Shown here: one piece after another, positions 1-57,547 of the stretch | How positions within the stretch are numbered: the stretch's first letter is position 1 | Layout of the letters: each line of letters starts with the position of its first letter | Assembly (NCBI GenBank): GCA_903855945.1 | Contig: CAIOAK010000167.1 | Coordinates: 1-57,547, forward strand | Reading direction: 5' to 3' | Length of the DNA: 57,547 bases | Source of the DNA: an uncultured Anaeromyxobacter sp. | GTDB taxonomy: Bacteria > Myxococcota > Myxococcia > Myxococcales > Anaeromyxobacteraceae | Position numbers and translations under genes: made by a program | Notes under the pieces: model-generated | The model's input: only the letters and a program-made list of their open reading frames with translations | Database searches by the model: none | Told to the model about the DNA's origin: nothing

Positions 1-154
1 ATGCCAGGCCCAGCACCGCCGCCCAGTGCGCCTTCACGTGGAAGAAGGCCAGCGCCCCGAGCAACAGGATGACGGGGATCGCCGCCACCAGCGCCGAGAT
101 GAACAGGTTGTTGCCTACGGGTGAATAGATCTGTGTCCAGATCGCGGAATTCAT
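1..154 (-). CDS. lctP: L-lactate permease (LctP family), N-terminal part only
   Basis: The gene runs off the left edge; 51 N-terminal residues are visible. They begin MNSAIWTQIYSPVGNN and continue into a hydrophobic segment (residues about 18-37). The N-terminal pattern, an aromatic residue then a Y-x-P-x-G-N motif ahead of the first membrane helix, is that of LctP-family lactate:H+ symporters of the inner membrane. A GGGAGGG Shine-Dalgarno sequence lies about 6 nt before the ATG at 154. The gene starts 26 bp after the D-lactate dehydrogenase stop on the same strand, so the two are probably cotranscribed for lactate uptake and oxidation. Identity rests on a short stretch plus this context. 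Confidence 0.72.
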   Translation of the reverse strand, partial: MNSAIWTQIYSPVGNNLFISALVAAIPVILLLGALAFFHVKAHWAAVLGLA

Positions 155-180
155 GCAATCCCTCCCGGGATGGTGGAGCT

Positions 181-3042
181 TCAGTCCTTCCGGGCGGCGG
201 CCCGGTCGGCGAGAAAAACGATCGATCGATACGGAATACCACCGTGCAGCGCGAGACCGATCTCGCAGGTGCGGCTGTTCGAGACTCCCTCCGTGCAACC
301 CTTCACACCAGCGGCCAGTTCCGAGAGCGCGGCCGCGTTCAACTCCGGGAACGAGAAGCCCCGGTCCCCGGCGAAACCACAGCATCCCACCCGCGGCGGG
401 ACGACCACCTCGGCGGCACAGGCGCGGGCCACCGCCTCGAGCTTGGCGCCCACGCCCATCTTCGTGCTGCTGCAGGTGACGTGGACCGCCACCCGCCCGG
501 CGAGGCGCTCGAAGCGCAACTTGTCGAGCAGGTGGTCGTGGATGAACTCGGCCGGCTCGAGCAGGAGGAGCTTCGAATCCATCTTCTTGCGCATGCGCTG
601 CAGGCATGGGCTGGTGTCGCAGAGGATGGGGATGCTCCCGCCCTCGCTGGCGGCGACGAGCGCGCGCTCCAGCTCGCCCGACTTGGCGTCGGCCACGTCG
701 CGGAAGCCCTTCGAGTCGAAGGCCAGTCCGCAGCAGAGGGACGAAAGCGCCTCGGGGAAGATGACGTCGTAGTCGGCCTTCTCGAGGAGCGACAGGGTGG
801 CCTCGAACACGGCGCGTCCGTCCTCGTCCCCGCGCGGCGCCCCCATGGTGCGGGCGATGCACGACGGGAAGTAGACCACCGAACGCCCCTTGCCGCGCCG
901 GACGCTCCGGAGCGGGGTCGCCGGAGCCGCCCGGGGCATCTGGGCGTTCCACTGCGGGAGCCATTCGCCCGCCATTCCGCGGGCGCCCCGGGAGAGGGCT
1001 CCGAGAAGACCGGGGCCGAGGACGGCATGAGCCGCGTCGGCGGCAGCGAGGCCTCGGCGGGCCCATGCGGTGGTGCCGGCCATGTCCTCGGCCAGCTTGC
1101 GGGCCCGATGGCGCGCCTTCTCCGACCAGCCGGCGCTCCGCAACTGCTTCACGAACTCGCCGGTGTCGATGGAGACCGGGCAGGCCGTGGCGCAGAGGCC
1201 GTCGGTGGCGCAGGTCTCCTCCCCTTCGTAGACGAACGCCTCGGCGAGCCGCGCCCGCCGCTCCGGATCCTCTCCGGTGCGACCGAGGCGGGTGATCTCC
1301 CGCTGCACGGTGATGCGCTGGCGCGGCGTGCTGGTCACCGGCCGCGACGGGCACTTGGGCTCGCAGAATCCGCACTCGATGCACTTGTCGATGATGGGAT
1401 CGACCGGCGGCATCGCCTTCAGATTCTTGACGTGGGCGAGCGGGTCGTCGTTCAGGATGACGCCCGGGTTCAGGATGCCGCGGGGGTCGAAGAGCGCCTT
1501 CACCCGCTTCATGATCCCGTAGGCCTTGGAGCCCCACTCCATCTCCACGAAGGGGGCCATGTTGCGGCCGGTGCCGTGCTCCCCCTTGAGCGAGCCGTCG
1601 AAGCGCTTCACCACGACCTCGCAGACCTCATCCATCAGGGTCTGGTAGCGGCTCACCTCGGCGGGGGTGCCGAAGTCCTGGGTGAAGGTGAAGTGGAGGT
1701 TCCCGTCGAGGGCGTGGCCGAAGATGATCCCCTCGTCGTAGCCGTGCTTGCGCATGGCCTGGTCGAGGAAGAGCGTGCCGGCGGCCAGGTGCTCGATGGG
1801 GAAGGCCACGTCCTCGATGACCACCGTGGTGCCGATCTTGCGACTGCCACCGATGGCCGGGTAGAGGCCGCGGCGCACGTCCCAGAGCCGCTCCTGCTCG
1901 GCCTTCACGTCGGTGAACCGGACCGGGCCGAGCTTGCGCACCTCGTCCACGAGCCGCGCGGCCTCGTCGGCCTGCCGGAGTAGCTCCGCCCGGTCGGCGG
2001 CGCGCGTCTCCACGAGGAGCACGCAGGCGGCCGGACCGAGCTCGGCGAGGTGGGCCGGCATGCCCGGCTTCTCCTGCACCGAACGGATGGAGGCCCGGTC
2101 CATCATCTCGACCGCCGACACGGGCCCGCCGCGCAGGCGCATCGTGGCGATCGCGGCCTGCTCGATGTCGGGGAAGAGCACCAGCGCGCTGGCCTTGAAC
2201 GGGTGGTCCGGGACCGTGCGCAGCGTCACCTCGGACATGAAGGCGAGCGTGCCCTCCGAGCCCACCAGGAGGTGGACCAGGATGTCGACCGGGTCGTGGT
2301 GATCCACGAAGGCATTGATGGAGTAGCCGGTGGTGTTCTTGATCCGGTACTTCTCGCGGATCCGCCGGGTCAGGACGGGATCGGCGGCGATCTCGTCCCG
2401 CAGCGCGGCCAGTCCGTCGAGGAGCGGCGCGTGGGTCTCCCGGAGCCTCTGCCTCGAGGCCGGGTCACCGGAGTCCACGCGGGTGCCGTCGGCGAGCACG
2501 AGCCGCATCGACTCCACGGTCTGGTAGCTGTTCAGCGCGGTGCCGCAGCACATCCCGGCGGCGTTGTTGGCGACGATGCCGCCGATCATGCAGGCACCGA
2601 TGGAGGCCGGGTCGGGCCCGATCTTCCGTCCCATCGGGGCCAGGAAGGCGTTGGCCTCGGCGCCGATGACGCCCGGCTCGAGGACGATCCGCTCCCCCTT
2701 GTCCTCGATCCGCCAGCCGCGCCAGCCTCCGGCGAGCACGATGAGCACCGAGTCGGAGATGGCCTGTCCGGAGAGGCTCGTGCCGGCCGCACGGAAGGTG
2801 ACCTTCACACCCAGCCGCGAGGCGAGCTCGACGAGGCGCGCGACCTCGTCGGGCGTGTTCGCGCGCACCACGATGCGGGGGATGAGCCGGTAGAATCCGG
2901 CGTCGGTACCGAAGGCGAGCGTGCGGTACGGGTCGCACATCATGCGATCCGCGGGGACGAAGGTGCTCGCCTCGTCCCAGAATTGCCGGTGGGACACGGG
3001 CAGCTTCAGGTGATCGAATCCGCTGACTCGCCCCATCGCCAT
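181..3042 (-). CDS. FAD-linked D-lactate dehydrogenase with Fe-S and CCG domains (Dld-II type)
   Basis: This 953-aa flavoprotein is likely a membrane-associated D-lactate:quinone or cytochrome oxidoreductase. Order of domains: FAD-binding type-4 fold (about residues 55-200, with the signature RAAGTSLSGQA), FAD-oxidase C-terminal domain (about 245-500), two 4Fe-4S motifs (CIECGFCEPKCP near 552 and a Cys cluster ending CATACPV near 610), and two CCG half-domains (CCGLAF near 769 and GCCGFAG near 885). This architecture and length match the Dld-II enzymes described in Shewanella, which also sit beside a lactate permease. The start is ATG 3042, with an alternative ATG two codons in. A TAGCAT -10-like hexamer lies 26 nt upstream. 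Glycolate or other 2-hydroxyacids are alternative substrates. Confidence 0.88.
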   Translation of the reverse strand: MAMGRVSGFDHLKLPVSHRQFWDEASTFVPADRMMCDPYRTLAFGTDAGFYRLIPRIVVRANTPDEVARLVELASRLGVKVTFRAAGTSLSGQAISDSVLIVLAGGWRGWRIEDKGERIVLEPGVIGAEANAFLAPMGRKIGPDPASIGACMIGGIVANNAAGMCCGTALNSYQTVESMRLVLADGTRVDSGDPASRQRLRETHAPLLDGLAALRDEIAADPVLTRRIREKYRIKNTTGYSINAFVDHHDPVDILVHLLVGSEGTLAFMSEVTLRTVPDHPFKASALVLFPDIEQAAIATMRLRGGPVSAVEMMDRASIRSVQEKPGMPAHLAELGPAACVLLVETRAADRAELLRQADEAARLVDEVRKLGPVRFTDVKAEQERLWDVRRGLYPAIGGSRKIGTTVVIEDVAFPIEHLAAGTLFLDQAMRKHGYDEGIIFGHALDGNLHFTFTQDFGTPAEVSRYQTLMDEVCEVVVKRFDGSLKGEHGTGRNMAPFVEMEWGSKAYGIMKRVKALFDPRGILNPGVILNDDPLAHVKNLKAMPPVDPIIDKCIECGFCEPKCPSRPVTSTPRQRITVQREITRLGRTGEDPERRARLAEAFVYEGEETCATDGLCATACPVSIDTGEFVKQLRSAGWSEKARHRARKLAEDMAGTTAWARRGLAAADAAHAVLGPGLLGALSRGARGMAGEWLPQWNAQMPRAAPATPLRSVRRGKGRSVVYFPSCIARTMGAPRGDEDGRAVFEATLSLLEKADYDVIFPEALSSLCCGLAFDSKGFRDVADAKSGELERALVAASEGGSIPILCDTSPCLQRMRKKMDSKLLLLEPAEFIHDHLLDKLRFERLAGRVAVHVTCSSTKMGVGAKLEAVARACAAEVVVPPRVGCCGFAGDRGFSFPELNAAALSELAAGVKGCTEGVSNSRTCEIGLALHGGIPYRSIVFLADRAAARKD

Positions 3043-3138
3043 CCTCGCTTTCGCTCAGCCGGGCAGGGATGCTAGCACCCTTCACACCGGAACCGACGAC
3101 GAGAATCGTGGGGGCGAAACTGTGAATCCCACCAGAGC

Positions 3139-3501
3139 CTAGCCGAAGCTCTTCTCGGCCTGCTCCTGCTCCTCCTTGCAGCGGATGCAGAGCGTCGTCA
3201 CCGGGCGAGCCTCGAGCCGCTTCGGGGAGATCTCCTCCTCGCAGCGCTCGCAGATGCCGAACATGCCGCCGTCGATCCGGGTCAGCGCCTTCTCGATCTT
3301 CGCGAGCAGGAACTTCTCCCGGTCGCGCAGGCGGAAGATCATCGACTGCTGGTACTCGCTGGAGGCCTGGTCGATCTCGTCGGGCAACTCGTTCGTGTCG
3401 ACGCTCGACTCCTCCGACAGCGTCTTCTTCGCCGAGGCGAGAAGCTGCCGCTTCGACTCCTCGAGCATCATCTTGAACCGCTTGAGATCCTTCTTGTTCA
3501 A
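3139..3501 (-). CDS. TraR/DksA-type zinc-finger transcription regulator
   Basis: The 120-aa protein has a coiled-coil N-terminal half rich in charged residues and a C-terminal four-cysteine zinc finger (GICERCEE, then LCIRCKEE). This is the plan of DksA-family proteins, which enter the RNA polymerase secondary channel and modulate promoters in the stringent response. I chose the TTG at 3501 because a GAGAGGAG Shine-Dalgarno sequence precedes it by 7-8 nt and because family members start with a similar NKKDLKRFK stretch. The longer reading frame up to 3612 has no DksA-like sequence. It is monocistronic, facing away from the diadenylate cyclase gene. Whether it is the true DksA or one of several paralogues cannot be told from here. 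Confidence 0.85.
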   Translation of the reverse strand: MNKKDLKRFKMMLEESKRQLLASAKKTLSEESSVDTNELPDEIDQASSEYQQSMIFRLRDREKFLLAKIEKALTRIDGGMFGICERCEEEISPKRLEARPVTTLCIRCKEEQEQAEKSFG

Positions 3502-3640
3502 GCGCCAACTCCTCTCGGCGAGCACCCCCTGCGGGGCGTCCCGGGAAAAAGGAACGGGGAGGCTATTCGCCGTCCACCGGCGTGTCAAGGAGGGCCCGAA
3601 CGGCGTGGACATCCCGTCGGACCTCGTCTAGACCGGTGCC

Positions 3641-4522
3641 ATGGGAGAGGGACGGATCGAACGAGCTTTCGTGACGACTGCGCTCGCCCTGGCGACGCGC
3701 CCGGAGGTGGACCGGCTCGTCTTCGTGTCCGACGCCCCGCTCGCCACGAGCGACCTGCGCGGCCGCCCCATCAAGCGGAAGCTGGTCTACGCGGTCACCA
3801 CCGAGATGCTCGCAAGCCAGCTCATGGCGCGGAAGTACTCCGCGGTGGTCATCCCCCCGTTCGGATACTCCCGGGTGGAGAAGGTCCGGGTGGCGATCGT
3901 GGCCTGCCAGAGCGAGGGGCTGGTCAAGGAAGGCGACACGGTGCTCGCGCTGGCCGGGCACGACCGGAGCCTCGACACCCTGGTCCGCATCCGCATCGGC
4001 GCCGACGACGAGGAGGACCGGGTCCAGCTGAACGCCCTCGACCTCCCCGAGGCCCACAGCGCCCAGGTGACGGAGCAGGTGATCCACGTGGCACTCGAGG
4101 TGGGCGCCCAGGGGTACGAGGGGCACCCGGTGGGCACCATCTTCATCGTGGGCGCCTCCCCCCGGGTGATGGAGCAGAGCCGCCAGATCACCTTGAACCC
4201 CTTCCAGGGCATGAGCGAGTCGGAGCGCAACGTGATGGACCCCACCATCCGGGATGCGCTGAAGACCTTTGCCTTCCTCGACGGCGCCTTCGTGATCCGG
4301 GAGGACGGCACGGTGCTCGCCGCCGGCCGTTACCTGCAAGCCGGAAAGGCCGAGGCCCGGTTGCCGATGGGGCTCGGGGCGCGCCACCGCTCCGCCGCCG
4401 CCATGACCTCCGCCATCCCGGGCGCCATCGCGGTCACCGTCTCCCAGACCACCGGCACGGTCCGGGTGTTCCGCGACGGCGAGATCGCGCTCGAGCTGAC
4501 GCAGTCGGCGCGCCGCCTCTGA
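3641..4522 (+). CDS. Diadenylate cyclase, DacZ-like (PK_C-like N-terminal domain plus DAC domain)
   Basis: The 293-aa protein has two parts. Residues about 5-125 form an alpha/beta domain resembling the C-terminal domain of pyruvate kinase. Residues about 130-290 are a DisA_N/DAC domain carrying both catalytic signatures: DGAFV (near 214) and GARHRSA (near 247). DAC domains condense two ATP into c-di-AMP. No membrane segments and no DisA-type DNA-binding C-terminus are present, so it is neither CdaA nor DisA. The PK_C-like plus DAC arrangement is the one known for archaeal DacZ. The GT39-type gene follows 14 bp downstream and may be cotranscribed. There is no clear Shine-Dalgarno; TAGACC lies 7 nt before the ATG. 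Confidence 0.85.
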   Translation: MGEGRIERAFVTTALALATRPEVDRLVFVSDAPLATSDLRGRPIKRKLVYAVTTEMLASQLMARKYSAVVIPPFGYSRVEKVRVAIVACQSEGLVKEGDTVLALAGHDRSLDTLVRIRIGADDEEDRVQLNALDLPEAHSAQVTEQVIHVALEVGAQGYEGHPVGTIFIVGASPRVMEQSRQITLNPFQGMSESERNVMDPTIRDALKTFAFLDGAFVIREDGTVLAAGRYLQAGKAEARLPMGLGARHRSAAAMTSAIPGAIAVTVSQTTGTVRVFRDGEIALELTQSARRL

Positions 4523-4536
4523 TCCCCGGGCTCCCC

Positions 4537-6027
4537 TTGTCGATCCCCTCCCCCTCCCCCGGAGCCGTTCCCGGCCGCGCACCGAGCGACGCCGCGCTGG
4601 CCTTCCTCCTCGTCGCCGCCTCCACGCTCCTGCACGTGGCCTACGCCGGCGCCTTCCCGCTCACGCCGCAGGAGGCCTATTACTGGCAGTACGCGCGCCA
4701 CCCGGCCCTCTCCTACTTCGACCATCCTCCCGCGGCGGCCTGGACCATCCGGGCCTTCACGCGGTTCCTGGGGGACTCGGAGCGGGCGGTGCGCCTCGCC
4801 GCCGCCTCCTGGTCGGCGGTCTTCTGCCTCTTCTTCTTCCTCGCGGGCCGGCGGCTCCTCGGCTCCCGGGGCGCGCTCGCGGCGGTGGCGGTGATGCTCG
4901 TCACCCCGTTCTTCTCGCTGGGGCAGACCATCATCACCCCCGACGACCCGCTCGTCGCCGGCTGGATCGCCGCCTTCTACTTCACCGTCCGTGCACTGCA
5001 GGACGAGCGGCCGGTGTGGCTCCTCGCCGCCGGGGCGGCCACCGGCGTGGCGGCCCTCGGCAAGTACACCGGGTTCCTGCTCCTGCCGCAGATCCTGGCG
5101 GCGCTGCTCCTCGACCCGCGGGGGCGCCGGATGCTCGCCGGGCCCTGGCCCTGGCTGGGGGCGGTTCTCTCGCTCGTCCTCTTCTCCCCGGTGGTGATCT
5201 GGAACGCCACCCACGGCTGGGCCAGCTTCGGCTTCCAGTTCGGGAAGCGCGGGCACGACATGCACCTCGAGCCGGTGCTCGTCGGCCGCTTCTTCGGGCT
5301 CCAGTCGCTCGCGGTCTCCCCGATCCTCTTCCTCGTCCTGCTCGCCGCGATGGTCGTCGCGGCCCGGCGGTGGCGCGACGAGACGATGCGCCTGTGCGCC
5401 CTCTTCTCGGTCCCGATGATGGCCATCTGGACGGTGGTCTCCCCCTTCCACTGGGTGAAGATGAACTGGGCCGTCCCGGTCTACCCCACCGCGACGCTCG
5501 CGGCGGTGGCGCTCTACGCGGCCCGCCCGGCCCGGTGGCGCGCCCTCGCCATCGCGGCGCTGTCGCTCGCGGTCCTCTCCACCGCCTTCCTCACCCTCAT
5601 GCCGGTGGCCCCCTGGCTCCCCTTCCCGGCCCGCGACGACACCACCGCCGGCTGGAAGCCGCTGGCCGCGCGGGTGGAGGCCATCCAGCGTGAGGCCGGC
5701 CCGCTCCCCGTCGTCGGCTGCTTCTACCGGACCGCCAGCACGCTGGCCTTCAACCTGCCCGGCCGCCCGGAGACCTTCTCCTCCAACGCCTTCGGCGAGC
5801 CCGGACTGGCCTACGACTTCTGGCGTGACCCCCGGGAACTCATCGGGCGCGACGTGCTGCTGGTCCTCGACGACCGGGACGCCGGATGGTGCCTCCCCCG
5901 CACGGAGCGCTGCGCACCGCTCGTCCCGCTCGAGCCGCTCGAGGTGCTGCGGGGAGGGAACCGGGTCACCACCTTCCGGTTCTGGCGCTGCGGCTACCTG
6001 GGGCCGCCCGACAGGCCTCGCGGCTAG
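4537..6027 (+). CDS. Polytopic membrane glycosyltransferase (GT39/PMT_2, ArnT-like)
   Basis: The 496-aa protein has about 10-11 hydrophobic segments. Its N-terminal region has the PMT_2/ArnT layout: an acidic residue in the first periplasmic loop (TPQEAYYWQYARHPALSYFD, residues about 43-62) and DHPP just after it. Such enzymes transfer a sugar from a polyprenyl-phosphate carrier to lipid or protein at the outer face of the inner membrane; the acceptor is unknown here. The TTG at 4537 is the only plausible start before the first helix, and no strong ribosome site is visible. The gene follows the cyclase by 14 bp and overlaps the convergent 302-aa gene by 4 bp at its 3' end. Confidence 0.78.
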   Translation: MSIPSPSPGAVPGRAPSDAALAFLLVAASTLLHVAYAGAFPLTPQEAYYWQYARHPALSYFDHPPAAAWTIRAFTRFLGDSERAVRLAAASWSAVFCLFFFLAGRRLLGSRGALAAVAVMLVTPFFSLGQTIITPDDPLVAGWIAAFYFTVRALQDERPVWLLAAGAATGVAALGKYTGFLLLPQILAALLLDPRGRRMLAGPWPWLGAVLSLVLFSPVVIWNATHGWASFGFQFGKRGHDMHLEPVLVGRFFGLQSLAVSPILFLVLLAAMVVAARRWRDETMRLCALFSVPMMAIWTVVSPFHWVKMNWAVPVYPTATLAAVALYAARPARWRALAIAALSLAVLSTAFLTLMPVAPWLPFPARDDTTAGWKPLAARVEAIQREAGPLPVVGCFYRTASTLAFNLPGRPETFSSNAFGEPGLAYDFWRDPRELIGRDVLLVLDDRDAGWCLPRTERCAPLVPLEPLEVLRGGNRVTTFRFWRCGYLGPPDRPRG

Positions 6028-6932
6028 ACGGGCGACCCGGCTTCGCAGACTCCGCGCAGCAGGCACTCCGCGCAGAGTTCCGGAGAGCGGCGGGGCGGAC
6101 ACCCCCCGCTCATCCCGAGGTGGCAGAGGGCGAAGTCGAACCGGACCGGGTCGTCGGGATCGACGAGGCGCAGCGCCGCGGTGACCTCCTCGGCGGTTCG
6201 CCAGGAGAGGTCGTCGCGCCGGGTGAGGCCGAGCCGCCGCGCCACCCGGGCCACGTGGGTGTCGAGCGGTACGACGAGCAGCGCGGGCGAAACGCCCTTC
6301 CAGATACCCAGGTCCACGCCGTCCGGACCTCGCACCATCCAGCGCAGGTAGAGGTTCCATCGCTTGGCCGCCCCGCCCGCCCCCGGGTCGGGGCAGAGGT
6401 GCCGGAGGCCGCGACCGCCGCGACCGGCCAGGATCGCGAGAGCCGGAGGGGCCTCCCTGAACTCCGAGGCGAGCCGGGTGAGCGCGGTGCGCATCCGACC
6501 CTCCCCCTCGGCCGGCTCCCCGAGCAGCGCCGCCATGCGGCCGCCGATCGACCCGTGCCGCTCGCGCATCCATCCGGCCGCCGCCAGCAGCGCCGCCACG
6601 TCCTCCCCGGTGTTGAACCGGTAGCGGAACTCCGCGAAGGGGCGCGCGTCTGGATTCCGGGCGAGCTGGAGCGCGAACGCGGCGGGGGACGGGGCGCAGG
6701 CGGCGAGCACCGCGGCCACCTTCTCCTTGAAGACGTCCGCCCGCCCGTAGGCCAGGCTGGCGGCGACGAGACCGGCCACCTCGGCGTCGCCCGGGTCGGG
6801 GTACCGTCGAGGGAACTCGACCGGGTCGGCCGAGAGGCGCGCGGCCGCGTCGAATCCGCGCTGGAACCGATCGAGGACCGGGGCCAGATCGGCCGCCACC
6901 CGCCGTCCCTTGCGCGCCCGCCGCCTCGCCAT
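6024..6932 (-). CDS. TIGR02757/DUF2400 family protein
   Basis: The 302-aa protein matches the TIGR02757 family of unknown function: an alpha-helical body with the stretch SLAYGRADVFKEKV (about residues 58-71), a central PLDTHVARVARRLGL (about 216-230), and a C-terminal Cys cluster (CPPRRSPELCAECLLRGVC, about 278-296). The helix-hairpin-like stretch and terminal cysteines recall endonuclease III-type glycosylases with a 4Fe-4S loop, so a DNA-repair-related role is possible but unproven. It starts one base after the moaB stop codon, so the two are almost certainly translated from one mRNA. Confidence 0.72.
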   Translation of the reverse strand: MARRRARKGRRVAADLAPVLDRFQRGFDAAARLSADPVEFPRRYPDPGDAEVAGLVAASLAYGRADVFKEKVAAVLAACAPSPAAFALQLARNPDARPFAEFRYRFNTGEDVAALLAAAGWMRERHGSIGGRMAALLGEPAEGEGRMRTALTRLASEFREAPPALAILAGRGGRGLRHLCPDPGAGGAAKRWNLYLRWMVRGPDGVDLGIWKGVSPALLVVPLDTHVARVARRLGLTRRDDLSWRTAEEVTAALRLVDPDDPVRFDFALCHLGMSGGCPPRRSPELCAECLLRGVCEAGSPV

Positions 6933-6933
6933 C

Positions 6934-7464
6934 CTATCCGCCGTGGCCGCCCGCCCCCGGCGCGTGGCGCGAGAGCTCGAAGACCACGTGGCCGAGCTCG
7001 GGAGCGATGAGCCGTTCCCAGGCGAGGCGAACCGCCGCGGTGGAGCCGGGGACCGAGAAGACGGCCCTCCCCTGCCAGGCGCCGGCCACAGCGCGGGAGA
7101 GCATGGCGGCGCTTCCGATCTCCTGGAAGGAGAGCATCCGGAAGAGCTCGCCGAACCCGTCGATCCGCTTCTCGAGGAGCCCCGCCACCGCCTCGTAGGT
7201 ACGGTCGCGCCCGGAGAGGCCCGTCCCCCCGTTCACGATCACGGCCTCAGCCCCCGCAGCGGCCGCCTCGGCGAGGGCGGCACGGATGCGATCGGGCTCG
7301 TCGGGCACCACGCGGTAGCCCGCCAGCGCGTGGCCGGCCTCGGCGAGCGCCCGCTTCAGCCAGGCGCCGCTCACGTCCTCTGCCTCACCGCGGGTATCGG
7401 AGGCGGTCACCACGAAGACCCGGACCGGCCGGTCGCCCGCGCGTCGATGCTCCTCGTGTCCCAT
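6934..7464 (-). CDS. moaB: Molybdopterin adenylyltransferase-like protein MoaB/MogA
   Basis: The 176-aa protein is a MoCF-fold enzyme. It has the family signatures VNGGTGLSGRDRT (about residues 71-83) and FSVPGSTAAVRLAWE (near 145), plus the conserved FR.LSFQEIGSAAM helix. MoaB/MogA proteins adenylylate molybdopterin before metal insertion, in the cytoplasm. I chose the ATG at 7464 because the fold begins within about 15 residues of it; the reading frame extends far upstream only as a shadow of polX. It starts 21 bp from the divergent polX ATG and leads the two-gene unit with the TIGR02757 gene. Confidence 0.86.
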   Translation of the reverse strand: MGHEEHRRAGDRPVRVFVVTASDTRGEAEDVSGAWLKRALAEAGHALAGYRVVPDEPDRIRAALAEAAAAGAEAVIVNGGTGLSGRDRTYEAVAGLLEKRIDGFGELFRMLSFQEIGSAAMLSRAVAGAWQGRAVFSVPGSTAAVRLAWERLIAPELGHVVFELSRHAPGAGGHGG

Positions 7465-7485
7465 GTTCGCGGTTATACATCGGGC
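7465..7485. promoter_or_regulatory. Shared divergent promoter, moaB/polX
   Basis: Only 21 bp separate the two ATGs. At 7472-7479 lies a near-symmetric TATA core. On the plus strand TATACA (7474-7479) ends 6 nt before the polX ATG. On the minus strand TATAAC (7477-7472) ends 7 nt before the moaB ATG. Neither gene has a Shine-Dalgarno sequence in this space. The geometry fits a bidirectional promoter making two leaderless mRNAs. No good -35 is visible. Confidence 0.5.
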
Positions 7486-9213
7486 ATGGTCGACAAGGTC
7501 GCGGTGGCCCGGGCGCTGCGGGAGCTGGGGATGCTGCTCGAGGTCCAGGGCGAGAACCCGTTCAAGGTGCGGGCCTACGAGAACGGCGCCCGCGCGCTGG
7601 AGGAACTGCCGGGCGGCCTCGACGAGGTGATCGCCGCCGGCACGCTCACCGAGATCCCGGGCATCGGCAAGGCGCTGGCCGCGAAGATCGAGGAGCTGGC
7701 GAGGACCGGCAGGCTCGAGCTCCTCGACCGGACCCGCGCCGCCCTGCCGGCCGGGATCGGCGAGATGCTGCGGATCCCCGACCTGGGTCCGAAGAAGATC
7801 GCCGCCCTCCACGCCGCGCTCGGGATCGGGAGCGTCCCGGATCTGGAGCAGGCCTGCCGCGAGGGGCGCGTCCGCGAGGTGAAGGGATTCGGGGAGAAGA
7901 CGGAACGGAAGATCCTGGAGGGCATCGAACGGCTGCGCACCGCCTCCGCCCGCGTCCGGCTCCCGGAGGCCCGGGAAGTCGGTGAGCGGCTGGTGCGGCG
8001 GCTCCGGGAGAGCGGCGCCGCGGAGCAGGTGGAGCTGGCCGGGTCGGCGCGCCGATGGAAGGACACGGTGGGCGACCTGGACCTGGTGGCCGGGTCGCGG
8101 GAGCCGGCGCGACTCTCTGCGGTGCTCTGCGCGGCCCCCGGTGTGGAGTCGGTGGTCGCGCACGGGGAGACCAAGACCACCGTCCGGATGGCCGGCGGGC
8201 TGTCGGTGGACCTGCGGGTGGTGCCGCCGGAGGACTATCCGAGCCTGCTCCTCCACATGACCGGTTCGAAGGAGCACAACGTCCGGCTCCGGGCCCTGGC
8301 GCGGGAGGCTGGCTTCACTCTTAGTGAATACGGACTGGAGCGACTCGCCGACGGCCGGAAGGTCCCGGTCCACGCCGAGGCGGATGTCTACCGGGCCCTC
8401 GGCCTTCAACCCGTACCGCCGGAGCTCCGTCAGGACACCGGCGAGGTGGAGGCGGCCCGCGAGGGGAAGCTCCCGGCCGAGCTCGTGACCCTCGGCGATC
8501 TCAAGGGCATGGTCCACGTCCACACCCGCTGGTCGGACGGACGGGCCTCGGTGGAGGAGATGGCCCGGGCCGCGCAGGAGATGGGCATGGAGTACCTCGC
8601 CATCACCGACCACAGCCGGAGCGCCTCCTACGCCGGAGGGCTCGACGAGTCGCGACTGCGCGCCCAGTGGGACGAGATCGCCCTGGTCCAGACGAAGGTG
8701 CGCATCCGGCTCCTGCGCGGGACCGAGGCGGACATCCTGGAGTCGGGCGCCCTCGACTGGTCCGACGCGGTGCTCGAGCAGCTCGACGTCGTGGTGGCGA
8801 GCGTCCACTCCCGCATGAAGATGGACACGGAAGCCATGACCGGGCGCATCCTCCGCATGCTGGAGCTGCCGGTCTTCAAGATCTGGGGGCACCCCACCGG
8901 CCGGCTGCTGCTCGAGCGGGAACCCTACGGGCTCGACATGGAGAAGGTGATGGACGCCGCCGCCACCTCCCGCGTGGCGCTGGAGGTGAACGGCGATCCC
9001 CACCGGCTCGACCTGGAACCGCGCCACCTGCGCATGGCGCGGGAACGGGGCATCCCGGTGGTGCTCGCGACCGACGCCCACTCGGTGGCCGGCCTCTCGA
9101 ACCTGCCCTACGCGGTCATGACCGCCCGGCGCGGATGGGTGGAGCGCGACGAGGTGCTGAACGCGCTCCCGGCCGCGAAGTTCACCGCCCGGGTCCGCCC
9201 CGGGGCGGGGTAG
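7486..9213 (+). CDS. polX: DNA polymerase/3'-5' exonuclease PolX
   Basis: The 575-aa protein has the bacterial family-X architecture: an N-terminal 8-kDa helix-hairpin-helix region (about 1-130, EIPGIGKALAAKI), the polymerase palm with the nucleotidyl-transfer motif GSARRWKDTVGDLDLV (about 186-201), and a C-terminal PHP exonuclease domain (about 340-575; VHVHTRWSDG, ITDHS, SVHSRM, DAHS). Length matches Bacillus and Deinococcus PolX. It fills short gaps in base-excision and break repair in the cytoplasm. It starts at ATG 7486, immediately after a TATACA element, with no ribosome site. The ampG-like gene follows by 11 bp. Confidence 0.92.
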   Translation: MVDKVAVARALRELGMLLEVQGENPFKVRAYENGARALEELPGGLDEVIAAGTLTEIPGIGKALAAKIEELARTGRLELLDRTRAALPAGIGEMLRIPDLGPKKIAALHAALGIGSVPDLEQACREGRVREVKGFGEKTERKILEGIERLRTASARVRLPEAREVGERLVRRLRESGAAEQVELAGSARRWKDTVGDLDLVAGSREPARLSAVLCAAPGVESVVAHGETKTTVRMAGGLSVDLRVVPPEDYPSLLLHMTGSKEHNVRLRALAREAGFTLSEYGLERLADGRKVPVHAEADVYRALGLQPVPPELRQDTGEVEAAREGKLPAELVTLGDLKGMVHVHTRWSDGRASVEEMARAAQEMGMEYLAITDHSRSASYAGGLDESRLRAQWDEIALVQTKVRIRLLRGTEADILESGALDWSDAVLEQLDVVVASVHSRMKMDTEAMTGRILRMLELPVFKIWGHPTGRLLLEREPYGLDMEKVMDAAATSRVALEVNGDPHRLDLEPRHLRMARERGIPVVLATDAHSVAGLSNLPYAVMTARRGWVERDEVLNALPAAKFTARVRPGAG

Positions 9214-9216
9214 AGT
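9211..9216 (+). promoter_or_regulatory. Candidate -10 (TAGAGT) for a leaderless ampG-like mRNA
   Basis: TAGAGT ends 8 nt before the ATG at 9225 and no Shine-Dalgarno is present. The first three bases of the hexamer are the polX TAG stop codon. Confidence 0.4.
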
Positions 9217-9224
9217 CGCGCCCC

Positions 9225-10550
9225 ATGTCCGCCCTGCGCAGCCGCCGCGTCCAGCTCACCGGGCTGCTCATGCTCTCCTCGGGCATGCCGCTCGGCTTCG
9301 TCATGAACACCCTCCAGGTGTTCCTGCGCGGGGCCGGGGTGAGCCTCAAGACCATCGGCTACGCCCAGATGGTCTCGATCCCCTGGTCGTTCAAGTTCCT
9401 CTGGGCCCCGCTCGTGGACCGCTACGCCATGCCCTTCCTGGGGCGCCGGCGCGGCTGGATCGCGGCGATGCAGCTCGCCCTCGCCAGCGGCCTGGGTGCG
9501 CTCGCCGCCTACGTGTCTCGCCACCTGGTCCCCGGGCCGGGCGGCCACGACGTGCTGGCGGCCGGCGCGGTCACCGGCGTCGTGCTCTTCGCGCTGGCCA
9601 TCGCCTTCTTCTCCGCCACCCAGGACATCGCGCTGGACGCCTGGACCGTGGAGGTGCTCGACAAGGACGAGGTCGGCCCGGCCAGCGGGCTGCGCATCCT
9701 CTGGTACCGGATCGGCATGCTGGCGGCGGGGGCGCTCGCCATCTTCGCCTCGGAGTGGGTCCCCTGGCCGTGGGTCTTCGCCGGCCTGGGCGCGGTATTC
9801 GTGGCGCTGGTGCTCCTCACGGTGGTGGCGCCCGATCCGGTCGTCCCCTCCCGGACGCCCCGCACCTTCCAGGAGGCGGTGGTCGAGCCCTTCGTGAACT
9901 TCTTCCGGCGCCCCAAGGCGCTCGAGGTCGCCCTCTTCCTGGTCTTCTACAAGTTCGGCGACAACGTGGGCGGGTCGATGGTGAACCCGTTCCTGGTGGA
10001 CCTCTGCTTCTCCAACGCCGAGATCGGACTGATGGTGAAGACCATCGGGACGGCGGCCACCATCGGCGGCGCCGCCGCCGGCGCGGCGGTGATGACCCGG
10101 CTCGGGATCGGCCGGGCCCTCTGGGTCTTCGGCCTGGCGCAGGCAGCGGGGAACCTGCTCTACGCCATCGCGGCGGCCACCCACCCGGGTGCGACGAGCG
10201 TCGCGCTCTGCGACGGCGCCACGGTCTCCGCGGCCACCCGGGTGGCCACCTACGTGGCCGTGGCCGGCGAGTACGCCTCCCAGGGGATGGCCACCTCCGC
10301 GCTCCTCGCCTACCTCACCCGCCTCTGCGACAAGCGCTACGCAGCCAGCCAGTACGCGCTGCTCTCCAGCCTCTTCGGCCTCGGGCGGACCCTGTCCGGC
10401 CCGCTCAGCGGCGAGATGGCGGTACGGCTCGGGTATCTCTGGTTCTTCGTGGGAGCGGCCCTGCTCGCGCTGCCCGGCATGGCGCTGTTGCAGCGGGTGG
10501 CGCCGATTCAACAGCGGGACCTCCCGGAAGGGGAGATCCCGCAATCCTGA
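9225..10550 (+). CDS. MFS transporter, AmpG-like
   Basis: The 441-aa protein is a 12-14-helix major facilitator. The N-terminus has the AmpG-type sequence: SGMPLGFVMNTLQVFLR, then GVSLKTIGYAQMVSIPWSFKFLWAPLVDR (split by a loop), ahead of GRRRGW. AmpG proteins import GlcNAc-anhydromuropeptides for peptidoglycan recycling across the inner membrane. Related subfamilies carry acetyl-CoA or nucleotides, so the substrate is inferred. It starts 11 bp after polX and converges on nuoI with a 1-bp gap, leaving no room for a terminator. Confidence 0.75.
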   Translation: MSALRSRRVQLTGLLMLSSGMPLGFVMNTLQVFLRGAGVSLKTIGYAQMVSIPWSFKFLWAPLVDRYAMPFLGRRRGWIAAMQLALASGLGALAAYVSRHLVPGPGGHDVLAAGAVTGVVLFALAIAFFSATQDIALDAWTVEVLDKDEVGPASGLRILWYRIGMLAAGALAIFASEWVPWPWVFAGLGAVFVALVLLTVVAPDPVVPSRTPRTFQEAVVEPFVNFFRRPKALEVALFLVFYKFGDNVGGSMVNPFLVDLCFSNAEIGLMVKTIGTAATIGGAAAGAAVMTRLGIGRALWVFGLAQAAGNLLYAIAAATHPGATSVALCDGATVSAATRVATYVAVAGEYASQGMATSALLAYLTRLCDKRYAASQYALLSSLFGLGRTLSGPLSGEMAVRLGYLWFFVGAALLALPGMALLQRVAPIQQRDLPEGEIPQS

Positions 10551-10551
10551 C

Positions 10552-11250
10552 CTACGCCCCCGAGCGCCCCTTCGCCTCCGCGGCGAGGGTTCGCGAGGAG
10601 AACCCGGGCGTCTGGCTGTACTCGTCGGCGCCCAGGGAGGAGAACGGCCGCGCGGCGGCCCGGTCGGCCGCGAGGGCCGCGTCGGTGAGGCGCGACGGGC
10701 GGACGAGCCAGGGGTCCTTCTCGTAGGAGACGGGCGGGCCCCGGAGCAGCCGCTTCTCGTCGTAGATCTGCCCCTCGCGCGTGTAGGTGGCCGTGGGATG
10801 CTCCCCGGTGTCCATCCGGATGGCGTCCTTCGGGCAGGCCTCCACGCAGAAGCCGCACACCACGCAGCGGAGCTCGTCGATGACGAACTTCACCGGGTAC
10901 TTCTCGATGGGGTCCCCCTCGACCTCGCCGGCCTCGATGTAGATGCACTGGGCCGGGCAGGCGGTGGCGCACATGTAGCAGGCCACGCAGCGCGGGCTGC
11001 CGTCGGCGCGGGGCACGAGCCGGTGCAGGCCGCGGTAGCCGATGGGGTACGGAACCTTCTCCTCGGGGTACTGCACCGTGGCCACGCGGTTGTGGGTGCG
11101 GTCGCGTTCCAGGATGTCGGGGTTGGGATCGCGGGAGAAGAAGGCGTTGCGCCAGAAGGTCTTCACCACGAGGCCGATGGCCTGGAAGATCTCCGGGAAG
11201 TAGAGGCTCTCGCGGACGTCGGCCGGTCGATTGTCGATCGTGTAGGGCAT
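10552..11250 (-). CDS. nuoI: Complex I subunit NuoI (minus-operon copy)
   Basis: The 232-aa ferredoxin-like subunit carries two 4Fe-4S motifs, CVACYMCATACP and CVVCGFCVEACP (about residues 87-98 and 127-138), which hold clusters N6a and N6b and pass electrons to NuoB. It sits at the junction of the peripheral arm and the membrane. The start is the ATG at 11250, 2 bp after the nuoH stop. The C-terminal 60 residues are polar, with no close equivalent in the plus-operon copy. It is the last gene of the nuoABCDGHI operon. Confidence 0.92.
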   Translation of the reverse strand: MPYTIDNRPADVRESLYFPEIFQAIGLVVKTFWRNAFFSRDPNPDILERDRTHNRVATVQYPEEKVPYPIGYRGLHRLVPRADGSPRCVACYMCATACPAQCIYIEAGEVEGDPIEKYPVKFVIDELRCVVCGFCVEACPKDAIRMDTGEHPTATYTREGQIYDEKRLLRGPPVSYEKDPWLVRPSRLTDAALAADRAAARPFSSLGADEYSQTPGFSSRTLAAEAKGRSGA

Positions 11251-11252
11251 GG

Positions 11253-12584
11253 TCAGTGTCCGGCGGCGTGGGCCGCGTGGCCGTGGGCGTCGCCGGCATC
11301 GTGGCCGGCGTGGGCGCCCTTGGGCCGGGCCACCGCGAGGGTGATTCCGAAGATGGCGACGATCTCCACCACCCCGATCCAGGCGAGCAACTCCAGGCTG
11401 GGGTCGGCCAGCACGGCCGCGCCGGTGACGAAGACGTTGACGATGGCGCCGGGCAAGAGGAGCTTCCAGCAGAGCGCCTGGATCTGGTCGTAGCGGAAGC
11501 GGGGCAAGAGCCAGCGGATGATGAGCTGCAGCCAGGTGAGGAAGATCACCTTGGCCAGGAACGCCGCAGCGCAGACCGCCCCGAAGAGCACGGGGTCGAG
11601 GTGGGCCTTGAGCCAGCCCTCGAAGAAGATGGGGTGCCAGCCGCCCAGGAAGACCGCCGCGGTGATGGCGCCCAGGATCACCACCTCGACGAACTCGGCC
11701 AGGAAGAGCAGGCCGAACTTCATGCCCGAGTACTCGAGGAAGTAGCCGACGATCTCGCTCTCCCCCTCGGGGAGGTCGAAGGGCGCGCGCTTCGTCTCGG
11801 CGAAGGAGCTCGTGAAGAAGACCAGGAACCCGAGCGGCTGGAGGAGGAGGCCGATGGCCGGGATGGGGCCGATGACGTCGACGCCCTGCGCGATGGCCAT
11901 CGCCTGCAGATTCACGGTCTTGTAGGCGATCATCACGCCCACGAGCGACATCCCCAGCGAGACCTCGTAGCTGATCATCTGGGCGCTGGCGCGGACCGCG
12001 CCCAGCATGCCCACGCGGCTGTTGGAGGCCCAGCCGGCGAGCGTGGTGCCGTACACCGAGAGGCCGGCCAGCGCGAAGACCCAGAGGAGGCCGGCGTCGG
12101 GGCTGGCCACCCACATCCCCACCTGCTGCCCGAGCACCCGGACCTCGGGGCCGACCGGGACCACCGCGAAGAGCGCGAAGGTGGGGGAAAAGGCGAGCAC
12201 CGGGGCCAGCTCGAAGAGGAACTTGGAGCGGGCCACCGGGAAGGTGGACTCCTTCGTCAGCATCTTCAGCGCGTCGGCGAGCAGGTAGGGCACTCCGCCC
12301 AGGGGGAACTTGCCGCCCACCAGGATGCGGTTCGCGCCGATCCGGTCCTGCATGGCGGCCGACCATTTGCGCTCGGCCACGGTGAGGAGCGCGGCCACCG
12401 TCATCAGGGTGACGGCCATCAGGGTGATGGCGTTGACGATGGAGCTCCCGAAGAACCCGGGGAAGCCCAGCGCCACGGCCGCCTGCGCGCCCAGGGCCGC
12501 GAGCGCGTAGAAGGCGGCGAAGAGCCCCACCAGCCCGACGAGGACCGCCCCGATGACCAGCCACATGCCCACGAATCGCTTCAC
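11253..12584 (-). CDS. nuoH: Complex I subunit NuoH (minus-operon copy) with His-rich tail
   Basis: The 443-aa polytopic subunit anchors the peripheral arm and forms the quinone channel. Family signatures are visible: ERKWSAAMQDRIGANR (about 70-85), ALKMLTKES, GWASNSRVGMLGAVRASAQMISYEV (interrupted here by the membrane loop) and PFDLPEGESEIVGYF (about 265-279), with the acidic residues that line the channel. The start is GTG 12584, preceded by GAGAGGAG. The last about 22 residues are unusual, being rich in His, Gly and Ala (KGAHAGHDAGDAHGHAAHAA). Confidence 0.93.
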   Translation of the reverse strand: MKRFVGMWLVIGAVLVGLVGLFAAFYALAALGAQAAVALGFPGFFGSSIVNAITLMAVTLMTVAALLTVAERKWSAAMQDRIGANRILVGGKFPLGGVPYLLADALKMLTKESTFPVARSKFLFELAPVLAFSPTFALFAVVPVGPEVRVLGQQVGMWVASPDAGLLWVFALAGLSVYGTTLAGWASNSRVGMLGAVRASAQMISYEVSLGMSLVGVMIAYKTVNLQAMAIAQGVDVIGPIPAIGLLLQPLGFLVFFTSSFAETKRAPFDLPEGESEIVGYFLEYSGMKFGLLFLAEFVEVVILGAITAAVFLGGWHPIFFEGWLKAHLDPVLFGAVCAAAFLAKVIFLTWLQLIIRWLLPRFRYDQIQALCWKLLLPGAIVNVFVTGAAVLADPSLELLAWIGVVEIVAIFGITLAVARPKGAHAGHDAGDAHGHAAHAAGH

Positions 12585-12596
12585 GGCGGTCTCCTC

Positions 12597-14324
12597 TCAG
12601 GGGTTCGGCAACCGGCTCCACTCGACGTTTCCGTTCGCGTCGAGGGGCATGCGCTCGCGGTGCCCGGGCAGCCGTCCGTCGGTCGTGCCGGCGGGGAGCG
12701 GCTCGATCCCCTTGCGCCGATCGACGGAGGGGAGCGACGCCCAGGCGTATCCGGGGAGCTGATCGGCCACGCGCCGGCCCAGGTCCTCGAAGACCTCGCG
12801 GGCGCTGCTCCAGCGGGAGGTGAGCCCGAGCACCCGGCCGATCTCGCCGGCCAGTCCCCAGTGGGGAAGCGACTCGCCCCGCGGCCAGTAGGCCAGCTCG
12901 AAGCGCTGCGCCCTGCCCTCGAAGTTCACGAAGGTCCCGTCCGACTCGGGGGCGGGGGACGCCGGGAGCAGCACGGTGGCCGCGGAGGCGAGCGCCCCCT
13001 CGTTCACCGCCTGGACCACCCGCACCTCGGCCCGGGCGAGCGCGTCGGCGAGCTCCGGCGCGGGCAGCTCGGCCCCCACCGCCCAGATCGCCTTCACCTT
13101 CCCGGAGGCCACCGCCGCGGCGAGCTCCGACGCCGGCTTCACGGCCATGCCGAAGGCCCGGGCCACCATCGCCAGGCCGGCCCGGTTCGGGTTCTGGTCG
13201 GCGCGGCGGAGGAAGTCGTCCTGCCAGCCGTCGGGACGCCCGCCCACGTACACCTCGGAGAGCTTCAGCCCGTCGCGGGCCACGAGCGCCGCGGCCAGCA
13301 GGTCCTCGAGCGAGGCCGTGGGGGAGGCGATCCAGGCGAGCGTCCCCTGCCCCGCGTGCGCGGACAGGACCCGGGCCGCCTCGGCCACCGCCGCGGCGCG
13401 CCCGCCCTTCGCGGAGAGCACCCGGTCGTCGTTGAAGTGCTTGTAGGAGAGGCGCCCCTCGTCGCAGATCCACTCCCGGTTGACCTGCTCGTTCTCCCGG
13501 GGGCGGTAGCGGTAGGTGCCGTCCCGCATGTAATCGAGGAAGACGTTGCAGCCTCGGGCGCAGCCGGTGCAGAGGGAGCGGGCGCTGGAGAGGAACCAGA
13601 CCCGGCCGCGGAAGCGGAAGTCGGTGGAGGTGAGCGCACCCACCGGGCAGAGATCGACCACGTTGCCCGAGTAGCGGTCGTCGAGCGGCAGGCCGGGCGC
13701 GGTGGTGATGACCGAGTGGCTGCCGCGGGCGTCCACGCCGAGCTGCGGGTTCTGCCGGACCTCCCGCAGGAAGCGGACGCAGCGGGTGCAGAGGATGCAG
13801 CGCTCCTGATCGAGCACCACGAGCTTCCCGAGCGGGACCCGCTTGCCCAGCTTCACCTTGGGCTGGTCGTAGCGGGAGGCCTGGGTGTCGTACTTCATGT
13901 AGAAGTCCTGCAGCTTGCACTCGCCCGACTGGTCGCAGATGGGGCAGTCGACCGGGTGGTTCAGGAGCAGGAACTCGAGGGTGGCCTTCTGCTGCGACTT
14001 CACCTTGGGTGAATCGGTCTTGACGGCGACGCCCTCGGCCGCGGCCATCTGGCAGGCTGGCATGAGCTTGCCGCCCGGGGCGTTCGACATCTCCACCAGG
14101 CACATGCGGCAGTTGGCGGCGATGGAGAGCCGCTTGTGCCAGCAGTAGTAGGGGATGCCGACCCCCACCGAGGCGGCCGCCTCGATGAGGTTCGTTCCCG
14201 GCTTCACCACCGCCTCGCGCCCGTCGATGGTGAAGGTCACCATTCCGGGGTTCTTGGGCGGCGGCGGTCCCGGGGGACCGGCCGGCTTGGGGGGCGCGGC
14301 GGCGGGCTTGATCTCTTCGGCCAT
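12597..14324 (-). CDS. nuoG: Complex I subunit NuoG, short form
   Basis: This 575-aa Fe-S subunit has a Pro/Ala-rich extension (residues 1-27) and then a 2Fe-2S ferredoxin domain (YYCWHKRLSIAANCRMC, N1b). It continues with the His/Cys motif HPVDCPICDQSGEC (N5), CILCTRCVRF with LCPVG (N4), and a C-x2-C-x3-C-x27-C motif starting CTGCARGC that corresponds to the optional N7 cluster. It is shorter than E. coli NuoG (about 908 aa). It normally receives electrons from NuoF, but neither nuoE nor nuoF is in the window. This is the only nuoG here, so it may serve one or both Q-modules. It lies 33 bp after nuoD and 12 bp before nuoH. Confidence 0.92.
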   Translation of the reverse strand: MAEEIKPAAAPPKPAGPPGPPPPKNPGMVTFTIDGREAVVKPGTNLIEAAASVGVGIPYYCWHKRLSIAANCRMCLVEMSNAPGGKLMPACQMAAAEGVAVKTDSPKVKSQQKATLEFLLLNHPVDCPICDQSGECKLQDFYMKYDTQASRYDQPKVKLGKRVPLGKLVVLDQERCILCTRCVRFLREVRQNPQLGVDARGSHSVITTAPGLPLDDRYSGNVVDLCPVGALTSTDFRFRGRVWFLSSARSLCTGCARGCNVFLDYMRDGTYRYRPRENEQVNREWICDEGRLSYKHFNDDRVLSAKGGRAAAVAEAARVLSAHAGQGTLAWIASPTASLEDLLAAALVARDGLKLSEVYVGGRPDGWQDDFLRRADQNPNRAGLAMVARAFGMAVKPASELAAAVASGKVKAIWAVGAELPAPELADALARAEVRVVQAVNEGALASAATVLLPASPAPESDGTFVNFEGRAQRFELAYWPRGESLPHWGLAGEIGRVLGLTSRWSSAREVFEDLGRRVADQLPGYAWASLPSVDRRKGIEPLPAGTTDGRLPGHRERMPLDANGNVEWSRLPNP

Positions 14325-14357
14325 CGGTGGCTCCGGTCTCGCGTCTCGGGCGGGGCG

Positions 14358-15593
14358 CTACTGCTCGACCTCGCCGCCGATCATGTTCACGGTGTCGAAG
14401 GTGGGGATGAGGTCGGCGAGCATCTGGCCTTCCATGATCTGCGGGAGGGCCATGAGCATGTTCCAGCCCGGGGCGCGCACGCCCAGCTTGTACGGGCGCC
14501 CGCCGCCGTCGGAGACGGCGTAGAAGCCCAGCTCGCCGTTGGCGGCCTCCACGTAGGAGTAGGCCTCGCCGGGCGGGACCAGGATCCCCTCCATGATGAT
14601 CTTGAAGTGGGCCATGGCCCCCTCGATGGTCCCGTAGACCTCGGGCTTGGGGGGCAGCACGAAGCGCGGGTCGTCGGAGGTGATGGCGCCCGGCTCCATC
14701 TGGGCGAAGCACTGCCGCACGATGCGCTCCGACTGCTTCAACTCCTCGATGCGAATGAGGTAGCGATCGAAGTTGTCGCCGTTCGTGCCCACCGGGATGT
14801 CGAACTCGACCCGATCGTAGACCAGGTACGGGGAGGCCTTGCGCACGTCGTATGGCTCGCCGGTGGCGCGCAGGCACGGCCCGGTGAAGCCGTAGTCGAT
14901 GGCGTCGGCGCGGGAGATGACGCCGGTGCCGCGGCAGCGGTCCATGACGATGCGGTTGCGGGTGAGGAGCTTGTCGATCTCGTTCCGCATCGCGACGCTG
15001 TGGTCGAGGGTGCGCTCCACCTTCTCCACCCAGCCCTCGGGCAGATCGCGGGAGACGCCGCCCACCCGGGCGTAGTTGGAGGTGAGCCGGGCGCCGCAGA
15101 GCTCGGTGAGCCGGTCCCAGAGGAGGTCGCGGGCCTCCATGGCGTAGATGAGCACCGTCATGGCGCCGAGCTCGAGCCCCATGGCGCCGATCAGCGTGAA
15201 GTGGTCGCACATCCGGTGCATCTCGGAGGTGATGGTCCGCAGGTACTTGGCGCGGTCGGGGATCTCGAGGCCGCAGAGCTTCTCCACGACCATGGCGTAG
15301 CCGACGTTGTTCAGGATCGAGGAGACGTAGTTGAGACGGTCGGTGTACGGGAAGACCTGCGTCCAGGTGACGTTCTCGCAGGACTTCTCGAAGCCGCGGT
15401 GGAGGAAGCCGATGTCCAGCTTCATCCCGTGGATGGTCTCGCCGTCGAGCTCCACCACCGCCCGCACCGTGCCGTGCATGGCGGGGTGGGAGGGGCCCAG
15501 GTTGACGAGCATCCGCTTCGACGGGAACGGCGCGTCGAGCGGGCTCTCCACCGGAGCGGCGTCGAGGGGGGAGGGGTCGGTGTCCTTGGCCAT
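14358..15593 (-). CDS. nuoD: Complex I subunit NuoD (minus-operon copy)
   Basis: This is the 411-aa 49-kDa-type subunit that forms the quinone-binding site with NuoB. A 40-residue extension precedes the family motif VNLGPSHPAMHGTVR (near residues 32-46; the His is quinone-site conserved), followed by FLHRGFEK, PYTDRLNYVS (conserved Tyr) and ELCGARLT. The GPSHPAMHG version differs from the GPQHPSTHG of the plus copy, so the two are old paralogues rather than a recent duplication. The start is ATG 15593, 12 bp after nuoC. Confidence 0.94.
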   Translation of the reverse strand: MAKDTDPSPLDAAPVESPLDAPFPSKRMLVNLGPSHPAMHGTVRAVVELDGETIHGMKLDIGFLHRGFEKSCENVTWTQVFPYTDRLNYVSSILNNVGYAMVVEKLCGLEIPDRAKYLRTITSEMHRMCDHFTLIGAMGLELGAMTVLIYAMEARDLLWDRLTELCGARLTSNYARVGGVSRDLPEGWVEKVERTLDHSVAMRNEIDKLLTRNRIVMDRCRGTGVISRADAIDYGFTGPCLRATGEPYDVRKASPYLVYDRVEFDIPVGTNGDNFDRYLIRIEELKQSERIVRQCFAQMEPGAITSDDPRFVLPPKPEVYGTIEGAMAHFKIIMEGILVPPGEAYSYVEAANGELGFYAVSDGGGRPYKLGVRAPGWNMLMALPQIMEGQMLADLIPTFDTVNMIGGEVEQ

Positions 15594-15605
15594 GATTGCT
15601 CCGTC

Positions 15606-16127
15606 CTAGCCGCCGGTGGGGCCCGGGCCGCGGAAGCGCTCGTCGACGGGCCGCTCGGGCATGAGGGGCTGCCGCCCACGCAGCGAGTAGTCCTTGCGCA
15701 GCGGGTGACCCACGAACTCCTCGTACATGTAGAGGCGGCGCGGGTCCGGATGGCCCGCGAAACGGATCCCGTACATGTCCCAGCAGTAGCGCTCGTACCA
15801 GTCCGCGCCCTTCCAGATGCCGGTGACGGTGTCCACCACCGGGTCGGACTCGGGGACGCCCACGCGCAGCCGGATGCGGTGGTTCTTCTTCGTGGAGTAC
15901 ATCTGGTAGATGAGCTCGAAGCGCGGCTCGGAGGCCTGGTAGTCGACGGCGGTGATGTAGGGCGCCATGTCGAAGACGAGCTCGGGGTCCTCGCGGAGGA
16001 ACCGGCACACCTCGCCGATGGCCTCCCGCTTCACGAGGGCGACGTCGTCGCCGCCGCGGCTGACCCCCGCCCCGGTCACCGCCGCAGGGAATCGCTCCTG
16101 GAGCCTCTGGATTGCGGCCTGGGACAC
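15606..16127 (-). CDS. nuoC: Complex I subunit NuoC (minus-operon copy)
   Basis: The 173-aa 30-kDa-type peripheral subunit. The family signature is DWYERYCWDMYGIRFAGHPD (about residues 112-131) followed by LRKDYSLRGRQP (about 147-158). It has no cofactor and stabilises the Q-module with NuoD. The start is GTG 16127, 3 bp after the nuoB stop, indicating translational coupling. It is encoded separately from NuoD, unlike the fused NuoCD of E. coli. Confidence 0.93.
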   Translation of the reverse strand: MSQAAIQRLQERFPAAVTGAGVSRGGDDVALVKREAIGEVCRFLREDPELVFDMAPYITAVDYQASEPRFELIYQMYSTKKNHRIRLRVGVPESDPVVDTVTGIWKGADWYERYCWDMYGIRFAGHPDPRRLYMYEEFVGHPLRKDYSLRGRQPLMPERPVDERFRGPGPTGG

Positions 16128-16130
16128 GGT

Positions 16131-16676
16131 CTACCCCTTCGCCGGGAGAGCCGGCTTCTCGCGGTCGATGAGCTTGTGGCTCTGGTCCTGGATCTTCTGC
16201 TGCAGCAGCATGATCCCGTCGAGCACCTGCTCCGGCCTGGGCGGGCAGCCGGGGATGTAGACGTCCACCGGGATGATGCGATCGATGCCCTGGACGGTGG
16301 CGTAGTTGTCGTAGAAGCCGCCCGAGGAGGCGCAGACCCCGAAGGCCACCACCCACTTCGGATCGGCCATGGAGTCGTAGACCCGCTTCAGGATGGGGGC
16401 CTGCTTCACGTTGATCGTGCCCACCACCATGAGGAGGTCGGCCTGGCGGGGGGAGAAGCGCGGGAGCGCGGCCCCGAACCGGTCCAGGTCGTAGCGGGCC
16501 GAGGCCACCGCCATGAATTCCATCCCGCAGCAGGCGGTGACGAAGGGGTACTGGAAGAGGCTGTACTTCCGGGCCCATCCGAGCCCCTGGGAGACCATCT
16601 TTCCCAGGCCGGTGAGGGCGTCCTCCCGCCGGGTGGCGATGGCGGGGACGAGGTCGATATCGGTCGTGGACGACAT
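16131..16676 (-). CDS. nuoB: Complex I subunit NuoB (minus-operon copy)
   Basis: The 181-aa subunit binds cluster N2, the last electron carrier before quinone. The ligands are present: TACCGMEF (adjacent Cys pair), GVCASSGGF and PGCPPRPE. The ATG at 16676, 2 bp after the nuoA stop, gives the usual short N-terminus; an upstream extension of the frame overlaps nuoA and is rejected. Because the N2 ligands are intact, this copy is probably functional. Confidence 0.94.
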   Translation of the reverse strand: MSSTTDIDLVPAIATRREDALTGLGKMVSQGLGWARKYSLFQYPFVTACCGMEFMAVASARYDLDRFGAALPRFSPRQADLLMVVGTINVKQAPILKRVYDSMADPKWVVAFGVCASSGGFYDNYATVQGIDRIIPVDVYIPGCPPRPEQVLDGIMLLQQKIQDQSHKLIDREKPALPAKG

Positions 16677-16678
16677 GG

Positions 16679-17050
16679 TCACTCCCGGCTCCAGTCGATG
16701 GCGCCCTTCTTCCAGACGTAGACGAGCCCCACCACGAGCGTGGCCCCGAAGACCGCCATGACCACGAAGGAGGGCCATCCCAGATCGCCGAGGGAGACCG
16801 CCCAGGGGTACATGAAGACCGCCTCGACGTCGAACACGACGAAGAGCAGCGCAAGCAGGTAGAACTTCACGTCGAACCGGTCCCGGCCGAGCCCCGACGG
16901 CCTCGATCCGAACTCGAAGGGGCTCGACTTGGCCTCGTTGGGCCGGCGCGGTCCGAGGAGGTTCGCGAGCCCCAGGAGCGTGAGCCCCAGGATGACTGCG
17001 AGTACGATCACGACCGCGAGCGGAAAGTAGCTCTGCAGGGCAGGGTTCAT
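16679..17050 (-). CDS. nuoA: Complex I subunit NuoA (minus-operon copy)
   Basis: The 123-aa, three-helix membrane subunit has the family pattern KSSPFEFGSRPSG (about residues 41-53, a loop position where most NuoA have a Cys that is absent here) and FDVKFYLLALLFVVFDVEAVFMYPW. It is the first gene of the minus operon and is separated from the plus-operon nuoA by 172 bp. Only a weak TTGACG (17110-17105) is seen as a possible -35, with no convincing -10. Confidence 0.92.
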   Translation of the reverse strand: MNPALQSYFPLAVVIVLAVILGLTLLGLANLLGPRRPNEAKSSPFEFGSRPSGLGRDRFDVKFYLLALLFVVFDVEAVFMYPWAVSLGDLGWPSFVVMAVFGATLVVGLVYVWKKGAIDWSRE

Positions 17051-17222
17051 GGGTCGACCGGGTGAGGGGTCAAGGTGCTCCTAACTGCCTGTATGCGCAT
17101 GTTTCGTCAAGCGGAATCACCACTTCGGCGCGTGGATTCGACGCTTGACTCCTCGGACCGGGACTGTAGACTCCGCGCCCTCTTTGGAGCCCTCCATCTT
17201 CTCCGCACCCGGGGTCCTTCCC
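17051..17222. promoter_or_regulatory. Divergent promoter region of the two nuo operons
   Basis: This 172-bp space separates two complex I operons. For the plus operon a good sigma-70 promoter is visible: TTGACT at 17145-17150, a 16-bp spacer, and TAGACT at 17167-17172, predicting a 5' leader of about 45 nt. For the minus operon only TTGACG (17110-17105) stands out. No operator palindrome is obvious. A shared region would allow switching between the two operons. Confidence 0.6.
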
Positions 17223-17663
17223 ATGGGCTATCAGTTCGCTGCCGTCCTCGCCTTCGCCGCCGTCGCCGTCCTCCTCCCGTTCGGTCTCCTGGCCGGGTTC
17301 CGGGCCGTCCGTCCCGTGTTCCCGTCGGAGGACAAGTCCCTCATCTACGAGTGCGGCGAGAAGCCCATCGGCAGGGCCTGGTTCAACTTCAACCCCCGCT
17401 TCTACCTCGTGGCCCTGGTCTTCGTGATCTTCGAGGTCGACCTGGCCCTCACCTTCCCGGTGGCCGTCGTCTACCGTGACTGGGTGGCGGGCGGCCCCAC
17501 GCTGGCCTGGATCGCCTTCACCGAGCTCTTCCTCTTCATCGCCATCCTGATGGTCGGCCTGGTCTGGGTCTGGGCCCACGGCGACCTGGAATGGGTGAAG
17601 AAGCTGGCCGTCGTGGACGAGGAACCGGCCGTCGCGGAGACCCCGGCCTCCAAGGCCGCCTGA
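17223..17663 (+). CDS. nuoA: Complex I subunit NuoA (plus-operon copy)
   Basis: The 146-aa, three-helix subunit has the canonical loop [22 protein letters not shown] (split: ECGE near residue 40, then the FNFNPRFY region), including the Cys typical of the family, and [15 protein letters not shown]. It is longer than the minus copy, with a charged C-terminal tail ending in a run of Ala, Pro and Glu. It opens the nuoABCDHIJKLMN operon and sits under the TTGACT/TAGACT promoter. Confidence 0.94.
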
Positions 17664-17683
17664 TTCCCCGGAGAAAACCCGAA

Positions 17684-18214
17684 ATGGCCCACCGAGACAC
17701 CATGGACGCGGAGCTGGGCGGCGACGTCGTCTTCGCCCACACCAGCCAGCTCGACAAGATCATCAACCTGGCCCGCGCCAACTCGCTCCACTACCTGCTC
17801 TTCGGCCTCGCCTGCTGCGGCATCGAGCTCATGCAGTTCGGCGGCCCGCGCGCCGACGCCGACCGGTTCGGGGCGGTCTTCCGCGCCACCCCCCGCCAGG
17901 CCGACTTCATGATCGTGGCCGGAACGCTCACGTACAAGATGGCCGAGCGGTTGAAGCTCCTCTACGACCAGATGGCCGAGCCCAAGTACGTGATCTCCAT
18001 GGGTTCGTGCGCCAACTGCGGCGGCCTCTTCCAGCTCGCCTACTCGGTCTGCAAGGGTGTGGACAAGGTGGTCCCGGTGGACGTCTACGTCCCCGGCTGC
18101 CCGCCCCGCCCGGAGGCCCTCACCGAGGGGCTGCTGCGCCTCCAGGACCTCATCATGCGCGAGCGCTGGAAGGACAAGCGCCGTCCCCCCCGCACCGCAG
18201 CCGGCAAGGCCTGA
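17684..18214 (+). CDS. nuoB: Complex I subunit NuoB (plus-operon copy)
   Basis: The 176-aa N2-cluster subunit. Ligands are visible in [22 protein letters not shown] and [10 protein letters not shown]. The start is ATG 17684, preceded by GGAG at about 9-10 nt. It lies 20 bp after nuoA. It differs clearly from the minus-operon NuoB (for example MGSCANCGG against FGVCASSGG), so the two paralogues diverged long ago. Confidence 0.95.
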
Positions 18215-18229
18215 CCTCCGGGAGACGGC

Positions 18230-18814
18230 ATGAACACCATCGAGATCCACCAGAAGCTCCAGGAAGCCCTCGGCGACGCGGTCGGACCGCTCTCCGAGCC
18301 CAAGATCGATTCGTTCGCCGTGGTGAAGGCGGACCGCATCCTCGAGGCCTGCGCCTTCCTCCGGGGAACGCCGGGGCTCGAGATGGACTTCCTCCAGGAC
18401 CTGACCGCGGTCGACTGGCCGAAGCGCAGCGTGATCGAGGTGGTCTACCACCTCTACTCCTTCCCCCACCGGCACGGGATCGTCCTCAAGGTCGAGCTCG
18501 ACCGCGCCAATCCCGTGGTGGCGACCGCCACCACGGTCTGGAAGGGGGCCAACTGGCTCGAGCGGGAGGTCTACGACCTCTTCGGCGTCACCTTCACCGG
18601 CCATCCCGACCTGCGCCGGGTCATGCTGCCCGACGACTGGGTCGGCCACCCGCTCCGCAAGGACTACCAGGAGGAGGGCGGCTTCCACGGCATCCCCAAC
18701 CTCCGCGAGAACCCGCTCGTCGAGCTGCGCCGCCTCGATCTCGTCCGCATCGCCGAGCACCTGAAGGCCAATCCGCCTCCTCCCCCGCCCCCGCCCGCGG
18801 AACCGAAGGCCTGA
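18230..18814 (+). CDS. nuoC: Complex I subunit NuoC (plus-operon copy)
   Basis: The 194-aa peripheral subunit with the signature [20 protein letters not shown] (about residues 105-124) and [17 protein letters not shown] (about 138-154). The C-terminus ends in a proline run of ten residues. It starts 15 bp after nuoB and ends 11 bp before nuoD. Confidence 0.94.
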
Positions 18815-18825
18815 GAGGACCCGCC

Positions 18826-19965
18826 ATGTCCAAGCTCGTCCTGCGACGCCTCGACCGCAACAACGAGGAGATGCTCATCAACTTCGGCCCCCAGCACCCG
18901 TCCACCCACGGAGTGCTCAACTTCCTCGTCGAGACCGACGGGGAGGTGATGCGGCGGGCCATCCCGGACATCGGCTACCTCCACCGGTCGCTCGAGAAGA
19001 TCGGCGAGATGGTCCAGTACCCGGGCTACATGCCCTACACCGATCGCATCGACTACCTGGCGGCCATGTTCGCCAACGAGGGGTACGCGATCGCGGTGGA
19101 GAGGCTGCTCAAGATCGAGGTTCCGAAGCGGGCCCAGTACCTCCGCGCCATCTCCTGCGAGCTGAACCGCATCACCAGCCACCTCGTGTCGATCGGCACG
19201 ATGGCCACCGACATCGGCGCGGTCACCCCGCTCGTCTACGCGCTGCGGGAGCGGGAACTGCTGAACGACCTGCTCGAGGCCCTCTGCGGCGCTCGCCTCA
19301 CCTACAACTACCACCGCATCGGAGGCGTGGCCTTCGACATGCCCGAAGGATGGCGCGACAAGGTGCTCGCCTACCTCGACCGGCTCGACAGCTCCATCCA
19401 GGAGTGGGACCGGCTCATCTCCACCAACGAGATCTACCGGAAGCGGCTCGGCGGCGTGGCGGTCATCTCCCGCGCCCAGGCCATCGACTACGGCCTCTCC
19501 GGCCCCAACCTGCGCGGCAGCGGCGTCGACTGGGACCTGCGGCGCGACGTGCCCTACGGCGCCTACCCCGACTTCAGCTTCGAGGTCCCGGTGGGGTGCG
19601 GATGGGCCGGCGTGGTGGGGGACTGCTACGACCGCTACTACGTGCGCGTGCTGGAGATGGCGCAGTCCTCCCGCATCATCCGCCAGGCCCTCGAGAAGAT
19701 GCCCGACGGGGAGCTCACCGCCAAGGTGTCCCGCAAGCCGAAGCCGGAGGCCGGCGAGGTCCAGTCGCGCATCGAGTCGGCGCGCGGCGAACTGGCCTAC
19801 TACCTGGTCTCCGACGGCACGGAGCGCCCGTACCGGCTGCGCGCCCGTACCGGTTCCTTCATGGCGATGGGCATCATCGAGGACATCTCGCCCGGGCTCA
19901 TGGTCGCCGACCTGGTCGCCCTCATCGCCTCCCTCGACGTCGTGGCTCCCGAGACGGATCGCTAA
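18826..19965 (+). CDS. nuoD: Complex I subunit NuoD (plus-operon copy)
   Basis: The 379-aa 49-kDa-type subunit. It has the canonical quinone-site motif [15 protein letters not shown] (about 19-33), [24 protein letters not shown] (conserved Tyr), [17 protein letters not shown] and the C-terminal [21 protein letters not shown] 18826 gives the short N-terminus typical of the family. It is followed 3 bp later by nuoH. It lacks the N-terminal extension of the minus-operon copy. Confidence 0.95.
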
Positions 19966-19968
19966 GAC

Positions 19969-21348
19969 ATGGCCCAGTTCTCCTTCGCCTTCCCGAAGCC
20001 CGGCACGAAGAAGCTCCTCGTGGGTGCGACGCTCGGCGCCGCGCTCGCCATCCCCGCGCTGCTTGCGGGGTTGCTCGTCTTCCTCGTACCCATGGTGAAC
20101 AAACCCCTCCTCGACGCCTTCATCCGCGAGAAGCTGGGGCACGTGCCCGCCACCTGGGTCGGCACCCAGTGGGTCTACGCGGCGGCCCTCTTCCTGGCCG
20201 GCATTGCCATGTTCACCTTCGCCGCCATCACCGGCGGGATCTTCTCCTGGTACGAGCGGCGCGTCGCCGCCCGCATCCAGAGCCGCATCGGCCCGAACCG
20301 CGTGGGGGTCGCCGGCTTCCTGCAGTGGATCGCCGACGCGGTGAAGCTCCTCTTCAAGGAGGACCTCGTCCCGGGCGAGGCCGACGCGATGCTCTTCCGC
20401 GCCGCCCCCTACTTCGTGGTGGCCGGGATGACCCTGGTGCTCGTGGCGCTTCCCGCCGGCCAGGCCATCGTGGTGGCCGATCTCGACGTGGGCATCTTCT
20501 ACATCCTGGCCGTCACCTCCTTCATCGTGGTGGGCATCCTCCTCTCCGGCTGGTCCTCCAACTCCAAGTGGTCGCTCTTCGGCGCCATCCGCGCCACCGC
20601 CCAGGTGGTGAGCTACGAGGTTCCGGCCGGCCTCGCCATCCTGGTGCCGGTGCTCATGGCCGGCACGCTCTCCACCCAGGGGCTCATCCGGGCCCAGGGC
20701 GGCTGGCCCTGGGAGTGGTTCTTCTTCCGCAACCCGGCCGCCGCGGTGGCCTTCTTCATCCTCTTCATCTCCCAGCTCGCCGAGGGCAACCGCACCCCGT
20801 TCGACCTCGCCGAGGCCGAGTCCGAGCTCGTGGCCGGCTACTTCTCCGAGTACTCGGGCTTCCGCTTCGCGCTCTACTTCCTGGTGGAGTGGGCCAACCT
20901 CTGGATCATCGGCGCGGTGGCCACCACGCTCTTCCTGGGCGGCTGGCAGATCCCCGGCGTCTCCGCCCAGACCTGGGCCTCCGTCCGCGGCGCCGGGTCC
21001 TTCCCGGCCTTCGGCTGGTGGGCGCTCCAGTTCGTGTCGCTCGGCATCTTCGCGGTGAAGACCCTCTTCCTCGTCAACGTGGTCATCTGGATCCGCTGGA
21101 CGCTGCCCCGCATCCGCATCGACCAGATGATGAACCTGTGCTGGAAGTACCTGGTCCCGGCCGGCTTCGCGGCCATGCTCTTCACCCTCGTCTGGCAGAT
21201 GGTGGCCACCTGGGCCCCGATCGTCGAGAAGATCACGGCGCTCGTGGTCTTCGCCGCCACCGTCTGGGTGACCTGGCGCTTCCTGCAGCAGACCCGGAAG
21301 AACGTCTCGCTCATCGCGCACGAGCGCGTCGATCTCTCGAACTGGTAG
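19969..21348 (+). CDS. nuoH: Complex I subunit NuoH (plus-operon copy)
   Basis: The 459-aa membrane subunit forms the quinone channel. Signatures are YERRVAARIQSRIGPNRVGV (about residues 89-108), ADAVKLLFKED, GWSSNSKWSLFGAIRATAQ and PFDLAEAESELVAGYFSEY (about 275-293). It directly follows nuoD and precedes nuoI by 12 bp. It has no His-rich tail, unlike the minus copy. Confidence 0.95.
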   Translation: MAQFSFAFPKPGTKKLLVGATLGAALAIPALLAGLLVFLVPMVNKPLLDAFIREKLGHVPATWVGTQWVYAAALFLAGIAMFTFAAITGGIFSWYERRVAARIQSRIGPNRVGVAGFLQWIADAVKLLFKEDLVPGEADAMLFRAAPYFVVAGMTLVLVALPAGQAIVVADLDVGIFYILAVTSFIVVGILLSGWSSNSKWSLFGAIRATAQVVSYEVPAGLAILVPVLMAGTLSTQGLIRAQGGWPWEWFFFRNPAAAVAFFILFISQLAEGNRTPFDLAEAESELVAGYFSEYSGFRFALYFLVEWANLWIIGAVATTLFLGGWQIPGVSAQTWASVRGAGSFPAFGWWALQFVSLGIFAVKTLFLVNVVIWIRWTLPRIRIDQMMNLCWKYLVPAGFAAMLFTLVWQMVATWAPIVEKITALVVFAATVWVTWRFLQQTRKNVSLIAHERVDLSNW

Positions 21349-21360
21349 GAACCGCACGCC

Positions 21361-22068
21361 ATGTCAATCACTACCAGTCAATACGTCGGCAACGTCCGCG
21401 ACACCGTGAAGTCGTTCTGGCACGGCATGTCCGTGACCCTGTCGCAGGTGCTGCGCCGCCCCATCACCATCCAGTACCCGGACCGGCTCGAGATCCCGGT
21501 GCAGGACGTGCTGCCGCCGCGCTACCGCGGCTTCCTCGAGGTCGACACCGACATCTGCACCGGGTGCCAGGCCTGCGAGCGCGCCTGCCCCATCAGCTGC
21601 ATCCAGATCGAGGTGGAGAAGGACCCGGCCAACCCGAAGCAGCGCGTGGTGACCCAGTTCGACATCGACGAGGCCAAGTGCATGTTCTGCGGCCTCTGCG
21701 TCGAGCCCTGCCCCACCGGATCCATCCAGCACACCCGCGAGTTCGAGGCCACCCAGCGCTCGGTGCGCAACCTGGTCTTCCGGTGGGCCGATCCGATCAA
21801 GCCCTTCCCGGTCTACAAGGTCGTCAAGGGTGCGCCCTACATCCCGCGCGCCCCGCTCGGCTCCCGGGTGAAGGATCTCCTCGCCCAGCGGAGCTGGGAT
21901 GCGGTGGGCACGAGCTACCTGCCTCCCGAGCCGCTGAAGCCCCCTCCGCCTCCTCCCGTCAAGCCGCCCCCCGCCGCCAAGCCCGCCGCGCCCGCCGCGG
22001 CGAAGCCCGCGGCAGCCCCCGCCCCCGCGCCCGCACCGGCCGTCCAGCCGGACGAGCCCAAGCCCTGA
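21361..22068 (+). CDS. nuoI: Complex I subunit NuoI (plus-operon copy) with Pro/Ala-rich tail
   Basis: The 235-aa ferredoxin-like subunit with two 4Fe-4S motifs, CTGCQACERACP (near 62-73) and CMFCGLCVEPCP (near 107-118). The last about 50 residues are low-complexity Pro/Ala/Lys. No catalytic role is expected for that tail; it could tether or space partner proteins. It precedes nuoJ by 14 bp. Confidence 0.94.
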   Translation: MSITTSQYVGNVRDTVKSFWHGMSVTLSQVLRRPITIQYPDRLEIPVQDVLPPRYRGFLEVDTDICTGCQACERACPISCIQIEVEKDPANPKQRVVTQFDIDEAKCMFCGLCVEPCPTGSIQHTREFEATQRSVRNLVFRWADPIKPFPVYKVVKGAPYIPRAPLGSRVKDLLAQRSWDAVGTSYLPPEPLKPPPPPPVKPPPAAKPAAPAAAKPAAAPAPAPAPAVQPDEPKP

Positions 22069-22082
22069 CCGGGAGCCCCAGC

Positions 22083-22712
22083 ATGCGAACCCCCAAGAAG
22101 CTCCTCGCCTGGACGGTCGGCAGCGCCGCGGTGATCGGCGTCGTCGGCATCCTCTCGGCACGCCTCTCCCCGGCGATGGCCGCGGGCGGCGCCCGACCGC
22201 TGGCCGGCCCCTTCACGATCGCCGACGCCATCTTCTGGGGCGTGGCCGCGCTCACGGTGGGCGGCGCTGCCGCGGTGGCCCTCTCCCGGAACATCGTCTA
22301 CTCGGCCCTGGGGCTGCTGGCGGCGCTGCTCGGGGTGGCCGGCCTCTACGTCTTCCTCTCCGCCGACTTCGTCGCCGTCGCCCAGGTGATGATCTACATC
22401 GGCGGCGTGCTCATCCTGGTCCTCTTCGCCATCATGCTGACGAACCGCATCGGCGAGGTGAACATCTCCAACGCCAGCATGGGCTGGGCGAGCGGCGGGC
22501 TCCTCTCCGCGGTGATGCTGGCGCTCGTGCTGGTGGTGGCCTTCGAGGTCCCCTGGAACGTCCGCCCCTCGGGCGGGAACCCCACCACGGCCCCCATCGG
22601 CCACGCGCTCCTGCAGCAGTGGCTGCTCCCCTTCGAGCTCGCCTCCCTGATCCTGCTCTGCACCCTCATCGGCGCCATCATCATCGCCCGGAAGGAGATC
22701 CGGGCCGAGTAA
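22083..22712 (+). CDS. nuoJ: Complex I subunit NuoJ
   Basis: The 209-aa membrane subunit has about six hydrophobic segments. The first (residues 8-33) looks like a cleavable or extra N-terminal helix, longer than in many NuoJ. The family signature is FVAVAQVMIYIGGVLILVLF (about 98-117), followed by a Met-Leu-Thr-Asn loop. It contributes to coupling between the quinone site and the antiporter subunits. It has no second copy in the minus operon. Confidence 0.92.
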   Translation: MRTPKKLLAWTVGSAAVIGVVGILSARLSPAMAAGGARPLAGPFTIADAIFWGVAALTVGGAAAVALSRNIVYSALGLLAALLGVAGLYVFLSADFVAVAQVMIYIGGVLILVLFAIMLTNRIGEVNISNASMGWASGGLLSAVMLALVLVVAFEVPWNVRPSGGNPTTAPIGHALLQQWLLPFELASLILLCTLIGAIIIARKEIRAE

Positions 22713-22724
22713 GCCGGAGACGCC

Positions 22725-23033
22725 ATGATCCCCACCCTCTCCCACTACCTGGCGGTCGCAGCGGTCCTCTTCACGCTCGGCCTCTTCACCGTGCTCACCC
22801 GGCGAAACGCGGTGGCCATCCTGATGGGCGTCGAGCTCATGCTGAACGGCGCCAACCTGAACCTGGTCGCCTTCAACAAGTTCGTGGTCGGCGGCCTCAC
22901 GGGCCAGACCTTCGCCCTCTTCGTGGTCGTGCTGGCTGCGGCGGAGGCCGCGGTCGGGCTCGCCATCGTCCTCAGCATCTTCCACACCTTCAAGACCATC
23001 GACGTCCGCGCTGCGGACCTGATGCGAGAGTGA
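22725..23033 (+). CDS. nuoK: Complex I subunit NuoK
   Basis: The 102-aa, three-helix subunit carries both buried glutamates of the family, in IGVEL-type (MGVELMLNGANLNLVAF, about 38-54) and AEAAVGLAIV (about 72-81). Length equals that of E. coli NuoK (100 aa). It overlaps no gene but nuoL starts 1 bp after its stop. Confidence 0.94.
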   Translation: MIPTLSHYLAVAAVLFTLGLFTVLTRRNAVAILMGVELMLNGANLNLVAFNKFVVGGLTGQTFALFVVVLAAAEAAVGLAIVLSIFHTFKTIDVRAADLMRE

Positions 23034-23034
23034 G

Positions 23035-25485
23035 ATGGAACACGCCACCCAAGAGCTAGGACCCCTCGCGGTCCACACGGCGGGCTACCTCTGGCTCATC
23101 CCGCTCTTCCCGGTCGTCGGCGCCGTGATCAACTCCCTGTTCGGCATCCGCATCCAGCGGACGCTGGGCAAGAAGTGGAACCACGGCATCGCCGTCGGGA
23201 TGATGACGCTGTCCTTCCTGGTCGCGCTGCGGGCCCTCGCGGAGATGATCTCCCTGCCCGCCAGCGAGCGGTTCCTCCAGAACACGCTCTGGAACATGGC
23301 CACCGCGGGAAGCATGCGCTTCGACCTGGCATTCGCGCTCGACCCGCTCTCCATGATGATGGTGCTCATCATCACCTTCATCGGGACGCTCATCCACGTC
23401 TTCTCGATCGGCTACATGGCGGAGGAGCCGTCCTACTGGCGGTTCTTCGCCTACATGAACCTGTTCGTCTTCGCGATGCTGCTGCTCGTCATGGGCGACA
23501 ATTTCGCGGTGATGTTCTTCGGCTGGGAGGGCGTGGGGCTCGCCTCCTACCTGCTCATCAGCTTCTGGTACACCGACATCGAGAAGGCCAAGGCCGGCAT
23601 GAAGGCCTTCGTCGTCAACCGCTTCGGCGACTTCGGCTTCCTCATCGGCCTGTTCCTCCTCTTCTGGTCGCTCGGCGGCGTCTGGCAGCCGCGCGCCGAC
23701 GCTCGCTCGGTCCGCTACGTTCCGGAGATCGGCTACAAGAGTGATTCGACGGCGCTGAACCCCTACGAGTCGACCGGGCCCCGCACCGTCACCATCCACG
23801 GCCACGCCATCCCGCTCGGCCCCACCCTGAACTTCCGCGAGCTGCGCGATCAGATCGTGGTGGAGGGCACGGGCGTGGGCGAGCACCTGCGCCACCAGAA
23901 GGTCTGGGGAGTGATGCTCCTCACGCTGGTGGCCATGCTCATGTTCGTGGGCGCCATGGGCAAGAGCGCCCAGCTGCCCCTCTACGTGTGGTTGCCCGAC
24001 GCCATGGCCGGCCCCACACCGGTGTCCGCCCTCATCCACGCCGCCACCATGGTCACCGCCGGCGTCTACATGGTGGCCCGGCTCTCCTACATCTACGCGA
24101 TGTCCCCCACCGCAATGGGGTGGGTGGCCACCGTGGGCGTGCTCACCGCCTTCTTCGCCGCCACCATCGGATTCTTCCAGTACGACATCAAGAAGGTGCT
24201 GGCCTACTCCACGGTGTCCCAGCTCGGCTTCATGTTCATCGGCGTGGGCGTCGGCGCCTACTGGGCCGGCAGCTACCACCTGCTCACCCACGCCTTCTTC
24301 AAGGCCACCCTCTTCCTCGGGTCGGGCTCGGTCATCCTGGGCTGCCACCACGAGCAGGACATGCGGCAAATGGGCGGGCTGAAGAAGCACATGCCCATCA
24401 CGGCCTGGACCTACCTCATCGCCACCTGGGCCATCGCCGGCTTCCCCTGGGCGAGCGGTTTCTACTCCAAGGACGAGATCCTCTGGAAGGCCTTCACCCA
24501 GCGCGGGATGGAGCTCTTCGGCACCCCCGCCCCGTGGCTCGGGCCGGCCGTCTTCGCGCTCGGTCTCGTGACCGCGACGGCCACCAGCTTCTACATGTTC
24601 CGCAGCTACTACATGACCTTCACCGGGAAGTACCGGGGAGGCGCGGGGCACGCAGAGGAGCACGACGAGGACCCGCACTCCGCCCACGCGGCGCCGCACC
24701 ACGTCACCGCCGGCCACCCGCACGACAACAAGGACCCGGTGGTCCACGGGGCCCATGCGGTCCACGGGGCGCATGCGGCACACACCGCCCACGCCGCGCC
24801 GGCCCACGCCGCGCCGGCCCACGACGACCACGGCCACCACGGCGGCCTCCCCCACGAGTCGCCCCGGTCGATCACCTTCGTGCTCGTCACCCTCGCCACC
24901 GGCGCGGTGCTCGTGTCGCTGCTCGGCATCCCGATGCTCTGGAGCCACCACGAGCCCATCCTCGAGCACTGGCTGGCCCCCGCCCTGCCCGCCGAGGTGA
25001 GCTTCGCCCACTTCTCCCATGCCACCGAGTGGCTCTTCCAGGGGATGGGCGTCGCGGCCGCCACCATCGGCTGGTTCTTCGCGATGAAGCTCTTCAAGGA
25101 CGGCAAGAGCAGCGTCCCGGCAGATCTCAAGGCCCGCTTCTTCGGGGTCTGGACGGTCGTCTACAACAAGTACTACGTCGATGAGGCGTACCACGCCATC
25201 GTGATACGTCCGGCCCTGTTCCTGGCCGCGTTCCTGTCCTGGTTCGACCAGCACGTCATCGACTGGTTCGTGAATTTCGTCGGCTGGGTGGCCCGCCTCC
25301 TGGCCGCGGTAGACGACGCCTTCGACAAGTATGTCGTCGACGGCGCCGTCAACGGCGTGGGCGGTCTCACCCGCGAGGGTGGGCGCCTGCTGCGCCGCAT
25401 CGAGACCGGCCGCATCCAGACCTACCTCTACGGCGCGGCCCTCGGGTCGCTGCTCGTCGTCCTTCTCAACTTCCTCTTCCGCTAG
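23035..25485 (+). CDS. nuoL: Complex I subunit NuoL with long His-rich insertion
   Basis: The 816-aa antiporter-like proton-pumping subunit (E. coli NuoL has 613 aa). It has the core signatures FFGWEGVGLASYLLI (near 161-175), KSAQLPLYVWLPDAMAGPTPVSALIHAATMV (two adjacent stretches near 308-338) and SQLGFMFIGVGVG. The extra length is mainly a hydrophilic insertion at about residues 531-612, dominated by His and Ala, between two membrane helices. The long C-terminal lateral helix and its anchor are retained. There is no paralogue in the minus operon. Confidence 0.95.
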   Translation: MEHATQELGPLAVHTAGYLWLIPLFPVVGAVINSLFGIRIQRTLGKKWNHGIAVGMMTLSFLVALRALAEMISLPASERFLQNTLWNMATAGSMRFDLAFALDPLSMMMVLIITFIGTLIHVFSIGYMAEEPSYWRFFAYMNLFVFAMLLLVMGDNFAVMFFGWEGVGLASYLLISFWYTDIEKAKAGMKAFVVNRFGDFGFLIGLFLLFWSLGGVWQPRADARSVRYVPEIGYKSDSTALNPYESTGPRTVTIHGHAIPLGPTLNFRELRDQIVVEGTGVGEHLRHQKVWGVMLLTLVAMLMFVGAMGKSAQLPLYVWLPDAMAGPTPVSALIHAATMVTAGVYMVARLSYIYAMSPTAMGWVATVGVLTAFFAATIGFFQYDIKKVLAYSTVSQLGFMFIGVGVGAYWAGSYHLLTHAFFKATLFLGSGSVILGCHHEQDMRQMGGLKKHMPITAWTYLIATWAIAGFPWASGFYSKDEILWKAFTQRGMELFGTPAPWLGPAVFALGLVTATATSFYMFRSYYMTFTGKYRGGAGHAEEHDEDPHSAHAAPHHVTAGHPHDNKDPVVHGAHAVHGAHAAHTAHAAPAHAAPAHDDHGHHGGLPHESPRSITFVLVTLATGAVLVSLLGIPMLWSHHEPILEHWLAPALPAEVSFAHFSHATEWLFQGMGVAAATIGWFFAMKLFKDGKSSVPADLKARFFGVWTVVYNKYYVDEAYHAIVIRPALFLAAFLSWFDQHVIDWFVNFVGWVARLLAAVDDAFDKYVVDGAVNGVGGLTREGGRLLRRIETGRIQTYLYGAALGSLLVVLLNFLFR
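24742..24819 (+). repeat. Short tandem repeats coding the NuoL His-Ala insertion
   Basis: Two 18-nt units (24742-24759 and 24760-24777, one mismatch) encode VHGAHA twice. Two identical 15-nt units (24790-24804 and 24805-24819) encode HAAPA twice. Their in-frame lengths suggest that the His-rich insertion grew by slippage. Confidence 0.85.
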
Positions 25486-25497
25486 GAGATCGGCTTC

Positions 25498-27186
25498 ATG
25501 ATCCGCCCCGACAACGTGCTGGTTTGGGCCACTTTCCTCCCGGTCATCGGTGCCGCTCTCATCCTGGCGCTGATGTCGGTGAGGCACTTCCTCGGCCTGC
25601 CGAAGAGGTTCCTCGATCAGTCCTCCCGCTGGATCACCCTGGTCGCCAGCTTCCTCATGATGGTGACCTCCATCCTGGCCTGGGCCTGGTTCGACCCGAA
25701 GGCGCAGGGCCTGCTCGTCCAGGGCAAGGCCACCGGCGTCCAGATGGTGAACCGGGGGATCTGGATCCGCCCATTCAACGTCGAGTGGTTCGTCGGCGTG
25801 GACGGGCTCTCCATCTCCATGGTGCTCCTCACCGGCCTCATCTCCTTCGTGGCCGCCATCGCCTCCATGCCCTGGTGGCAGGGTGGCGAGAAGGCGATCC
25901 ACATGGCCGGGATGGACGAGGACGACCACGGTCACGGCAACGACGAGCACCACCCGAAGCACTTCTCGGTGCGGATGGTGCCCGGCTACATGATCCTGCT
26001 CCTGCTCCTCATGACCGGCATGATGGGCACCTTCGTCGCGCTGGACATGTTCCTCTTCTACGTCTTCTGGGAGGTCATGCTCCTGCCGATGTACTTCCTC
26101 ATCGGCGTCTGGGGCGGACCGCGCCGGGAATACGCGGCCATCAAGTTCTTCCTCTACACCCTGGCGGGCTCGGTGCTCATGCTGCTCGCCATCATCGCGG
26201 TCTACTACCGCAGCCTGCCGGCGGTGCTCGCCGATGGCACCCTCTCCGCCAAGCACACCTTCAACCTGCTCGAGCTCGCCGCCCAGGGGCGCGCCGGCCA
26301 GTTCGCCACGGCGGTTCCCATCTTCGGCTTCGCCTTCACGAAGATCGTCTTCGTGGCCTTCTTCATCGGGTTTGCCATCAAGATCCCGATGTTCCCGTTC
26401 CACACCTGGTTGCCCGACGCCCACGTCGAGGCCCCCACGCCCATCTCGGTCATCCTGGCCGGCATCCTGCTGAAGATGGGCCCCTACGGCATCCTGCGGT
26501 TCAACTACCCGCTCCTGCCCGACGCCACCGAGTGGGCCGCCAACGGCATCGCCGTCTTCGGCGTCATCAACATCATCTACGCCGCCTACGTGGCGCTGGC
26601 CCAGCGGGACATCAAGAAGCTCGTGGCCTACTCGTCGGTCTCCCACATGGGCTTCACCCTGCTCGGCATGGCCGCCATGACCCCCATGGCCATGTCCGGC
26701 GCGGTGCTCAACATGTTCACCCACGGCATCATCAGCCCGGCACTGTTCCTCCTCGTGGGCGTGATCTACGACCGCGCCCACCACCGCGACATGGAGCGCT
26801 TCGGCGGCCTGGCCAAGGAGCTCCCCGAGTACGCCGGCCTCACCGGTCTCGCCTTCTTCGCCTCCCTCGGCCTCCCCGGCCTGGCGGGCTTCGTGGCCGA
26901 GTTCATGGTGCTGGCGGGCGCCTTCCCGGTCTACCTGACCTTCACGGTCATCTCGGCCACCGCGGTCATCATCACCGCCGCCTACTACCTGTGGGCGATG
27001 CAGCGGGTCTTCCTGGGCAAGCTGAACCAGGCCTACGTCGGCTTCCCGGACGTGAACTGGCGCGAGCGGCTCACCCTCTACCCGCTCGCGGCATTCATGA
27101 TCTTCCTCGGGTTCTACCCGCAGTTCATCCTGCACGCGATCAACCCGGCGCTGCAGATGCTCATCCAGAACCTGCGCCCGGTGTAG
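25498..27186 (+). CDS. nuoM: Complex I subunit NuoM
   Basis: The 562-aa antiporter-like subunit. Signatures are FYVFWEVMLLPMYFLIG (near 184-200, with the essential Glu), KIPMFPFHTWLPDAHVEAPT (near 296-315), SSVSHMGFTLLG (near 378) and NMFTHGI. A hydrophilic loop at about 137-156 is enriched in His and Asp (DDHGHGNDEHHPKH), which most NuoM lack. It precedes nuoN by 18 bp. Confidence 0.95.
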   Translation: MIRPDNVLVWATFLPVIGAALILALMSVRHFLGLPKRFLDQSSRWITLVASFLMMVTSILAWAWFDPKAQGLLVQGKATGVQMVNRGIWIRPFNVEWFVGVDGLSISMVLLTGLISFVAAIASMPWWQGGEKAIHMAGMDEDDHGHGNDEHHPKHFSVRMVPGYMILLLLLMTGMMGTFVALDMFLFYVFWEVMLLPMYFLIGVWGGPRREYAAIKFFLYTLAGSVLMLLAIIAVYYRSLPAVLADGTLSAKHTFNLLELAAQGRAGQFATAVPIFGFAFTKIVFVAFFIGFAIKIPMFPFHTWLPDAHVEAPTPISVILAGILLKMGPYGILRFNYPLLPDATEWAANGIAVFGVINIIYAAYVALAQRDIKKLVAYSSVSHMGFTLLGMAAMTPMAMSGAVLNMFTHGIISPALFLLVGVIYDRAHHRDMERFGGLAKELPEYAGLTGLAFFASLGLPGLAGFVAEFMVLAGAFPVYLTFTVISATAVIITAAYYLWAMQRVFLGKLNQAYVGFPDVNWRERLTLYPLAAFMIFLGFYPQFILHAINPALQMLIQNLRPV

Positions 27187-27204
27187 CGGGGCGGAGATCG
27201 CACG

Positions 27205-28740
27205 ATGGACATCCAGCCTTTCATGGTCGCCGAGAACGTGCGCAGCGCGGGGTGGTTCCGCCCCGAGCTCGTGCTCACGCTCGGCACCCTCGTCCTCTTC
27301 CTGCTCGACCTGCTCTGGCGCAGGAGCGAGGCACGCGCCCGCCTGCTCGGCGGCGCGACGCTCCTCGTGCTGGGCCTGGCCGCCCTGCTCCTCGCGGCCC
27401 AGCCCGGCACGCCCCAGTCCCTCTTCAACGGGATGATCGCCAACGACGCCTTCGCCAGCTTCTTCAAGTGGATCTTCCTGGCGGGCGGCGCGCTGACGGT
27501 CCTCATCGCCGGCCCCTCGAAGGCCTATCCGCCCTCGCGCATCGGCCCCTTCTACGCGCTGCTCGTGTCGATCGTGCTGGGCCTGTTCCTCATGGCGAGC
27601 GCCACCGACCTGCTCATGATCTACATGTCCATCGAGCTCGTCTCGATGGTGAGCTACGTGCTGGCCGGGTACTCCAAGGGCGACCGGAAGGCCAGCGAGG
27701 CCGCCTTGAAGTACGTCATCTTCGGCGGCGTGGCCTCCGGGGCGATGCTCTTCGGCATGAGCTACCTCTACGGCATGCTCGGAACCACGGACATCACCCG
27801 CTTCGCGGACGCCATCGCCCGGGTCCCGGCCACCGTCCCGTACCGCCTGGGGCTCATCCTGGCGGTGGTGCTGGTCTCCTCGGGCGTGGGCTACAAGATC
27901 GCTGCGGTGCCCTGGCACATGTGGGCTCCCGACGTGTACGAGGGCGCCCCCACCCCCTTCACGGCCTTCCTCTCCACCGGCCCCAAGGCTGCCGGCTTCG
28001 CGCTGGCGGCCCGGCTCCTCTGGGGCTCGCTCGACGTGCGCGGCTCCATGGGCGGCCTCTCGGTGGCGGTCGGCAACGTCCCCTGGCCTGCGGTCGTCGG
28101 AGTCCTCTCCGCCGTCACCATGACGCTCGGGAACCTCACGGCCCTCCCGCAGACGAATCTCAAGAGGCTGCTCGCCTACTCCTCCATCGCGCACGCCGGG
28201 TACGCGCTCATGGGGCTCGCCGCCAACTCCTTCGTGGGGACGCAGGCGGTGATGGTCTACATGCTGGCCTACCTGATCATGAACCTGGGGGCCTTCCTGG
28301 CGGTCATCGTGGTGGAGCGCTTCACCGGCTCCCCGTCCATCTTCGAGTTCCGCGGACTGAGCCATCGGGCGCCGCTGGCCGCCGTCTCCATGGCGGTATT
28401 CCTCTTCGCGCTCACGGGGCTCCCGCCCTCCATCGGCTTCACGGGCAAGTACTGGCTCTTCGTGGCCGTGATCGAGCGGTTCCCGGGCGCGGGCGGCACC
28501 TGGTACGCGGCGCTGGCGGTGGTTGCGGCACTCAACACCGCGGTGGCGCTCTACTACTACTCACGCGTCCTGCGGGCGATGTTCTTCGAGGCCCCGCTCA
28601 CCGAGACCCCGGTCTCCTACCCGACGTCCTACAAGTGGCTGCTGGCCGGCTTCGCCGGGGCCACGGTCCTCTTCGGCATCTGGGTCACGCCCATCATGGA
28701 CTGGACCCGCAACTCGCTGGGGATGTTCTACCGCGGCTGA
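27205..28740 (+). CDS. nuoN: Complex I subunit NuoN
   Basis: The 511-aa antiporter-like subunit. Signatures are MIYMSIELVSMVSYVLAGY (near 136-154, with the conserved Glu), GVGYKIAAVPWHMWAPDVYEGAPTP (two stretches near 228-252), AYSSIAHAGYALMGL and FFEAP. It is the last gene of the eleven-gene plus operon. Its 3' end overlaps the convergent PHP phosphatase gene by 13 bp, so no intrinsic terminator fits between them. Confidence 0.95.
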   Translation: MDIQPFMVAENVRSAGWFRPELVLTLGTLVLFLLDLLWRRSEARARLLGGATLLVLGLAALLLAAQPGTPQSLFNGMIANDAFASFFKWIFLAGGALTVLIAGPSKAYPPSRIGPFYALLVSIVLGLFLMASATDLLMIYMSIELVSMVSYVLAGYSKGDRKASEAALKYVIFGGVASGAMLFGMSYLYGMLGTTDITRFADAIARVPATVPYRLGLILAVVLVSSGVGYKIAAVPWHMWAPDVYEGAPTPFTAFLSTGPKAAGFALAARLLWGSLDVRGSMGGLSVAVGNVPWPAVVGVLSAVTMTLGNLTALPQTNLKRLLAYSSIAHAGYALMGLAANSFVGTQAVMVYMLAYLIMNLGAFLAVIVVERFTGSPSIFEFRGLSHRAPLAAVSMAVFLFALTGLPPSIGFTGKYWLFVAVIERFPGAGGTWYAALAVVAALNTAVALYYYSRVLRAMFFEAPLTETPVSYPTSYKWLLAGFAGATVLFGIWVTPIMDWTRNSLGMFYRG

Positions 28741-29621
28741 TCGACGGAGCGCGGCGCACCGGTCGACGGGCGCCGCGCCTCCAGCCGGTCGAGGTCTGCA
28801 AGCGCCATCCTCGAGGTGCCGAGCGCCCTGTCGGGGGCCACGAGCTCCCCGTGGAAATCGGTGCCTGCCGTGCAGACCAGCCCCGCCGCCGTCGCCGCCT
28901 CCCGGTAGCGCGCCGCCTGCTCCGGCGGATGGTCGGGATGAGCCGCCTCGACCCCGTCGAACCCGATGGAGCGGAGCCGCTTGAGCTCCCCGGGCTGCAC
29001 CTTCGAGACGCCCGGGTGGGCCAGCGTGGCCACGCCGCCGGCGTCCCGGATGAGCGCCACCGCATCCTCGACGGAGAGCCGGAAGCGCCCGACGTAGGCC
29101 GGCCTGCCCTCCCCCAGGTAGCGGTCGAAGGCCTCCTTCACGCTGGAGACGACGCCCGCCTGCACCATGGCCCGGGCCACGTGGGGGCGACCGATGGTCT
29201 TGCCGCCGCTGCAGGCGACGATCGCCTCCTCCGTCACCTGGACGCCGTTCTTGGCGAGCAGCTTCACGATCTCGCGCACGCGGCCGCGCCGCTGGTCGGC
29301 GAGCTCGTCCTCGAAGGCGCGGAGCTCCCGGCGGGCGGGATCGATGAAGTGGCCGAGCACGTGGATCTCCCGGGCGCGCGACGTATTCTCGTCGAGGAAG
29401 ACGGAGAGCTCGATGCCGGGAACGAACCGGATGCCGAGCCGTCGCGCCGCCTCGGCAGCCACCCCGAGTCCCGCGACGGTGTCGTGGTCGGTGAGGGCCC
29501 AGGCGACCGTTCCGGCCCGGGCGGCCCGCACGGCCACCTCCGATGGGGGATACTGACCATCGGATGCGGTAGAATGAGTGTGCAGGTCGATGATGTCGAT
29601 GATACGGTGGTCAGGAGCCAT
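28728..29621 (-). CDS. PHP-domain phosphoesterase (RNase AM/YciV-like)
   Basis: The 297-aa protein has the full PHP metal site: DLHTHSTASDG (near residues 11-21), LTDHDTVAGL (near 43-52), the GIEL acidic motif, LAHPGV (near 198) and GTDFHG (near 249). Size and motif order match E. coli YciV/RNase AM and 3',5'-nucleotide bisphosphate phosphatases, which trim short RNAs or pAp. The ATG at 29621 is chosen because the PHP fold starts about ten residues later; an in-frame ATG at 29642 is possible. A TATATG element lies at 29645-29640. Confidence 0.82.
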   Translation of the reverse strand: MAPDHRIIDIIDLHTHSTASDGQYPPSEVAVRAARAGTVAWALTDHDTVAGLGVAAEAARRLGIRFVPGIELSVFLDENTSRAREIHVLGHFIDPARRELRAFEDELADQRRGRVREIVKLLAKNGVQVTEEAIVACSGGKTIGRPHVARAMVQAGVVSSVKEAFDRYLGEGRPAYVGRFRLSVEDAVALIRDAGGVATLAHPGVSKVQPGELKRLRSIGFDGVEAAHPDHPPEQAARYREAATAAGLVCTAGTDFHGELVAPDRALGTSRMALADLDRLEARRPSTGAPRSVDQPR

Positions 29622-29677
29622 TCCGGTGGACACGCCGGTCATATAACCCCCCAGGTTTGGGGTGCTAGGGAGTCCCG
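29622..29677. promoter_or_regulatory. Divergent promoter, PHP phosphatase/Rrf2 regulator
   Basis: A TATA core at 29640-29647 reads TATAAC on the plus strand (29642-29647) and TATATG on the minus strand (29645-29640). It is followed on the plus side by a short inverted repeat, ACCCC and GGGGT arms around 29647-29668, and then GGGAG 5-6 nt before the Rrf2 ATG. The inverted repeat is a candidate operator for the Rrf2 protein itself. Confidence 0.42.
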
Positions 29678-30154
29678 ATGCAGCACGTCCTTCGAATCTC
29701 GCGGAAGATCGACTACGCCATCCGGGCCATGATCCACCTGGCCACCATTCCCGATGGCACCGTGGTCCCCTTCCGGGAGATCGGGAGGAAGATGGGCGTC
29801 CCGGAGGACTTCCTCGCGAAGATCCTGAAAACACTAGTAGATCAGGGCATCGTCCGCTCGACCCGCGGACCGCACGGTGGATATCGCCTGGCCCGTCCGG
29901 CCGACTCCATCACGGTGCTTCAGATCATCGAGGCGGCCGAGGGACCCATCGCCGTGAACGTCTGCCTCGACGAGGATGACGCGTGCAGCCGCCAGCCGAT
30001 CTGCGCGATGTCGGCGGTGTGGCGCGAGGGGCAGGAGCGGATGCTGGACGTCTTCCGCCAGACCACGCTCGCCGTCATCGCCGACCGTCCGGTCCACATC
30101 GACGTTCCCGAGTCGGTATTTCCGGGTACGGCCGTCAACGCCCAGCTCACCTGA
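29678..30154 (+). CDS. Rrf2/IscR-type Fe-S transcription regulator
   Basis: The 158-aa winged-helix regulator. The N-terminal helix-turn-helix region has the family signature KIDYAIRAMIHLA (10-22) and GGYRLARP (67-74). Three cysteines (C96, C103 and C109) fall in the position that binds a 2Fe-2S or 4Fe-4S cluster in IscR and NsrR. It probably senses iron-sulfur status, oxygen or nitric oxide. No isc or suf genes are adjacent. A Shine-Dalgarno GGGAG precedes the ATG. Which Rrf2 subfamily it belongs to cannot be decided here. Confidence 0.85.
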   Translation: MQHVLRISRKIDYAIRAMIHLATIPDGTVVPFREIGRKMGVPEDFLAKILKTLVDQGIVRSTRGPHGGYRLARPADSITVLQIIEAAEGPIAVNVCLDEDDACSRQPICAMSAVWREGQERMLDVFRQTTLAVIADRPVHIDVPESVFPGTAVNAQLT

Positions 30155-30207
30155 GCGCCCTCCATCCCTGATAATCTCAGACCCGGCCCTCCCCGGGACC
30201 TCCTGCC

Positions 30208-31356
30208 ATGCCCAAGAAGCCAACCCCACGGCAGCTGCGCAAGCGCTACCTCTCCCGTCCCCCCGTCGAGCCCATGAGGCTGCGCAAGGGGATGACGGTC
30301 GTGGACCTCGTGGACGTCTACCGCCGGGCCGGCGCCTTCAACGGCGGACGGCTCGCCGAGGGTTGCGACCTCTTCGGTCGGATGATCGACGCCAACGCCA
30401 CCATCGCCCTCACGGTGACCGGGGCCATGGCGCCGGCGGGGGTGGGAGGGGCGATCCAGGCGATGATCGAGGCCGGGTTCGTCGACCTCGTCATCTCGAC
30501 GGGGGCGAACCTCTACCACGACCTCCACTTCGCCCTCGAGCTGCCGGTCGTGCAGGGTCACTTCCAGGTGGACGACCGGGAACTCTACCGGGCCGGGATC
30601 GAGCGCATCTACGACGTCTTCATCACCGAGGATTCGCTCCTCGACACCGACGCCTTCGTGCGGGAGGCGCTCGAGAAGGCCCCTCCTGCCCTGCGCGGGC
30701 GCATCTCCACGGCGCGCCTCCACGACTATCTGGGGCAGCTCGTCCTCCGCCACGCCCCGCTGCCGCAGCGCTCCTGGGTGGCCACGGCGGCCCGGCACGG
30801 GGTGCCGATCTTCACGAGCTCGCCCGGGGACTCGTCGATCGGGATGAACGTGGCCGCCATGAAGCTTCGTGGCGGCGAGACCACCATCGACCCCGACCTC
30901 GACGTGCTCGAGACGACGGCCATCGTCTACGACGCCGACGTGAACGGCGTGGTGATCCTGGGGGGCGGATCGCCCAAGAACTTCTACCTCCAGACCCAGC
31001 CCACCCTCTGGCAGATCCTCGACCTCAACCGGGGCGGCCACGAGTTCATGCTGCAGATCTCCACCGACTCGCCGCAGTGGGGCGGGCTCTCCGGCGCCAC
31101 CCCCAGCGAGGCCATCAGCTGGGGCAAGATCCAGGCGGACATGCTGAAGAACCACGTGGTGGTCTACTCCGACTCCACCATCTCGGCGCCCATCGTCTTC
31201 GCCTACGCCCTCTCCACCCGGAAGCCGCGCAAGCCACGCCGGCTCATGGACCGGCTGGACGGGCTGTACGAGAAGCTGCACCGGGCACACGCGAAGCGTC
31301 ATCCGGGGTCGGATGCGATGCGGGACGTGGGGAAGGCGACGCGGAAGCAGAAGTAA
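30208..31356 (+). CDS. Deoxyhypusine synthase family enzyme (possible homospermidine synthase)
   Basis: The 382-aa protein has the NAD-dependent deoxyhypusine synthase fold. The catalytic lysine context ISWGKIQ is present (Lys near residue 307), as are the NAD-site motifs VISTGANLYHDLHFA (near 91-105) and VVILGGGSPKNF (near 248-259), and TDSPQWGGLSGATPSEA. Bacteria lack eIF5A, and bacterial family members characterised so far include homospermidine synthases; others have no assigned role. A lysine/arginine-rich N-terminus and C-terminus flank the fold. It follows the Rrf2 gene by 53 bp and may have its own promoter (TAATCT near 30171-30176). Confidence 0.82.
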   Translation: MPKKPTPRQLRKRYLSRPPVEPMRLRKGMTVVDLVDVYRRAGAFNGGRLAEGCDLFGRMIDANATIALTVTGAMAPAGVGGAIQAMIEAGFVDLVISTGANLYHDLHFALELPVVQGHFQVDDRELYRAGIERIYDVFITEDSLLDTDAFVREALEKAPPALRGRISTARLHDYLGQLVLRHAPLPQRSWVATAARHGVPIFTSSPGDSSIGMNVAAMKLRGGETTIDPDLDVLETTAIVYDADVNGVVILGGGSPKNFYLQTQPTLWQILDLNRGGHEFMLQISTDSPQWGGLSGATPSEAISWGKIQADMLKNHVVVYSDSTISAPIVFAYALSTRKPRKPRRLMDRLDGLYEKLHRAHAKRHPGSDAMRDVGKATRKQK

Positions 31357-31415
31357 CGCCGCGCCCCGTGGTCGTCTTGGACAGGCCGCATCGGGCGACG
31401 CGCTCGGCGGCCGCC

Positions 31416-31446
31416 GATCGGATGCCCGCATCCGAAAAGTTCATCC
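31416..31446 (+). repeat. 31-bp direct repeat, left copy (with internal palindrome)
   Basis: This segment matches 37075-37105 at 29 of 31 positions in the same orientation. It contains the palindrome TCGGATGCCCGCATCCGA (6-bp GGATGC/GCATCC core stem). It overlaps the truncated end of the group II intron remnant. Confidence 0.8.
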
Positions 31447-31983
31447 CCTCCACGGGGTCCCGTCGGGACGGTTCCCCCGCTTCATCGGTACTGTGAGAGG
31501 CTCCGACTTCCTGCCGCCCTTCCCGCCGCGCTTCGTTTCCTTCGCTCGGCGGTTACCGGCGTCGCTCCGTTGTTCGCTCTCGCGGGGGTCGAGCTCACCG
31601 TCCGCGAGCCAGGGCGTCTACGGGTCGCCCATCCGTTCACCGCTGGAGACGGCAGGATCTCCCAGGTTCCTGGGGGTCCCCCTGTACGTTCGCTGCGTCC
31701 TCAGGCCCCGGCCGGACCTCGGCGCCTCGCATGACGGCGCTCCGGTGCTGCGTCCGTCCCAGGTGAAGACGTCCGCTCCAGCGATCAGTTCGTTTCGAGG
31801 CTCCATCACGCGGCTTCCGCACTCCCTGTGTACGCTTCGCAGCCGGGGTCACCCCCGGACCACGCAACACTCGGTTCCGGCTGGTTGCTGGCCTTTGCCG
31901 GGCAGGGTTACGTCCTGCTGGGACCCACTGAAGGTTTCCATCGGCTACATGACTTCCTCCTTCTCCAGGCTTGCCTGGCGCAC
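31441..31983 (-). mobile_element. Group II intron remnant (5' ribozyme part and aborted ORF start)
   Basis: On the minus strand the segment opens with GTGCGCC, the 5' boundary typical of bacterial group II introns, followed at once by a CCAGGC/GCCTGG hairpin and about 500 nt of domain I-III-like, stem-rich sequence. Near the other end is an ATG (31485) opening MKRGNRPDGTPWRG and stopping at TGA 31443-31441; this resembles the first codons of intron-encoded reverse transcriptases. I find no RT domains, domain V or domain VI, so it is a 3'-truncated, immobile remnant. It interrupts the lipoprotein gene. The rest of 31357-31440 holds nothing else but the repeat. Confidence 0.6.
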
Positions 31984-32356
31984 CACCCGATGAACTGACC
32001 GTGACGTCGGCCGCGTCGCCGGCGAGAAGGACGAAGAGGGGCGGCTTCGTCTGGGAGACGTACACCCCCGGCTTCCGGCTCGTGAACCGGACCGCCTGCG
32101 CCGTCGCGGCCACCTCCCCCTGCCAGGTCCTGTCCGGCATGAGCATCGGGGTGGCGGTGGCGGGCCCCTCCTTCGGCCCGGCCCCGACCTCGTCCTCGTC
32201 GAACGCGGCGGCCCGAAACTCGTGGTCCTGCACCTGGAGGACGATCTCGCCGAGGGGCGTCGCCTTCTTGCTCACGTCTGCCGTCCAGCCCGCGCAGGAG
32301 GAGAGGAGTACGGCGGCGGCGGGGAGGGGCGAGGAAACGAACGCGCGCGCCGGCAT
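31984..32356 (-). pseudogene. Truncated lipoprotein gene, paralogue of the 36415 gene
   Basis: The gene begins MPARAFVSSPL with a lipobox (LLSSC, Cys near residue 21). It then matches the intact 212-aa protein at 36415-37053 in two blocks: GEIVLQVQDHEFRAAAFDEDEV against GEIVFYVNEFAYRAASFDDTEV, and AQAVRFTSRKPGVY...PPLFVLLAGDAA against AQAVKFTSKVAGRY...PPLTVVLHGEAA. About 70 residues between the blocks are missing. The 3' end is cut by the intron remnant; the open frame continues to 31637 only through intron sequence. It starts 9 bp after the kinase stop and was probably the third gene of a sigma-kinase-lipoprotein operon. Confidence 0.7.
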
Positions 32357-32365
32357 GGGCCCCCG

Positions 32366-35233
32366 TTACCTCGGGCCGAAATGGGCGCCGCGCTTCGGCG
32401 CCGCGCGGGACTCGATGGCAGCCTTCAGGCGGGACAGTTCCACCGCCGCCGGAAATCCCTCGTCCGCGTCGCCGAAGAGGTCGTCGGCCGCCGAGATGAA
32501 CTCCAGCGCCTCGCGCCGGAGACCGAGCCGCCACGCCGCCTCCGCCGAGACGAGCAGCGATCGACCGTACGTCCACCCTCCGGCGGGACCGACGGGAGCC
32601 CGGCTCCGGAATCGCGAGGCCGCGGCGAGCGCCTCGGACGGATCGTCCTCCCGCGCCACCTCGGCCAGGAGGTAGGCGGGGGACAGGGCGTCGTTGGGCC
32701 GCGGCGATTTCTGCTCGAGGGCGGCCAGCATGGCCACCGCCCGGTCCGAATCCCCGGCCTTCCAGGCCTCCAGCGCGCCGATCTCGACCCCGGCGACGGA
32801 GTCGGGCGGAACGGCCTCCCGCATGGCCCTGGCATCCTCCGGCGTGCCGAGCAGCGCGAGCTGGGTCGCGACGAGCGGCGCGTAGTCCGGTGCACCGACC
32901 CGGATCTTCTGGACCTCCGCCCGCATGCGCGGGAGCTTCCGGTCCCCGGCGGCGATCGATGCCCGGAGGAGCGCCAGGTCGAAGGGGGACGGACAGCGCA
33001 ATTCCGCCGGCGGTGCGTCGAGGAGCCGCCAGGCCTGCGACGGCCGGCCGCGCTCCGCCGCGAGGAGGACCCGGTACATGAAGGCGAGGCAATTCGCCGG
33101 CTCGCGCTCGGAGATGGACGCGGCGACCGTCTCTGCCTCGCCGAGCTGGCCGGCGGTGAGGAGCGCCTGGAGGAGGATGAGGCCTCCCGACGTGCCCGGC
33201 AGCCTCGGCTCCCAGGCACGCGCGATCTGCACCGCCCTCCCGTGCCGCCCGAGCCACCCCTCGCCCCTCACGACGTCGCGGACCTGCGCCGGGTCGGGCG
33301 TCCCGACCCCGTCCATCAGCTTCGCGAGATCCGCCCGGCGTCCGGCCAGGGCGTAGCTCTCCACGAGGTGCGGGAAGGCCCACGGATAGGACGGATCCAC
33401 GCTGACCATGCGCGCGAGATACGGGATCGCCTCGTCGTATCGGGAGACGTGGAAGAGGAGATCCCCGGCCTCGAAGGCCGCCTGCACGTCCCCGGGGTCT
33501 TCCGCGACGAGCGCCGCGTACCGGCGCAGCGCTCCCTCATCGTCCCCGGCGAGGTGGTCGCGCCATGCTCGCGCCAGCGCCTCGTCCCGTCTCGACAGAC
33601 GCCCGGGTGCCGCCAGCGAGGCGTCGAGGTGCCTCCGCGCCTCCTCGCTCCGCGGCTCGGCGGTCGACAGCACCACGCCGAGGTCCCTCTGGGCCAGGGC
33701 GAAGGAGGGATCGGCCTCCAGCGCCCGGCGAAGGTGGTCGTCGCAGCCACCGGTGGCGTCCGCACCGTTCGACTCGGGAATCGCGCCCATGCATTTCACG
33801 GCTTGTGAATAATGACGGAAGGCGACCAGGCTGGGCGTCGCGAGGTCGGCGAGCGATCGGGAATCCCTTTCCAGGTCGGCGCGCCGTTCGCCGGAGGCCC
33901 TCCGGAACGCGCGGACGGCCCCGTCCAGTTCCCTCGGCAGCGCCTCGAGGCTCGGTGCCTTGGCGGTGGACTGGAAGCGGACCCGCCCGGTCGTGGCGTC
34001 GCGCCCGGTGAACGTCACGGCGAGATCGGAGCCGTCCCGCCTCGCGCCCAGCTCGAGAATCGTGGAAGCACCCACCCGAGCGGCCACCTGGCGCCAGTCC
34101 TCCGCGCTGGCCGTCGCCGGCGCTCCTCCCAGGCCTCGGAGTCCCCCCTCCATCCGTGGCTGGGCGACCACCGAGATGCGCCGGGAGTCGGAGAGGCCGA
34201 TCCGCACCAGCTCGGTCACGTGATCGAGCTCGGCCAGCCCCGACTCGTTTTTCGTCGGGGCGAGGGCGACGAGGATGCGCTCGCCCGGGTGCGCCTCCGT
34301 CGGGGTCGACGCTCCCACGATCACCCAGATTGTGGCCGCCAGTACCATGGCGATCGAGACGACGAGCGCGGTGCGCCGGATGACCGAGCTTCCCTCGGTC
34401 CGGATCGCCTCCAGCCGGGCGAGGACGGCCTTCGCCGTTGCGGGGCGCTGGTCCGGATCGGCCTGGGTGAGAGCCTTGCCGAGGCTCGCGAGCGCCCTGG
34501 CGCGCCGGGAAGTGCGCGGGCCGCCGGCCGTACAGGCCGCTTGCACCTTCTCGATCAGGACGCCCAGGGCGAAGAGGTCGGAGCGGGCGTCCTCCGTTCG
34601 CCCGTTCTGCTGCTCCGGCGCCATGTAACCCGGCGTGCCACTCCCCGGCACCGATTCTCGATCGAAGAGCTGCGCGATCCCGAAGTCGAGCACCTTCACG
34701 GAGCCGCCCTCGCAGAGGAAGACATTGGCCGGCTTCAGGTCCCTGTGAAGGATTCCGGCGCCATGCGCCTGATCGAGGGCGGAGGTAACCGCGATGGCGA
34801 TCCGGATGACCTCGTCGAGCGTCATCCCCCCTCGCGCCAATCGCGCGTCGAGCCCTTCCCCATGCAGCAACTCGAACACGAGGTAGGCCCCGTGCTCCGA
34901 GCGCCCGGCCTCGTGGATGGTCACGATGGCGGGGTGGTTGAGCCGGGCCACCGCCTCCGCCTCGGCGTGTATCCATTCGGTCTCCCCCCGGGCCAGCCCG
35001 ATCCCGGGACGAAGGAGCTTGAGCGCCACCTCCCGCCCCAGATCGGGGTCCTGCGCCGCGTAGACCACCCCGAAGCCGCCCCGGCCGATCTCGCGTTGCA
35101 CCACGAACCGCCCCACGTGCGTGCCCCGGGCCAACCCCTCGAAGTGGACATCCGGGATGGGGACGCGCGGGATGCGCGCCAGGTCCTCGAGCAGTCGGGA
35201 CAGCTCCCCTGCGCCGGAAGGCGAATCCGTCAT
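32366..35233 (-). CDS. Membrane Ser/Thr protein kinase with TPR-like C-terminal region
   Basis: The 955-aa protein has an N-terminal Hanks-type kinase domain (about 40-275): glycine loop GRGGFGVV (50-57), Lys72, HRDLKPAN (163-170), DFG (183-185) and APE (205-207). One transmembrane helix follows at about 290-308. The remaining 650 residues are a periplasmic or cytoplasmic helical repeat region with TPR-like stretches (for example ALEADPSFALAQRDLGVVL, near 535). All catalytic residues are intact. It overlaps the sigma factor gene by 4 bp, so the two are translationally coupled; the kinase may control the sigma factor or its anti-sigma partner. Such sigma-kinase pairs are common in Myxococcota and Planctomycetota. 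Confidence 0.9.
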   Translation of the reverse strand: MTDSPSGAGELSRLLEDLARIPRVPIPDVHFEGLARGTHVGRFVVQREIGRGGFGVVYAAQDPDLGREVALKLLRPGIGLARGETEWIHAEAEAVARLNHPAIVTIHEAGRSEHGAYLVFELLHGEGLDARLARGGMTLDEVIRIAIAVTSALDQAHGAGILHRDLKPANVFLCEGGSVKVLDFGIAQLFDRESVPGSGTPGYMAPEQQNGRTEDARSDLFALGVLIEKVQAACTAGGPRTSRRARALASLGKALTQADPDQRPATAKAVLARLEAIRTEGSSVIRRTALVVSIAMVLAATIWVIVGASTPTEAHPGERILVALAPTKNESGLAELDHVTELVRIGLSDSRRISVVAQPRMEGGLRGLGGAPATASAEDWRQVAARVGASTILELGARRDGSDLAVTFTGRDATTGRVRFQSTAKAPSLEALPRELDGAVRAFRRASGERRADLERDSRSLADLATPSLVAFRHYSQAVKCMGAIPESNGADATGGCDDHLRRALEADPSFALAQRDLGVVLSTAEPRSEEARRHLDASLAAPGRLSRRDEALARAWRDHLAGDDEGALRRYAALVAEDPGDVQAAFEAGDLLFHVSRYDEAIPYLARMVSVDPSYPWAFPHLVESYALAGRRADLAKLMDGVGTPDPAQVRDVVRGEGWLGRHGRAVQIARAWEPRLPGTSGGLILLQALLTAGQLGEAETVAASISEREPANCLAFMYRVLLAAERGRPSQAWRLLDAPPAELRCPSPFDLALLRASIAAGDRKLPRMRAEVQKIRVGAPDYAPLVATQLALLGTPEDARAMREAVPPDSVAGVEIGALEAWKAGDSDRAVAMLAALEQKSPRPNDALSPAYLLAEVAREDDPSEALAAASRFRSRAPVGPAGGWTYGRSLLVSAEAAWRLGLRREALEFISAADDLFGDADEGFPAAVELSRLKAAIESRAAPKRGAHFGPR

Positions 35234-35802
35234 TCCGGTTGACCGAGACGCCGGACTTCATCGCCGAGGCGCGCCTTGAGCCGCTCGAATCGCTTCCGTA
35301 CCGCCTGCGCGTCCACCGTGACTCCGTCGCTCGACATCACCCGCGCCACGTCCTCCCACGGCAGCTTCTGGTCGATGCGAAGCGCGAGGAGCATCTGGTC
35401 GTCCAGGTCGAGGGTGTCGCGAAGCCGTTCGAGCACGCTCGCCTGCCGCTCCCGCCGGACCCCGGTCCGTGTTCGAACGTCGGCGGCGAGCCGCTCCGCC
35501 TCCTTCGTCTCTAGCCGCCGTCCACGCTTGCGCCAGCCGTCGCGGCTCACGGTCACGGCGGCGTTGCGGGCGAGGGCGTAGACCCAGGCTTTCAGCGGGC
35601 CCTCCCCGCGGTATGTCGCGGCGTACTTGAAGAGGTTCTCCGCGAAGAGGGAGAAGGCCTCCTCGGCGGCGTCCTCCTTCCTACGAAGCAGGACCCGGAG
35701 GAGCCCGTAGACGCCCGGGCCGTGCTCGTGCATCGCCTGCTCGACCCCGCCCCGGATGTCACCCAGAGCGAGGAGCTCGGCAGCCGATGGCTTCGAGATC
35801 AT
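35230..35802 (-). CDS. ECF-type RNA polymerase sigma factor
   Basis: The 190-aa protein has a sigma region 2 (about 28-82; EDAAEEAFSLFAENLFKYA and KAWVYALARNAAV) and a region 4 helix-turn-helix (about 125-180; LRIDQKLPWEDVARVM, then AVRKRFERLKARL). Region 3 and region 1.1 are absent, as in extracytoplasmic-function sigma factors. No separate anti-sigma gene is adjacent; the kinase that overlaps its 3' end is the likely regulator. TAAGAT (35814-35809) lies 6 nt before the ATG with no ribosome site, suggesting a leaderless mRNA. Confidence 0.85.
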   Translation of the reverse strand: MISKPSAAELLALGDIRGGVEQAMHEHGPGVYGLLRVLLRRKEDAAEEAFSLFAENLFKYAATYRGEGPLKAWVYALARNAAVTVSRDGWRKRGRRLETKEAERLAADVRTRTGVRRERQASVLERLRDTLDLDDQMLLALRIDQKLPWEDVARVMSSDGVTVDAQAVRKRFERLKARLGDEVRRLGQPE

Positions 35803-35808
35803 GGGGCC

Positions 35809-35814
35809 ATCTTA
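35809..35814 (-). promoter_or_regulatory. Candidate -10 (TAAGAT) for the sigma-kinase operon
   Basis: TAAGAT on the minus strand ends 6 nt before the sigma factor ATG. No Shine-Dalgarno is present. No clear -35 is visible. Confidence 0.4.
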
Positions 35815-35956
35815 CGCGACGCACGGAAGCCGGGGTGCGCGATCGGAGGGACCCTTCCGGGCGATGTCACAAACCCGGACGCCGCGCGCCTTGTCATCAG
35901 GGGAGGCCCGTTCGACCGGGGACCCTGAGATGGTACGCGCGTCGATGATGTAGCGG

Positions 35957-36376
35957 TTGTCCAACTGTCGATTCCTGAGGTCATACCTGAAACGAATTGC
36001 TTTCATCGCTGGTCTTGCAGCTGCGCTCTCCGTGAGCGCCTCGCAACTTCAGTCGACATCTGTTCGGGCAGCAGGGTCCATTCAGCCGCTCATGGGTTCC
36101 ATCGAGACCCACTGGATGTACTTCTCGGACGACACTTTCGCTGTCGTGATCGGCGAACGAGGGTACGACTGCTATCGATCCTTCAGCTGGGGAAACCGAA
36201 GCAGCTACGTCCTCGACTTGGGCGGCGGCGCGTGCGGCGGTCCTGGCGGGTCGCCCGAACCCCTGTGCTATGTGGATGGGTTCCTCACGACGTGCCCGTC
36301 CTCGTCGTGCTTCTACCTGGAAACCTGCGAGCCGTGTACGGGGTGGGGCTGCCCGGATTTGGACCCTGACCCCTGA
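35957..36376 (+). CDS. Small Cys-containing secreted protein (DUF6289-like)
   Basis: The 139-aa protein has a signal peptide-like start (basic YLKRIAF, then a hydrophobic stretch to about residue 36) and a mature part of about 100 residues with nine cysteines. The pattern WMYFSDDTFAVVIGE, then DCYRSF, WG and a terminal Cys cluster resembles the small DUF6289 family of exported proteins of unknown function. The TTG at 35957 is the only start that keeps the signal peptide; no strong ribosome site is seen. Base composition is visibly less GC-rich than in the neighbours, consistent with acquired DNA. Confidence 0.55.
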   Translation: MSNCRFLRSYLKRIAFIAGLAAALSVSASQLQSTSVRAAGSIQPLMGSIETHWMYFSDDTFAVVIGERGYDCYRSFSWGNRSSYVLDLGGGACGGPGGSPEPLCYVDGFLTTCPSSSCFYLETCEPCTGWGCPDLDPDP

Positions 36377-36414
36377 AGTCCACAGGCCCGCTTCGCCCTC
36401 GCCCGGAACCCACC

Positions 36415-37053
36415 ATGCGACACACGAGAATCGGAATGGCCCTCGCGGCAGCAATCGTCTCAGCCGCCGGCATTGCGGCGCCATCGATCGCTGCTGGTGA
36501 GCAACCCAAGCCTCGGGGTGAGATCGTCTTCTATGTGAACGAATTCGCCTACAGAGCCGCCTCCTTCGACGACACGGAAGTAGCCGTGGGCAAGATGGGG
36601 GGGCCGTCCTTTTCGTCTCTCCAACTCACCCCCGGCGGTACGTGGAACGGACAAGTCGCGTCGTTCCGGTCGGGCGGCAACCCGACGAGGTTCGCCTTCA
36701 ACAAGGGCATCGTAGGGAATCCCCGGTACAAGAGCGGCCTCGTCGAGTTGAAGGCCGAAGGCAACCGGATCACCGGGTTCGGAACGGATGTCACGGTCAG
36801 CAAGGTTTCCGGTGGCTTCCGGATCACCGGCCTCTGGATGCTGAGCAATGTCGACGTCACGGTGACTCGATCCTCCGCCCGTGCCCAGGCGGTGAAGTTC
36901 ACGAGCAAGGTGGCGGGCCGGTACGAGAGCCCGTCCACCCCGCCGCTCACCGTGGTGCTGCACGGCGAGGCGGCCCGGATCGAGGACCCGCCTTTCCCCC
37001 ACATGGCCCTCGCCGTGCTCTCGATCGGGTGGGGGGTATACCCGTATCCGTAG
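36415..37053 (+). CDS. Secreted protein of unknown family, intact paralogue of the 31984-32356 remnant
   Basis: The 212-aa protein has a signal peptide (residues 1-27, cleavage near AIAAGE) and no further membrane helix. Conserved blocks shared with the truncated lipoprotein are GEIVFYVNEFAYRAASFDD (near 35-53) and AQAVKFTSKVAGRY (near 161-174). I do not recognise the family. The middle 70 residues, absent from the remnant, are beta-rich in appearance (VELKAEGNRITGFGTDVTVS). It starts 38 bp after the small Cys-containing protein on the same strand, so the two may be cotranscribed. Its stop lies 21 bp before the right-hand direct repeat. Confidence 0.65.
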   Translation: MRHTRIGMALAAAIVSAAGIAAPSIAAGEQPKPRGEIVFYVNEFAYRAASFDDTEVAVGKMGGPSFSSLQLTPGGTWNGQVASFRSGGNPTRFAFNKGIVGNPRYKSGLVELKAEGNRITGFGTDVTVSKVSGGFRITGLWMLSNVDVTVTRSSARAQAVKFTSKVAGRYESPSTPPLTVVLHGEAARIEDPPFPHMALAVLSIGWGVYPYP

Positions 37054-37074
37054 GGAACGTGCTCGCCGTCCCCG

Positions 37075-37105
37075 GATCGGATGCCCGCATCCGAAACGTT
37101 CGTCC
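37075..37105 (+). repeat. 31-bp direct repeat, right copy
   Basis: It matches 31416-31446 at 29 of 31 positions, same orientation, with the same GGATGC/GCATCC palindrome. It lies between the secreted-protein stop (37053) and the convergent cvpA-like stop (37124). The palindrome could also act as a bidirectional terminator stem, but no T-run follows. Confidence 0.8.
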
Positions 37106-37123
37106 GGCGAACTGGCCGGCCTG

Positions 37124-37834
37124 TCAGCGCGCCTTCCGATCGATCCGCTCCTGCGCCGCCTCCAGCCGGTCCCGGAACTCGGGATCGGAGAGCAGCCGCA
37201 GGGCCTCCGGGGACCTCACCACGCCGCTCGCGTTGCCCGAGCGGATCTCGTCCACGAGCGCCCGCACGCGCGGGTCGTCCATGAGCCGCCGCAGCTCCGG
37301 GTCCCCTGCCGCGCGCCCCTCCGGCCCGGGCCGATCCGCCGCTCGCAGCAACTCCGCCAGCGCCTTCTCGGCCCGCTGCCGCCAGCCGCCGAGGAGATCG
37401 TTCTCCCGCACCAGCCCGGCGAGGTCGCTGTGCGCCAGCGCCGACTGCCACCCCGCAGGCAACTCCGGCGACGCCGCCTCCGCCACCGCGAGCCCGATCC
37501 AGCCCGCCGCGGCCGCCGCCATCCCGGCGAGCAGCGCACCGCCGGCCCGGTCGAGCGGCCTCCCCTCCCCCTCCCGGTTCCGTGAGAGCCTGCGACCGAG
37601 GAGCGCGACCGCCAGTGACACCACGATGAAGAGAAGCAGCGCCGCCGCCGGCCGCGACGCCCCCTCCGGCACGAGCCGCGCGAGCACCTTCCCCACCGGC
37701 TCGGAGAGGTGGCGCGCCGCGAGCCATCCCAGCGCCGCGCCGGCGAAGAGGAAGAGCGGCCGCAGCAACCCCGAAAGCGCCCCCAGGAGGGCCGCCACGG
37801 CGAGGAGCGCGAGGAGGGCCGCGTCGAGGATCAC
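37124..37834 (-). CDS. CvpA-like membrane protein
   Basis: The 236-aa protein has four hydrophobic helices in its first 115 residues (LDAALLALLAVAALLGALSG, PLFLFAGAALGWLAAR and two more) in the CvpA/colicin V production pattern, then a charged helical C-terminus with a run of PELRRLMDDPRVRALVDEI. CvpA family members influence envelope integrity and secretion in other bacteria; the exact role is unknown. The GTG at 37834, 5 bp after the J-domain gene stop, fits the start of helix 1. It is the last gene of the hsp70-J-cvpA group. Confidence 0.7.
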   Translation of the reverse strand: MILDAALLALLAVAALLGALSGLLRPLFLFAGAALGWLAARHLSEPVGKVLARLVPEGASRPAAALLLFIVVSLAVALLGRRLSRNREGEGRPLDRAGGALLAGMAAAAAGWIGLAVAEAASPELPAGWQSALAHSDLAGLVRENDLLGGWRQRAEKALAELLRAADRPGPEGRAAGDPELRRLMDDPRVRALVDEIRSGNASGVVRSPEALRLLSDPEFRDRLEAAQERIDRKAR

Positions 37835-37839
37835 GGGGC

Positions 37840-38391
37840 CTACTTGATCCGGAAGTCCTGCTTGGGCCGGTTCTTCTCCGCCTGGGAGAGCAGCTCCTTG
37901 AATCGCTCGTTGGCCGGCTCGTACGCCAGCGCCAGCCGGAGGTTGCGCTCGGCCGCCTCCCACCGCCCTGCCTGGGCGTCGGCCTGCGCGGCGGCGAAGA
38001 ACTTCCGTCCGTTCGGGGTCTGGCCGTCCTGCTCGGCGGCTCGCCGCTTCCGGGCTTCCTTCACCTCGGCCTCGTCGTCCTCGGTGAATCGCAGCTTCCC
38101 GGCGCGGTCGGGGCCGGTGATGTCGGCGGCGTACTTGCACCGGCGGGCGTCGTCCCGGAGCACGGTCCAGGCCTCGTTGATGCGACGGTAGATGCGCCCG
38201 ACGTGGTTCCGGAGGTTGGTGTCCTCGACCGCAGCGTACCGATCGGGGTGGTAAAGGCGCGACTCGCGGTGGTAGGCGGCGCGGATCTCGCCCGGTGTCG
38301 CCGCGGCGGTGAGCTTCAGGACGGCGAAGTAGTCGATCTGATCGAGCGCCCCGGACAGGGTCTCCACCTCGATCGAGAAGAACGGATCCAT
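37840..38391 (-). CDS. J-domain co-chaperone
   Basis: The 183-aa protein has an N-terminal J domain (about 20-90) with the essential HPD (YHPDRYAA, near 47-54), a charged linker, and one TPR-like helical hairpin at the C-terminus (GRWEAAERNLRLALAYEPAN, about 142-161). There is no Gly/Phe or zinc-finger region, so it is not a DnaJ but a specialised J-protein. It stands 19 bp after the Hsp70-like gene and is the obvious partner that stimulates its ATPase. Confidence 0.85.
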   Translation of the reverse strand: MDPFFSIEVETLSGALDQIDYFAVLKLTAAATPGEIRAAYHRESRLYHPDRYAAVEDTNLRNHVGRIYRRINEAWTVLRDDARRCKYAADITGPDRAGKLRFTEDDEAEVKEARKRRAAEQDGQTPNGRKFFAAAQADAQAGRWEAAERNLRLALAYEPANERFKELLSQAEKNRPKQDFRIK

Positions 38392-38410
38392 GTCGGGTAG
38401 GGGCCTGGAC

Positions 38411-40012
38411 TCAGGAGGCGGCGTGGCCGGACAGCACCACCTCGGCGTTCCGGTCGGCGGCGGAGAGGATGTCGGTCTCGGAGAGGCCGGAGGACAGCCG
38501 GATGGTGGTGGAGGCCTTCTGCCCGGTCTCGCTGTCGGAGGCCGACACGTTGACGATGCCGTTCGAGTCGATCTCGAAGGTCACCTGGATCTGCACGTCG
38601 CCCCGGTAGCCGACCCGGAACCCGGAGAACTCGAACTCGCCGAGGAACTCGCACTCGTCGGCCCGCTTCGACTCCCCCTGGTAGACGCGGATGCGGACCC
38701 GGTCCTGGCCGTCCCGGCTGGTGGTGAAGGTCTTCGACTTCTCGATGGGGATGGGGGTGTTCTTCTCGATGATGGCCTCGGCCCATCCGCCCGCGGTCCC
38801 CACGCGCAGGGTCAGCGGCGTCACGTCGAGCAGGTAGCTCACCTGCCCCGAGACGGCCGCACCCCGGTTGGTGAGCGCAGCAGCCTGGATGGCCGCGCCC
38901 TGGGCCACCACCTCGTCCGGGTCGATTCCGGCCATCGGGTCCTTCTGGAAGTAGTGGCGCACCGACTGGCGGACGATGGGCAACCTCGTGGGCGCGCCCA
39001 CCAGGATCACCGCGTCGATGTCGCTGGCGGTCATCCGCGCGGACTGGAGGGCCTCGTCGCACACCTTGAAGGTCCGCTGCACGAGGTCCATCACCATCCG
39101 GTTGAAGGCGTCCGCCCCGAGCGACTGGGAGAGGTCGAGCACCTTGCCATCCGGGGTCTGGCAGATGCCCTCCACGTGGATGGTCGCCTGCCCGTTGCGC
39201 CCCACCTCGATCTTGGCCTTCTCTCCGGCCTCCTTCAGCATCTGCAGGCAGAACTTGTTCCGGCGCAGGTCGATCCCGTGGGCCGCCTGGAAGTCGTCGG
39301 CCAGCCAGGCCATGATCCGGTCGTCGAAGTCGTCGCCTCCCAGGTAGGTGTCGCCGGCGGTGGCGATGACCTCGAAGACGTCCCGCCCGATCTCCAGGAT
39401 CGAGACGTCGAAGGTGCCGCCGCCCAGGTCGTACACGCAGATGCGCTGCGAGACGTCCTTGCCGAACCCGTAGGCCAGCGCCGCCGCCGTGGGCTCGTTG
39501 ATGATCCGCAGCACCTCCAGCCCGGCGATGCGCCCCGCATCCTTGGTGGCTTGCCGCTGGTTGTCGTTGAAGTAGGCCGGGCAGGTGATGACGGCGCGCC
39601 GGACCTCTCGCCCCAGGGCCGTCTCGGCGATGGCCTTCATCTCCTTCAGGACGAGCGCCGAGACCTCGGGGATGGCGAGCACCTTCTCCCCCACCTGGAC
39701 GCGGACGCCGTTGTTCGGCCCCTCCACGATCAGGTAGGGCATCACCGCCTGTGCCTTCTTCACCTCGTCGGAGAAGAAGAAGCGGCCGATGAGCCGCTTG
39801 GCCGAGTAGATGGTGTTCTCGGCGTTCGTGATGATGTTGCGCTTGGCGCTGTTGCCCACCAGCACCGTGCCGTCCTCGAGGAAGCTCACCACCGACGCGT
39901 GGGTCCGCTCGCCCCACTCGTTCGTGAGCACCTCGGGCTTGCCCGAGAGGACCGTGGCCACGGCGCTGTAGCTCGTGCCGAGGTCGATGCCGACCGCGAT
40001 GTCGTCGCTCAT
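38411..40012 (-). CDS. Hsp70-family chaperone lacking the C-terminal lid
   Basis: The 533-aa protein has a complete Hsp70 ATPase domain: [12 protein letters not shown] (8-19), the phosphate-2 motif [13 protein letters not shown] (near 193-205) and [14 protein letters not shown] (near 335-348). A substrate-binding beta domain follows ([13 protein letters not shown] to ASTTIRL, about 390-510). It stops just after that, about 105 residues before the usual DnaK end, so the alpha-helical lid is missing. The J-domain gene follows, but no grpE is seen. A clear promoter sits at 40039-40068. HscA-like or myxobacterial special Hsp70s are alternatives for its role. Confidence 0.88.
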
Positions 40013-40038
40013 GTTCCGTCCGTCGAAGGCATGCGGGG

Positions 40039-40068
40039 ATCGTAGGCGGGCGTCGGAAGGGCTGTCAA
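40039..40068 (-). promoter_or_regulatory. Sigma-70-type promoter of the hsp70-J-cvpA group
   Basis: On the minus strand TTGACA (40068-40063), an 18-bp spacer and TACGAT (40044-40039) precede the hsp70 ATG by 26 nt. The -35 contains the TGA stop codon of the upstream dgt gene (40067-40065). Confidence 0.65.
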
Positions 40069-41117
40069 ACGATGGCCCAGGGGCGCGGCATGAAGACCTT
40101 CTCCCAGGTCTCCATGGCGAACCGGTCGGTCATGCCGGAGAGGAAATCGGCCACCGCGCGGGAGATGTCCTCCCCGGGCCGCGGTGTCACGCCGAAGCGG
40201 GCGCGCAACCGCTCCCCGTCGGCGATGCACCAGCCGTGCAGGTCCTCCAGGATGCGCTGCGCCTTGGCGAACTCGTCGTGCACCACCGGGTTCTCGTAGA
40301 CGCGGGCGTAGAGGAACTCCCGGAGCGCGAGGAGCGCACCGTGCACCGGCGGTGACATGGAGATGTGCTCCCCGCGGTCCAGATCGGAGGAGCGGATGAC
40401 GTCCCCGATGAGCGTGTGGAGCCGCACCGAGTGGCGCTCGCCCAGGACGCCGGCGATGTCGCGGGGGACCTCGTCCTCGTGCAGCAGTCCGCCGCGCACG
40501 GCGTCGTCCAGGTCGTGGTTCACGTAGGCCACGATGTCGGCGAGGCGAACCACCTCCGCCTCCAGCGTGAGCGCCTTCGCACCTCCCGAGAGGAGCACCT
40601 GTCCGCGCCCCTTGGAGTGGCGCAGGATCCCGTCCCGCACCTCGACGGTGAGGTTCAGCCCCTCCCCCTCCTTCTCGAGCACCTCCACCACCCGCACCGA
40701 CTGCTGGACGTGGTGGAAGCCGCCGGGGACCACCCGGTTCAGCACCCGCTCGCCGGCGTGTCCGAAGGGGGTGTGCCCCAGGTCGTGGGCCATCACCATC
40801 GCCTCGACCAGCATCTCGTTGAGCCGCAGCGCCCGGGCGATGGACCGCCCCACCTGCGCCACCTCCAGCGTGTGGGTGAGCCGGTTGCGGTAGTGGTCGC
40901 CCCGGGGGGCCAGGAACACCTGGGTCTTCCCCATGAGCCGGCGGAACGACTTGGAGTGGAGCACCCGGTCCCGGTCCCGCTGGAAGGCCGGACGCATGTC
41001 GTCCTCCGGATCCGGCCGATCGCGGCCGCGGCTGTCGCGGGATTGCGCCGCGCGGGGGTGGAGGCTCGTCGCCTCCTGCTCCTCGAGCATCGCGCGGATC
41101 GTGGGGGGCATGGTCAT
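40065..41117 (-). CDS. dgt: Deoxyguanosinetriphosphate triphosphohydrolase-like protein (HD domain)
   Basis: The 350-aa HD-superfamily enzyme. The metal-binding signature is complete: RLTHTLEVAQVGRSIA (near 79-94, first His), MAHDLGHTPFGHAGE (near 108-122, HD) and ADIVAYVNHDLDDA (near 193-206, final Asp). It would hydrolyse dGTP or related dNTPs to the nucleoside and triphosphate, adjusting dNTP pools. Length matches the short, activated-type bacterial dGTPases rather than E. coli Dgt (505 aa). The ATG at 41117 is 3 bp after the CPBP gene stop, so the two genes are coupled. Confidence 0.9.
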   Translation of the reverse strand: MTMPPTIRAMLEEQEATSLHPRAAQSRDSRGRDRPDPEDDMRPAFQRDRDRVLHSKSFRRLMGKTQVFLAPRGDHYRNRLTHTLEVAQVGRSIARALRLNEMLVEAMVMAHDLGHTPFGHAGERVLNRVVPGGFHHVQQSVRVVEVLEKEGEGLNLTVEVRDGILRHSKGRGQVLLSGGAKALTLEAEVVRLADIVAYVNHDLDDAVRGGLLHEDEVPRDIAGVLGERHSVRLHTLIGDVIRSSDLDRGEHISMSPPVHGALLALREFLYARVYENPVVHDEFAKAQRILEDLHGWCIADGERLRARFGVTPRPGEDISRAVADFLSGMTDRFAMETWEKVFMPRPWAIV

Positions 41118-41120
41118 GGT

Positions 41121-41858
41121 CTAACCGGGAGGGGCGAGGCTCGCCTGCAGGACGAGGACGAGCAGGTTGGAGAGGGTGTGGGCCACCACCGGTGCGGCCA
41201 CCCCTCCCGTCCGGGCGCGCAGCCATCCGAAGAGCAGGGCGGGGAAGAAGGTGGCGAGCCGCCAGGGCTGGAGGGTGATCAGGTGGCCGGCGGCGAAGAG
41301 GACCTGGGTGGCGAGGAAGCCCGGTCCCACCGCGGCGCCGAGCAGCGTCCGGGTCGGACCGGAGCGTGCCCAGGCGGTCTGCATCCAGCCCCGGTAGAAG
41401 AGCTCCTCCGGAAGCGCCACCACGAGGAGCTGGACCAGCGCCGCCATCGCGAAACCGGGCGGCAGGCGCAGGTGGAAATCGCCCGGCAGGCCGGCGAGCC
41501 GCGTCGCGGCGACCACGGCGGCGGCGAAGGGCGGCAGGACGAGCAGCGACACGAGCAGTCCCTGGGCTGCGCCGGAGCCCCACGCACGCCACGTCCGGGC
41601 GTCGTCGAGTCCCCACCACCCGAGACCGTACTGCGACCAGCCCTCCCCCCGCTCGCGGAGCTTCCGGTCGGGGACGAGCACGAAGAGGATCGCGGCGATC
41701 CCGGCGAGGTTGGCCCGGAGGAGCCCGGTGGGGTCGAGGCCGGCCAGGACCGATGCGGCTCCGATCCCACCCACGACCCAGCACCAGGAGAGCAGGAGCT
41801 CCCGCGTCGTGGGGGGTGGACCCCCGGCTCTGCCCGCCGGTGCTATCCTCGGCATCAT
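41121..41858 (-). CDS. CPBP-family intramembrane metalloprotease or glutamic protease
   Basis: The 245-aa polytopic membrane protein carries the CPBP (Abi) signatures: PEELFYRGWMQT (two Glu and an Arg, near 143-154), AAGHLI (His) and HTLSNLL (His and Asn, near 228). Family members cleave prenylated or membrane proteins; in myxobacteria some act as myxosortases, but nothing here proves that. Start codons are tandem ATGs at 41858 and 41855; the first overlaps the start codon of the divergent MEMO gene by 2 bp. It heads the minus-strand group with dgt. Confidence 0.8.
   Translation of the reverse strand: MMPRIAPAGRAGGPPPTTRELLLSWCWVVGGIGAASVLAGLDPTGLLRANLAGIAAILFVLVPDRKLRERGEGWSQYGLGWWGLDDARTWRAWGSGAAQGLLVSLLVLPPFAAAVVAATRLAGLPGDFHLRLPPGFAMAALVQLLVVALPEELFYRGWMQTAWARSGPTRTLLGAAVGPGFLATQVLFAAGHLITLQPWRLATFFPALLFGWLRARTGGVAAPVVAHTLSNLLVLVLQASLAPPG
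41844..41849 (+). promoter_or_regulatory. Candidate -10 (TATCCT) for a leaderless MEMO-family mRNA
   Basis: TATCCT ends 7 nt before the ATG at 41857, with no Shine-Dalgarno. It lies inside the N-terminal codons of the divergent CPBP gene. Confidence 0.4.
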
Positions 41859-42687
41859 GCCTCACGCGGCGACCGAGCGCGAACCTGCGGTCGCGGGGCG
41901 GTTCTACCCCTCCGACCCCGGGCTCCTCGCCGGCCAGGTGGACGGGCTGCTCGCCGGTCCGCCCGGAGGCGCCTCCCCGGAGGCTGCTCCCACGAGGGCG
42001 TTCGGGCTCCTCTCCCCCCACGCCGGCTACGTCTACTCGGGCGCCGTGGCCGGGGCGACCTGGGCCCGCGTCGAGGTCCCCGACCGCGTGATCCTCCTCT
42101 GCCCGAACCACACCGGCAGGGGCGAGCGGCTCTCCCTCTGGCCGGACGGCGCCTGGCGAACGCCGCTCGGGCCGGTGCCGGTGGACGACGAGATGACCCG
42201 GGAGATCGTCGAGGCGGGGCTGGCGCTCCCCGACCGCGCCGCGCACCGGCTGGAGCACTCCCTCGAGGTGCAGCTCCCCTTCCTCCAGCGGCGGCGGCCC
42301 GACGCGGCCATCGTTCCCCTGTGCCTGGGCTCCCTCTCCTTCGCCCGCTGCCAGGAACTCGGCGAGGGGCTCGCCCTGGTGGCGAGGCGCCATCGGGCGC
42401 TCGTCGTGGCCTCGAGCGACATGAGCCACTACCTGCCGGCGCCCGAGGCGCGGCGGAAGGACGGGCTGGCGCTCGACCGCGTCCTGGCGCTCGATCCCCG
42501 CGGGCTCCACGAGGTGGTCACGCGCGAGGAGATCTCCATGTGCGGCGTCGTCCCGGCCACCGTCATGCTCGTGGCCGCCGTGGCGCTCGGGGCGCGCAGG
42601 GCCGAGCTGGTCCGGTACTCCACGTCGGGGGACGTGACCGGAGACCCGGCCAGCGTGGTGGGCTACGCGGGCGTCCTGGTGTGCTAG
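41857..42687 (+). CDS. MEMO1-family protein (AmmeMemoRadiSam system protein B type)
   Basis: The 276-aa protein has the MEMO fold signatures: AVAGRFYPSDP (11-21), LLSPHAGYVYSGAVAG (near 50-65), LCPNHTG (near 81-87), EHSLEVQLPFLQ (near 129-140), and SSDMSHYLP (near 187-195). Family members resemble extradiol dioxygenases with His metal ligands; the bacterial role is unknown. Some organisms encode it beside AMMECR1 and radical-SAM proteins, but neither is seen here. The ATG at 41857 has no ribosome site; gltX follows by 11 bp. Confidence 0.85.
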   Translation: MPHAATEREPAVAGRFYPSDPGLLAGQVDGLLAGPPGGASPEAAPTRAFGLLSPHAGYVYSGAVAGATWARVEVPDRVILLCPNHTGRGERLSLWPDGAWRTPLGPVPVDDEMTREIVEAGLALPDRAAHRLEHSLEVQLPFLQRRRPDAAIVPLCLGSLSFARCQELGEGLALVARRHRALVVASSDMSHYLPAPEARRKDGLALDRVLALDPRGLHEVVTREEISMCGVVPATVMLVAAVALGARRAELVRYSTSGDVTGDPASVVGYAGVLVC

Positions 42688-42690
42688 CTT
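42685..42690 (+). promoter_or_regulatory. Candidate -10 (TAGCTT) for a leaderless gltX mRNA
   Basis: TAGCTT ends 8 nt before the gltX ATG; its first three bases are the TAG stop codon of the MEMO gene. No Shine-Dalgarno lies between. Confidence 0.4.
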
Positions 42691-42698
42691 CCGCGCCC

Positions 42699-44120
42699 AT
42701 GAACGCACCCGTCCGCGTCCGATTCGCCCCCTCCCCCACCGGCTACCTTCACATCGGGGGGGCGCGAACGGCGCTCCTCAACTGGCTCTGGGCCCGCCAC
42801 ACCGGGGGCAAGTTCGTCCTGCGGATCGAGGACACCGACCGGGAGCGATCCACCGACGAGGCGGTCGCCGCCATCCTGGACGGAATGCGCTGGCTGGGGC
42901 TCGACTGGGACGAGGGTCCGGGCGTGGGAGGCCCCTTCGGCCCCTACTTCCAGATGCAGCGGCTCGACCTCTACCGGGAGTACGCGGAGCGGCTCGTCCG
43001 GGGAGGCAAGGCCTTCGCCTGCTACTGCACCAAGGAGGAGCTCGACCTGCAGCGGGAGCAGGCGCGCGCCGAGAAGCGGCAGTTCATCTACCCCGGGACC
43101 TGCCGCGACCTCCCCTACGATCCCTCCCGCCGCCACGTCATCCGCTTCCGGCTCCCCAAGCTCGAGGAGGTGACCTTCACCGACCTCGTGAAGGGAGCCA
43201 TCACCCGGCCGGCCTCCACGCTGCAGGACGAGGTGATCGTCCGCGCCGACGGCGTCCCGCTCTACAACTTCGGCGCGGTGGTGGACGACGTGACGATGGA
43301 GATCAACCTGGTCGCCCGCGGCGACGACCACGTGAACAACACCGCCATCCAGGTGCTGCTCTACGAGGCGCTGGGATACCCGGTCCCTGCCTTCGCCCAC
43401 CTCCCCATGATCCTGGGGGCGGACAAGACCCGCCTCTCCAAGCGGCACGGGGCGACCAGCGTCACCGCCTACCGCGACATGGGCTTCCTGCCCGAGGCGG
43501 TGGTGAACTACCTGGTCCGGCTCGGCTGGTCCCACGGGGACCAGGAGATATTCACTGGCAGTGAATTAGTGGAACACTTCGGCTTCGACCACGTGGGCGC
43601 CACGGCCGGGGTCTTCAACCCGGAGAAGATGGTCTGGGTGAACCAGACCTGGATGAAGTCGCTCCCGCCCGCGGAACTGGCCGCCCGGTCCCTCCCGTAC
43701 TACCGCGCCGCCGGCCTCGAGGTGGAGGGCGACCCCCGCCTGCCCGAGGTGGTCCGCGCGTTCCAGGAGCGGGCCAAGACCCTCGTCGATCTCGTGACCC
43801 AGTCCCGCTGCTTCTTCGCGCCGGTGGAGATGGATCCGAAGGCCCGCGAGAAGTTCCTCGGGCCGGACGCCGCGCCCATCCTCCTGGGGATCCGGGACGG
43901 CATCTCCGCCACCGCCACCCTGGACGCGGGCGTACTCGAGAAGCTCTTCCACGACGTGGCGGCGGCCCGCTCGCTGGGCCTGGGCAAGGTGGCGCAGCCG
44001 GTGCGGGTGGCCCTCACCGGGGGAACCGCGTCCCCGGGGATCTACGACGTGGTGCTGCTGCTCGGTCGGGAGGAGTCGCTGCAGCGTATCGATGCGGCGC
44101 TCCGACTCTGCGCAGGTTAA
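42699..44120 (+). CDS. gltX: Glutamyl-tRNA synthetase
   Basis: The 473-aa class I synthetase charges tRNA-Glu (and possibly tRNA-Gln, feeding the amidotransferase route). The ATP-site motif is RFAPSPTGYLHIGGARTAL (8-26, HIGH equivalent HIGG). The second is KTRLSKRHG (near 244-252, KMSKS equivalent). Also present are LRIEDTDRERS and FGAVVDDVTMEI. Length matches bacterial GltX. A single copy lies in the window; a non-discriminating or discriminating role cannot be judged. It ends 30 bp before aceE. Confidence 0.95.
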   Translation: MNAPVRVRFAPSPTGYLHIGGARTALLNWLWARHTGGKFVLRIEDTDRERSTDEAVAAILDGMRWLGLDWDEGPGVGGPFGPYFQMQRLDLYREYAERLVRGGKAFACYCTKEELDLQREQARAEKRQFIYPGTCRDLPYDPSRRHVIRFRLPKLEEVTFTDLVKGAITRPASTLQDEVIVRADGVPLYNFGAVVDDVTMEINLVARGDDHVNNTAIQVLLYEALGYPVPAFAHLPMILGADKTRLSKRHGATSVTAYRDMGFLPEAVVNYLVRLGWSHGDQEIFTGSELVEHFGFDHVGATAGVFNPEKMVWVNQTWMKSLPPAELAARSLPYYRAAGLEVEGDPRLPEVVRAFQERAKTLVDLVTQSRCFFAPVEMDPKAREKFLGPDAAPILLGIRDGISATATLDAGVLEKLFHDVAAARSLGLGKVAQPVRVALTGGTASPGIYDVVLLLGREESLQRIDAALRLCAG

Positions 44121-44123
44121 CTT
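44118..44123 (+). promoter_or_regulatory. Candidate -10 (TAACTT) upstream of aceE
   Basis: TAACTT starts on the gltX TAA stop codon. It would give a leader of about 20 nt containing GAGGAG, a good ribosome site 6-7 nt before the aceE ATG. Confidence 0.3.
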
Positions 44124-44150
44124 CCCCCAGTCCCTCGCCGAGGAGCTCCG

Positions 44151-46805
44151 ATGCACCGTCCGTCCGACGTCGATCCGCAGGAAACCCGGGAGTGGCTGGA
44201 GGCGCTCGAGGGGGTGATCGCCCGCGAGGGGCCCACCCGCGCCCACTGGATCATCGAGCAGCTCATCGACCGGGCGCGTCGCTCCGGCGCCTACCTCCCC
44301 TTCTCGGCCAACACCGCCTACCTGAACACCATCCCGGTGGAGCGGCAGCCACCGCTGCCGGGCGACTTCGAGCTCGAACAGCGCATCCGCCACGTCATCC
44401 GCTGGAACGCCATGGCCATGGTGATCCGCGCCAACCGGGACACCAACGTGGGCGGCCACATCGCCAGCTTCGCCTCGGCCGCGATGCTCTACGACATCGG
44501 CTACAACCACTTCTGGCGAGCCGCCACCGGGGAGCAGGGCGGGGACCTGGTCTTCATCCAGGGCCACTCCGCCCCCGGCATCTACGCCCGGGCCTTCCTG
44601 CTCGGACTCCTCACCGAGGAGCAGCTCGACCGCTACCGGCAGGAGGTGGACGGGAAGGGGATCTCCTCCTACCCCCACCCGTGGCTCATGCCCACGTTCT
44701 GGAACTTCCCCACCGTCTCGATGGGGCTCGGCCCCCTCATGGCCATCTACCAGGCCCGCTTCATGAAGTACCTGGACGACCGCGGCATGGCCGCCACGCA
44801 AGGGCGCAAGGTCTGGGCGCTCACCGGCGACGGCGAGATGGACGAGCCGGAGGCCATGGGGGCCATCGGCATGGCGGGGCGCGAGCGGCTCGACAACCTC
44901 ATCTTCATCGTCAACGCCAACCTCCAGCGGCTGGACGGCCCGGTGCGGGGGAACGGCAAGATCATCCAGGAGCTCGAGAGCGAGTTCCGCGGGGCGGGCT
45001 GGAACGTCATCAAGGTCGTCTGGGGGCGCCACTGGGATCCGCTGCTGGCCCGCGACCGCACCGGGGCGCTCCAGCGGCGCATGATGGAAGCCGTGGACGG
45101 CGACTACCAGACCTACAAGTCGAAGGACGGGGCCTACGTCCGCAAGCACTTCTTCAACTCCCCCGAGCTCCAGGCGCTCGTCGCCGACTACTCCGACGAG
45201 GACATCTGGAACCTGAACCGGGGCGGCCACGATCCCTTCAAGGTGTTCGCCGCCTACCAGGCGGCCGTGCAGCACGAGGGGGAGCCCACCCTCATCCTCG
45301 CCAAGACCGTGAAGGGCTACGGGATGGGCGAGTCGGGGGAGGCGCAGAACATCACCCACCAGCAGAAGAAGATGTCGGTGGAGGCCATCCGACGCTTCCG
45401 GGACCGCTTCCGGATCCCGGTGCCGGACGACCAGCTGGAAGACGTACCCTACGTGAAGTTCGAGGAGGGCTCACGGGAGCTCGAGTACCTCAAGGCTCGC
45501 CGCACCGAGCTGGGGGGCGATCGTCCCCGCCGCCGCGGCCAGTCGAGCCCCCTGCCCGTGCCGCCGCTCTCCGCCTTCCCCCGCCTGCTCGAGGGCAGCG
45601 GCGACCGCGACATCTCCACCACCATGGCCTTCGTGCAGTTCCTCCAGGTGCTCCTGCGCGACAAGGCCATCGGACCGCACGTGGTCCCCATCGTGGCAGA
45701 CGAGTCGCGCACCTTCGGGATGGAGGGCATGTTCCGTCAGCTCGGCATCTGGAGCCACGTCGGACAGCTCTACACGCCGCAGGACGCCGACCAGCTCGCC
45801 TTCTACCGGGAGGACAAGAAGGGGCAGATCCTGCAGGAGGGGATCAACGAGGCCGGCGCCATGGCCGACTGGATCGCCGCGGCCACGTCCTACTCGGTCC
45901 ACGGCGTGCCCATGGTGCCGTTCTACGTCTTCTACTCGATGTTCGGTTTCCAGCGGGTCGGCGATCTCGCCTACGCGGCCGGCGACATGCGGGCGCGCGG
46001 ATTCCTGCTCGGCGGCACCTCCGGGCGCACCACCCTGAACGGCGAGGGGCTCCAGCACCAGGACGGCCACTCGCACCTCATCGCGTCCACGGTTCCCAAC
46101 TGCGTCTCCTACGACCCGTCCTTCGGGTACGAGGTCGCCGTGATCCTGCAGGACGGGCTGCGACGCATGTACGCGGACCAGGAGGACGTCTACTACTACC
46201 TGACCCTCCTGAACGAGAACCACCGGCAGCCGGCCATGCCCGCAGGCGTCGAGGAGGGCATCCGCCGGGGGCTCTACCTCTTCCGCAAGGGTGCCGAGGC
46301 GCCCGCCGCTCCGCGCGTGCAGCTCGTGGGGTCGGGCGCCATCTTCCACGAGGTGGCCGCGGCGGCCGAGCTCCTGCGCGCCGACTGGGGGGTCGAGTCG
46401 GATCTCTGGAGCGCCCCCAGCTTCACCGAGCTGGCCCGCGAGGGGAACGGTGTCGCTCGCTGGAACGCGCTCCACCCCGGCGAGGCTCCGCGCCGCTCCT
46501 ACGTCGAGGAGCAGCTCGGCCCCACCCGCGGACCGGTCGTGACGGCCACCGACTACATGCGGGCCTACGCGGAGCAGATCCGCGCCTTCGTCCCCCGCCG
46601 CTACGTCGTCCTGGGCACCGACGGCTTCGGCCGTTCGGACACGCGAGAGAAGCTCCGCAGCTTCTTCGAGGTGGACCGTTTCCACGTCGCCGTGGCGGCG
46701 CTCAAGGCGCTCGCCGACGAAGGCGTCCTCCCGGCGGATCGCACCGTGCTCGCCATGAAGAAGTACGGCGTGGACGGCTCCCGCCCCGCCCCCTGGACGG
46801 TGTGA
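44151..46805 (+). CDS. aceE: Pyruvate dehydrogenase E1, homodimeric type
   Basis: The 884-aa thiamine-diphosphate enzyme decarboxylates pyruvate and reductively acetylates the lipoyl group of E2. Length and order match E. coli AceE (887 aa). Visible signatures are HIASFASAAMLYDIGYNHF (near 103-121), the ThDP motif GDGEMDEPEAMG through NANLQRLDGPV (near 225-265), MGESGEAQNITHQQKK (near 392) and FGMEGMFRQLGIW (near 522). It is preceded by a GAGGAG ribosome site and followed by aceF after 2 bp. No lipoamide dehydrogenase gene is in the window. Confidence 0.96.
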   Translation: MHRPSDVDPQETREWLEALEGVIAREGPTRAHWIIEQLIDRARRSGAYLPFSANTAYLNTIPVERQPPLPGDFELEQRIRHVIRWNAMAMVIRANRDTNVGGHIASFASAAMLYDIGYNHFWRAATGEQGGDLVFIQGHSAPGIYARAFLLGLLTEEQLDRYRQEVDGKGISSYPHPWLMPTFWNFPTVSMGLGPLMAIYQARFMKYLDDRGMAATQGRKVWALTGDGEMDEPEAMGAIGMAGRERLDNLIFIVNANLQRLDGPVRGNGKIIQELESEFRGAGWNVIKVVWGRHWDPLLARDRTGALQRRMMEAVDGDYQTYKSKDGAYVRKHFFNSPELQALVADYSDEDIWNLNRGGHDPFKVFAAYQAAVQHEGEPTLILAKTVKGYGMGESGEAQNITHQQKKMSVEAIRRFRDRFRIPVPDDQLEDVPYVKFEEGSRELEYLKARRTELGGDRPRRRGQSSPLPVPPLSAFPRLLEGSGDRDISTTMAFVQFLQVLLRDKAIGPHVVPIVADESRTFGMEGMFRQLGIWSHVGQLYTPQDADQLAFYREDKKGQILQEGINEAGAMADWIAAATSYSVHGVPMVPFYVFYSMFGFQRVGDLAYAAGDMRARGFLLGGTSGRTTLNGEGLQHQDGHSHLIASTVPNCVSYDPSFGYEVAVILQDGLRRMYADQEDVYYYLTLLNENHRQPAMPAGVEEGIRRGLYLFRKGAEAPAAPRVQLVGSGAIFHEVAAAAELLRADWGVESDLWSAPSFTELAREGNGVARWNALHPGEAPRRSYVEEQLGPTRGPVVTATDYMRAYAEQIRAFVPRRYVVLGTDGFGRSDTREKLRSFFEVDRFHVAVAALKALADEGVLPADRTVLAMKKYGVDGSRPAPWTV

Positions 46806-46807
46806 TC

Positions 46808-48061
46808 ATGGGACTCCTCGAGGTACGCGTACCCAACATCGGCGGCTTCAAGGACGTCGGCGTCATCGAGCTGCTCGTGAAGCCGGGCGACAGCGTGGCG
46901 GCCGACGGCTCGCTCGTCACGCTGGAGTCGGACAAGGCGACGATGGACGTCCCGGCCCCCGTGGGCGGCACGGTGAAGGAGGTCCGGGTCAAGGTGGGCG
47001 ACCGCGTGGGCGAGGGGTCGCTCGTGCTGCTGCTCGAGGCCGCGGTGGAGGCGCCGGCACGGGCGCCGACGCCGCTACCCGTCGCCGCGTCCCCCGCCCC
47101 GGTCGCCCCCGTCGCCGCGTCCGCCGCGCCCCCCCCGCCCGCTCCGGATGCCGCACCATCCGGCCCCGCCCACGCCTCCCCCTCGGTGCGTAAGGCGGCC
47201 CGCGAGCTGGGAGTGGACCTCTCCCGCGTCACCGGCTCGGGCCCGCGTGGGCGCGTCCTGCAGGAGGACGTGCAGAGGTTCGTGAAGCAGGCACTCTCCG
47301 GCCAGGCTCCCGTCGGAACCGGGACCGGACTCGACCTCCTCCCCTGGCCGAAGATCGACTTCGCCCGCTTCGGCCCGGTGGAGACCCGCCCGCTCTCCCG
47401 CATCCGCAAGATCGCCGGCGCCAACCTGGCCCGCAACTGGGTGATGATCCCGCACGTCACCCAGTTCGACGAGGCCGACGTCACCGAGCTCGAGGAGTTC
47501 CGGACCCGCCTGAACGCCGAGACCGGGGACAAGGGACCGAAGGTCACGCTGCTCGCCTTCCTCGTGAAGGGCTGCGCCGTGGCGCTGCAGCGGTTCCCCG
47601 ACTTCAACTCCTCGCTCGACGGCGACAGCCTCGTGCTGAAGCGCTACTACCACCTGGGATTCGCCGCCGACACGCCGAACGGCCTCGTCGTGCCCGTGAT
47701 CCGGGACGCCGACCGCAAGGGGGTGCTCGACATCGCCCGGGAACTCGGCGAACTCGCGAGCCGCGCCCGGGAGGGCAAGCTCTCCCTCGCCGACATCCAG
47801 GGGGGAACCTTCTCCATCTCCAGCCTGGGCGGGATCGGCGGCACGGCCTTCACCCCCATCGTGAACGCCCCGGAGGTTGCCATCCTGGGAGCCTCCCGGG
47901 TCGCGATTCGCCCGGTGTGGGACGGGGAGCGGTTCGCGCCGCGCAAGATGCTCCCCCTCTCCCTCTCCTACGACCACCGCGTCATCGACGGCGCGGCCGG
48001 CGCCCGGTTCACGAGCTTCCTGGCAGACGTCCTCCGGGACATGCGGCGCGCGCTGCTGTAG
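46808..48061 (+). CDS. aceF: Dihydrolipoamide acetyltransferase E2 of pyruvate dehydrogenase
   Basis: The 417-aa E2 subunit has a single lipoyl domain (about 1-78; lipoylated Lys43 in ESDKATMDVP), an Ala/Pro linker (about 80-115), a peripheral subunit-binding domain (about 118-157; SVRKAARELGVDL, GSGPRGRVLQEDV) and a catalytic domain (about 190-417) with the acetyltransferase motif YDHRVIDGAAGA. E. coli AceF has three lipoyl domains; one is enough in many bacteria. It starts 2 bp after aceE. A strong stem-loop follows its stop. Confidence 0.95.
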   Translation: MGLLEVRVPNIGGFKDVGVIELLVKPGDSVAADGSLVTLESDKATMDVPAPVGGTVKEVRVKVGDRVGEGSLVLLLEAAVEAPARAPTPLPVAASPAPVAPVAASAAPPPPAPDAAPSGPAHASPSVRKAARELGVDLSRVTGSGPRGRVLQEDVQRFVKQALSGQAPVGTGTGLDLLPWPKIDFARFGPVETRPLSRIRKIAGANLARNWVMIPHVTQFDEADVTELEEFRTRLNAETGDKGPKVTLLAFLVKGCAVALQRFPDFNSSLDGDSLVLKRYYHLGFAADTPNGLVVPVIRDADRKGVLDIARELGELASRAREGKLSLADIQGGTFSISSLGGIGGTAFTPIVNAPEVAILGASRVAIRPVWDGERFAPRKMLPLSLSYDHRVIDGAAGARFTSFLADVLRDMRRALL

Positions 48062-48065
48062 GTGC

Positions 48066-48094
48066 ACCCGGGTGGGAGTTCCCGCACCCGGGGT
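48066..48094 (+). terminator. Stem-loop after aceF
   Basis: Arms ACCCGGGTG...GGA and TCC...CACCCGGGGT can pair with one 2-nt bulge around a loop of 2-3 nt, directly after the aceF stop. No T-run follows, so it would be an imperfect intrinsic terminator or an mRNA 3' stabiliser. Confidence 0.4.
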
Positions 48095-48132
48095 CAGCGT
48101 CACCCAACCTACCCCGGCGGGACTTTCTGTAT

Positions 48133-48157
48133 AAATATCTTATTTTATTAGATATTT
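48133..48157. promoter_or_regulatory. AT-only inverted repeat upstream of the methyltransferase gene
   Basis: AAATATCT (48133-48140) and AGATATTT (48150-48157) form perfect 8-bp arms around a 9-nt AT loop. The surrounding 33 nt (48128-48160) contain only three G or C, in a region otherwise about two-thirds GC. TATAAA at 48130-48135 with a TG upstream could be an extended -10. A transcription-factor operator overlapping this promoter is the simplest reading. Confidence 0.5.
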
Positions 48158-48192
48158 TATGGACCCCTGCGCCCGATCCGCTGGCACGCCGT

Positions 48193-49308
48193 ATGCTTTT
48201 CACTCGTCCTGCGCTGCTGAGGGGAGCGCGCGAGGATACCCACGTGCTCCATCTCGGTCCCCAAGACGTCGTGACCTGGAACGGCCTCCTGCCGGAGGTT
48301 CTGGACAGGGGTTCGTTCCCCGGCGGAGCGGTCGAGGAGGAGGTCCAGGAGAAGCACCTGGGAGCCTTCCGCTTCTTCGCGGGGTCCACCCTCGCCATCC
48401 GGGCCGACCCGCGGGCCACCAGGTGGTTCGAGGCGGGCGCCGACGTGGACGGCGACGACCTGCGCGCCAGCGAATACCTCTCCGACGTGTTCGAGCGAAC
48501 CGGGCACCTGGAGGCGCCGGCCAACGCGTTCGCCGACCCGCGCGCCTACACCCACTTCACCGCCGTCCCGGCCATGCGCGCCGCGCGCGCCCAGTTCGTC
48601 AGCTTCGCCGTTGACACCCTGCCCCCCGAGTCGGGGGCGCTCCGGGTTCTCGACGTCGGGTGCGGCGACGGCGGAATCGTGTCGGAGCTGCTCCCGGCGC
48701 TTCTCGAGGCAGGACGCTGGGACGAGGTGGCGTCCATCACGCTCCTCGACCCCTCCCCCGAGATGATCTCCACGGCCAAGGCGCGGCTGGCGGCCGAGTG
48801 GCCTGGGGCGCGCGTCGAGGGGCGCCTGGCCCGGCTGGAGCACGTGGCGAGCGGGCTCTCCGGACCCTTCGACCTGGCCATCGGGTCCCTCTCGCTGCAC
48901 CACATGCCGGCCGAGATGAAGGGGCGCGCGCTCGCCGCACTCGCCTCGTCGATCGACCACCTGCTCCTGCTCGAGCTGGACGCCGACCACGACTCGCCCG
49001 AGGTGGGCTCTCCGCGGCTGGCCGCCTCGATCCACCACTCCTACGGCTGGCTGCTCGCGCAGGTGCTCGGCCCGGGCGACCCGGACGAGGTGGCGCGGGA
49101 GAGCGCCGACCAGTTCGTGGCGCCGGAGCTGGTCTCGCTGCTCACCCAGCCGCGGGGGACGCGCACCGAGTACCACATGCGGCGCGATCGGTGGCTGACG
49201 CTCCTCGCCGAGGCGATGGGGCCGGAGATCCGCCCTCTCGGCACGCAGACCGCCCTGGCGACTCCGTACGTGGACCTCTTCGCGCTGCACATGGGTAGGC
49301 TCGGGTAG
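48193..49308 (+). CDS. SAM-dependent methyltransferase
   Basis: The 371-aa protein has a class I methyltransferase core at about 145-250: SAM motif I VLDVGCGDGGIVSELL (near 151-166), acidic loop LLDPSPEMI, and IGSLSLHHMP (near 232-241). The N-terminal 140 residues and the C-terminal 100 residues are not assigned; the substrate is unknown. The ATG at 48193 is used because it is the first in frame; an ATG at 48159 is in a different frame. The gene stands alone between aceF and the TMTC-like gene, with the AT-rich inverted repeat about 35 bp upstream. Confidence 0.8.
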   Translation: MLFTRPALLRGAREDTHVLHLGPQDVVTWNGLLPEVLDRGSFPGGAVEEEVQEKHLGAFRFFAGSTLAIRADPRATRWFEAGADVDGDDLRASEYLSDVFERTGHLEAPANAFADPRAYTHFTAVPAMRAARAQFVSFAVDTLPPESGALRVLDVGCGDGGIVSELLPALLEAGRWDEVASITLLDPSPEMISTAKARLAAEWPGARVEGRLARLEHVASGLSGPFDLAIGSLSLHHMPAEMKGRALAALASSIDHLLLLELDADHDSPEVGSPRLAASIHHSYGWLLAQVLGPGDPDEVARESADQFVAPELVSLLTQPRGTRTEYHMRRDRWLTLLAEAMGPEIRPLGTQTALATPYVDLFALHMGRLG

Positions 49309-49327
49309 GGCTCGACCGGCGATCTGG

Positions 49328-49333
49328 TATCGT
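49328..49333 (+). promoter_or_regulatory. Candidate -10 (TATCGT, extended) for the TMTC-like gene
   Basis: TATCGT ends 8 nt before the ATG at 49342 and is preceded by TGG, giving a TG-n extended -10. There is no Shine-Dalgarno. Confidence 0.45.
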
Positions 49334-49341
49334 CGCCGGCC

Positions 49342-51024
49342 ATGTCGCGCTCCCGAGCCGCGCCCTGGGCGCTCCTCTCCGCCGCTGCGATCCTGCTCGT
49401 CGGGCTCCTCGCCTACTCCAGCTCGCTGCGGGGCGACTTCGTCTTCGACGACCTGGGGCAGATCCGGGACAGCGCCCGGATCCGGGACCTCGGGTTCTGG
49501 TTCGGCGCCGAGGGCTACCGCTTCCAGCCCAACCGGTACGTGGCCTACCTCAGCTTCGCGCTGAACCACGCCCTCGGCGGCTACGCGACCTTCGGCTGGC
49601 ACGTGGTGAACCTGGCCATCCACCTCGCCAACGCGCTGCTCGTCTGGCAGCTCGTCCGGCTGGCCTTCCGCTCGCCCCGCCTCCGCACCTCGGCGCTCGC
49701 CCCCTCGGCCGAGGCCATCGCCTTCGCCTCCGGCGCCCTCTTCGTGGCCCACCCGCTCGCCACCCAGGCGGTGAGCTACGTGGTGCAGCGGATCACGTCG
49801 CTCGCGACCCTCTTCTACCTGCTCGCGGTGGTGCTCTACCTCTCCTGGAGGCTGCGCCCCCCCTCCCGCACCCGGCCGCTCCTCTACGCCGGCGTCCTCG
49901 TGTCGTCCCTGCTCGCGTTCCGCTCGAAGGAGATCGCCTTCACCCTCCCCGCGGCGATCGCACTGGCGGAGTGGGGCTTCCTCACGGGCGGAAGGCGGCG
50001 CTGGCTGGCGGTGGTACCGGTCGCGGTCCTCTCGCTCGTCATCCCGCTCACCATCGTGGACCTCGGGAAGCCGGCGGCCCAGGTGCTCGCCTCCGCCGAC
50101 GCCGGCACCCGTGTCCAGGCGGAGGTGTCCCGCATGGACTACCTGCGCACCGAGGCGGTGGTGATCGCACGGTACCTCGGGCTGCTCGCGCTGCCGGTGG
50201 GGCAGGTGCTCGACCACGACGTGCCGGTGCGCCGTTCGTGGCTCGCTCCGGACGTCGCGGGCTCGACCGTCCTCCTCGCCGCCCTGGCGGCGCTCGGCGC
50301 CTGGCTCGCCTGGCGATCGCGCACCGGAGGGGCCGGCCCTCCGCTCGACCCCGCGGTCCGGCTGGTGGCCGTCGGGATCGCCTGGTTCTTCGTCGCGCTC
50401 TCGGTGGAGTCGAGCGTCATCCCCATCGCCGACGTGATGAACGAACACCGGGTCTACCTGCCGTCGGCCGGCCTCTTCCCGGCGGCCGTGACGGCCCTCG
50501 CCTTCCTCCTCCTCCGCGTCGATCCGGCCCACGTGGCGCGCGACACGGCCGTGGCCGGGGCCCTCGCAGCCACCGTCCTCGGGGGCGCCACCTACCGGAG
50601 GAACGAGGTCTGGCGGAGCGAGATCGCGCTGTGGAGCGACGTCACCGAGAAGTCACCCAACCACTGGCGCGCCTACAAGAACCTCGCCACGCAGTTCTTC
50701 CGCCAGGGACGGATCCCGGAGGCGGTGGCCGCGCTCCGCAGGCACGCGGAGATCTTCCCGGACGAACCCATCAGCCGGATGCAGCTCGGGGTGGGACTCT
50801 ACGTGGCGGGGCGCAACGCCGAGGCGGAGGCGGAACTCCGGAAGGCGGTGGCGCTGGCGCCCGACGAACCGGACATGCTCTTCAACCTGGCCTTCTTCCT
50901 CCTCGAGACGAATCGACCTGAGGCTTCCCGGCCGTACCTCGAGCGTCTCGTGAAGGTCGAGAAGGATCCGGAGCGGCGGAAGTGGGCGCTCGCGAGGCTG
51001 GCCGCGGGCAGCGTTCCCCGATAG
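49342..51024 (+). CDS. TMTC-like membrane protein with C-terminal TPRs
   Basis: The 560-aa protein has about ten membrane helices in its first 420 residues, with the acidic motif FVFDDLGQI (near 32-40) in the first periplasmic loop. A helical TPR region follows (about 440-545; HWRAYKNLATQFFRQGRIPEA, then GVGLYVAGRNAEAEAELRKA). This is the plan of TMTC-type O-mannosyltransferases and related bacterial GT-C proteins. Sugar donor and acceptor are unknown. It ends 7 bp before the convergent guaC-like gene. Confidence 0.75.
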   Translation: MSRSRAAPWALLSAAAILLVGLLAYSSSLRGDFVFDDLGQIRDSARIRDLGFWFGAEGYRFQPNRYVAYLSFALNHALGGYATFGWHVVNLAIHLANALLVWQLVRLAFRSPRLRTSALAPSAEAIAFASGALFVAHPLATQAVSYVVQRITSLATLFYLLAVVLYLSWRLRPPSRTRPLLYAGVLVSSLLAFRSKEIAFTLPAAIALAEWGFLTGGRRRWLAVVPVAVLSLVIPLTIVDLGKPAAQVLASADAGTRVQAEVSRMDYLRTEAVVIARYLGLLALPVGQVLDHDVPVRRSWLAPDVAGSTVLLAALAALGAWLAWRSRTGGAGPPLDPAVRLVAVGIAWFFVALSVESSVIPIADVMNEHRVYLPSAGLFPAAVTALAFLLLRVDPAHVARDTAVAGALAATVLGGATYRRNEVWRSEIALWSDVTEKSPNHWRAYKNLATQFFRQGRIPEAVAALRRHAEIFPDEPISRMQLGVGLYVAGRNAEAEAELRKAVALAPDEPDMLFNLAFFLLETNRPEASRPYLERLVKVEKDPERRKWALARLAAGSVPR

Positions 51025-51031
51025 CTCGGAG

Positions 51032-52033
51032 CTAGGTCGTGGCCTTGTGCGGCGTGCTCTCCAGCCAGCCGCTCGAGGTGATCTCCACGTAGTTCAGCTT
51101 CCGCTGCAGTTCACGAATGGTGCGACTTCCCGCGTAGGTGAGTCCGGAGCGGAGACCGCCCACCAGGTCGGCGATGATGGCCTCCTCGTCCTCCCGGTAG
51201 GGCACCGTGACCGCCACCCCCTCGGCCGTCTTCCACTCCGAGATCCCGCCGTGGAACTCGTCGGCCACCTCGCGGCTCGCCATCCCCCGGTACGACTTCA
51301 CCCACCCCTTGCCCTTGCGGACCTTCTTCCCGGGCGTGGGACGGGTCCCGGCGAGCATGCCCCCGACCATCACGAAGTCGGCGCCGAAGGCGAGCGCCTT
51401 CACGATGTCGCCGGGGTGGCGGATTCCGCCATCGGCCACGATGGAGCGGTCGCAGCGGGCGCAGTCCTGGATGGCGGTGAGCTGCGGCACGCCGTGGCCG
51501 GTCTTGAGGCGGGTGGTGCAGACGCTCCCCGGACCGATGCCCACCTTCACGATGTCGGCGCCGACCGAGGCCAGGTAGTCGGCCCCCGCGTAGGTGGCCA
51601 CGTTGCCGGCCATGAGGCAGGCGTCGCCGAGCAGCTGCCGGAGCCGCTTCAGGGTCTTGCCGACGTAGCGGGCGTGGCCGTGGGCCACGTCCACCACGAA
51701 ATGGGTCGCCCCCGCGTCCCGGAGCGCCTCGGCGCGGGTGAGCTCCTCGTCGGCGCAACCCACCGACACGAAGGCCGGGTGCTTGCACTTCCTGAACTCG
51801 GCGACGTTCCGATCGACCGACATCATGCGGTGCAGGACGCCGATGCCCCCCTTGGCCCCGATGAAGTTGGCCATGGCCGACTCGGTGACGGTGTCCATGT
51901 TGGCCGTCATCACCGGGAGTTGCAGCGTGAGCTTTCCGGTTCGATCGGTGACCGCAACCTCCACGTGCTGGCGCGACTCGTAGTGGTTGTAGGCCGGGAT
52001 GAGCAGGACGTCGTCGAAGGTGATGGCTTTCAT
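51032..52033 (-). CDS. guaC: GMP reductase (IMPDH/GMPR family)
   Basis: The 333-aa TIM-barrel enzyme has the family start TFDDVLLIPAY, the catalytic loop GIGPGSVCTTR (Cys near 172), DGGIRHPGDIVKALAFGADFVMVG and the flap SYRGMAS. It lacks the CBS pair of most IMP dehydrogenases, and its length matches GMP reductases (326-347 aa). It would convert GMP to IMP with NADPH. An IMPDH without CBS domains remains possible. TAACCT (52047-52042) lies 8 nt before the ATG with no ribosome site. Confidence 0.82.
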   Translation of the reverse strand: MKAITFDDVLLIPAYNHYESRQHVEVAVTDRTGKLTLQLPVMTANMDTVTESAMANFIGAKGGIGVLHRMMSVDRNVAEFRKCKHPAFVSVGCADEELTRAEALRDAGATHFVVDVAHGHARYVGKTLKRLRQLLGDACLMAGNVATYAGADYLASVGADIVKVGIGPGSVCTTRLKTGHGVPQLTAIQDCARCDRSIVADGGIRHPGDIVKALAFGADFVMVGGMLAGTRPTPGKKVRKGKGWVKSYRGMASREVADEFHGGISEWKTAEGVAVTVPYREDEEAIIADLVGGLRSGLTYAGSRTIRELQRKLNYVEITSSGWLESTPHKATT

Positions 52034-52041
52034 GGCCCGGC

Positions 52042-52047
52042 AGGTTA
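52042..52047 (-). promoter_or_regulatory. Candidate -10 (TAACCT) for a leaderless guaC mRNA
   Basis: TAACCT on the minus strand ends 8 nt before the ATG at 52033. It shares the 55-bp divergent space with the cytochrome gene, whose own candidate is at 52077-52082. Confidence 0.4.
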
Positions 52048-52076
52048 TCGGATGTCGGGCTCGGATGCCCCTGGGT

Positions 52077-52082
52077 TAGAGT
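52077..52082 (+). promoter_or_regulatory. Candidate -10 (TAGAGT) for a leaderless cytochrome mRNA
   Basis: TAGAGT ends 6 nt before the ATG at 52089; no Shine-Dalgarno is present. The same hexamer precedes the ampG-like gene. Confidence 0.4.
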
Positions 52083-52088
52083 CCCACG

Positions 52089-53309
52089 ATGGAAAGCAAA
52101 GGGAAGCGGACGTTCCTCCTCGTCGCCGGGGGAGCCGTTCTCGGCCTCGCGGCCTTCGCCGCGTCGAACCGGGCCATCGTCTACGCCGGCACGAACCACT
52201 TCTGCGCCACCGCCTGCCACACGATGGGCCCGGCCGACGACTCCTACCGGCGCGGCCCCCACTTTGCGAACGCGGTGGGCGTGCCGGCCACCTGCTCCGA
52301 CTGCCACATCCCCTACGAGAGCGCCCGCGACAAGGGGGCCATCCAGTGGGTGAAGCTCGTCGTCTTCAAGGCCAAGGTCGGGGTGAGCGACGCCGTGGAC
52401 GAGTGGCGCGGGGTCATCGCGACCCAGGCGAAGTGGGAGGAGGAGCGGTCGCGCCTCAACCGGGAGGTCCACGCGTTCGTCACGCGAACCGACTCGCTCA
52501 CCTGCCGGGGCTGCCACGAGCTCCGCGCCTTCGCGAAGGGCACGATGTACGACCTCGTGCACGCCGGGATGCTCCAGGCCGCCACGGTGGACTGCGTCTC
52601 CTGCCATTCCGGCGTGGCCCACGTCTACGACCACCCGCCCAAGGGCGCGCCTCCCCCCAAGCCGCTCCCGGCCGTCGCCGCCGTGGACGGGGCCATCGTC
52701 CCGGCCGCCCCGCTCGCCGACCTGATCGCGAAGGGGCGGAGCGACTTCGCCCGTTCCTGTTCCTCCTGCCATCGAAAGGGAGGTACCGACCTGAACGCGC
52801 TGCCCCTCTTCGGCGCAGCGGCGGCCTATCCCGCGGTGGTGGACGGCAAGGTGATGACGCTCGACGACCGCATCGACGCCTGCTTCACCCAGCACCTCGG
52901 CGCGAAACCCCCTCCCCCGGGGAGCCCGGAAATGCGGGCGCTCGGCGCCTACGTGACCTCTCTGGCCCAGGGGCGGAGGATGGCGATGAGCGGCAGCGGC
53001 GGCGGGCCGCGCCGGCTCGAGCCCTTGCGAAAGCTGGACGCCCCGTTCTGGTCGGCCCAGGACGTCGCCAAGGGGAAGACCCTCTACGCCTCCCTGTGCG
53101 CGGGCTGCCACGGCGCGGACGGCTCCGGTGGGGCTGGCCCGGCGGTCTGGGGCGCGAAGGCCTTCACCGCCGGGTCGGCGATGGGGCAGCCGGCGAAGCT
53201 CGCCTCGTACATCTCCTCGGCGATGGCCACCTACGCCGGGGCCATGACCGAGGAGCAGGTGCGCGACATCGCCGCATACGTGGACGCGCAGCCGCGCCCA
53301 GGGCACTAG
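52089..53309 (+). CDS. Hexahaem cytochrome c: NapC/NrfH-type tetrahaem domain fused to TsdA-like dihaem domain
   Basis: The 406-aa protein begins with a membrane anchor (about 8-26) and then four haem sites in the NapC/NirT/NrfH layout: CATACHTM (39-46, with CX3CH spacing), CSDCH (69-73), CRGCH (139-143) and CVSCH (169-173). A proline linker (about 183-205) leads to a dihaem part with CSSCH (224-228) and CAGCH (337-341), and the intervening DRIDACFTQHL and SPEMRALGAYVTSLAQG typical of thiosulfate dehydrogenase/SoxA-type cytochromes. It probably carries electrons between the quinol pool and a periplasmic substrate or partner. The first haem motif has an extra residue. Confidence 0.8.
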   Translation: MESKGKRTFLLVAGGAVLGLAAFAASNRAIVYAGTNHFCATACHTMGPADDSYRRGPHFANAVGVPATCSDCHIPYESARDKGAIQWVKLVVFKAKVGVSDAVDEWRGVIATQAKWEEERSRLNREVHAFVTRTDSLTCRGCHELRAFAKGTMYDLVHAGMLQAATVDCVSCHSGVAHVYDHPPKGAPPPKPLPAVAAVDGAIVPAAPLADLIAKGRSDFARSCSSCHRKGGTDLNALPLFGAAAAYPAVVDGKVMTLDDRIDACFTQHLGAKPPPPGSPEMRALGAYVTSLAQGRRMAMSGSGGGPRRLEPLRKLDAPFWSAQDVAKGKTLYASLCAGCHGADGSGGAGPAVWGAKAFTAGSAMGQPAKLASYISSAMATYAGAMTEEQVRDIAAYVDAQPRPGH

Positions 53310-53336
53310 CCTGCAACCCGGTCGCCGGCGGCTGCC

Positions 53337-54698
53337 TCAGTACTGGTTCACGCAACCCGTCAGACCGGCCTGCCCCAGGAGGGCGATGCCGCACCAGTAG
53401 ACCGGCCAGTCGAGATCCGTGATGGGCGTGCTGGGCGCGTGGCCGGAGCCGTAGCGTTGCCGGTAGCCGGCCTGCGCGCCGGGGACGGACCTGAGCTGGG
53501 GAAGCAAGGCCGGAAGCGAGGACGCGAGGGGCCCCGCGAGACCGTAGGCGCTCGAGAAGGTGTAGGAGGGCTGGAACGCGGCGGCAGGGTTGCCGAGATC
53601 GAGCGTCCAGGAGACGTAGTCCTGGAGCGTCGTGTCCGGGGAGACCGTGAAGGTCTTGAAGGCGGGCGAGTTGCCGAGAAGCGGGGTCACCCCGGGAAGG
53701 CCCTGCAGGGCGGTCGCGGCCAGCCGGTACTCGTCCATGTGGGTGTGGCCGGTGAAGGCGGCGGTGACGACGTCCCGGTGAGCGGCCAGGATCGCGAGGA
53801 GCTCATCCTGCGGTTCGGCCTGCAGCATCATCGTCGGCTGCGTGATGTGCCCCTGCGGGTCCACGTCCTTGCCGGTCGTGGCCAGGTCGCCGCCCGGCGG
53901 GACGTGCATGACGATCCAGACCGGGCGGCCGGAAGCCCGGGCCGCGTCGAGGGTCGCGTCGAGCCAGTTCAGCTCCGCCGTCACCGCGGCCGCTGTACCC
54001 GAGGGCGACTGGGGCGCGAGGAAGATCGTGTTCAGCCCCACGACGACGAGGTTGCTGCCGGGGACCTCCGCGGCGTAGTAGCCGCCCGCCCTGTAGGTGG
54101 GCTGGAAGGTCACGCGGTCCACGGCGCCCGCGAGGAAGCCGTCGTAGAAGATGCCTTCGGTGTCGGCGAGGAAGGGGTCGTTGGGAAGGAGTCCGAAGCT
54201 GTCGGCGTAGCTGTCCCAGTTCCCGAGCGTGAAGTAGACCGGCGTCGTCCCCAGCGACGCGCGGATCTGCTGCACGACGAAGGTCACCGTCTTCAGCGCG
54301 AAGGCCTTCATGGCGGCCTGGTCCTGCTTCGGGGCGAGGAGCCGGAAGATCGAGGGGAAGTCCTGGACGAGGATGTCCCCGCCGAAGACCACCATCGTCG
54401 GCCGCGGCTGCTGCGTCCGGAGCGCGGCCGTCAGACTCTGGAGGAGCGGGTAGTTGGTGGGCCCACCCCAGGTGCCCGGGTTCGTGGTCGTCGAGCCCGC
54501 GAAGAGCCCGGCCCACTCGGTCACCGGCGCCGCCTGGAGCGCGGCGAAAAGCGTGCGGTCGTAGAACGGATCGAAGTGGACGTCGCTGATCGCGATCACC
54601 GCCTGCGGCTGCGGCGGCTGCGGCGAGGGTGCGCTGGAACAGCTGGTGAAGATCGATGCGACGATCAGGAGGGCGACGACCGGTCGCGGCGAGGACAT
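53337..54698 (-). CDS. Lipoprotein metallophosphoesterase (acid sphingomyelinase-like)
   Basis: The 453-aa protein has a signal sequence with a lipobox-like FTSC (Cys near 20). The calcineurin-like phosphoesterase motifs follow: ISDVHFDPFYD (near 37-47), VVFGGDIL (near 104-111), TLGNWDSY (near 157-164), IVMHVPPG (near 262-269) and FTGHTHMDEY (near 315-324). Most family members have GNH in the third motif; here His is replaced by Trp. The D-x-H-F-D-P spacing and size suggest an ASM/PPN1-type phosphodiesterase on the cell surface. TAGCAT lies 6 nt before the ATG at 54698. Confidence 0.75.
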   Translation of the reverse strand: MSSPRPVVALLIVASIFTSCSSAPSPQPPQPQAVIAISDVHFDPFYDRTLFAALQAAPVTEWAGLFAGSTTTNPGTWGGPTNYPLLQSLTAALRTQQPRPTMVVFGGDILVQDFPSIFRLLAPKQDQAAMKAFALKTVTFVVQQIRASLGTTPVYFTLGNWDSYADSFGLLPNDPFLADTEGIFYDGFLAGAVDRVTFQPTYRAGGYYAAEVPGSNLVVVGLNTIFLAPQSPSGTAAAVTAELNWLDATLDAARASGRPVWIVMHVPPGGDLATTGKDVDPQGHITQPTMMLQAEPQDELLAILAAHRDVVTAAFTGHTHMDEYRLAATALQGLPGVTPLLGNSPAFKTFTVSPDTTLQDYVSWTLDLGNPAAAFQPSYTFSSAYGLAGPLASSLPALLPQLRSVPGAQAGYRQRYGSGHAPSTPITDLDWPVYWCGIALLGQAGLTGCVNQY

Positions 54699-54704
54699 CC
54701 CTCG

Positions 54705-54710
54705 ATGCTA
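54705..54710 (-). promoter_or_regulatory. Candidate -10 (TAGCAT) for the phosphoesterase gene
   Basis: TAGCAT on the minus strand ends 6 nt before the ATG at 54698. Its first three bases are the TAG stop codon of the upstream histidine kinase gene (54710-54708). Confidence 0.4.
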
Positions 54711-57032
54711 GCACCAGGAGGGCAATTCCACCCTGAACGTCGATCCCTTCCCGAGCTGGCTCACCACGCTGAGCGTCCCTCCGTGCGCGGTGACGATGGC
54801 GTGGCAGACGGAGAGGCCGAGTCCGGTTCCCCTGCCCTCCCCGACCGAACGGGTCGTGAAGAACGGGTCGAATACCTGCGCCACCGTCTCGGGCGACATC
54901 CCCGAGCCATCGTCCGTCACCTCGATGCACGCCATGCCGTCCCGGCAGGTTCCGCAGGAGATGTGGATGCGGCCGACGCGCCCCCTGGGGATCGCCTTGG
55001 TGGCGTTGGTGACGAGGTTCTCCAGCACCTGACGGATCTGTCCGGGGGACGCGAGGACGTCGGGTGCACCGTGGTCCTCCACGTGCAGCGTCACCTCGCT
55101 GGCCACGGGGGCCGGGAGCCAGCGAATCGCGTCCTGCACCACGTCGATGAGCTTCGCCCTGGACCGCCGGGGGTCCGGGCGCCCGTAGGTGGACATGTCC
55201 TTCACGACGCTGGCGACCCGCTGGGCGCCCGTCTGCGCGTCCTCGAGAATCGCGGCCGTCTCGTTCAGGATCCGCACCGCCGACTCCCGGTCGAATGCTG
55301 CCCCTCCCTGGAGGAGGCCGCAGACGGTCCGGATGTCCTCCAGCGCCAGGGCCTGTCCGGAGAGCGTGCCCGCGAGCGGGTTGTTGACCTGATGCGCGAT
55401 CCCCCCCACGAGCGTCCCCATGGCGGCCAGGCGCGACGCGCTGACCAGTTGCAGCTGGGTCTTCCGGAGCGCCTCCTCGGCCTCCTTGCGACGCGTGATG
55501 TCGATGAAGGTCACCACGACCTGCATGAACTGCCCCGCCTCCCCGAAGACCGGGGTTGCGCTCACGAGGACCCAGACCAGGTCCGAGGTCGCAGGACGGT
55601 GGATGCCCACCACCAGGTTGACGACCGGCTTGCCGCTCGTCACGACCGACGTGGCGGGGAACTCCTCGGGCGCCATCGTCGTCCCGTCCTCGTGAACGAA
55701 GCGCCACCCCGGATCGTACGCGGCCTTTCCCAGGATCTGATCCTGGGAGAGGCCGAGCAGGAAGCAGGCCTTCGCATTGCAGAGGAGGACCCGTGTGTCC
55801 GACGCGTGGACGACCACCCCGGCGTTCAGGTTCTCCACGAGGCTGCGGTACTCGGCCTCGCTTCGCCGGAGATCCGCCTCGGCCGTCAACCGGTCCTGGT
55901 TCATCTCGCCTGCCAGGCGAAGCGCTCGTGCCCTGCTCGTCGCCAGGACCCAGACCATCGCGGCGAGAACCAGGCTCAGGAGGATGCCTGCGAGACCGAC
56001 GAGGGGCTTGAATCGGTGCATGACGCCGGCCCCGAATCCCGGACGAGCCCGGAGGACCAGCGTCCACGGGCGCCCCCCCACGATGAGCGTTCTCGTGGCC
56101 TCCATCCGGTCCGCCGGCACCGCAGAGACATCGAGCGTGCCGGAGGGGCCGAAGAGCAGTCCTGCAGACTTCGGCTCGGCTCCGTCGTAGAGCCACATGT
56201 CGAGATCGGTGCCCTGCCCCCCCAGGGCTCCCTCCGTGAAGTCGCCCGAGCCGATGGCCATGCTGACCCACCCGATCAGCCGCTCCCGTCGCTCGGCAAC
56301 GTCCTTCGGGGCCACACCGCCGCGATAGACCGGGCAGTACATGAGAACGCCCGTCTGGGCGTGCTCGCTCGTCTCCCGGAAGAGGGTCAGCCTGTTGGTC
56401 AGCTCCGGCCTTCCCTCGTCGCGGGCCTTCTCCATCGCCGCTCGTCGGATGGGCTCCGAGAACGTGTCGTATCCGAAGGCCCACAGGTTGGGACCCGCGA
56501 AAGGCTCGATGAATGCGATGGACGTGAAGAAATCGCGCAGTCCGACCGGGCGGGGGGCTTGGCCGGAAAAACCTGCGACCGGGTGGACGGCGTAATCCGG
56601 AAACCCCTCCTTCCGGACCGCGTCGGTGTGGCGAGCGAGATCGGACGTGGGAATGAGGAGGTTGAACGCGATGCCCCGGGTCCCCGGGTAGTTCATTCCG
56701 AAGTCCAGCGTTGCCACGAAGTCGCGGAACTGCGCGCGTCCTGCCTGTTTCGACACTCCGAGAAATCCTGCGGTGGCGCGGAGCAACTCCTCGTACGCGG
56801 TCATCCGCTTCGCGATGCGAACCTCCGTCACGCGCGCCTGGGATTCGAGCTGGGCCCGCTTTTCCCTCACCTCGGCGGCGCCGATCGCCTTCCACTCCAG
56901 CCAGGTCAGGCCGAGCATCACGGCGAGGACCGTCCCGGCGGCGAGCACGGCGAAGCCCCGTCCGCCGGACTTCAGCGAGGGAGCTCCCGCGGTGATAGGC
57001 GTCCTGCCGCGAGATGGGTCTATTTCACTCAT
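54708..57032 (-). CDS. Sensor histidine kinase with CHASE and PAS domains
   Basis: The 774-aa membrane kinase has a first transmembrane helix (about 27-46), a periplasmic CHASE domain (about 70-270; YEELLRATAGFLG, FGMNYPGTRGIAFN), a second helix (about 330-350), a PAS domain (about 375-500), and a transmitter with the phospho-accepting His in GGIAHQVNNPLAG (His near 547), N-box LVTNATKAIP, and G-boxes DDGSGM and GTGLGLSVC. It phosphorylates an unknown response regulator, which is not adjacent. The ATG at 57032 is preferred because hydrophobic sequence starts soon after; the frame is open to 57086. The 3' end abuts the phosphoesterase start. Confidence 0.88.
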   Translation of the reverse strand: MSEIDPSRGRTPITAGAPSLKSGGRGFAVLAAGTVLAVMLGLTWLEWKAIGAAEVREKRAQLESQARVTEVRIAKRMTAYEELLRATAGFLGVSKQAGRAQFRDFVATLDFGMNYPGTRGIAFNLLIPTSDLARHTDAVRKEGFPDYAVHPVAGFSGQAPRPVGLRDFFTSIAFIEPFAGPNLWAFGYDTFSEPIRRAAMEKARDEGRPELTNRLTLFRETSEHAQTGVLMYCPVYRGGVAPKDVAERRERLIGWVSMAIGSGDFTEGALGGQGTDLDMWLYDGAEPKSAGLLFGPSGTLDVSAVPADRMEATRTLIVGGRPWTLVLRARPGFGAGVMHRFKPLVGLAGILLSLVLAAMVWVLATSRARALRLAGEMNQDRLTAEADLRRSEAEYRSLVENLNAGVVVHASDTRVLLCNAKACFLLGLSQDQILGKAAYDPGWRFVHEDGTTMAPEEFPATSVVTSGKPVVNLVVGIHRPATSDLVWVLVSATPVFGEAGQFMQVVVTFIDITRRKEAEEALRKTQLQLVSASRLAAMGTLVGGIAHQVNNPLAGTLSGQALALEDIRTVCGLLQGGAAFDRESAVRILNETAAILEDAQTGAQRVASVVKDMSTYGRPDPRRSRAKLIDVVQDAIRWLPAPVASEVTLHVEDHGAPDVLASPGQIRQVLENLVTNATKAIPRGRVGRIHISCGTCRDGMACIEVTDDGSGMSPETVAQVFDPFFTTRSVGEGRGTGLGLSVCHAIVTAHGGTLSVVSQLGKGSTFRVELPSWC

Positions 57033-57296
57033 CGTGATTATCTGCTGTCCTCCAGAGGGGGGGGGCTCGACCCGGCGTGAGGGCACCTCTATCCACGAGG
57101 GTGGCCGCTCGTCACCTCCGAATGCGCCCGTTCTTCAAGGATTGCAGGGGATTAAGGCGCTCTCACGGGAAATGTACCCGCCCGGGGATGGACGTGGCCT
57201 GGACGCGAACATGATCTGGAGGAACCCGGCGCCTGCCGCCTGTGGGCCTCGGTCCTTCCAGACCTCGATTGTCGAAGGGGAGAACTGCGACCTTCC

Positions 57297-57386
57297 TCAC
57301 CCGTGCATCGGGAAGAACCGCTTCACCAGGTAGAAGAGGATGAGTGCGACGGCCAGGGTGAGGATGACCTTCGAGTTGTTCTTCAT
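57297..57386 (-). CDS. Possible 29-residue single-pass membrane peptide
   Basis: A 30-codon frame starts MKNNSKVILTLAVALILFYL and ends VKRFFPMHG: positive N-terminus, one hydrophobic helix of about 15 residues, then a basic stretch. This is a plausible small membrane protein, and TAGTGT (57401-57396) sits 9 nt before the ATG, as at other genes in the window. No Shine-Dalgarno is present and there is no homology evidence. The flanking stretches 57033-57296 and 57387-57547 show no other gene that I can support. Confidence 0.35.
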   Translation of the reverse strand: MKNNSKVILTLAVALILFYLVKRFFPMHG

Positions 57387-57547
57387 GTCGTCGCCACACT
57401 ACCGTGGCCTGGAAAGCGCGAGACGCCCCTGACGGGTGCATAGAAAGACCACCAGGCGGTGAGGAACCCGACAGTGGGGTAGCTGGAGGGGATCCGCCAT
57501 GGATCGCGGGTAGTTGACGCCGATCCGGGCGTTTGATCGCGTCGGAA

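Follow-up and report, generated by a model that had tools for sequence, protein, structure and literature searches.

A genomic insertion bordered by 49-bp direct repeats between two convergent core genes of Anaeromyxobacter

How did a small group of accessory genes come to lie between two near-identical direct repeats in this Anaeromyxobacter genome, and do the repeats mark its ends? The original prediction placed the repeats at positions 31416-31446 and 37075-37105 of the window, by which we mean the whole 57.5-kb stretch of DNA analyzed, and offered three readings: ends of an inserted island, target duplications, or members of a dispersed palindromic repeat. Both the coordinates and the match of 29 of 31 bases in the same orientation proved exact. 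An ungapped, same-strand scan of the window for 31-mer pairs identical at 27 or more positions returned no further pair, the remaining matches being this same pair, shifted. Alignment by BLAST within the own genome extends the repeats leftward to 49 bp (31398-31446 and 37057-37105, both on the forward strand; 86% identity, E 9.5e-9). The copies differ at 7 of the 49 positions (14%), all of them outside a core of 22 bases that are identical in an unbroken run around TCGGATGC-CC-GCATCCGA. The palindrome expected in each copy is present as a perfect 8-bp stem with a two-base gap, TCGGATGC CC GCATCCGA, at 31418-31435 on the left and 37077-37094 on the right. However, comparable stems number 18 in the window versus 18-34 in mononucleotide shuffles; a stem of this size is therefore ordinary in 70% GC sequence, and the significance of the pair rests on the duplication and not on the palindrome.

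The flanking genes and their arrangement in relatives indicate whether the segment arrived by insertion. To the left is the gene for a deoxyhypusine synthase (DHS)-like protein (30208-31356, forward strand; Pfam PF01916, E 1e-78), which passes the homospermidine biosynthesis protein model NF001980 at 487.8 bits against a cut-off of 450 and is 92-93% identical in three congeners. To the right is the gene for a CvpA-family membrane protein (37124-37828, reverse strand; PF02674, E 6e-17). Both are core genes, which agrees with the earlier description of the genes outside the repeats as ordinary, and they converge on the segment. In all three congeners (G001, G002 and G003) the DHS-like gene and cvpA are adjacent, ∼20-195 bp apart, and the segment is absent; in G009, a member of the same family, the gap between the DHS and DnaJ genes fits no more than one gene of CvpA size. 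Given that the flanking genes lie side by side without the segment in three congeners, we conclude from gene order that the segment is a derived insertion of ∼5.6 kb in the lineage of the window, between two convergent core genes. The comparison with sister genomes that had been proposed thus favors insertion. Fourfold-site divergence of two flanking genes between congeners is 31-42%, and the lower difference of 14% between the repeat copies fits an insertion after the species split. The DHS-CvpA intergenic regions of the three congeners are strongly diverged and hold no recognizable copy of the repeat, and no genome with an empty site and a single repeat copy was found, the congener regions being too diverged for one to be recognized. 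A derivation of the repeat from the sequence that lies, in congeners, 3′ of the paralogue described below or of the left core gene was rejected, as neither has significant similarity to it. There is no tRNA gene at the insertion site.

The repeats are tied to this insertion by what lies directly inside them. A group II intron remnant (31447-31983, reverse strand; Rfam RF02005, 128 bits) keeps its 5′ end and D1-D3/D4 start, and lacks an ORF, D5 and D6. From its start, GTGCGCC at 31983, as far as GGAGGG it can be aligned with G012 and Halomonas introns, and it is 71% identical to an ORF-bearing intron on contig C151 of G012. Homology to the G012 and Halomonas introns is lost within ∼2 bp of the left repeat's inner edge at 31446; on the opposite side, 3 bp separate the stop codon of the last cargo gene from the right repeat. 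Two independent palindromes would not be expected exactly at the cargo edge; therefore, the repeats mark the borders, the left of which falls at an arbitrary position within the intron. The insertion is real, well delimited and ordinary in kind, a clean case in which direct repeats, cargo edges and the empty sites in relatives all point to the same borders. A search of the own genome gave no further copy of the intron. In G003, related group II intron 5′ ends stop at the ends of contigs C34 and C150 (L055 and L056), which suggests that this genome carries several copies of a related intron.

All the elements that had been listed between the repeats were recovered: intron remnant, broken lipoprotein gene, sigma-kinase pair, lower-GC secreted protein and paralogue. 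Next to the intron is the broken lipoprotein-like gene (31984-32356, reverse strand), in which alignment with its paralogues reveals a large internal deletion and replacement of the last residues by the intron. It is followed on the same strand by genes for a Ser/Thr protein kinase with a TPR-containing C-terminal part (32366-35233; PF00069, E 3e-36, and TPR matches) and for an ECF-like sigma factor (35230-35802; TIGR02937 E 9e-10, below the cut-off), the two genes overlapping where the sigma factor gene ends and the kinase gene begins. Adjacent sigma and Ser/Thr kinase genes are also found in kinase-coupled ECF sigma systems (the ECF43-type EcfK/PknS of Xanthomonas, PMC13147305, and EcfP), a comparison that touches the cargo only and is a likeness of gene arrangement, not an ECF group assignment. 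On the forward strand are the genes for a small secreted Cys-rich protein (35957-36376, start codon uncertain), which has no Pfam or NCBIfam match and a lower GC content (0.63-0.65 vs. 0.70), and, as the last cargo gene, for the paralogue of the broken lipoprotein-like gene (36415-37053), intact by alignment and with relatives in G001, G002 and G003. Apart from the broken paralogue and sigma/kinase relatives at 28-42%, no cargo gene was found a second time in the own genome. No integrase, site-specific recombinase or transposase gene was found in 31447-37056.

Among the three readings first offered, the dispersed palindromic repeat can be discarded. REP elements, which are mobilized by Y1 (RAYT) transposases, resemble the window repeat in having a short palindrome in each copy; however, the own 4.07-Mb genome has exactly two copies of the 16-base palindrome, a 21-base core occurs twice even when three mismatches are allowed, and no Y1 transposase (PF01797) was found there. 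A search for a 20-base core in a collection of 84,980 species genomes, from which the own or very near genomes were possibly left out, gave no match, and neither did a search of viral contigs. The bare palindrome matches in five other genomes of the family or order, where ∼3 such matches are predicted by a rough estimate from base composition. The ends of IS200/IS605-type elements, with hairpins in the same orientation at both ends, were considered and rejected, as the genome has no Y1 transposase and no partner element. An integron attC site was rejected as well, since the repeat, read by eye, lacks the GTTRRRY core. Insertion itself, common to the other two readings, is upheld by the empty site in three congeners, which fits island ends and target duplications alike.

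Relatives of the cargo elsewhere in the genus bear on its source. In G002, contig C48 carries the genes for the kinase, sigma factor, small protein and paralogue in synteny, the end of the paralogue being on C26. Their locus is a different one, as the DHS-CvpA junction in G002 has no insert. Identity to the C48 proteins is 60% for the kinase and 76% for the sigma factor, and among 41 genomes the small secreted protein occurs outside the own genome only in G002 (62-63%). In G003 a sigma-kinase pair on contig C199 adjoins a tyrosine integrase gene and a ParE toxin gene, and relatives of the pair on C97 adjoin an excisionase-like HTH gene. A comparable segment is on contig C52 of G001 (CAIVAR010000052.1), where a relative of the last cargo gene (55% identity) lies between long direct repeats of 116 bp (91% identity) that contain the 3′ part of tRNA-Asp, in an island that also encodes a tyrosine integrase and an AbiE pair. 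It differs from the window segment in its tyrosine integrase, its tRNA-Asp site and the unrelated sequence of its 116-bp repeats. The window repeat and the tRNA-Asp att repeat do not match, so a shared att site was rejected. On the same G001 contig (L092), the integrase 3′ end and the tRNA-Asp att sequence are repeated at 1-285 and 8125-8432, which suggests that islands lie in tandem at this tRNA-Asp. Relatives of the cargo genes are thus neighbors of island genes within the genus. Cargo of phage or plasmid type was rejected, as neither viral contigs nor plasmids yielded a relative of the paralogue and viral contigs lacked the core repeat.

We consider it somewhat better than an even bet that the segment is a relic of cargo from a genomic island, now without an integrase, and that the repeats are its duplicated insertion site, most likely attL/attR-like. 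The sigma factor, kinase, secreted protein and lipoprotein-like genes would have come from the integrase-type genomic islands of the genus, and a group II intron would have landed in one of the lipoprotein-like genes of this cargo. Integration between the DHS-like gene and cvpA would have copied the insertion site at each end, giving the 49-bp repeats. A site-specific recombinase presumably made the duplication and was later lost, leaving a segment that is probably now immobile. The segment shares with integrase-type islands its absence in relatives and its unique direct repeats, but not a recombinase gene. Given that 31447-37056 contains none, we infer a relic of island cargo and not an intact island. 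The integrase of an att island normally lies next to one end, and both the missing integrase or recombinase and the lack of a tRNA at the site count against the att reading. The comparison across Anaeromyxobacteraceae genomes shows that a cassette of sigma factor, kinase and secreted protein changes place between them, and relatives of its genes adjoin integrases.

Alternatively, the repeats could be a long target-site duplication made without a recombinase, in which nicks staggered by ∼49 nt in the intergenic region were repaired by fill-in and joined to a captured piece of DNA that by chance began, on the left, within a group II intron and ended, on the right, just past the last gene. A repeat that abuts an arbitrary point inside an intron fits such a broken fragment as well as or better than it fits an island end, and the segment lacks both terminal inverted repeats and a recombinase, as a captured fragment would. 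Nevertheless, the own genome, which is 99% complete, yielded no Ku gene, so classical bacterial end joining seems unavailable, and 49 bp is long for a duplication. We therefore regard this alternative as possible but rather unlikely, and the more general proposal, that a Ku-independent, recombinase-free process operates in this lineage, capturing arbitrary-ended fragments and leaving ∼49-bp target duplications centered on a palindrome, as improbable. Were the duplication independent of a recombinase, the locus would usefully illustrate long target duplication.

The relic reading must also be set against one in which the repeats are functional stem-loops, either bidirectional terminators without a U-tract or protein sites, that were duplicated independently of the insertion. 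Each copy lies between convergent genes and the 22-base core is free of all seven mismatches; however, a run of 22 matches given 7 mismatches in 49 has P ∼0.08, and the stems fold no better than shuffles. The sequence downstream of the stems (AAAAGTTC and AAACGTTC) has no U-tract of the kind that marks an intrinsic terminator, and a terminator scan listed neither copy. The coincidence of the repeat edge with the intron truncation would also be left unexplained, and we hold this account to be distinctly improbable.

A little less probable again is that an IS1634/IS1549-like transposase made a long target duplication and that the IS was later replaced by the cargo. Direct repeats of 8-514 bp are reported for elements of this kind, and the likeness to IS1549 and IS1634, whose insertions have long direct repeats of variable length, is that insertion creates repeats of tens of bp (PMC2266710); according to the same review, a mechanistic model for long target duplication had yet to be proposed. 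An intact IS1634-family transposase gene is present in the own genome, near a contig end (G000:C54:96-1670, L094). However, the window segment has neither a transposase gene nor terminal inverted repeats, both expected of a DDE transposon; its inner ends show no inverted-repeat similarity (P 0.985), and no IS ends remain in it, those of the resident IS, CTGAACTTCCAGC and CCGAACTTCCAGC, being different. Least probable of all is an assembly artefact, in which short-read assembly fused two loci at the shared core: the core is an exact 22-base repeat, the own genome is a draft of 213 contigs and the named relatives are metagenome-assembled genomes, but two separate false joins would be required, each with different unique flanks, and a single 57.5-kb contig contains both junctions.

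Two further loci carry diverged relatives of the lipoprotein-like genes. On contig C131 of G003 (L059, ∼8771-8880) and contig C96 of G001 (L060, ∼8573-8680), each diverged lipoprotein-like paralogue is followed by GTTCCACGTGGAAC in two copies; this sequence resembles parS partition sites.

Follow-up and report, generated by a model that had tools for sequence, protein, structure and literature searches.

The window, the whole 57,547-nucleotide stretch of DNA that was analysed, contains at 52089–53309 on the forward strand an open reading frame that starts with ATG and encodes a protein of 406 amino acids; all parts of this frame given below are on the same strand. A Pfam search of this protein returned three domains, all above their curated cut-offs: a NapC/NirT tetrahaem domain at residues 5–179 (52101–52625; PF03264, 117.3 bits against a cut-off of 24.1), a SoxA/TsdA-type cytochrome c domain at residues 221–298 (52749–52982; PF21342, 49.9 bits against 27) and a second cytochrome c domain at residues 325–398 (53061–53282; PF13442, Cytochrome_CBB3, 48.4 bits against 27). 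The first domain is separated from the other two, which form a dihaem module, by a proline-rich linker (residues 183–215; 52635–52733). The highest 19-residue hydropathy mean in the protein (1.96) starts at residue 8 and marks an N-terminal membrane anchor at residues 8–26 (52110–52166); this is the one clear hydrophobic segment, a weaker maximum (1.64) falling within the linker around residues 195–214. The best PDB match was to chains of A. vinosum TsdA over residues 215–404 (E about 2e-17), with the SoxA/TsdA-type domain aligning to 4v2k and 4wq7, and the NrfH structure 2j7a matched residues 5–77. An AlphaFold2 model built from three sequences had a mean pLDDT of 34.3 and a pTM of 0.26 and was set aside. 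The preliminary description of this DNA had claimed a NapC-type tetrahaem domain and a TsdA/SoxA-type dihaem module in one chain, and the Pfam and PDB matches bear this out.

The same description had counted six haem sites, and all six motifs were found in the one chain, five of them CXXCH and one CX3CH. The NapC/NirT domain holds haem 1 at C39-X3-C43-H44 (CATACH; 52203–52220), with Met46 two residues after the His, haem 2 at CSDCH (residues 69–73; 52293–52307), haem 3 at CRGCH (residues 139–143; 52503–52517) and haem 4 at CVSCH (residues 169–173; 52593–52607), and the dihaem module holds haem 5 at CSSCH (residues 224–228; 52758–52772) and haem 6 at CAGCH (residues 337–341; 53097–53111). More than one CXXCH occurred in 0 of 2000 composition-preserving shuffles of the protein, against the five observed.

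A search for the same fusion in relatives returned one further example, at locus L013 of an uncultured Anaeromyxobacter sp. MAG (G001, CAIVAR010000124.1) from the same genus-level group, where two of four genomes carry the fusion. The two proteins are 75% identical over their full length and have the same architecture, including the CX3CH first haem (CAAACHTM); the first cytochrome c domain, at 82% identity, belongs to the best-conserved segments, and the linker is less conserved (67%). Comparison of the two genes gave a whole-length dN of 0.175 and dS of 0.760 (dN/dS about 0.23), and the ratio was low in all three segments, with dN and dS of 0.13 and 0.56 for the NapC segment, 0.127 and 1.0 for the first cytochrome c domain and 0.166 and 1.07 for the second. 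The fusion gene is therefore shared with a second genome and has evolved under purifying selection. Because this second MAG has the same architecture at such identity and dN/dS, among different neighbouring genes, and the frame is intact, we rejected a frameshift or assembly error as the source of either the fusion or the CX3CH.

The window genome itself comprises 4.07 Mb in 213 contigs and is 99.1% complete. Among 195 Myxococcota genomes, seven had a match at 1e-25 or better, namely the two fusions and five dihaem-only proteins, and the 299 genomes sampled from the phylum to which a MAG titled Aneurinibacillus sp. (considered below) belongs gave a single match at 1e-18 or better, again dihaem-only. 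No further full-length fusion was found in these two sets of genomes or in plasmids, where none of the 253 matching records held 80% of the protein at a single place. A pattern scan of genome contigs for close relatives recovered one fusion and one NapC-only protein, and a scan of viral contigs found no relative; phyla beyond the two sampled were covered by the pattern scan, which finds close relatives, and by the plasmid records. Overall, the fusion is real and unusual, and it is known from two sequences in a small group of Anaeromyxobacter-type genomes.

In a 35-row tree that carries a long-branch warning, the NapC half of the fusion fell inside the Pseudomonadota NapC/TorC/NirT group with support of 100/98 and did not join the Myxococcota proteins of NrfH-like or other NapC-like type. 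The two fusions scored 116–125 bits against PF03264 and every other match in the Myxococcota sample 65 bits or less. Together, the tree and the scores suggest that the NapC domain was acquired from outside. Lys94 and Asp101 (52368–52391) are in place as putative quinol-site residues: the first position is Lys in 11/11 aligned rows, and the second is Asp or Glu in 11/11, including all nine NapC/TorC comparators. Passages of PMC4683180 give Lys82 and Asp89 as the quinol-site residues of NrfH, and the fusion keeps this +7 spacing, compared with which the NapC comparators are one residue shorter. With Met46, Lys94 and Asp101 all kept, the quinol-type module proposed from the first inspection is supported. 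The fusion also has a nine-residue insertion after haem 2 relative to NapC/TorC (residues 82–101; 52332–52391) and His128 (52470–52472) where 9/9 NapC/TorC comparators have Trp. The NapC/NirT family features found thus comprise the domain score, the N-terminal anchor, the Met at His+2 and the quinol-site Lys and Asp, but in place of the four CX2CH motifs of the family the domain has three CX2CH and one CX3CH. Because CX3CH exists in related proteins, this pattern marks a variant of NapC/NirT rather than an outsider.

The first haem was singled out in the preliminary description for its CX3CH with Met at His+2, set against a two-residue spacing in NapC/NrfH proteins. Both features are present (CATACHTM), but the two-residue spacing is common and not a rule. 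It was found as CX2CHxM in 9/9 NapC/TorC comparators and as CX2CH in 24/24 cleanly read NapC/NrfH-like proteins of Myxococcota, these being the clean reads from 28 non-fusion loci, of which L026 had no frame and L039, L041 and L045 fell in a neighbouring multihaem frame. Nor is CX3CH distinctive of the fusion: ImcH proteins, in the portion of PMC6295460 available to us, have an atypical CX3CH next to the transmembrane part of their NapC-like region, and in another phylum it occurs at 4 of 30 loci, by a rough count in which L071 is probably in the wrong frame. One of the four is the Aneurinibacillus-titled MAG mentioned above (L014, 5929–6504, forward strand), which encodes a small hexahaem NapC-like protein with the first haem CGSVCHSM; this protein and that of the window have the lead-in VYAGTNHFC in common. 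On the 35-row tree the CX3CH label needs three to four changes, and CX3CH was probably gained more than once; a separate gain in the fusion appears likely from the same tree but is not shown by it, given the long-branch warning. Three ResB-type loci and five matches to PF01578, a cytochrome c assembly family, make up the haem-attachment genes found in the window genome (G000); the ResB-type loci lie on contigs C136, C18 and C149, each of which also matches PF01578. As judged from these matches, the genome has several haem lyases of the System II type at its disposal. We infer that haem is attached at the CX3CH site.

We compared the dihaem half with TsdA by alignment, mapping mature to precursor TsdA numbering by counting along it and taking the residue roles from those parts of PMC4423706 that describe the active site. 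Haem 5 is the equivalent of the active-site haem of TsdA, and residues R261-I-D-A-C265-F-T-Q-H269 (52869–52895) form the active-site segment. Cys265 (TsdA Cys123), Arg261 (Arg119) and Met379 (53223–53225), which corresponds to the Met ligand of TsdA haem 2 mentioned in text from PMC5146829 and is the predicted distal ligand of haem 6, are kept in 2/2 fusions and 16/16 TsdA-like comparators (Met in 18/18 aligned rows). In contrast, the position of Ser127, described as invariant in TsdA in the section of PMC4423706 at hand, is His269 in 2/2 fusions and Ser in 16/16 comparators, seven of which were picked by a rule requiring Ser at Cys+4, with their full sequences confirming that Ser is present. 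His at Cys+4 accordingly occurs in both fusions and in 0/16 comparators. The Arg109 position, Arg or Lys in 15/16 comparators, is Val251 in both fusions and lies in a loop with a two-residue deletion, and the Arg224 position is Gln367 in both, a position that is also variable among the comparators. The dihaem modules of the two fusions are set apart by a long branch (2.72) from standard TsdA of the same family. The preliminary claim of a TsdA-like C-terminal half therefore holds for the SoxA/TsdA domain and its Cys, Arg and Met, but not at the CF...H segment to which it had pointed, where His replaces the Ser described as invariant in TsdA. On the basis of these residues, the dihaem half belongs to the SoxA/TsdA family, where it is not filed as TsdA but may work like it, and with the equivalents of Ser127 and Arg109 lost, its preferred substrate may no longer be thiosulfate/tetrathionate.

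Several TsdA-type frames in relatives were observed alongside. One, in the family relative G010 (L004, 1099–2835, reverse strand), encodes a dihaem TsdA-type protein with an in-frame C-terminal rhodanese domain and so represents another sulfur-related fusion; those of two other relatives (L009, 604–2400, forward strand, and L010) have a third CXXCH at the C-terminus. A frame in G051 (L012) is broken by one internal TGA and was left out of the comparators.

The two loci do not have the same genes beside the fusion. Upstream of it in the window, 55 bases away and in the opposite direction, lies an IMP dehydrogenase/GMP reductase-type gene, and downstream are genes for a metallophosphoesterase and a CHASE histidine kinase; at L013, a divergent cytochrome b561 gene, which has no counterpart among the window neighbours scanned, lies upstream and a PAS histidine kinase downstream. 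Among the neighbours scanned in the two genomes we found no partner gene common to both loci and no recognisable sulfur gene beside either fusion, and an operon with a sulfur enzyme was rejected on the neighbours at both loci. Because the neighbours differ, there is no conserved partner, the fusion looks like a one-gene unit and synteny gives no functional lead. A conduit to a separate periplasmic redox partner, as first proposed for this protein, is thus one option, but the absence of a shared partner gene in the two genomes fits a self-contained enzyme at least as well.

Four known systems resemble the fusion in part. Like TorC/TorY-type pentahaem cytochromes, it joins an anchored NapC/NirT tetrahaem domain to a further haem domain in one chain; in the TorC account excerpted from PMC6134056, that second domain takes the electrons of the tetrahaem only to pass them on. 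However, the C-terminus of TorC is monohaem and that of the fusion a dihaem SoxA/TsdA-type module, no TorA lies beside the fusion and its first haem is CX3CH. Membership of TorC was rejected, the NCBIfam equivalog scoring 93.6 bits, far under its cut-off of 478.2. TsdA, the best PDB match, has the Cys at the active-site haem ligand position, Arg119 and the haem-2 Met in common with the fusion, but it is free in the periplasm rather than joined to a quinol module and differs at Ser127 (His), Arg109 (Val) and Arg224 (Gln). SoxA has a Cys-ligated haem domain of the same Pfam family, and Ser127 is absent there too, as stated in the relevant lines of PMC4423706; unlike SoxA, the fusion carries a fused NapC domain, and the SoxA equivalog TIGR04484 scored 44.1 bits against a cut-off of 110. 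ImcH, too, has a NapC-like part in which an atypical CX3CH adjoins the anchor, but it is described, within what PMC6295460 offered us, with three transmembrane segments, whereas the fusion has one clear anchor and a SoxA/TsdA-type module; on this count membership of ImcH was rejected.

We propose that the fusion is a quinol-linked oxidoreductase that consists, like TorC, of one membrane-anchored chain and in which a Cys-ligated SoxA/TsdA-type site would act on an S-S bond, probably reductively; we give this proposal about an even chance of being right. In this mechanism, the anchor and NapC-type domain would exchange electrons with the quinone pool at haem 1, with its CX3CH, Met46 and the putative Lys94/Asp101 quinol site. 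Electrons would then run through haems 2–4, cross the linker to reach haem 6 (His341/Met379) and pass from there to haem 5 (His228/Cys265), where the thiolate of Cys265, with Arg261, would break or form an S-S bond. Electrons would preferentially flow from quinol towards the substrate, reducing tetrathionate or another S-S compound related to it. Menaquinone, which we take to be the low-potential quinone used by the fusion, has a potential near −75 mV. The potentials given in the accessible text of PMC9562282 are +198 mV for the thiosulfate/tetrathionate couple and −186 mV for the haem of CjTsdA. Taken together, these three values would favour substrate reduction; path, direction and substrate are what we infer for the fusion protein itself.

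Three other readings were weighed against the same evidence. In the first, the SoxA/TsdA-type site has been retuned by His269 for sulfite, polysulfide, an organic disulfide or a non-sulfur oxyanion, which, except for the oxyanion, is a narrower form of the proposed S-S oxidoreductase. The His at Cys+4, seen in both fusions and in none of the comparators, and the long branch of the dihaem pair point this way; long branches can, however, also follow loss of constraint, and there is no positive evidence for any one substrate, so that we hold this reading tentatively, as a minority possibility. In the second, the protein is an electron hub with no sulfur chemistry: its NapC module oxidises quinol, its dihaem module does no more than hand the electrons to soluble periplasmic cytochromes or into extracellular electron transfer, and its Cys-ligated haem is a relic. 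Such a role is consistent with the loss of the TsdA substrate-contacting residues at the Ser127 and Arg109 positions, with the other NapC-like and multihaem proteins of the window genome and with the purely relaying second domain that the excerpt of PMC6134056 describes for TorC. Yet the two residues most tied to catalysis, Cys265 and Arg261, are kept in a domain of 82% identity, and a new His preserved in both fusions is not what a relic site would lead one to expect; we regard the hub as unlikely. Most doubtful, and again a narrower form of our proposal, is a true quinol:tetrathionate reductase or thiosulfate:quinone oxidoreductase in which TsdA chemistry persists unaltered and His269 takes over the function of Ser127, for although TsdA is the nearest solved family and Arg119, which had the largest effect on TsdA kinetics where alanine at the other two contacts altered them partly (kinetic passages of PMC4423706), is kept, the Ser stated to be invariant in TsdA is lost and the Arg109 position has become Val in a shortened loop.

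Among titles and abstracts on TsdA, SoxA, NapC/NrfH/TorC, CX3CH and Anaeromyxobacter tetrathionate, we found no report of this fusion. Both modules and the CX3CH are individually known. The fullest form of our proposal is a one-chain respiratory enzyme that would lead from the quinone pool to a Cys-X3-His (Cys265/His269) SoxA/TsdA-type site, act on a substrate other than thiosulfate/tetrathionate and have gained its CX3CH independently, and in this combined form we consider it possible but rather improbable. To our knowledge, known SoxA/TsdA enzymes rely on separate carriers to deliver or take up their electrons. TsdB and monohaem carriers are mentioned in the part of PMC5146829 that was available. 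Where the chain brings its own quinol dehydrogenase, a single gene would encode the whole respiratory module. With His occurring naturally at Cys+4, the fusion lends itself to probing the role of Ser127 in TsdA, and the separate-looking gain of CX3CH at the quinol-facing NapC haem offers a comparison for the unexplained CX3CH of ImcH.
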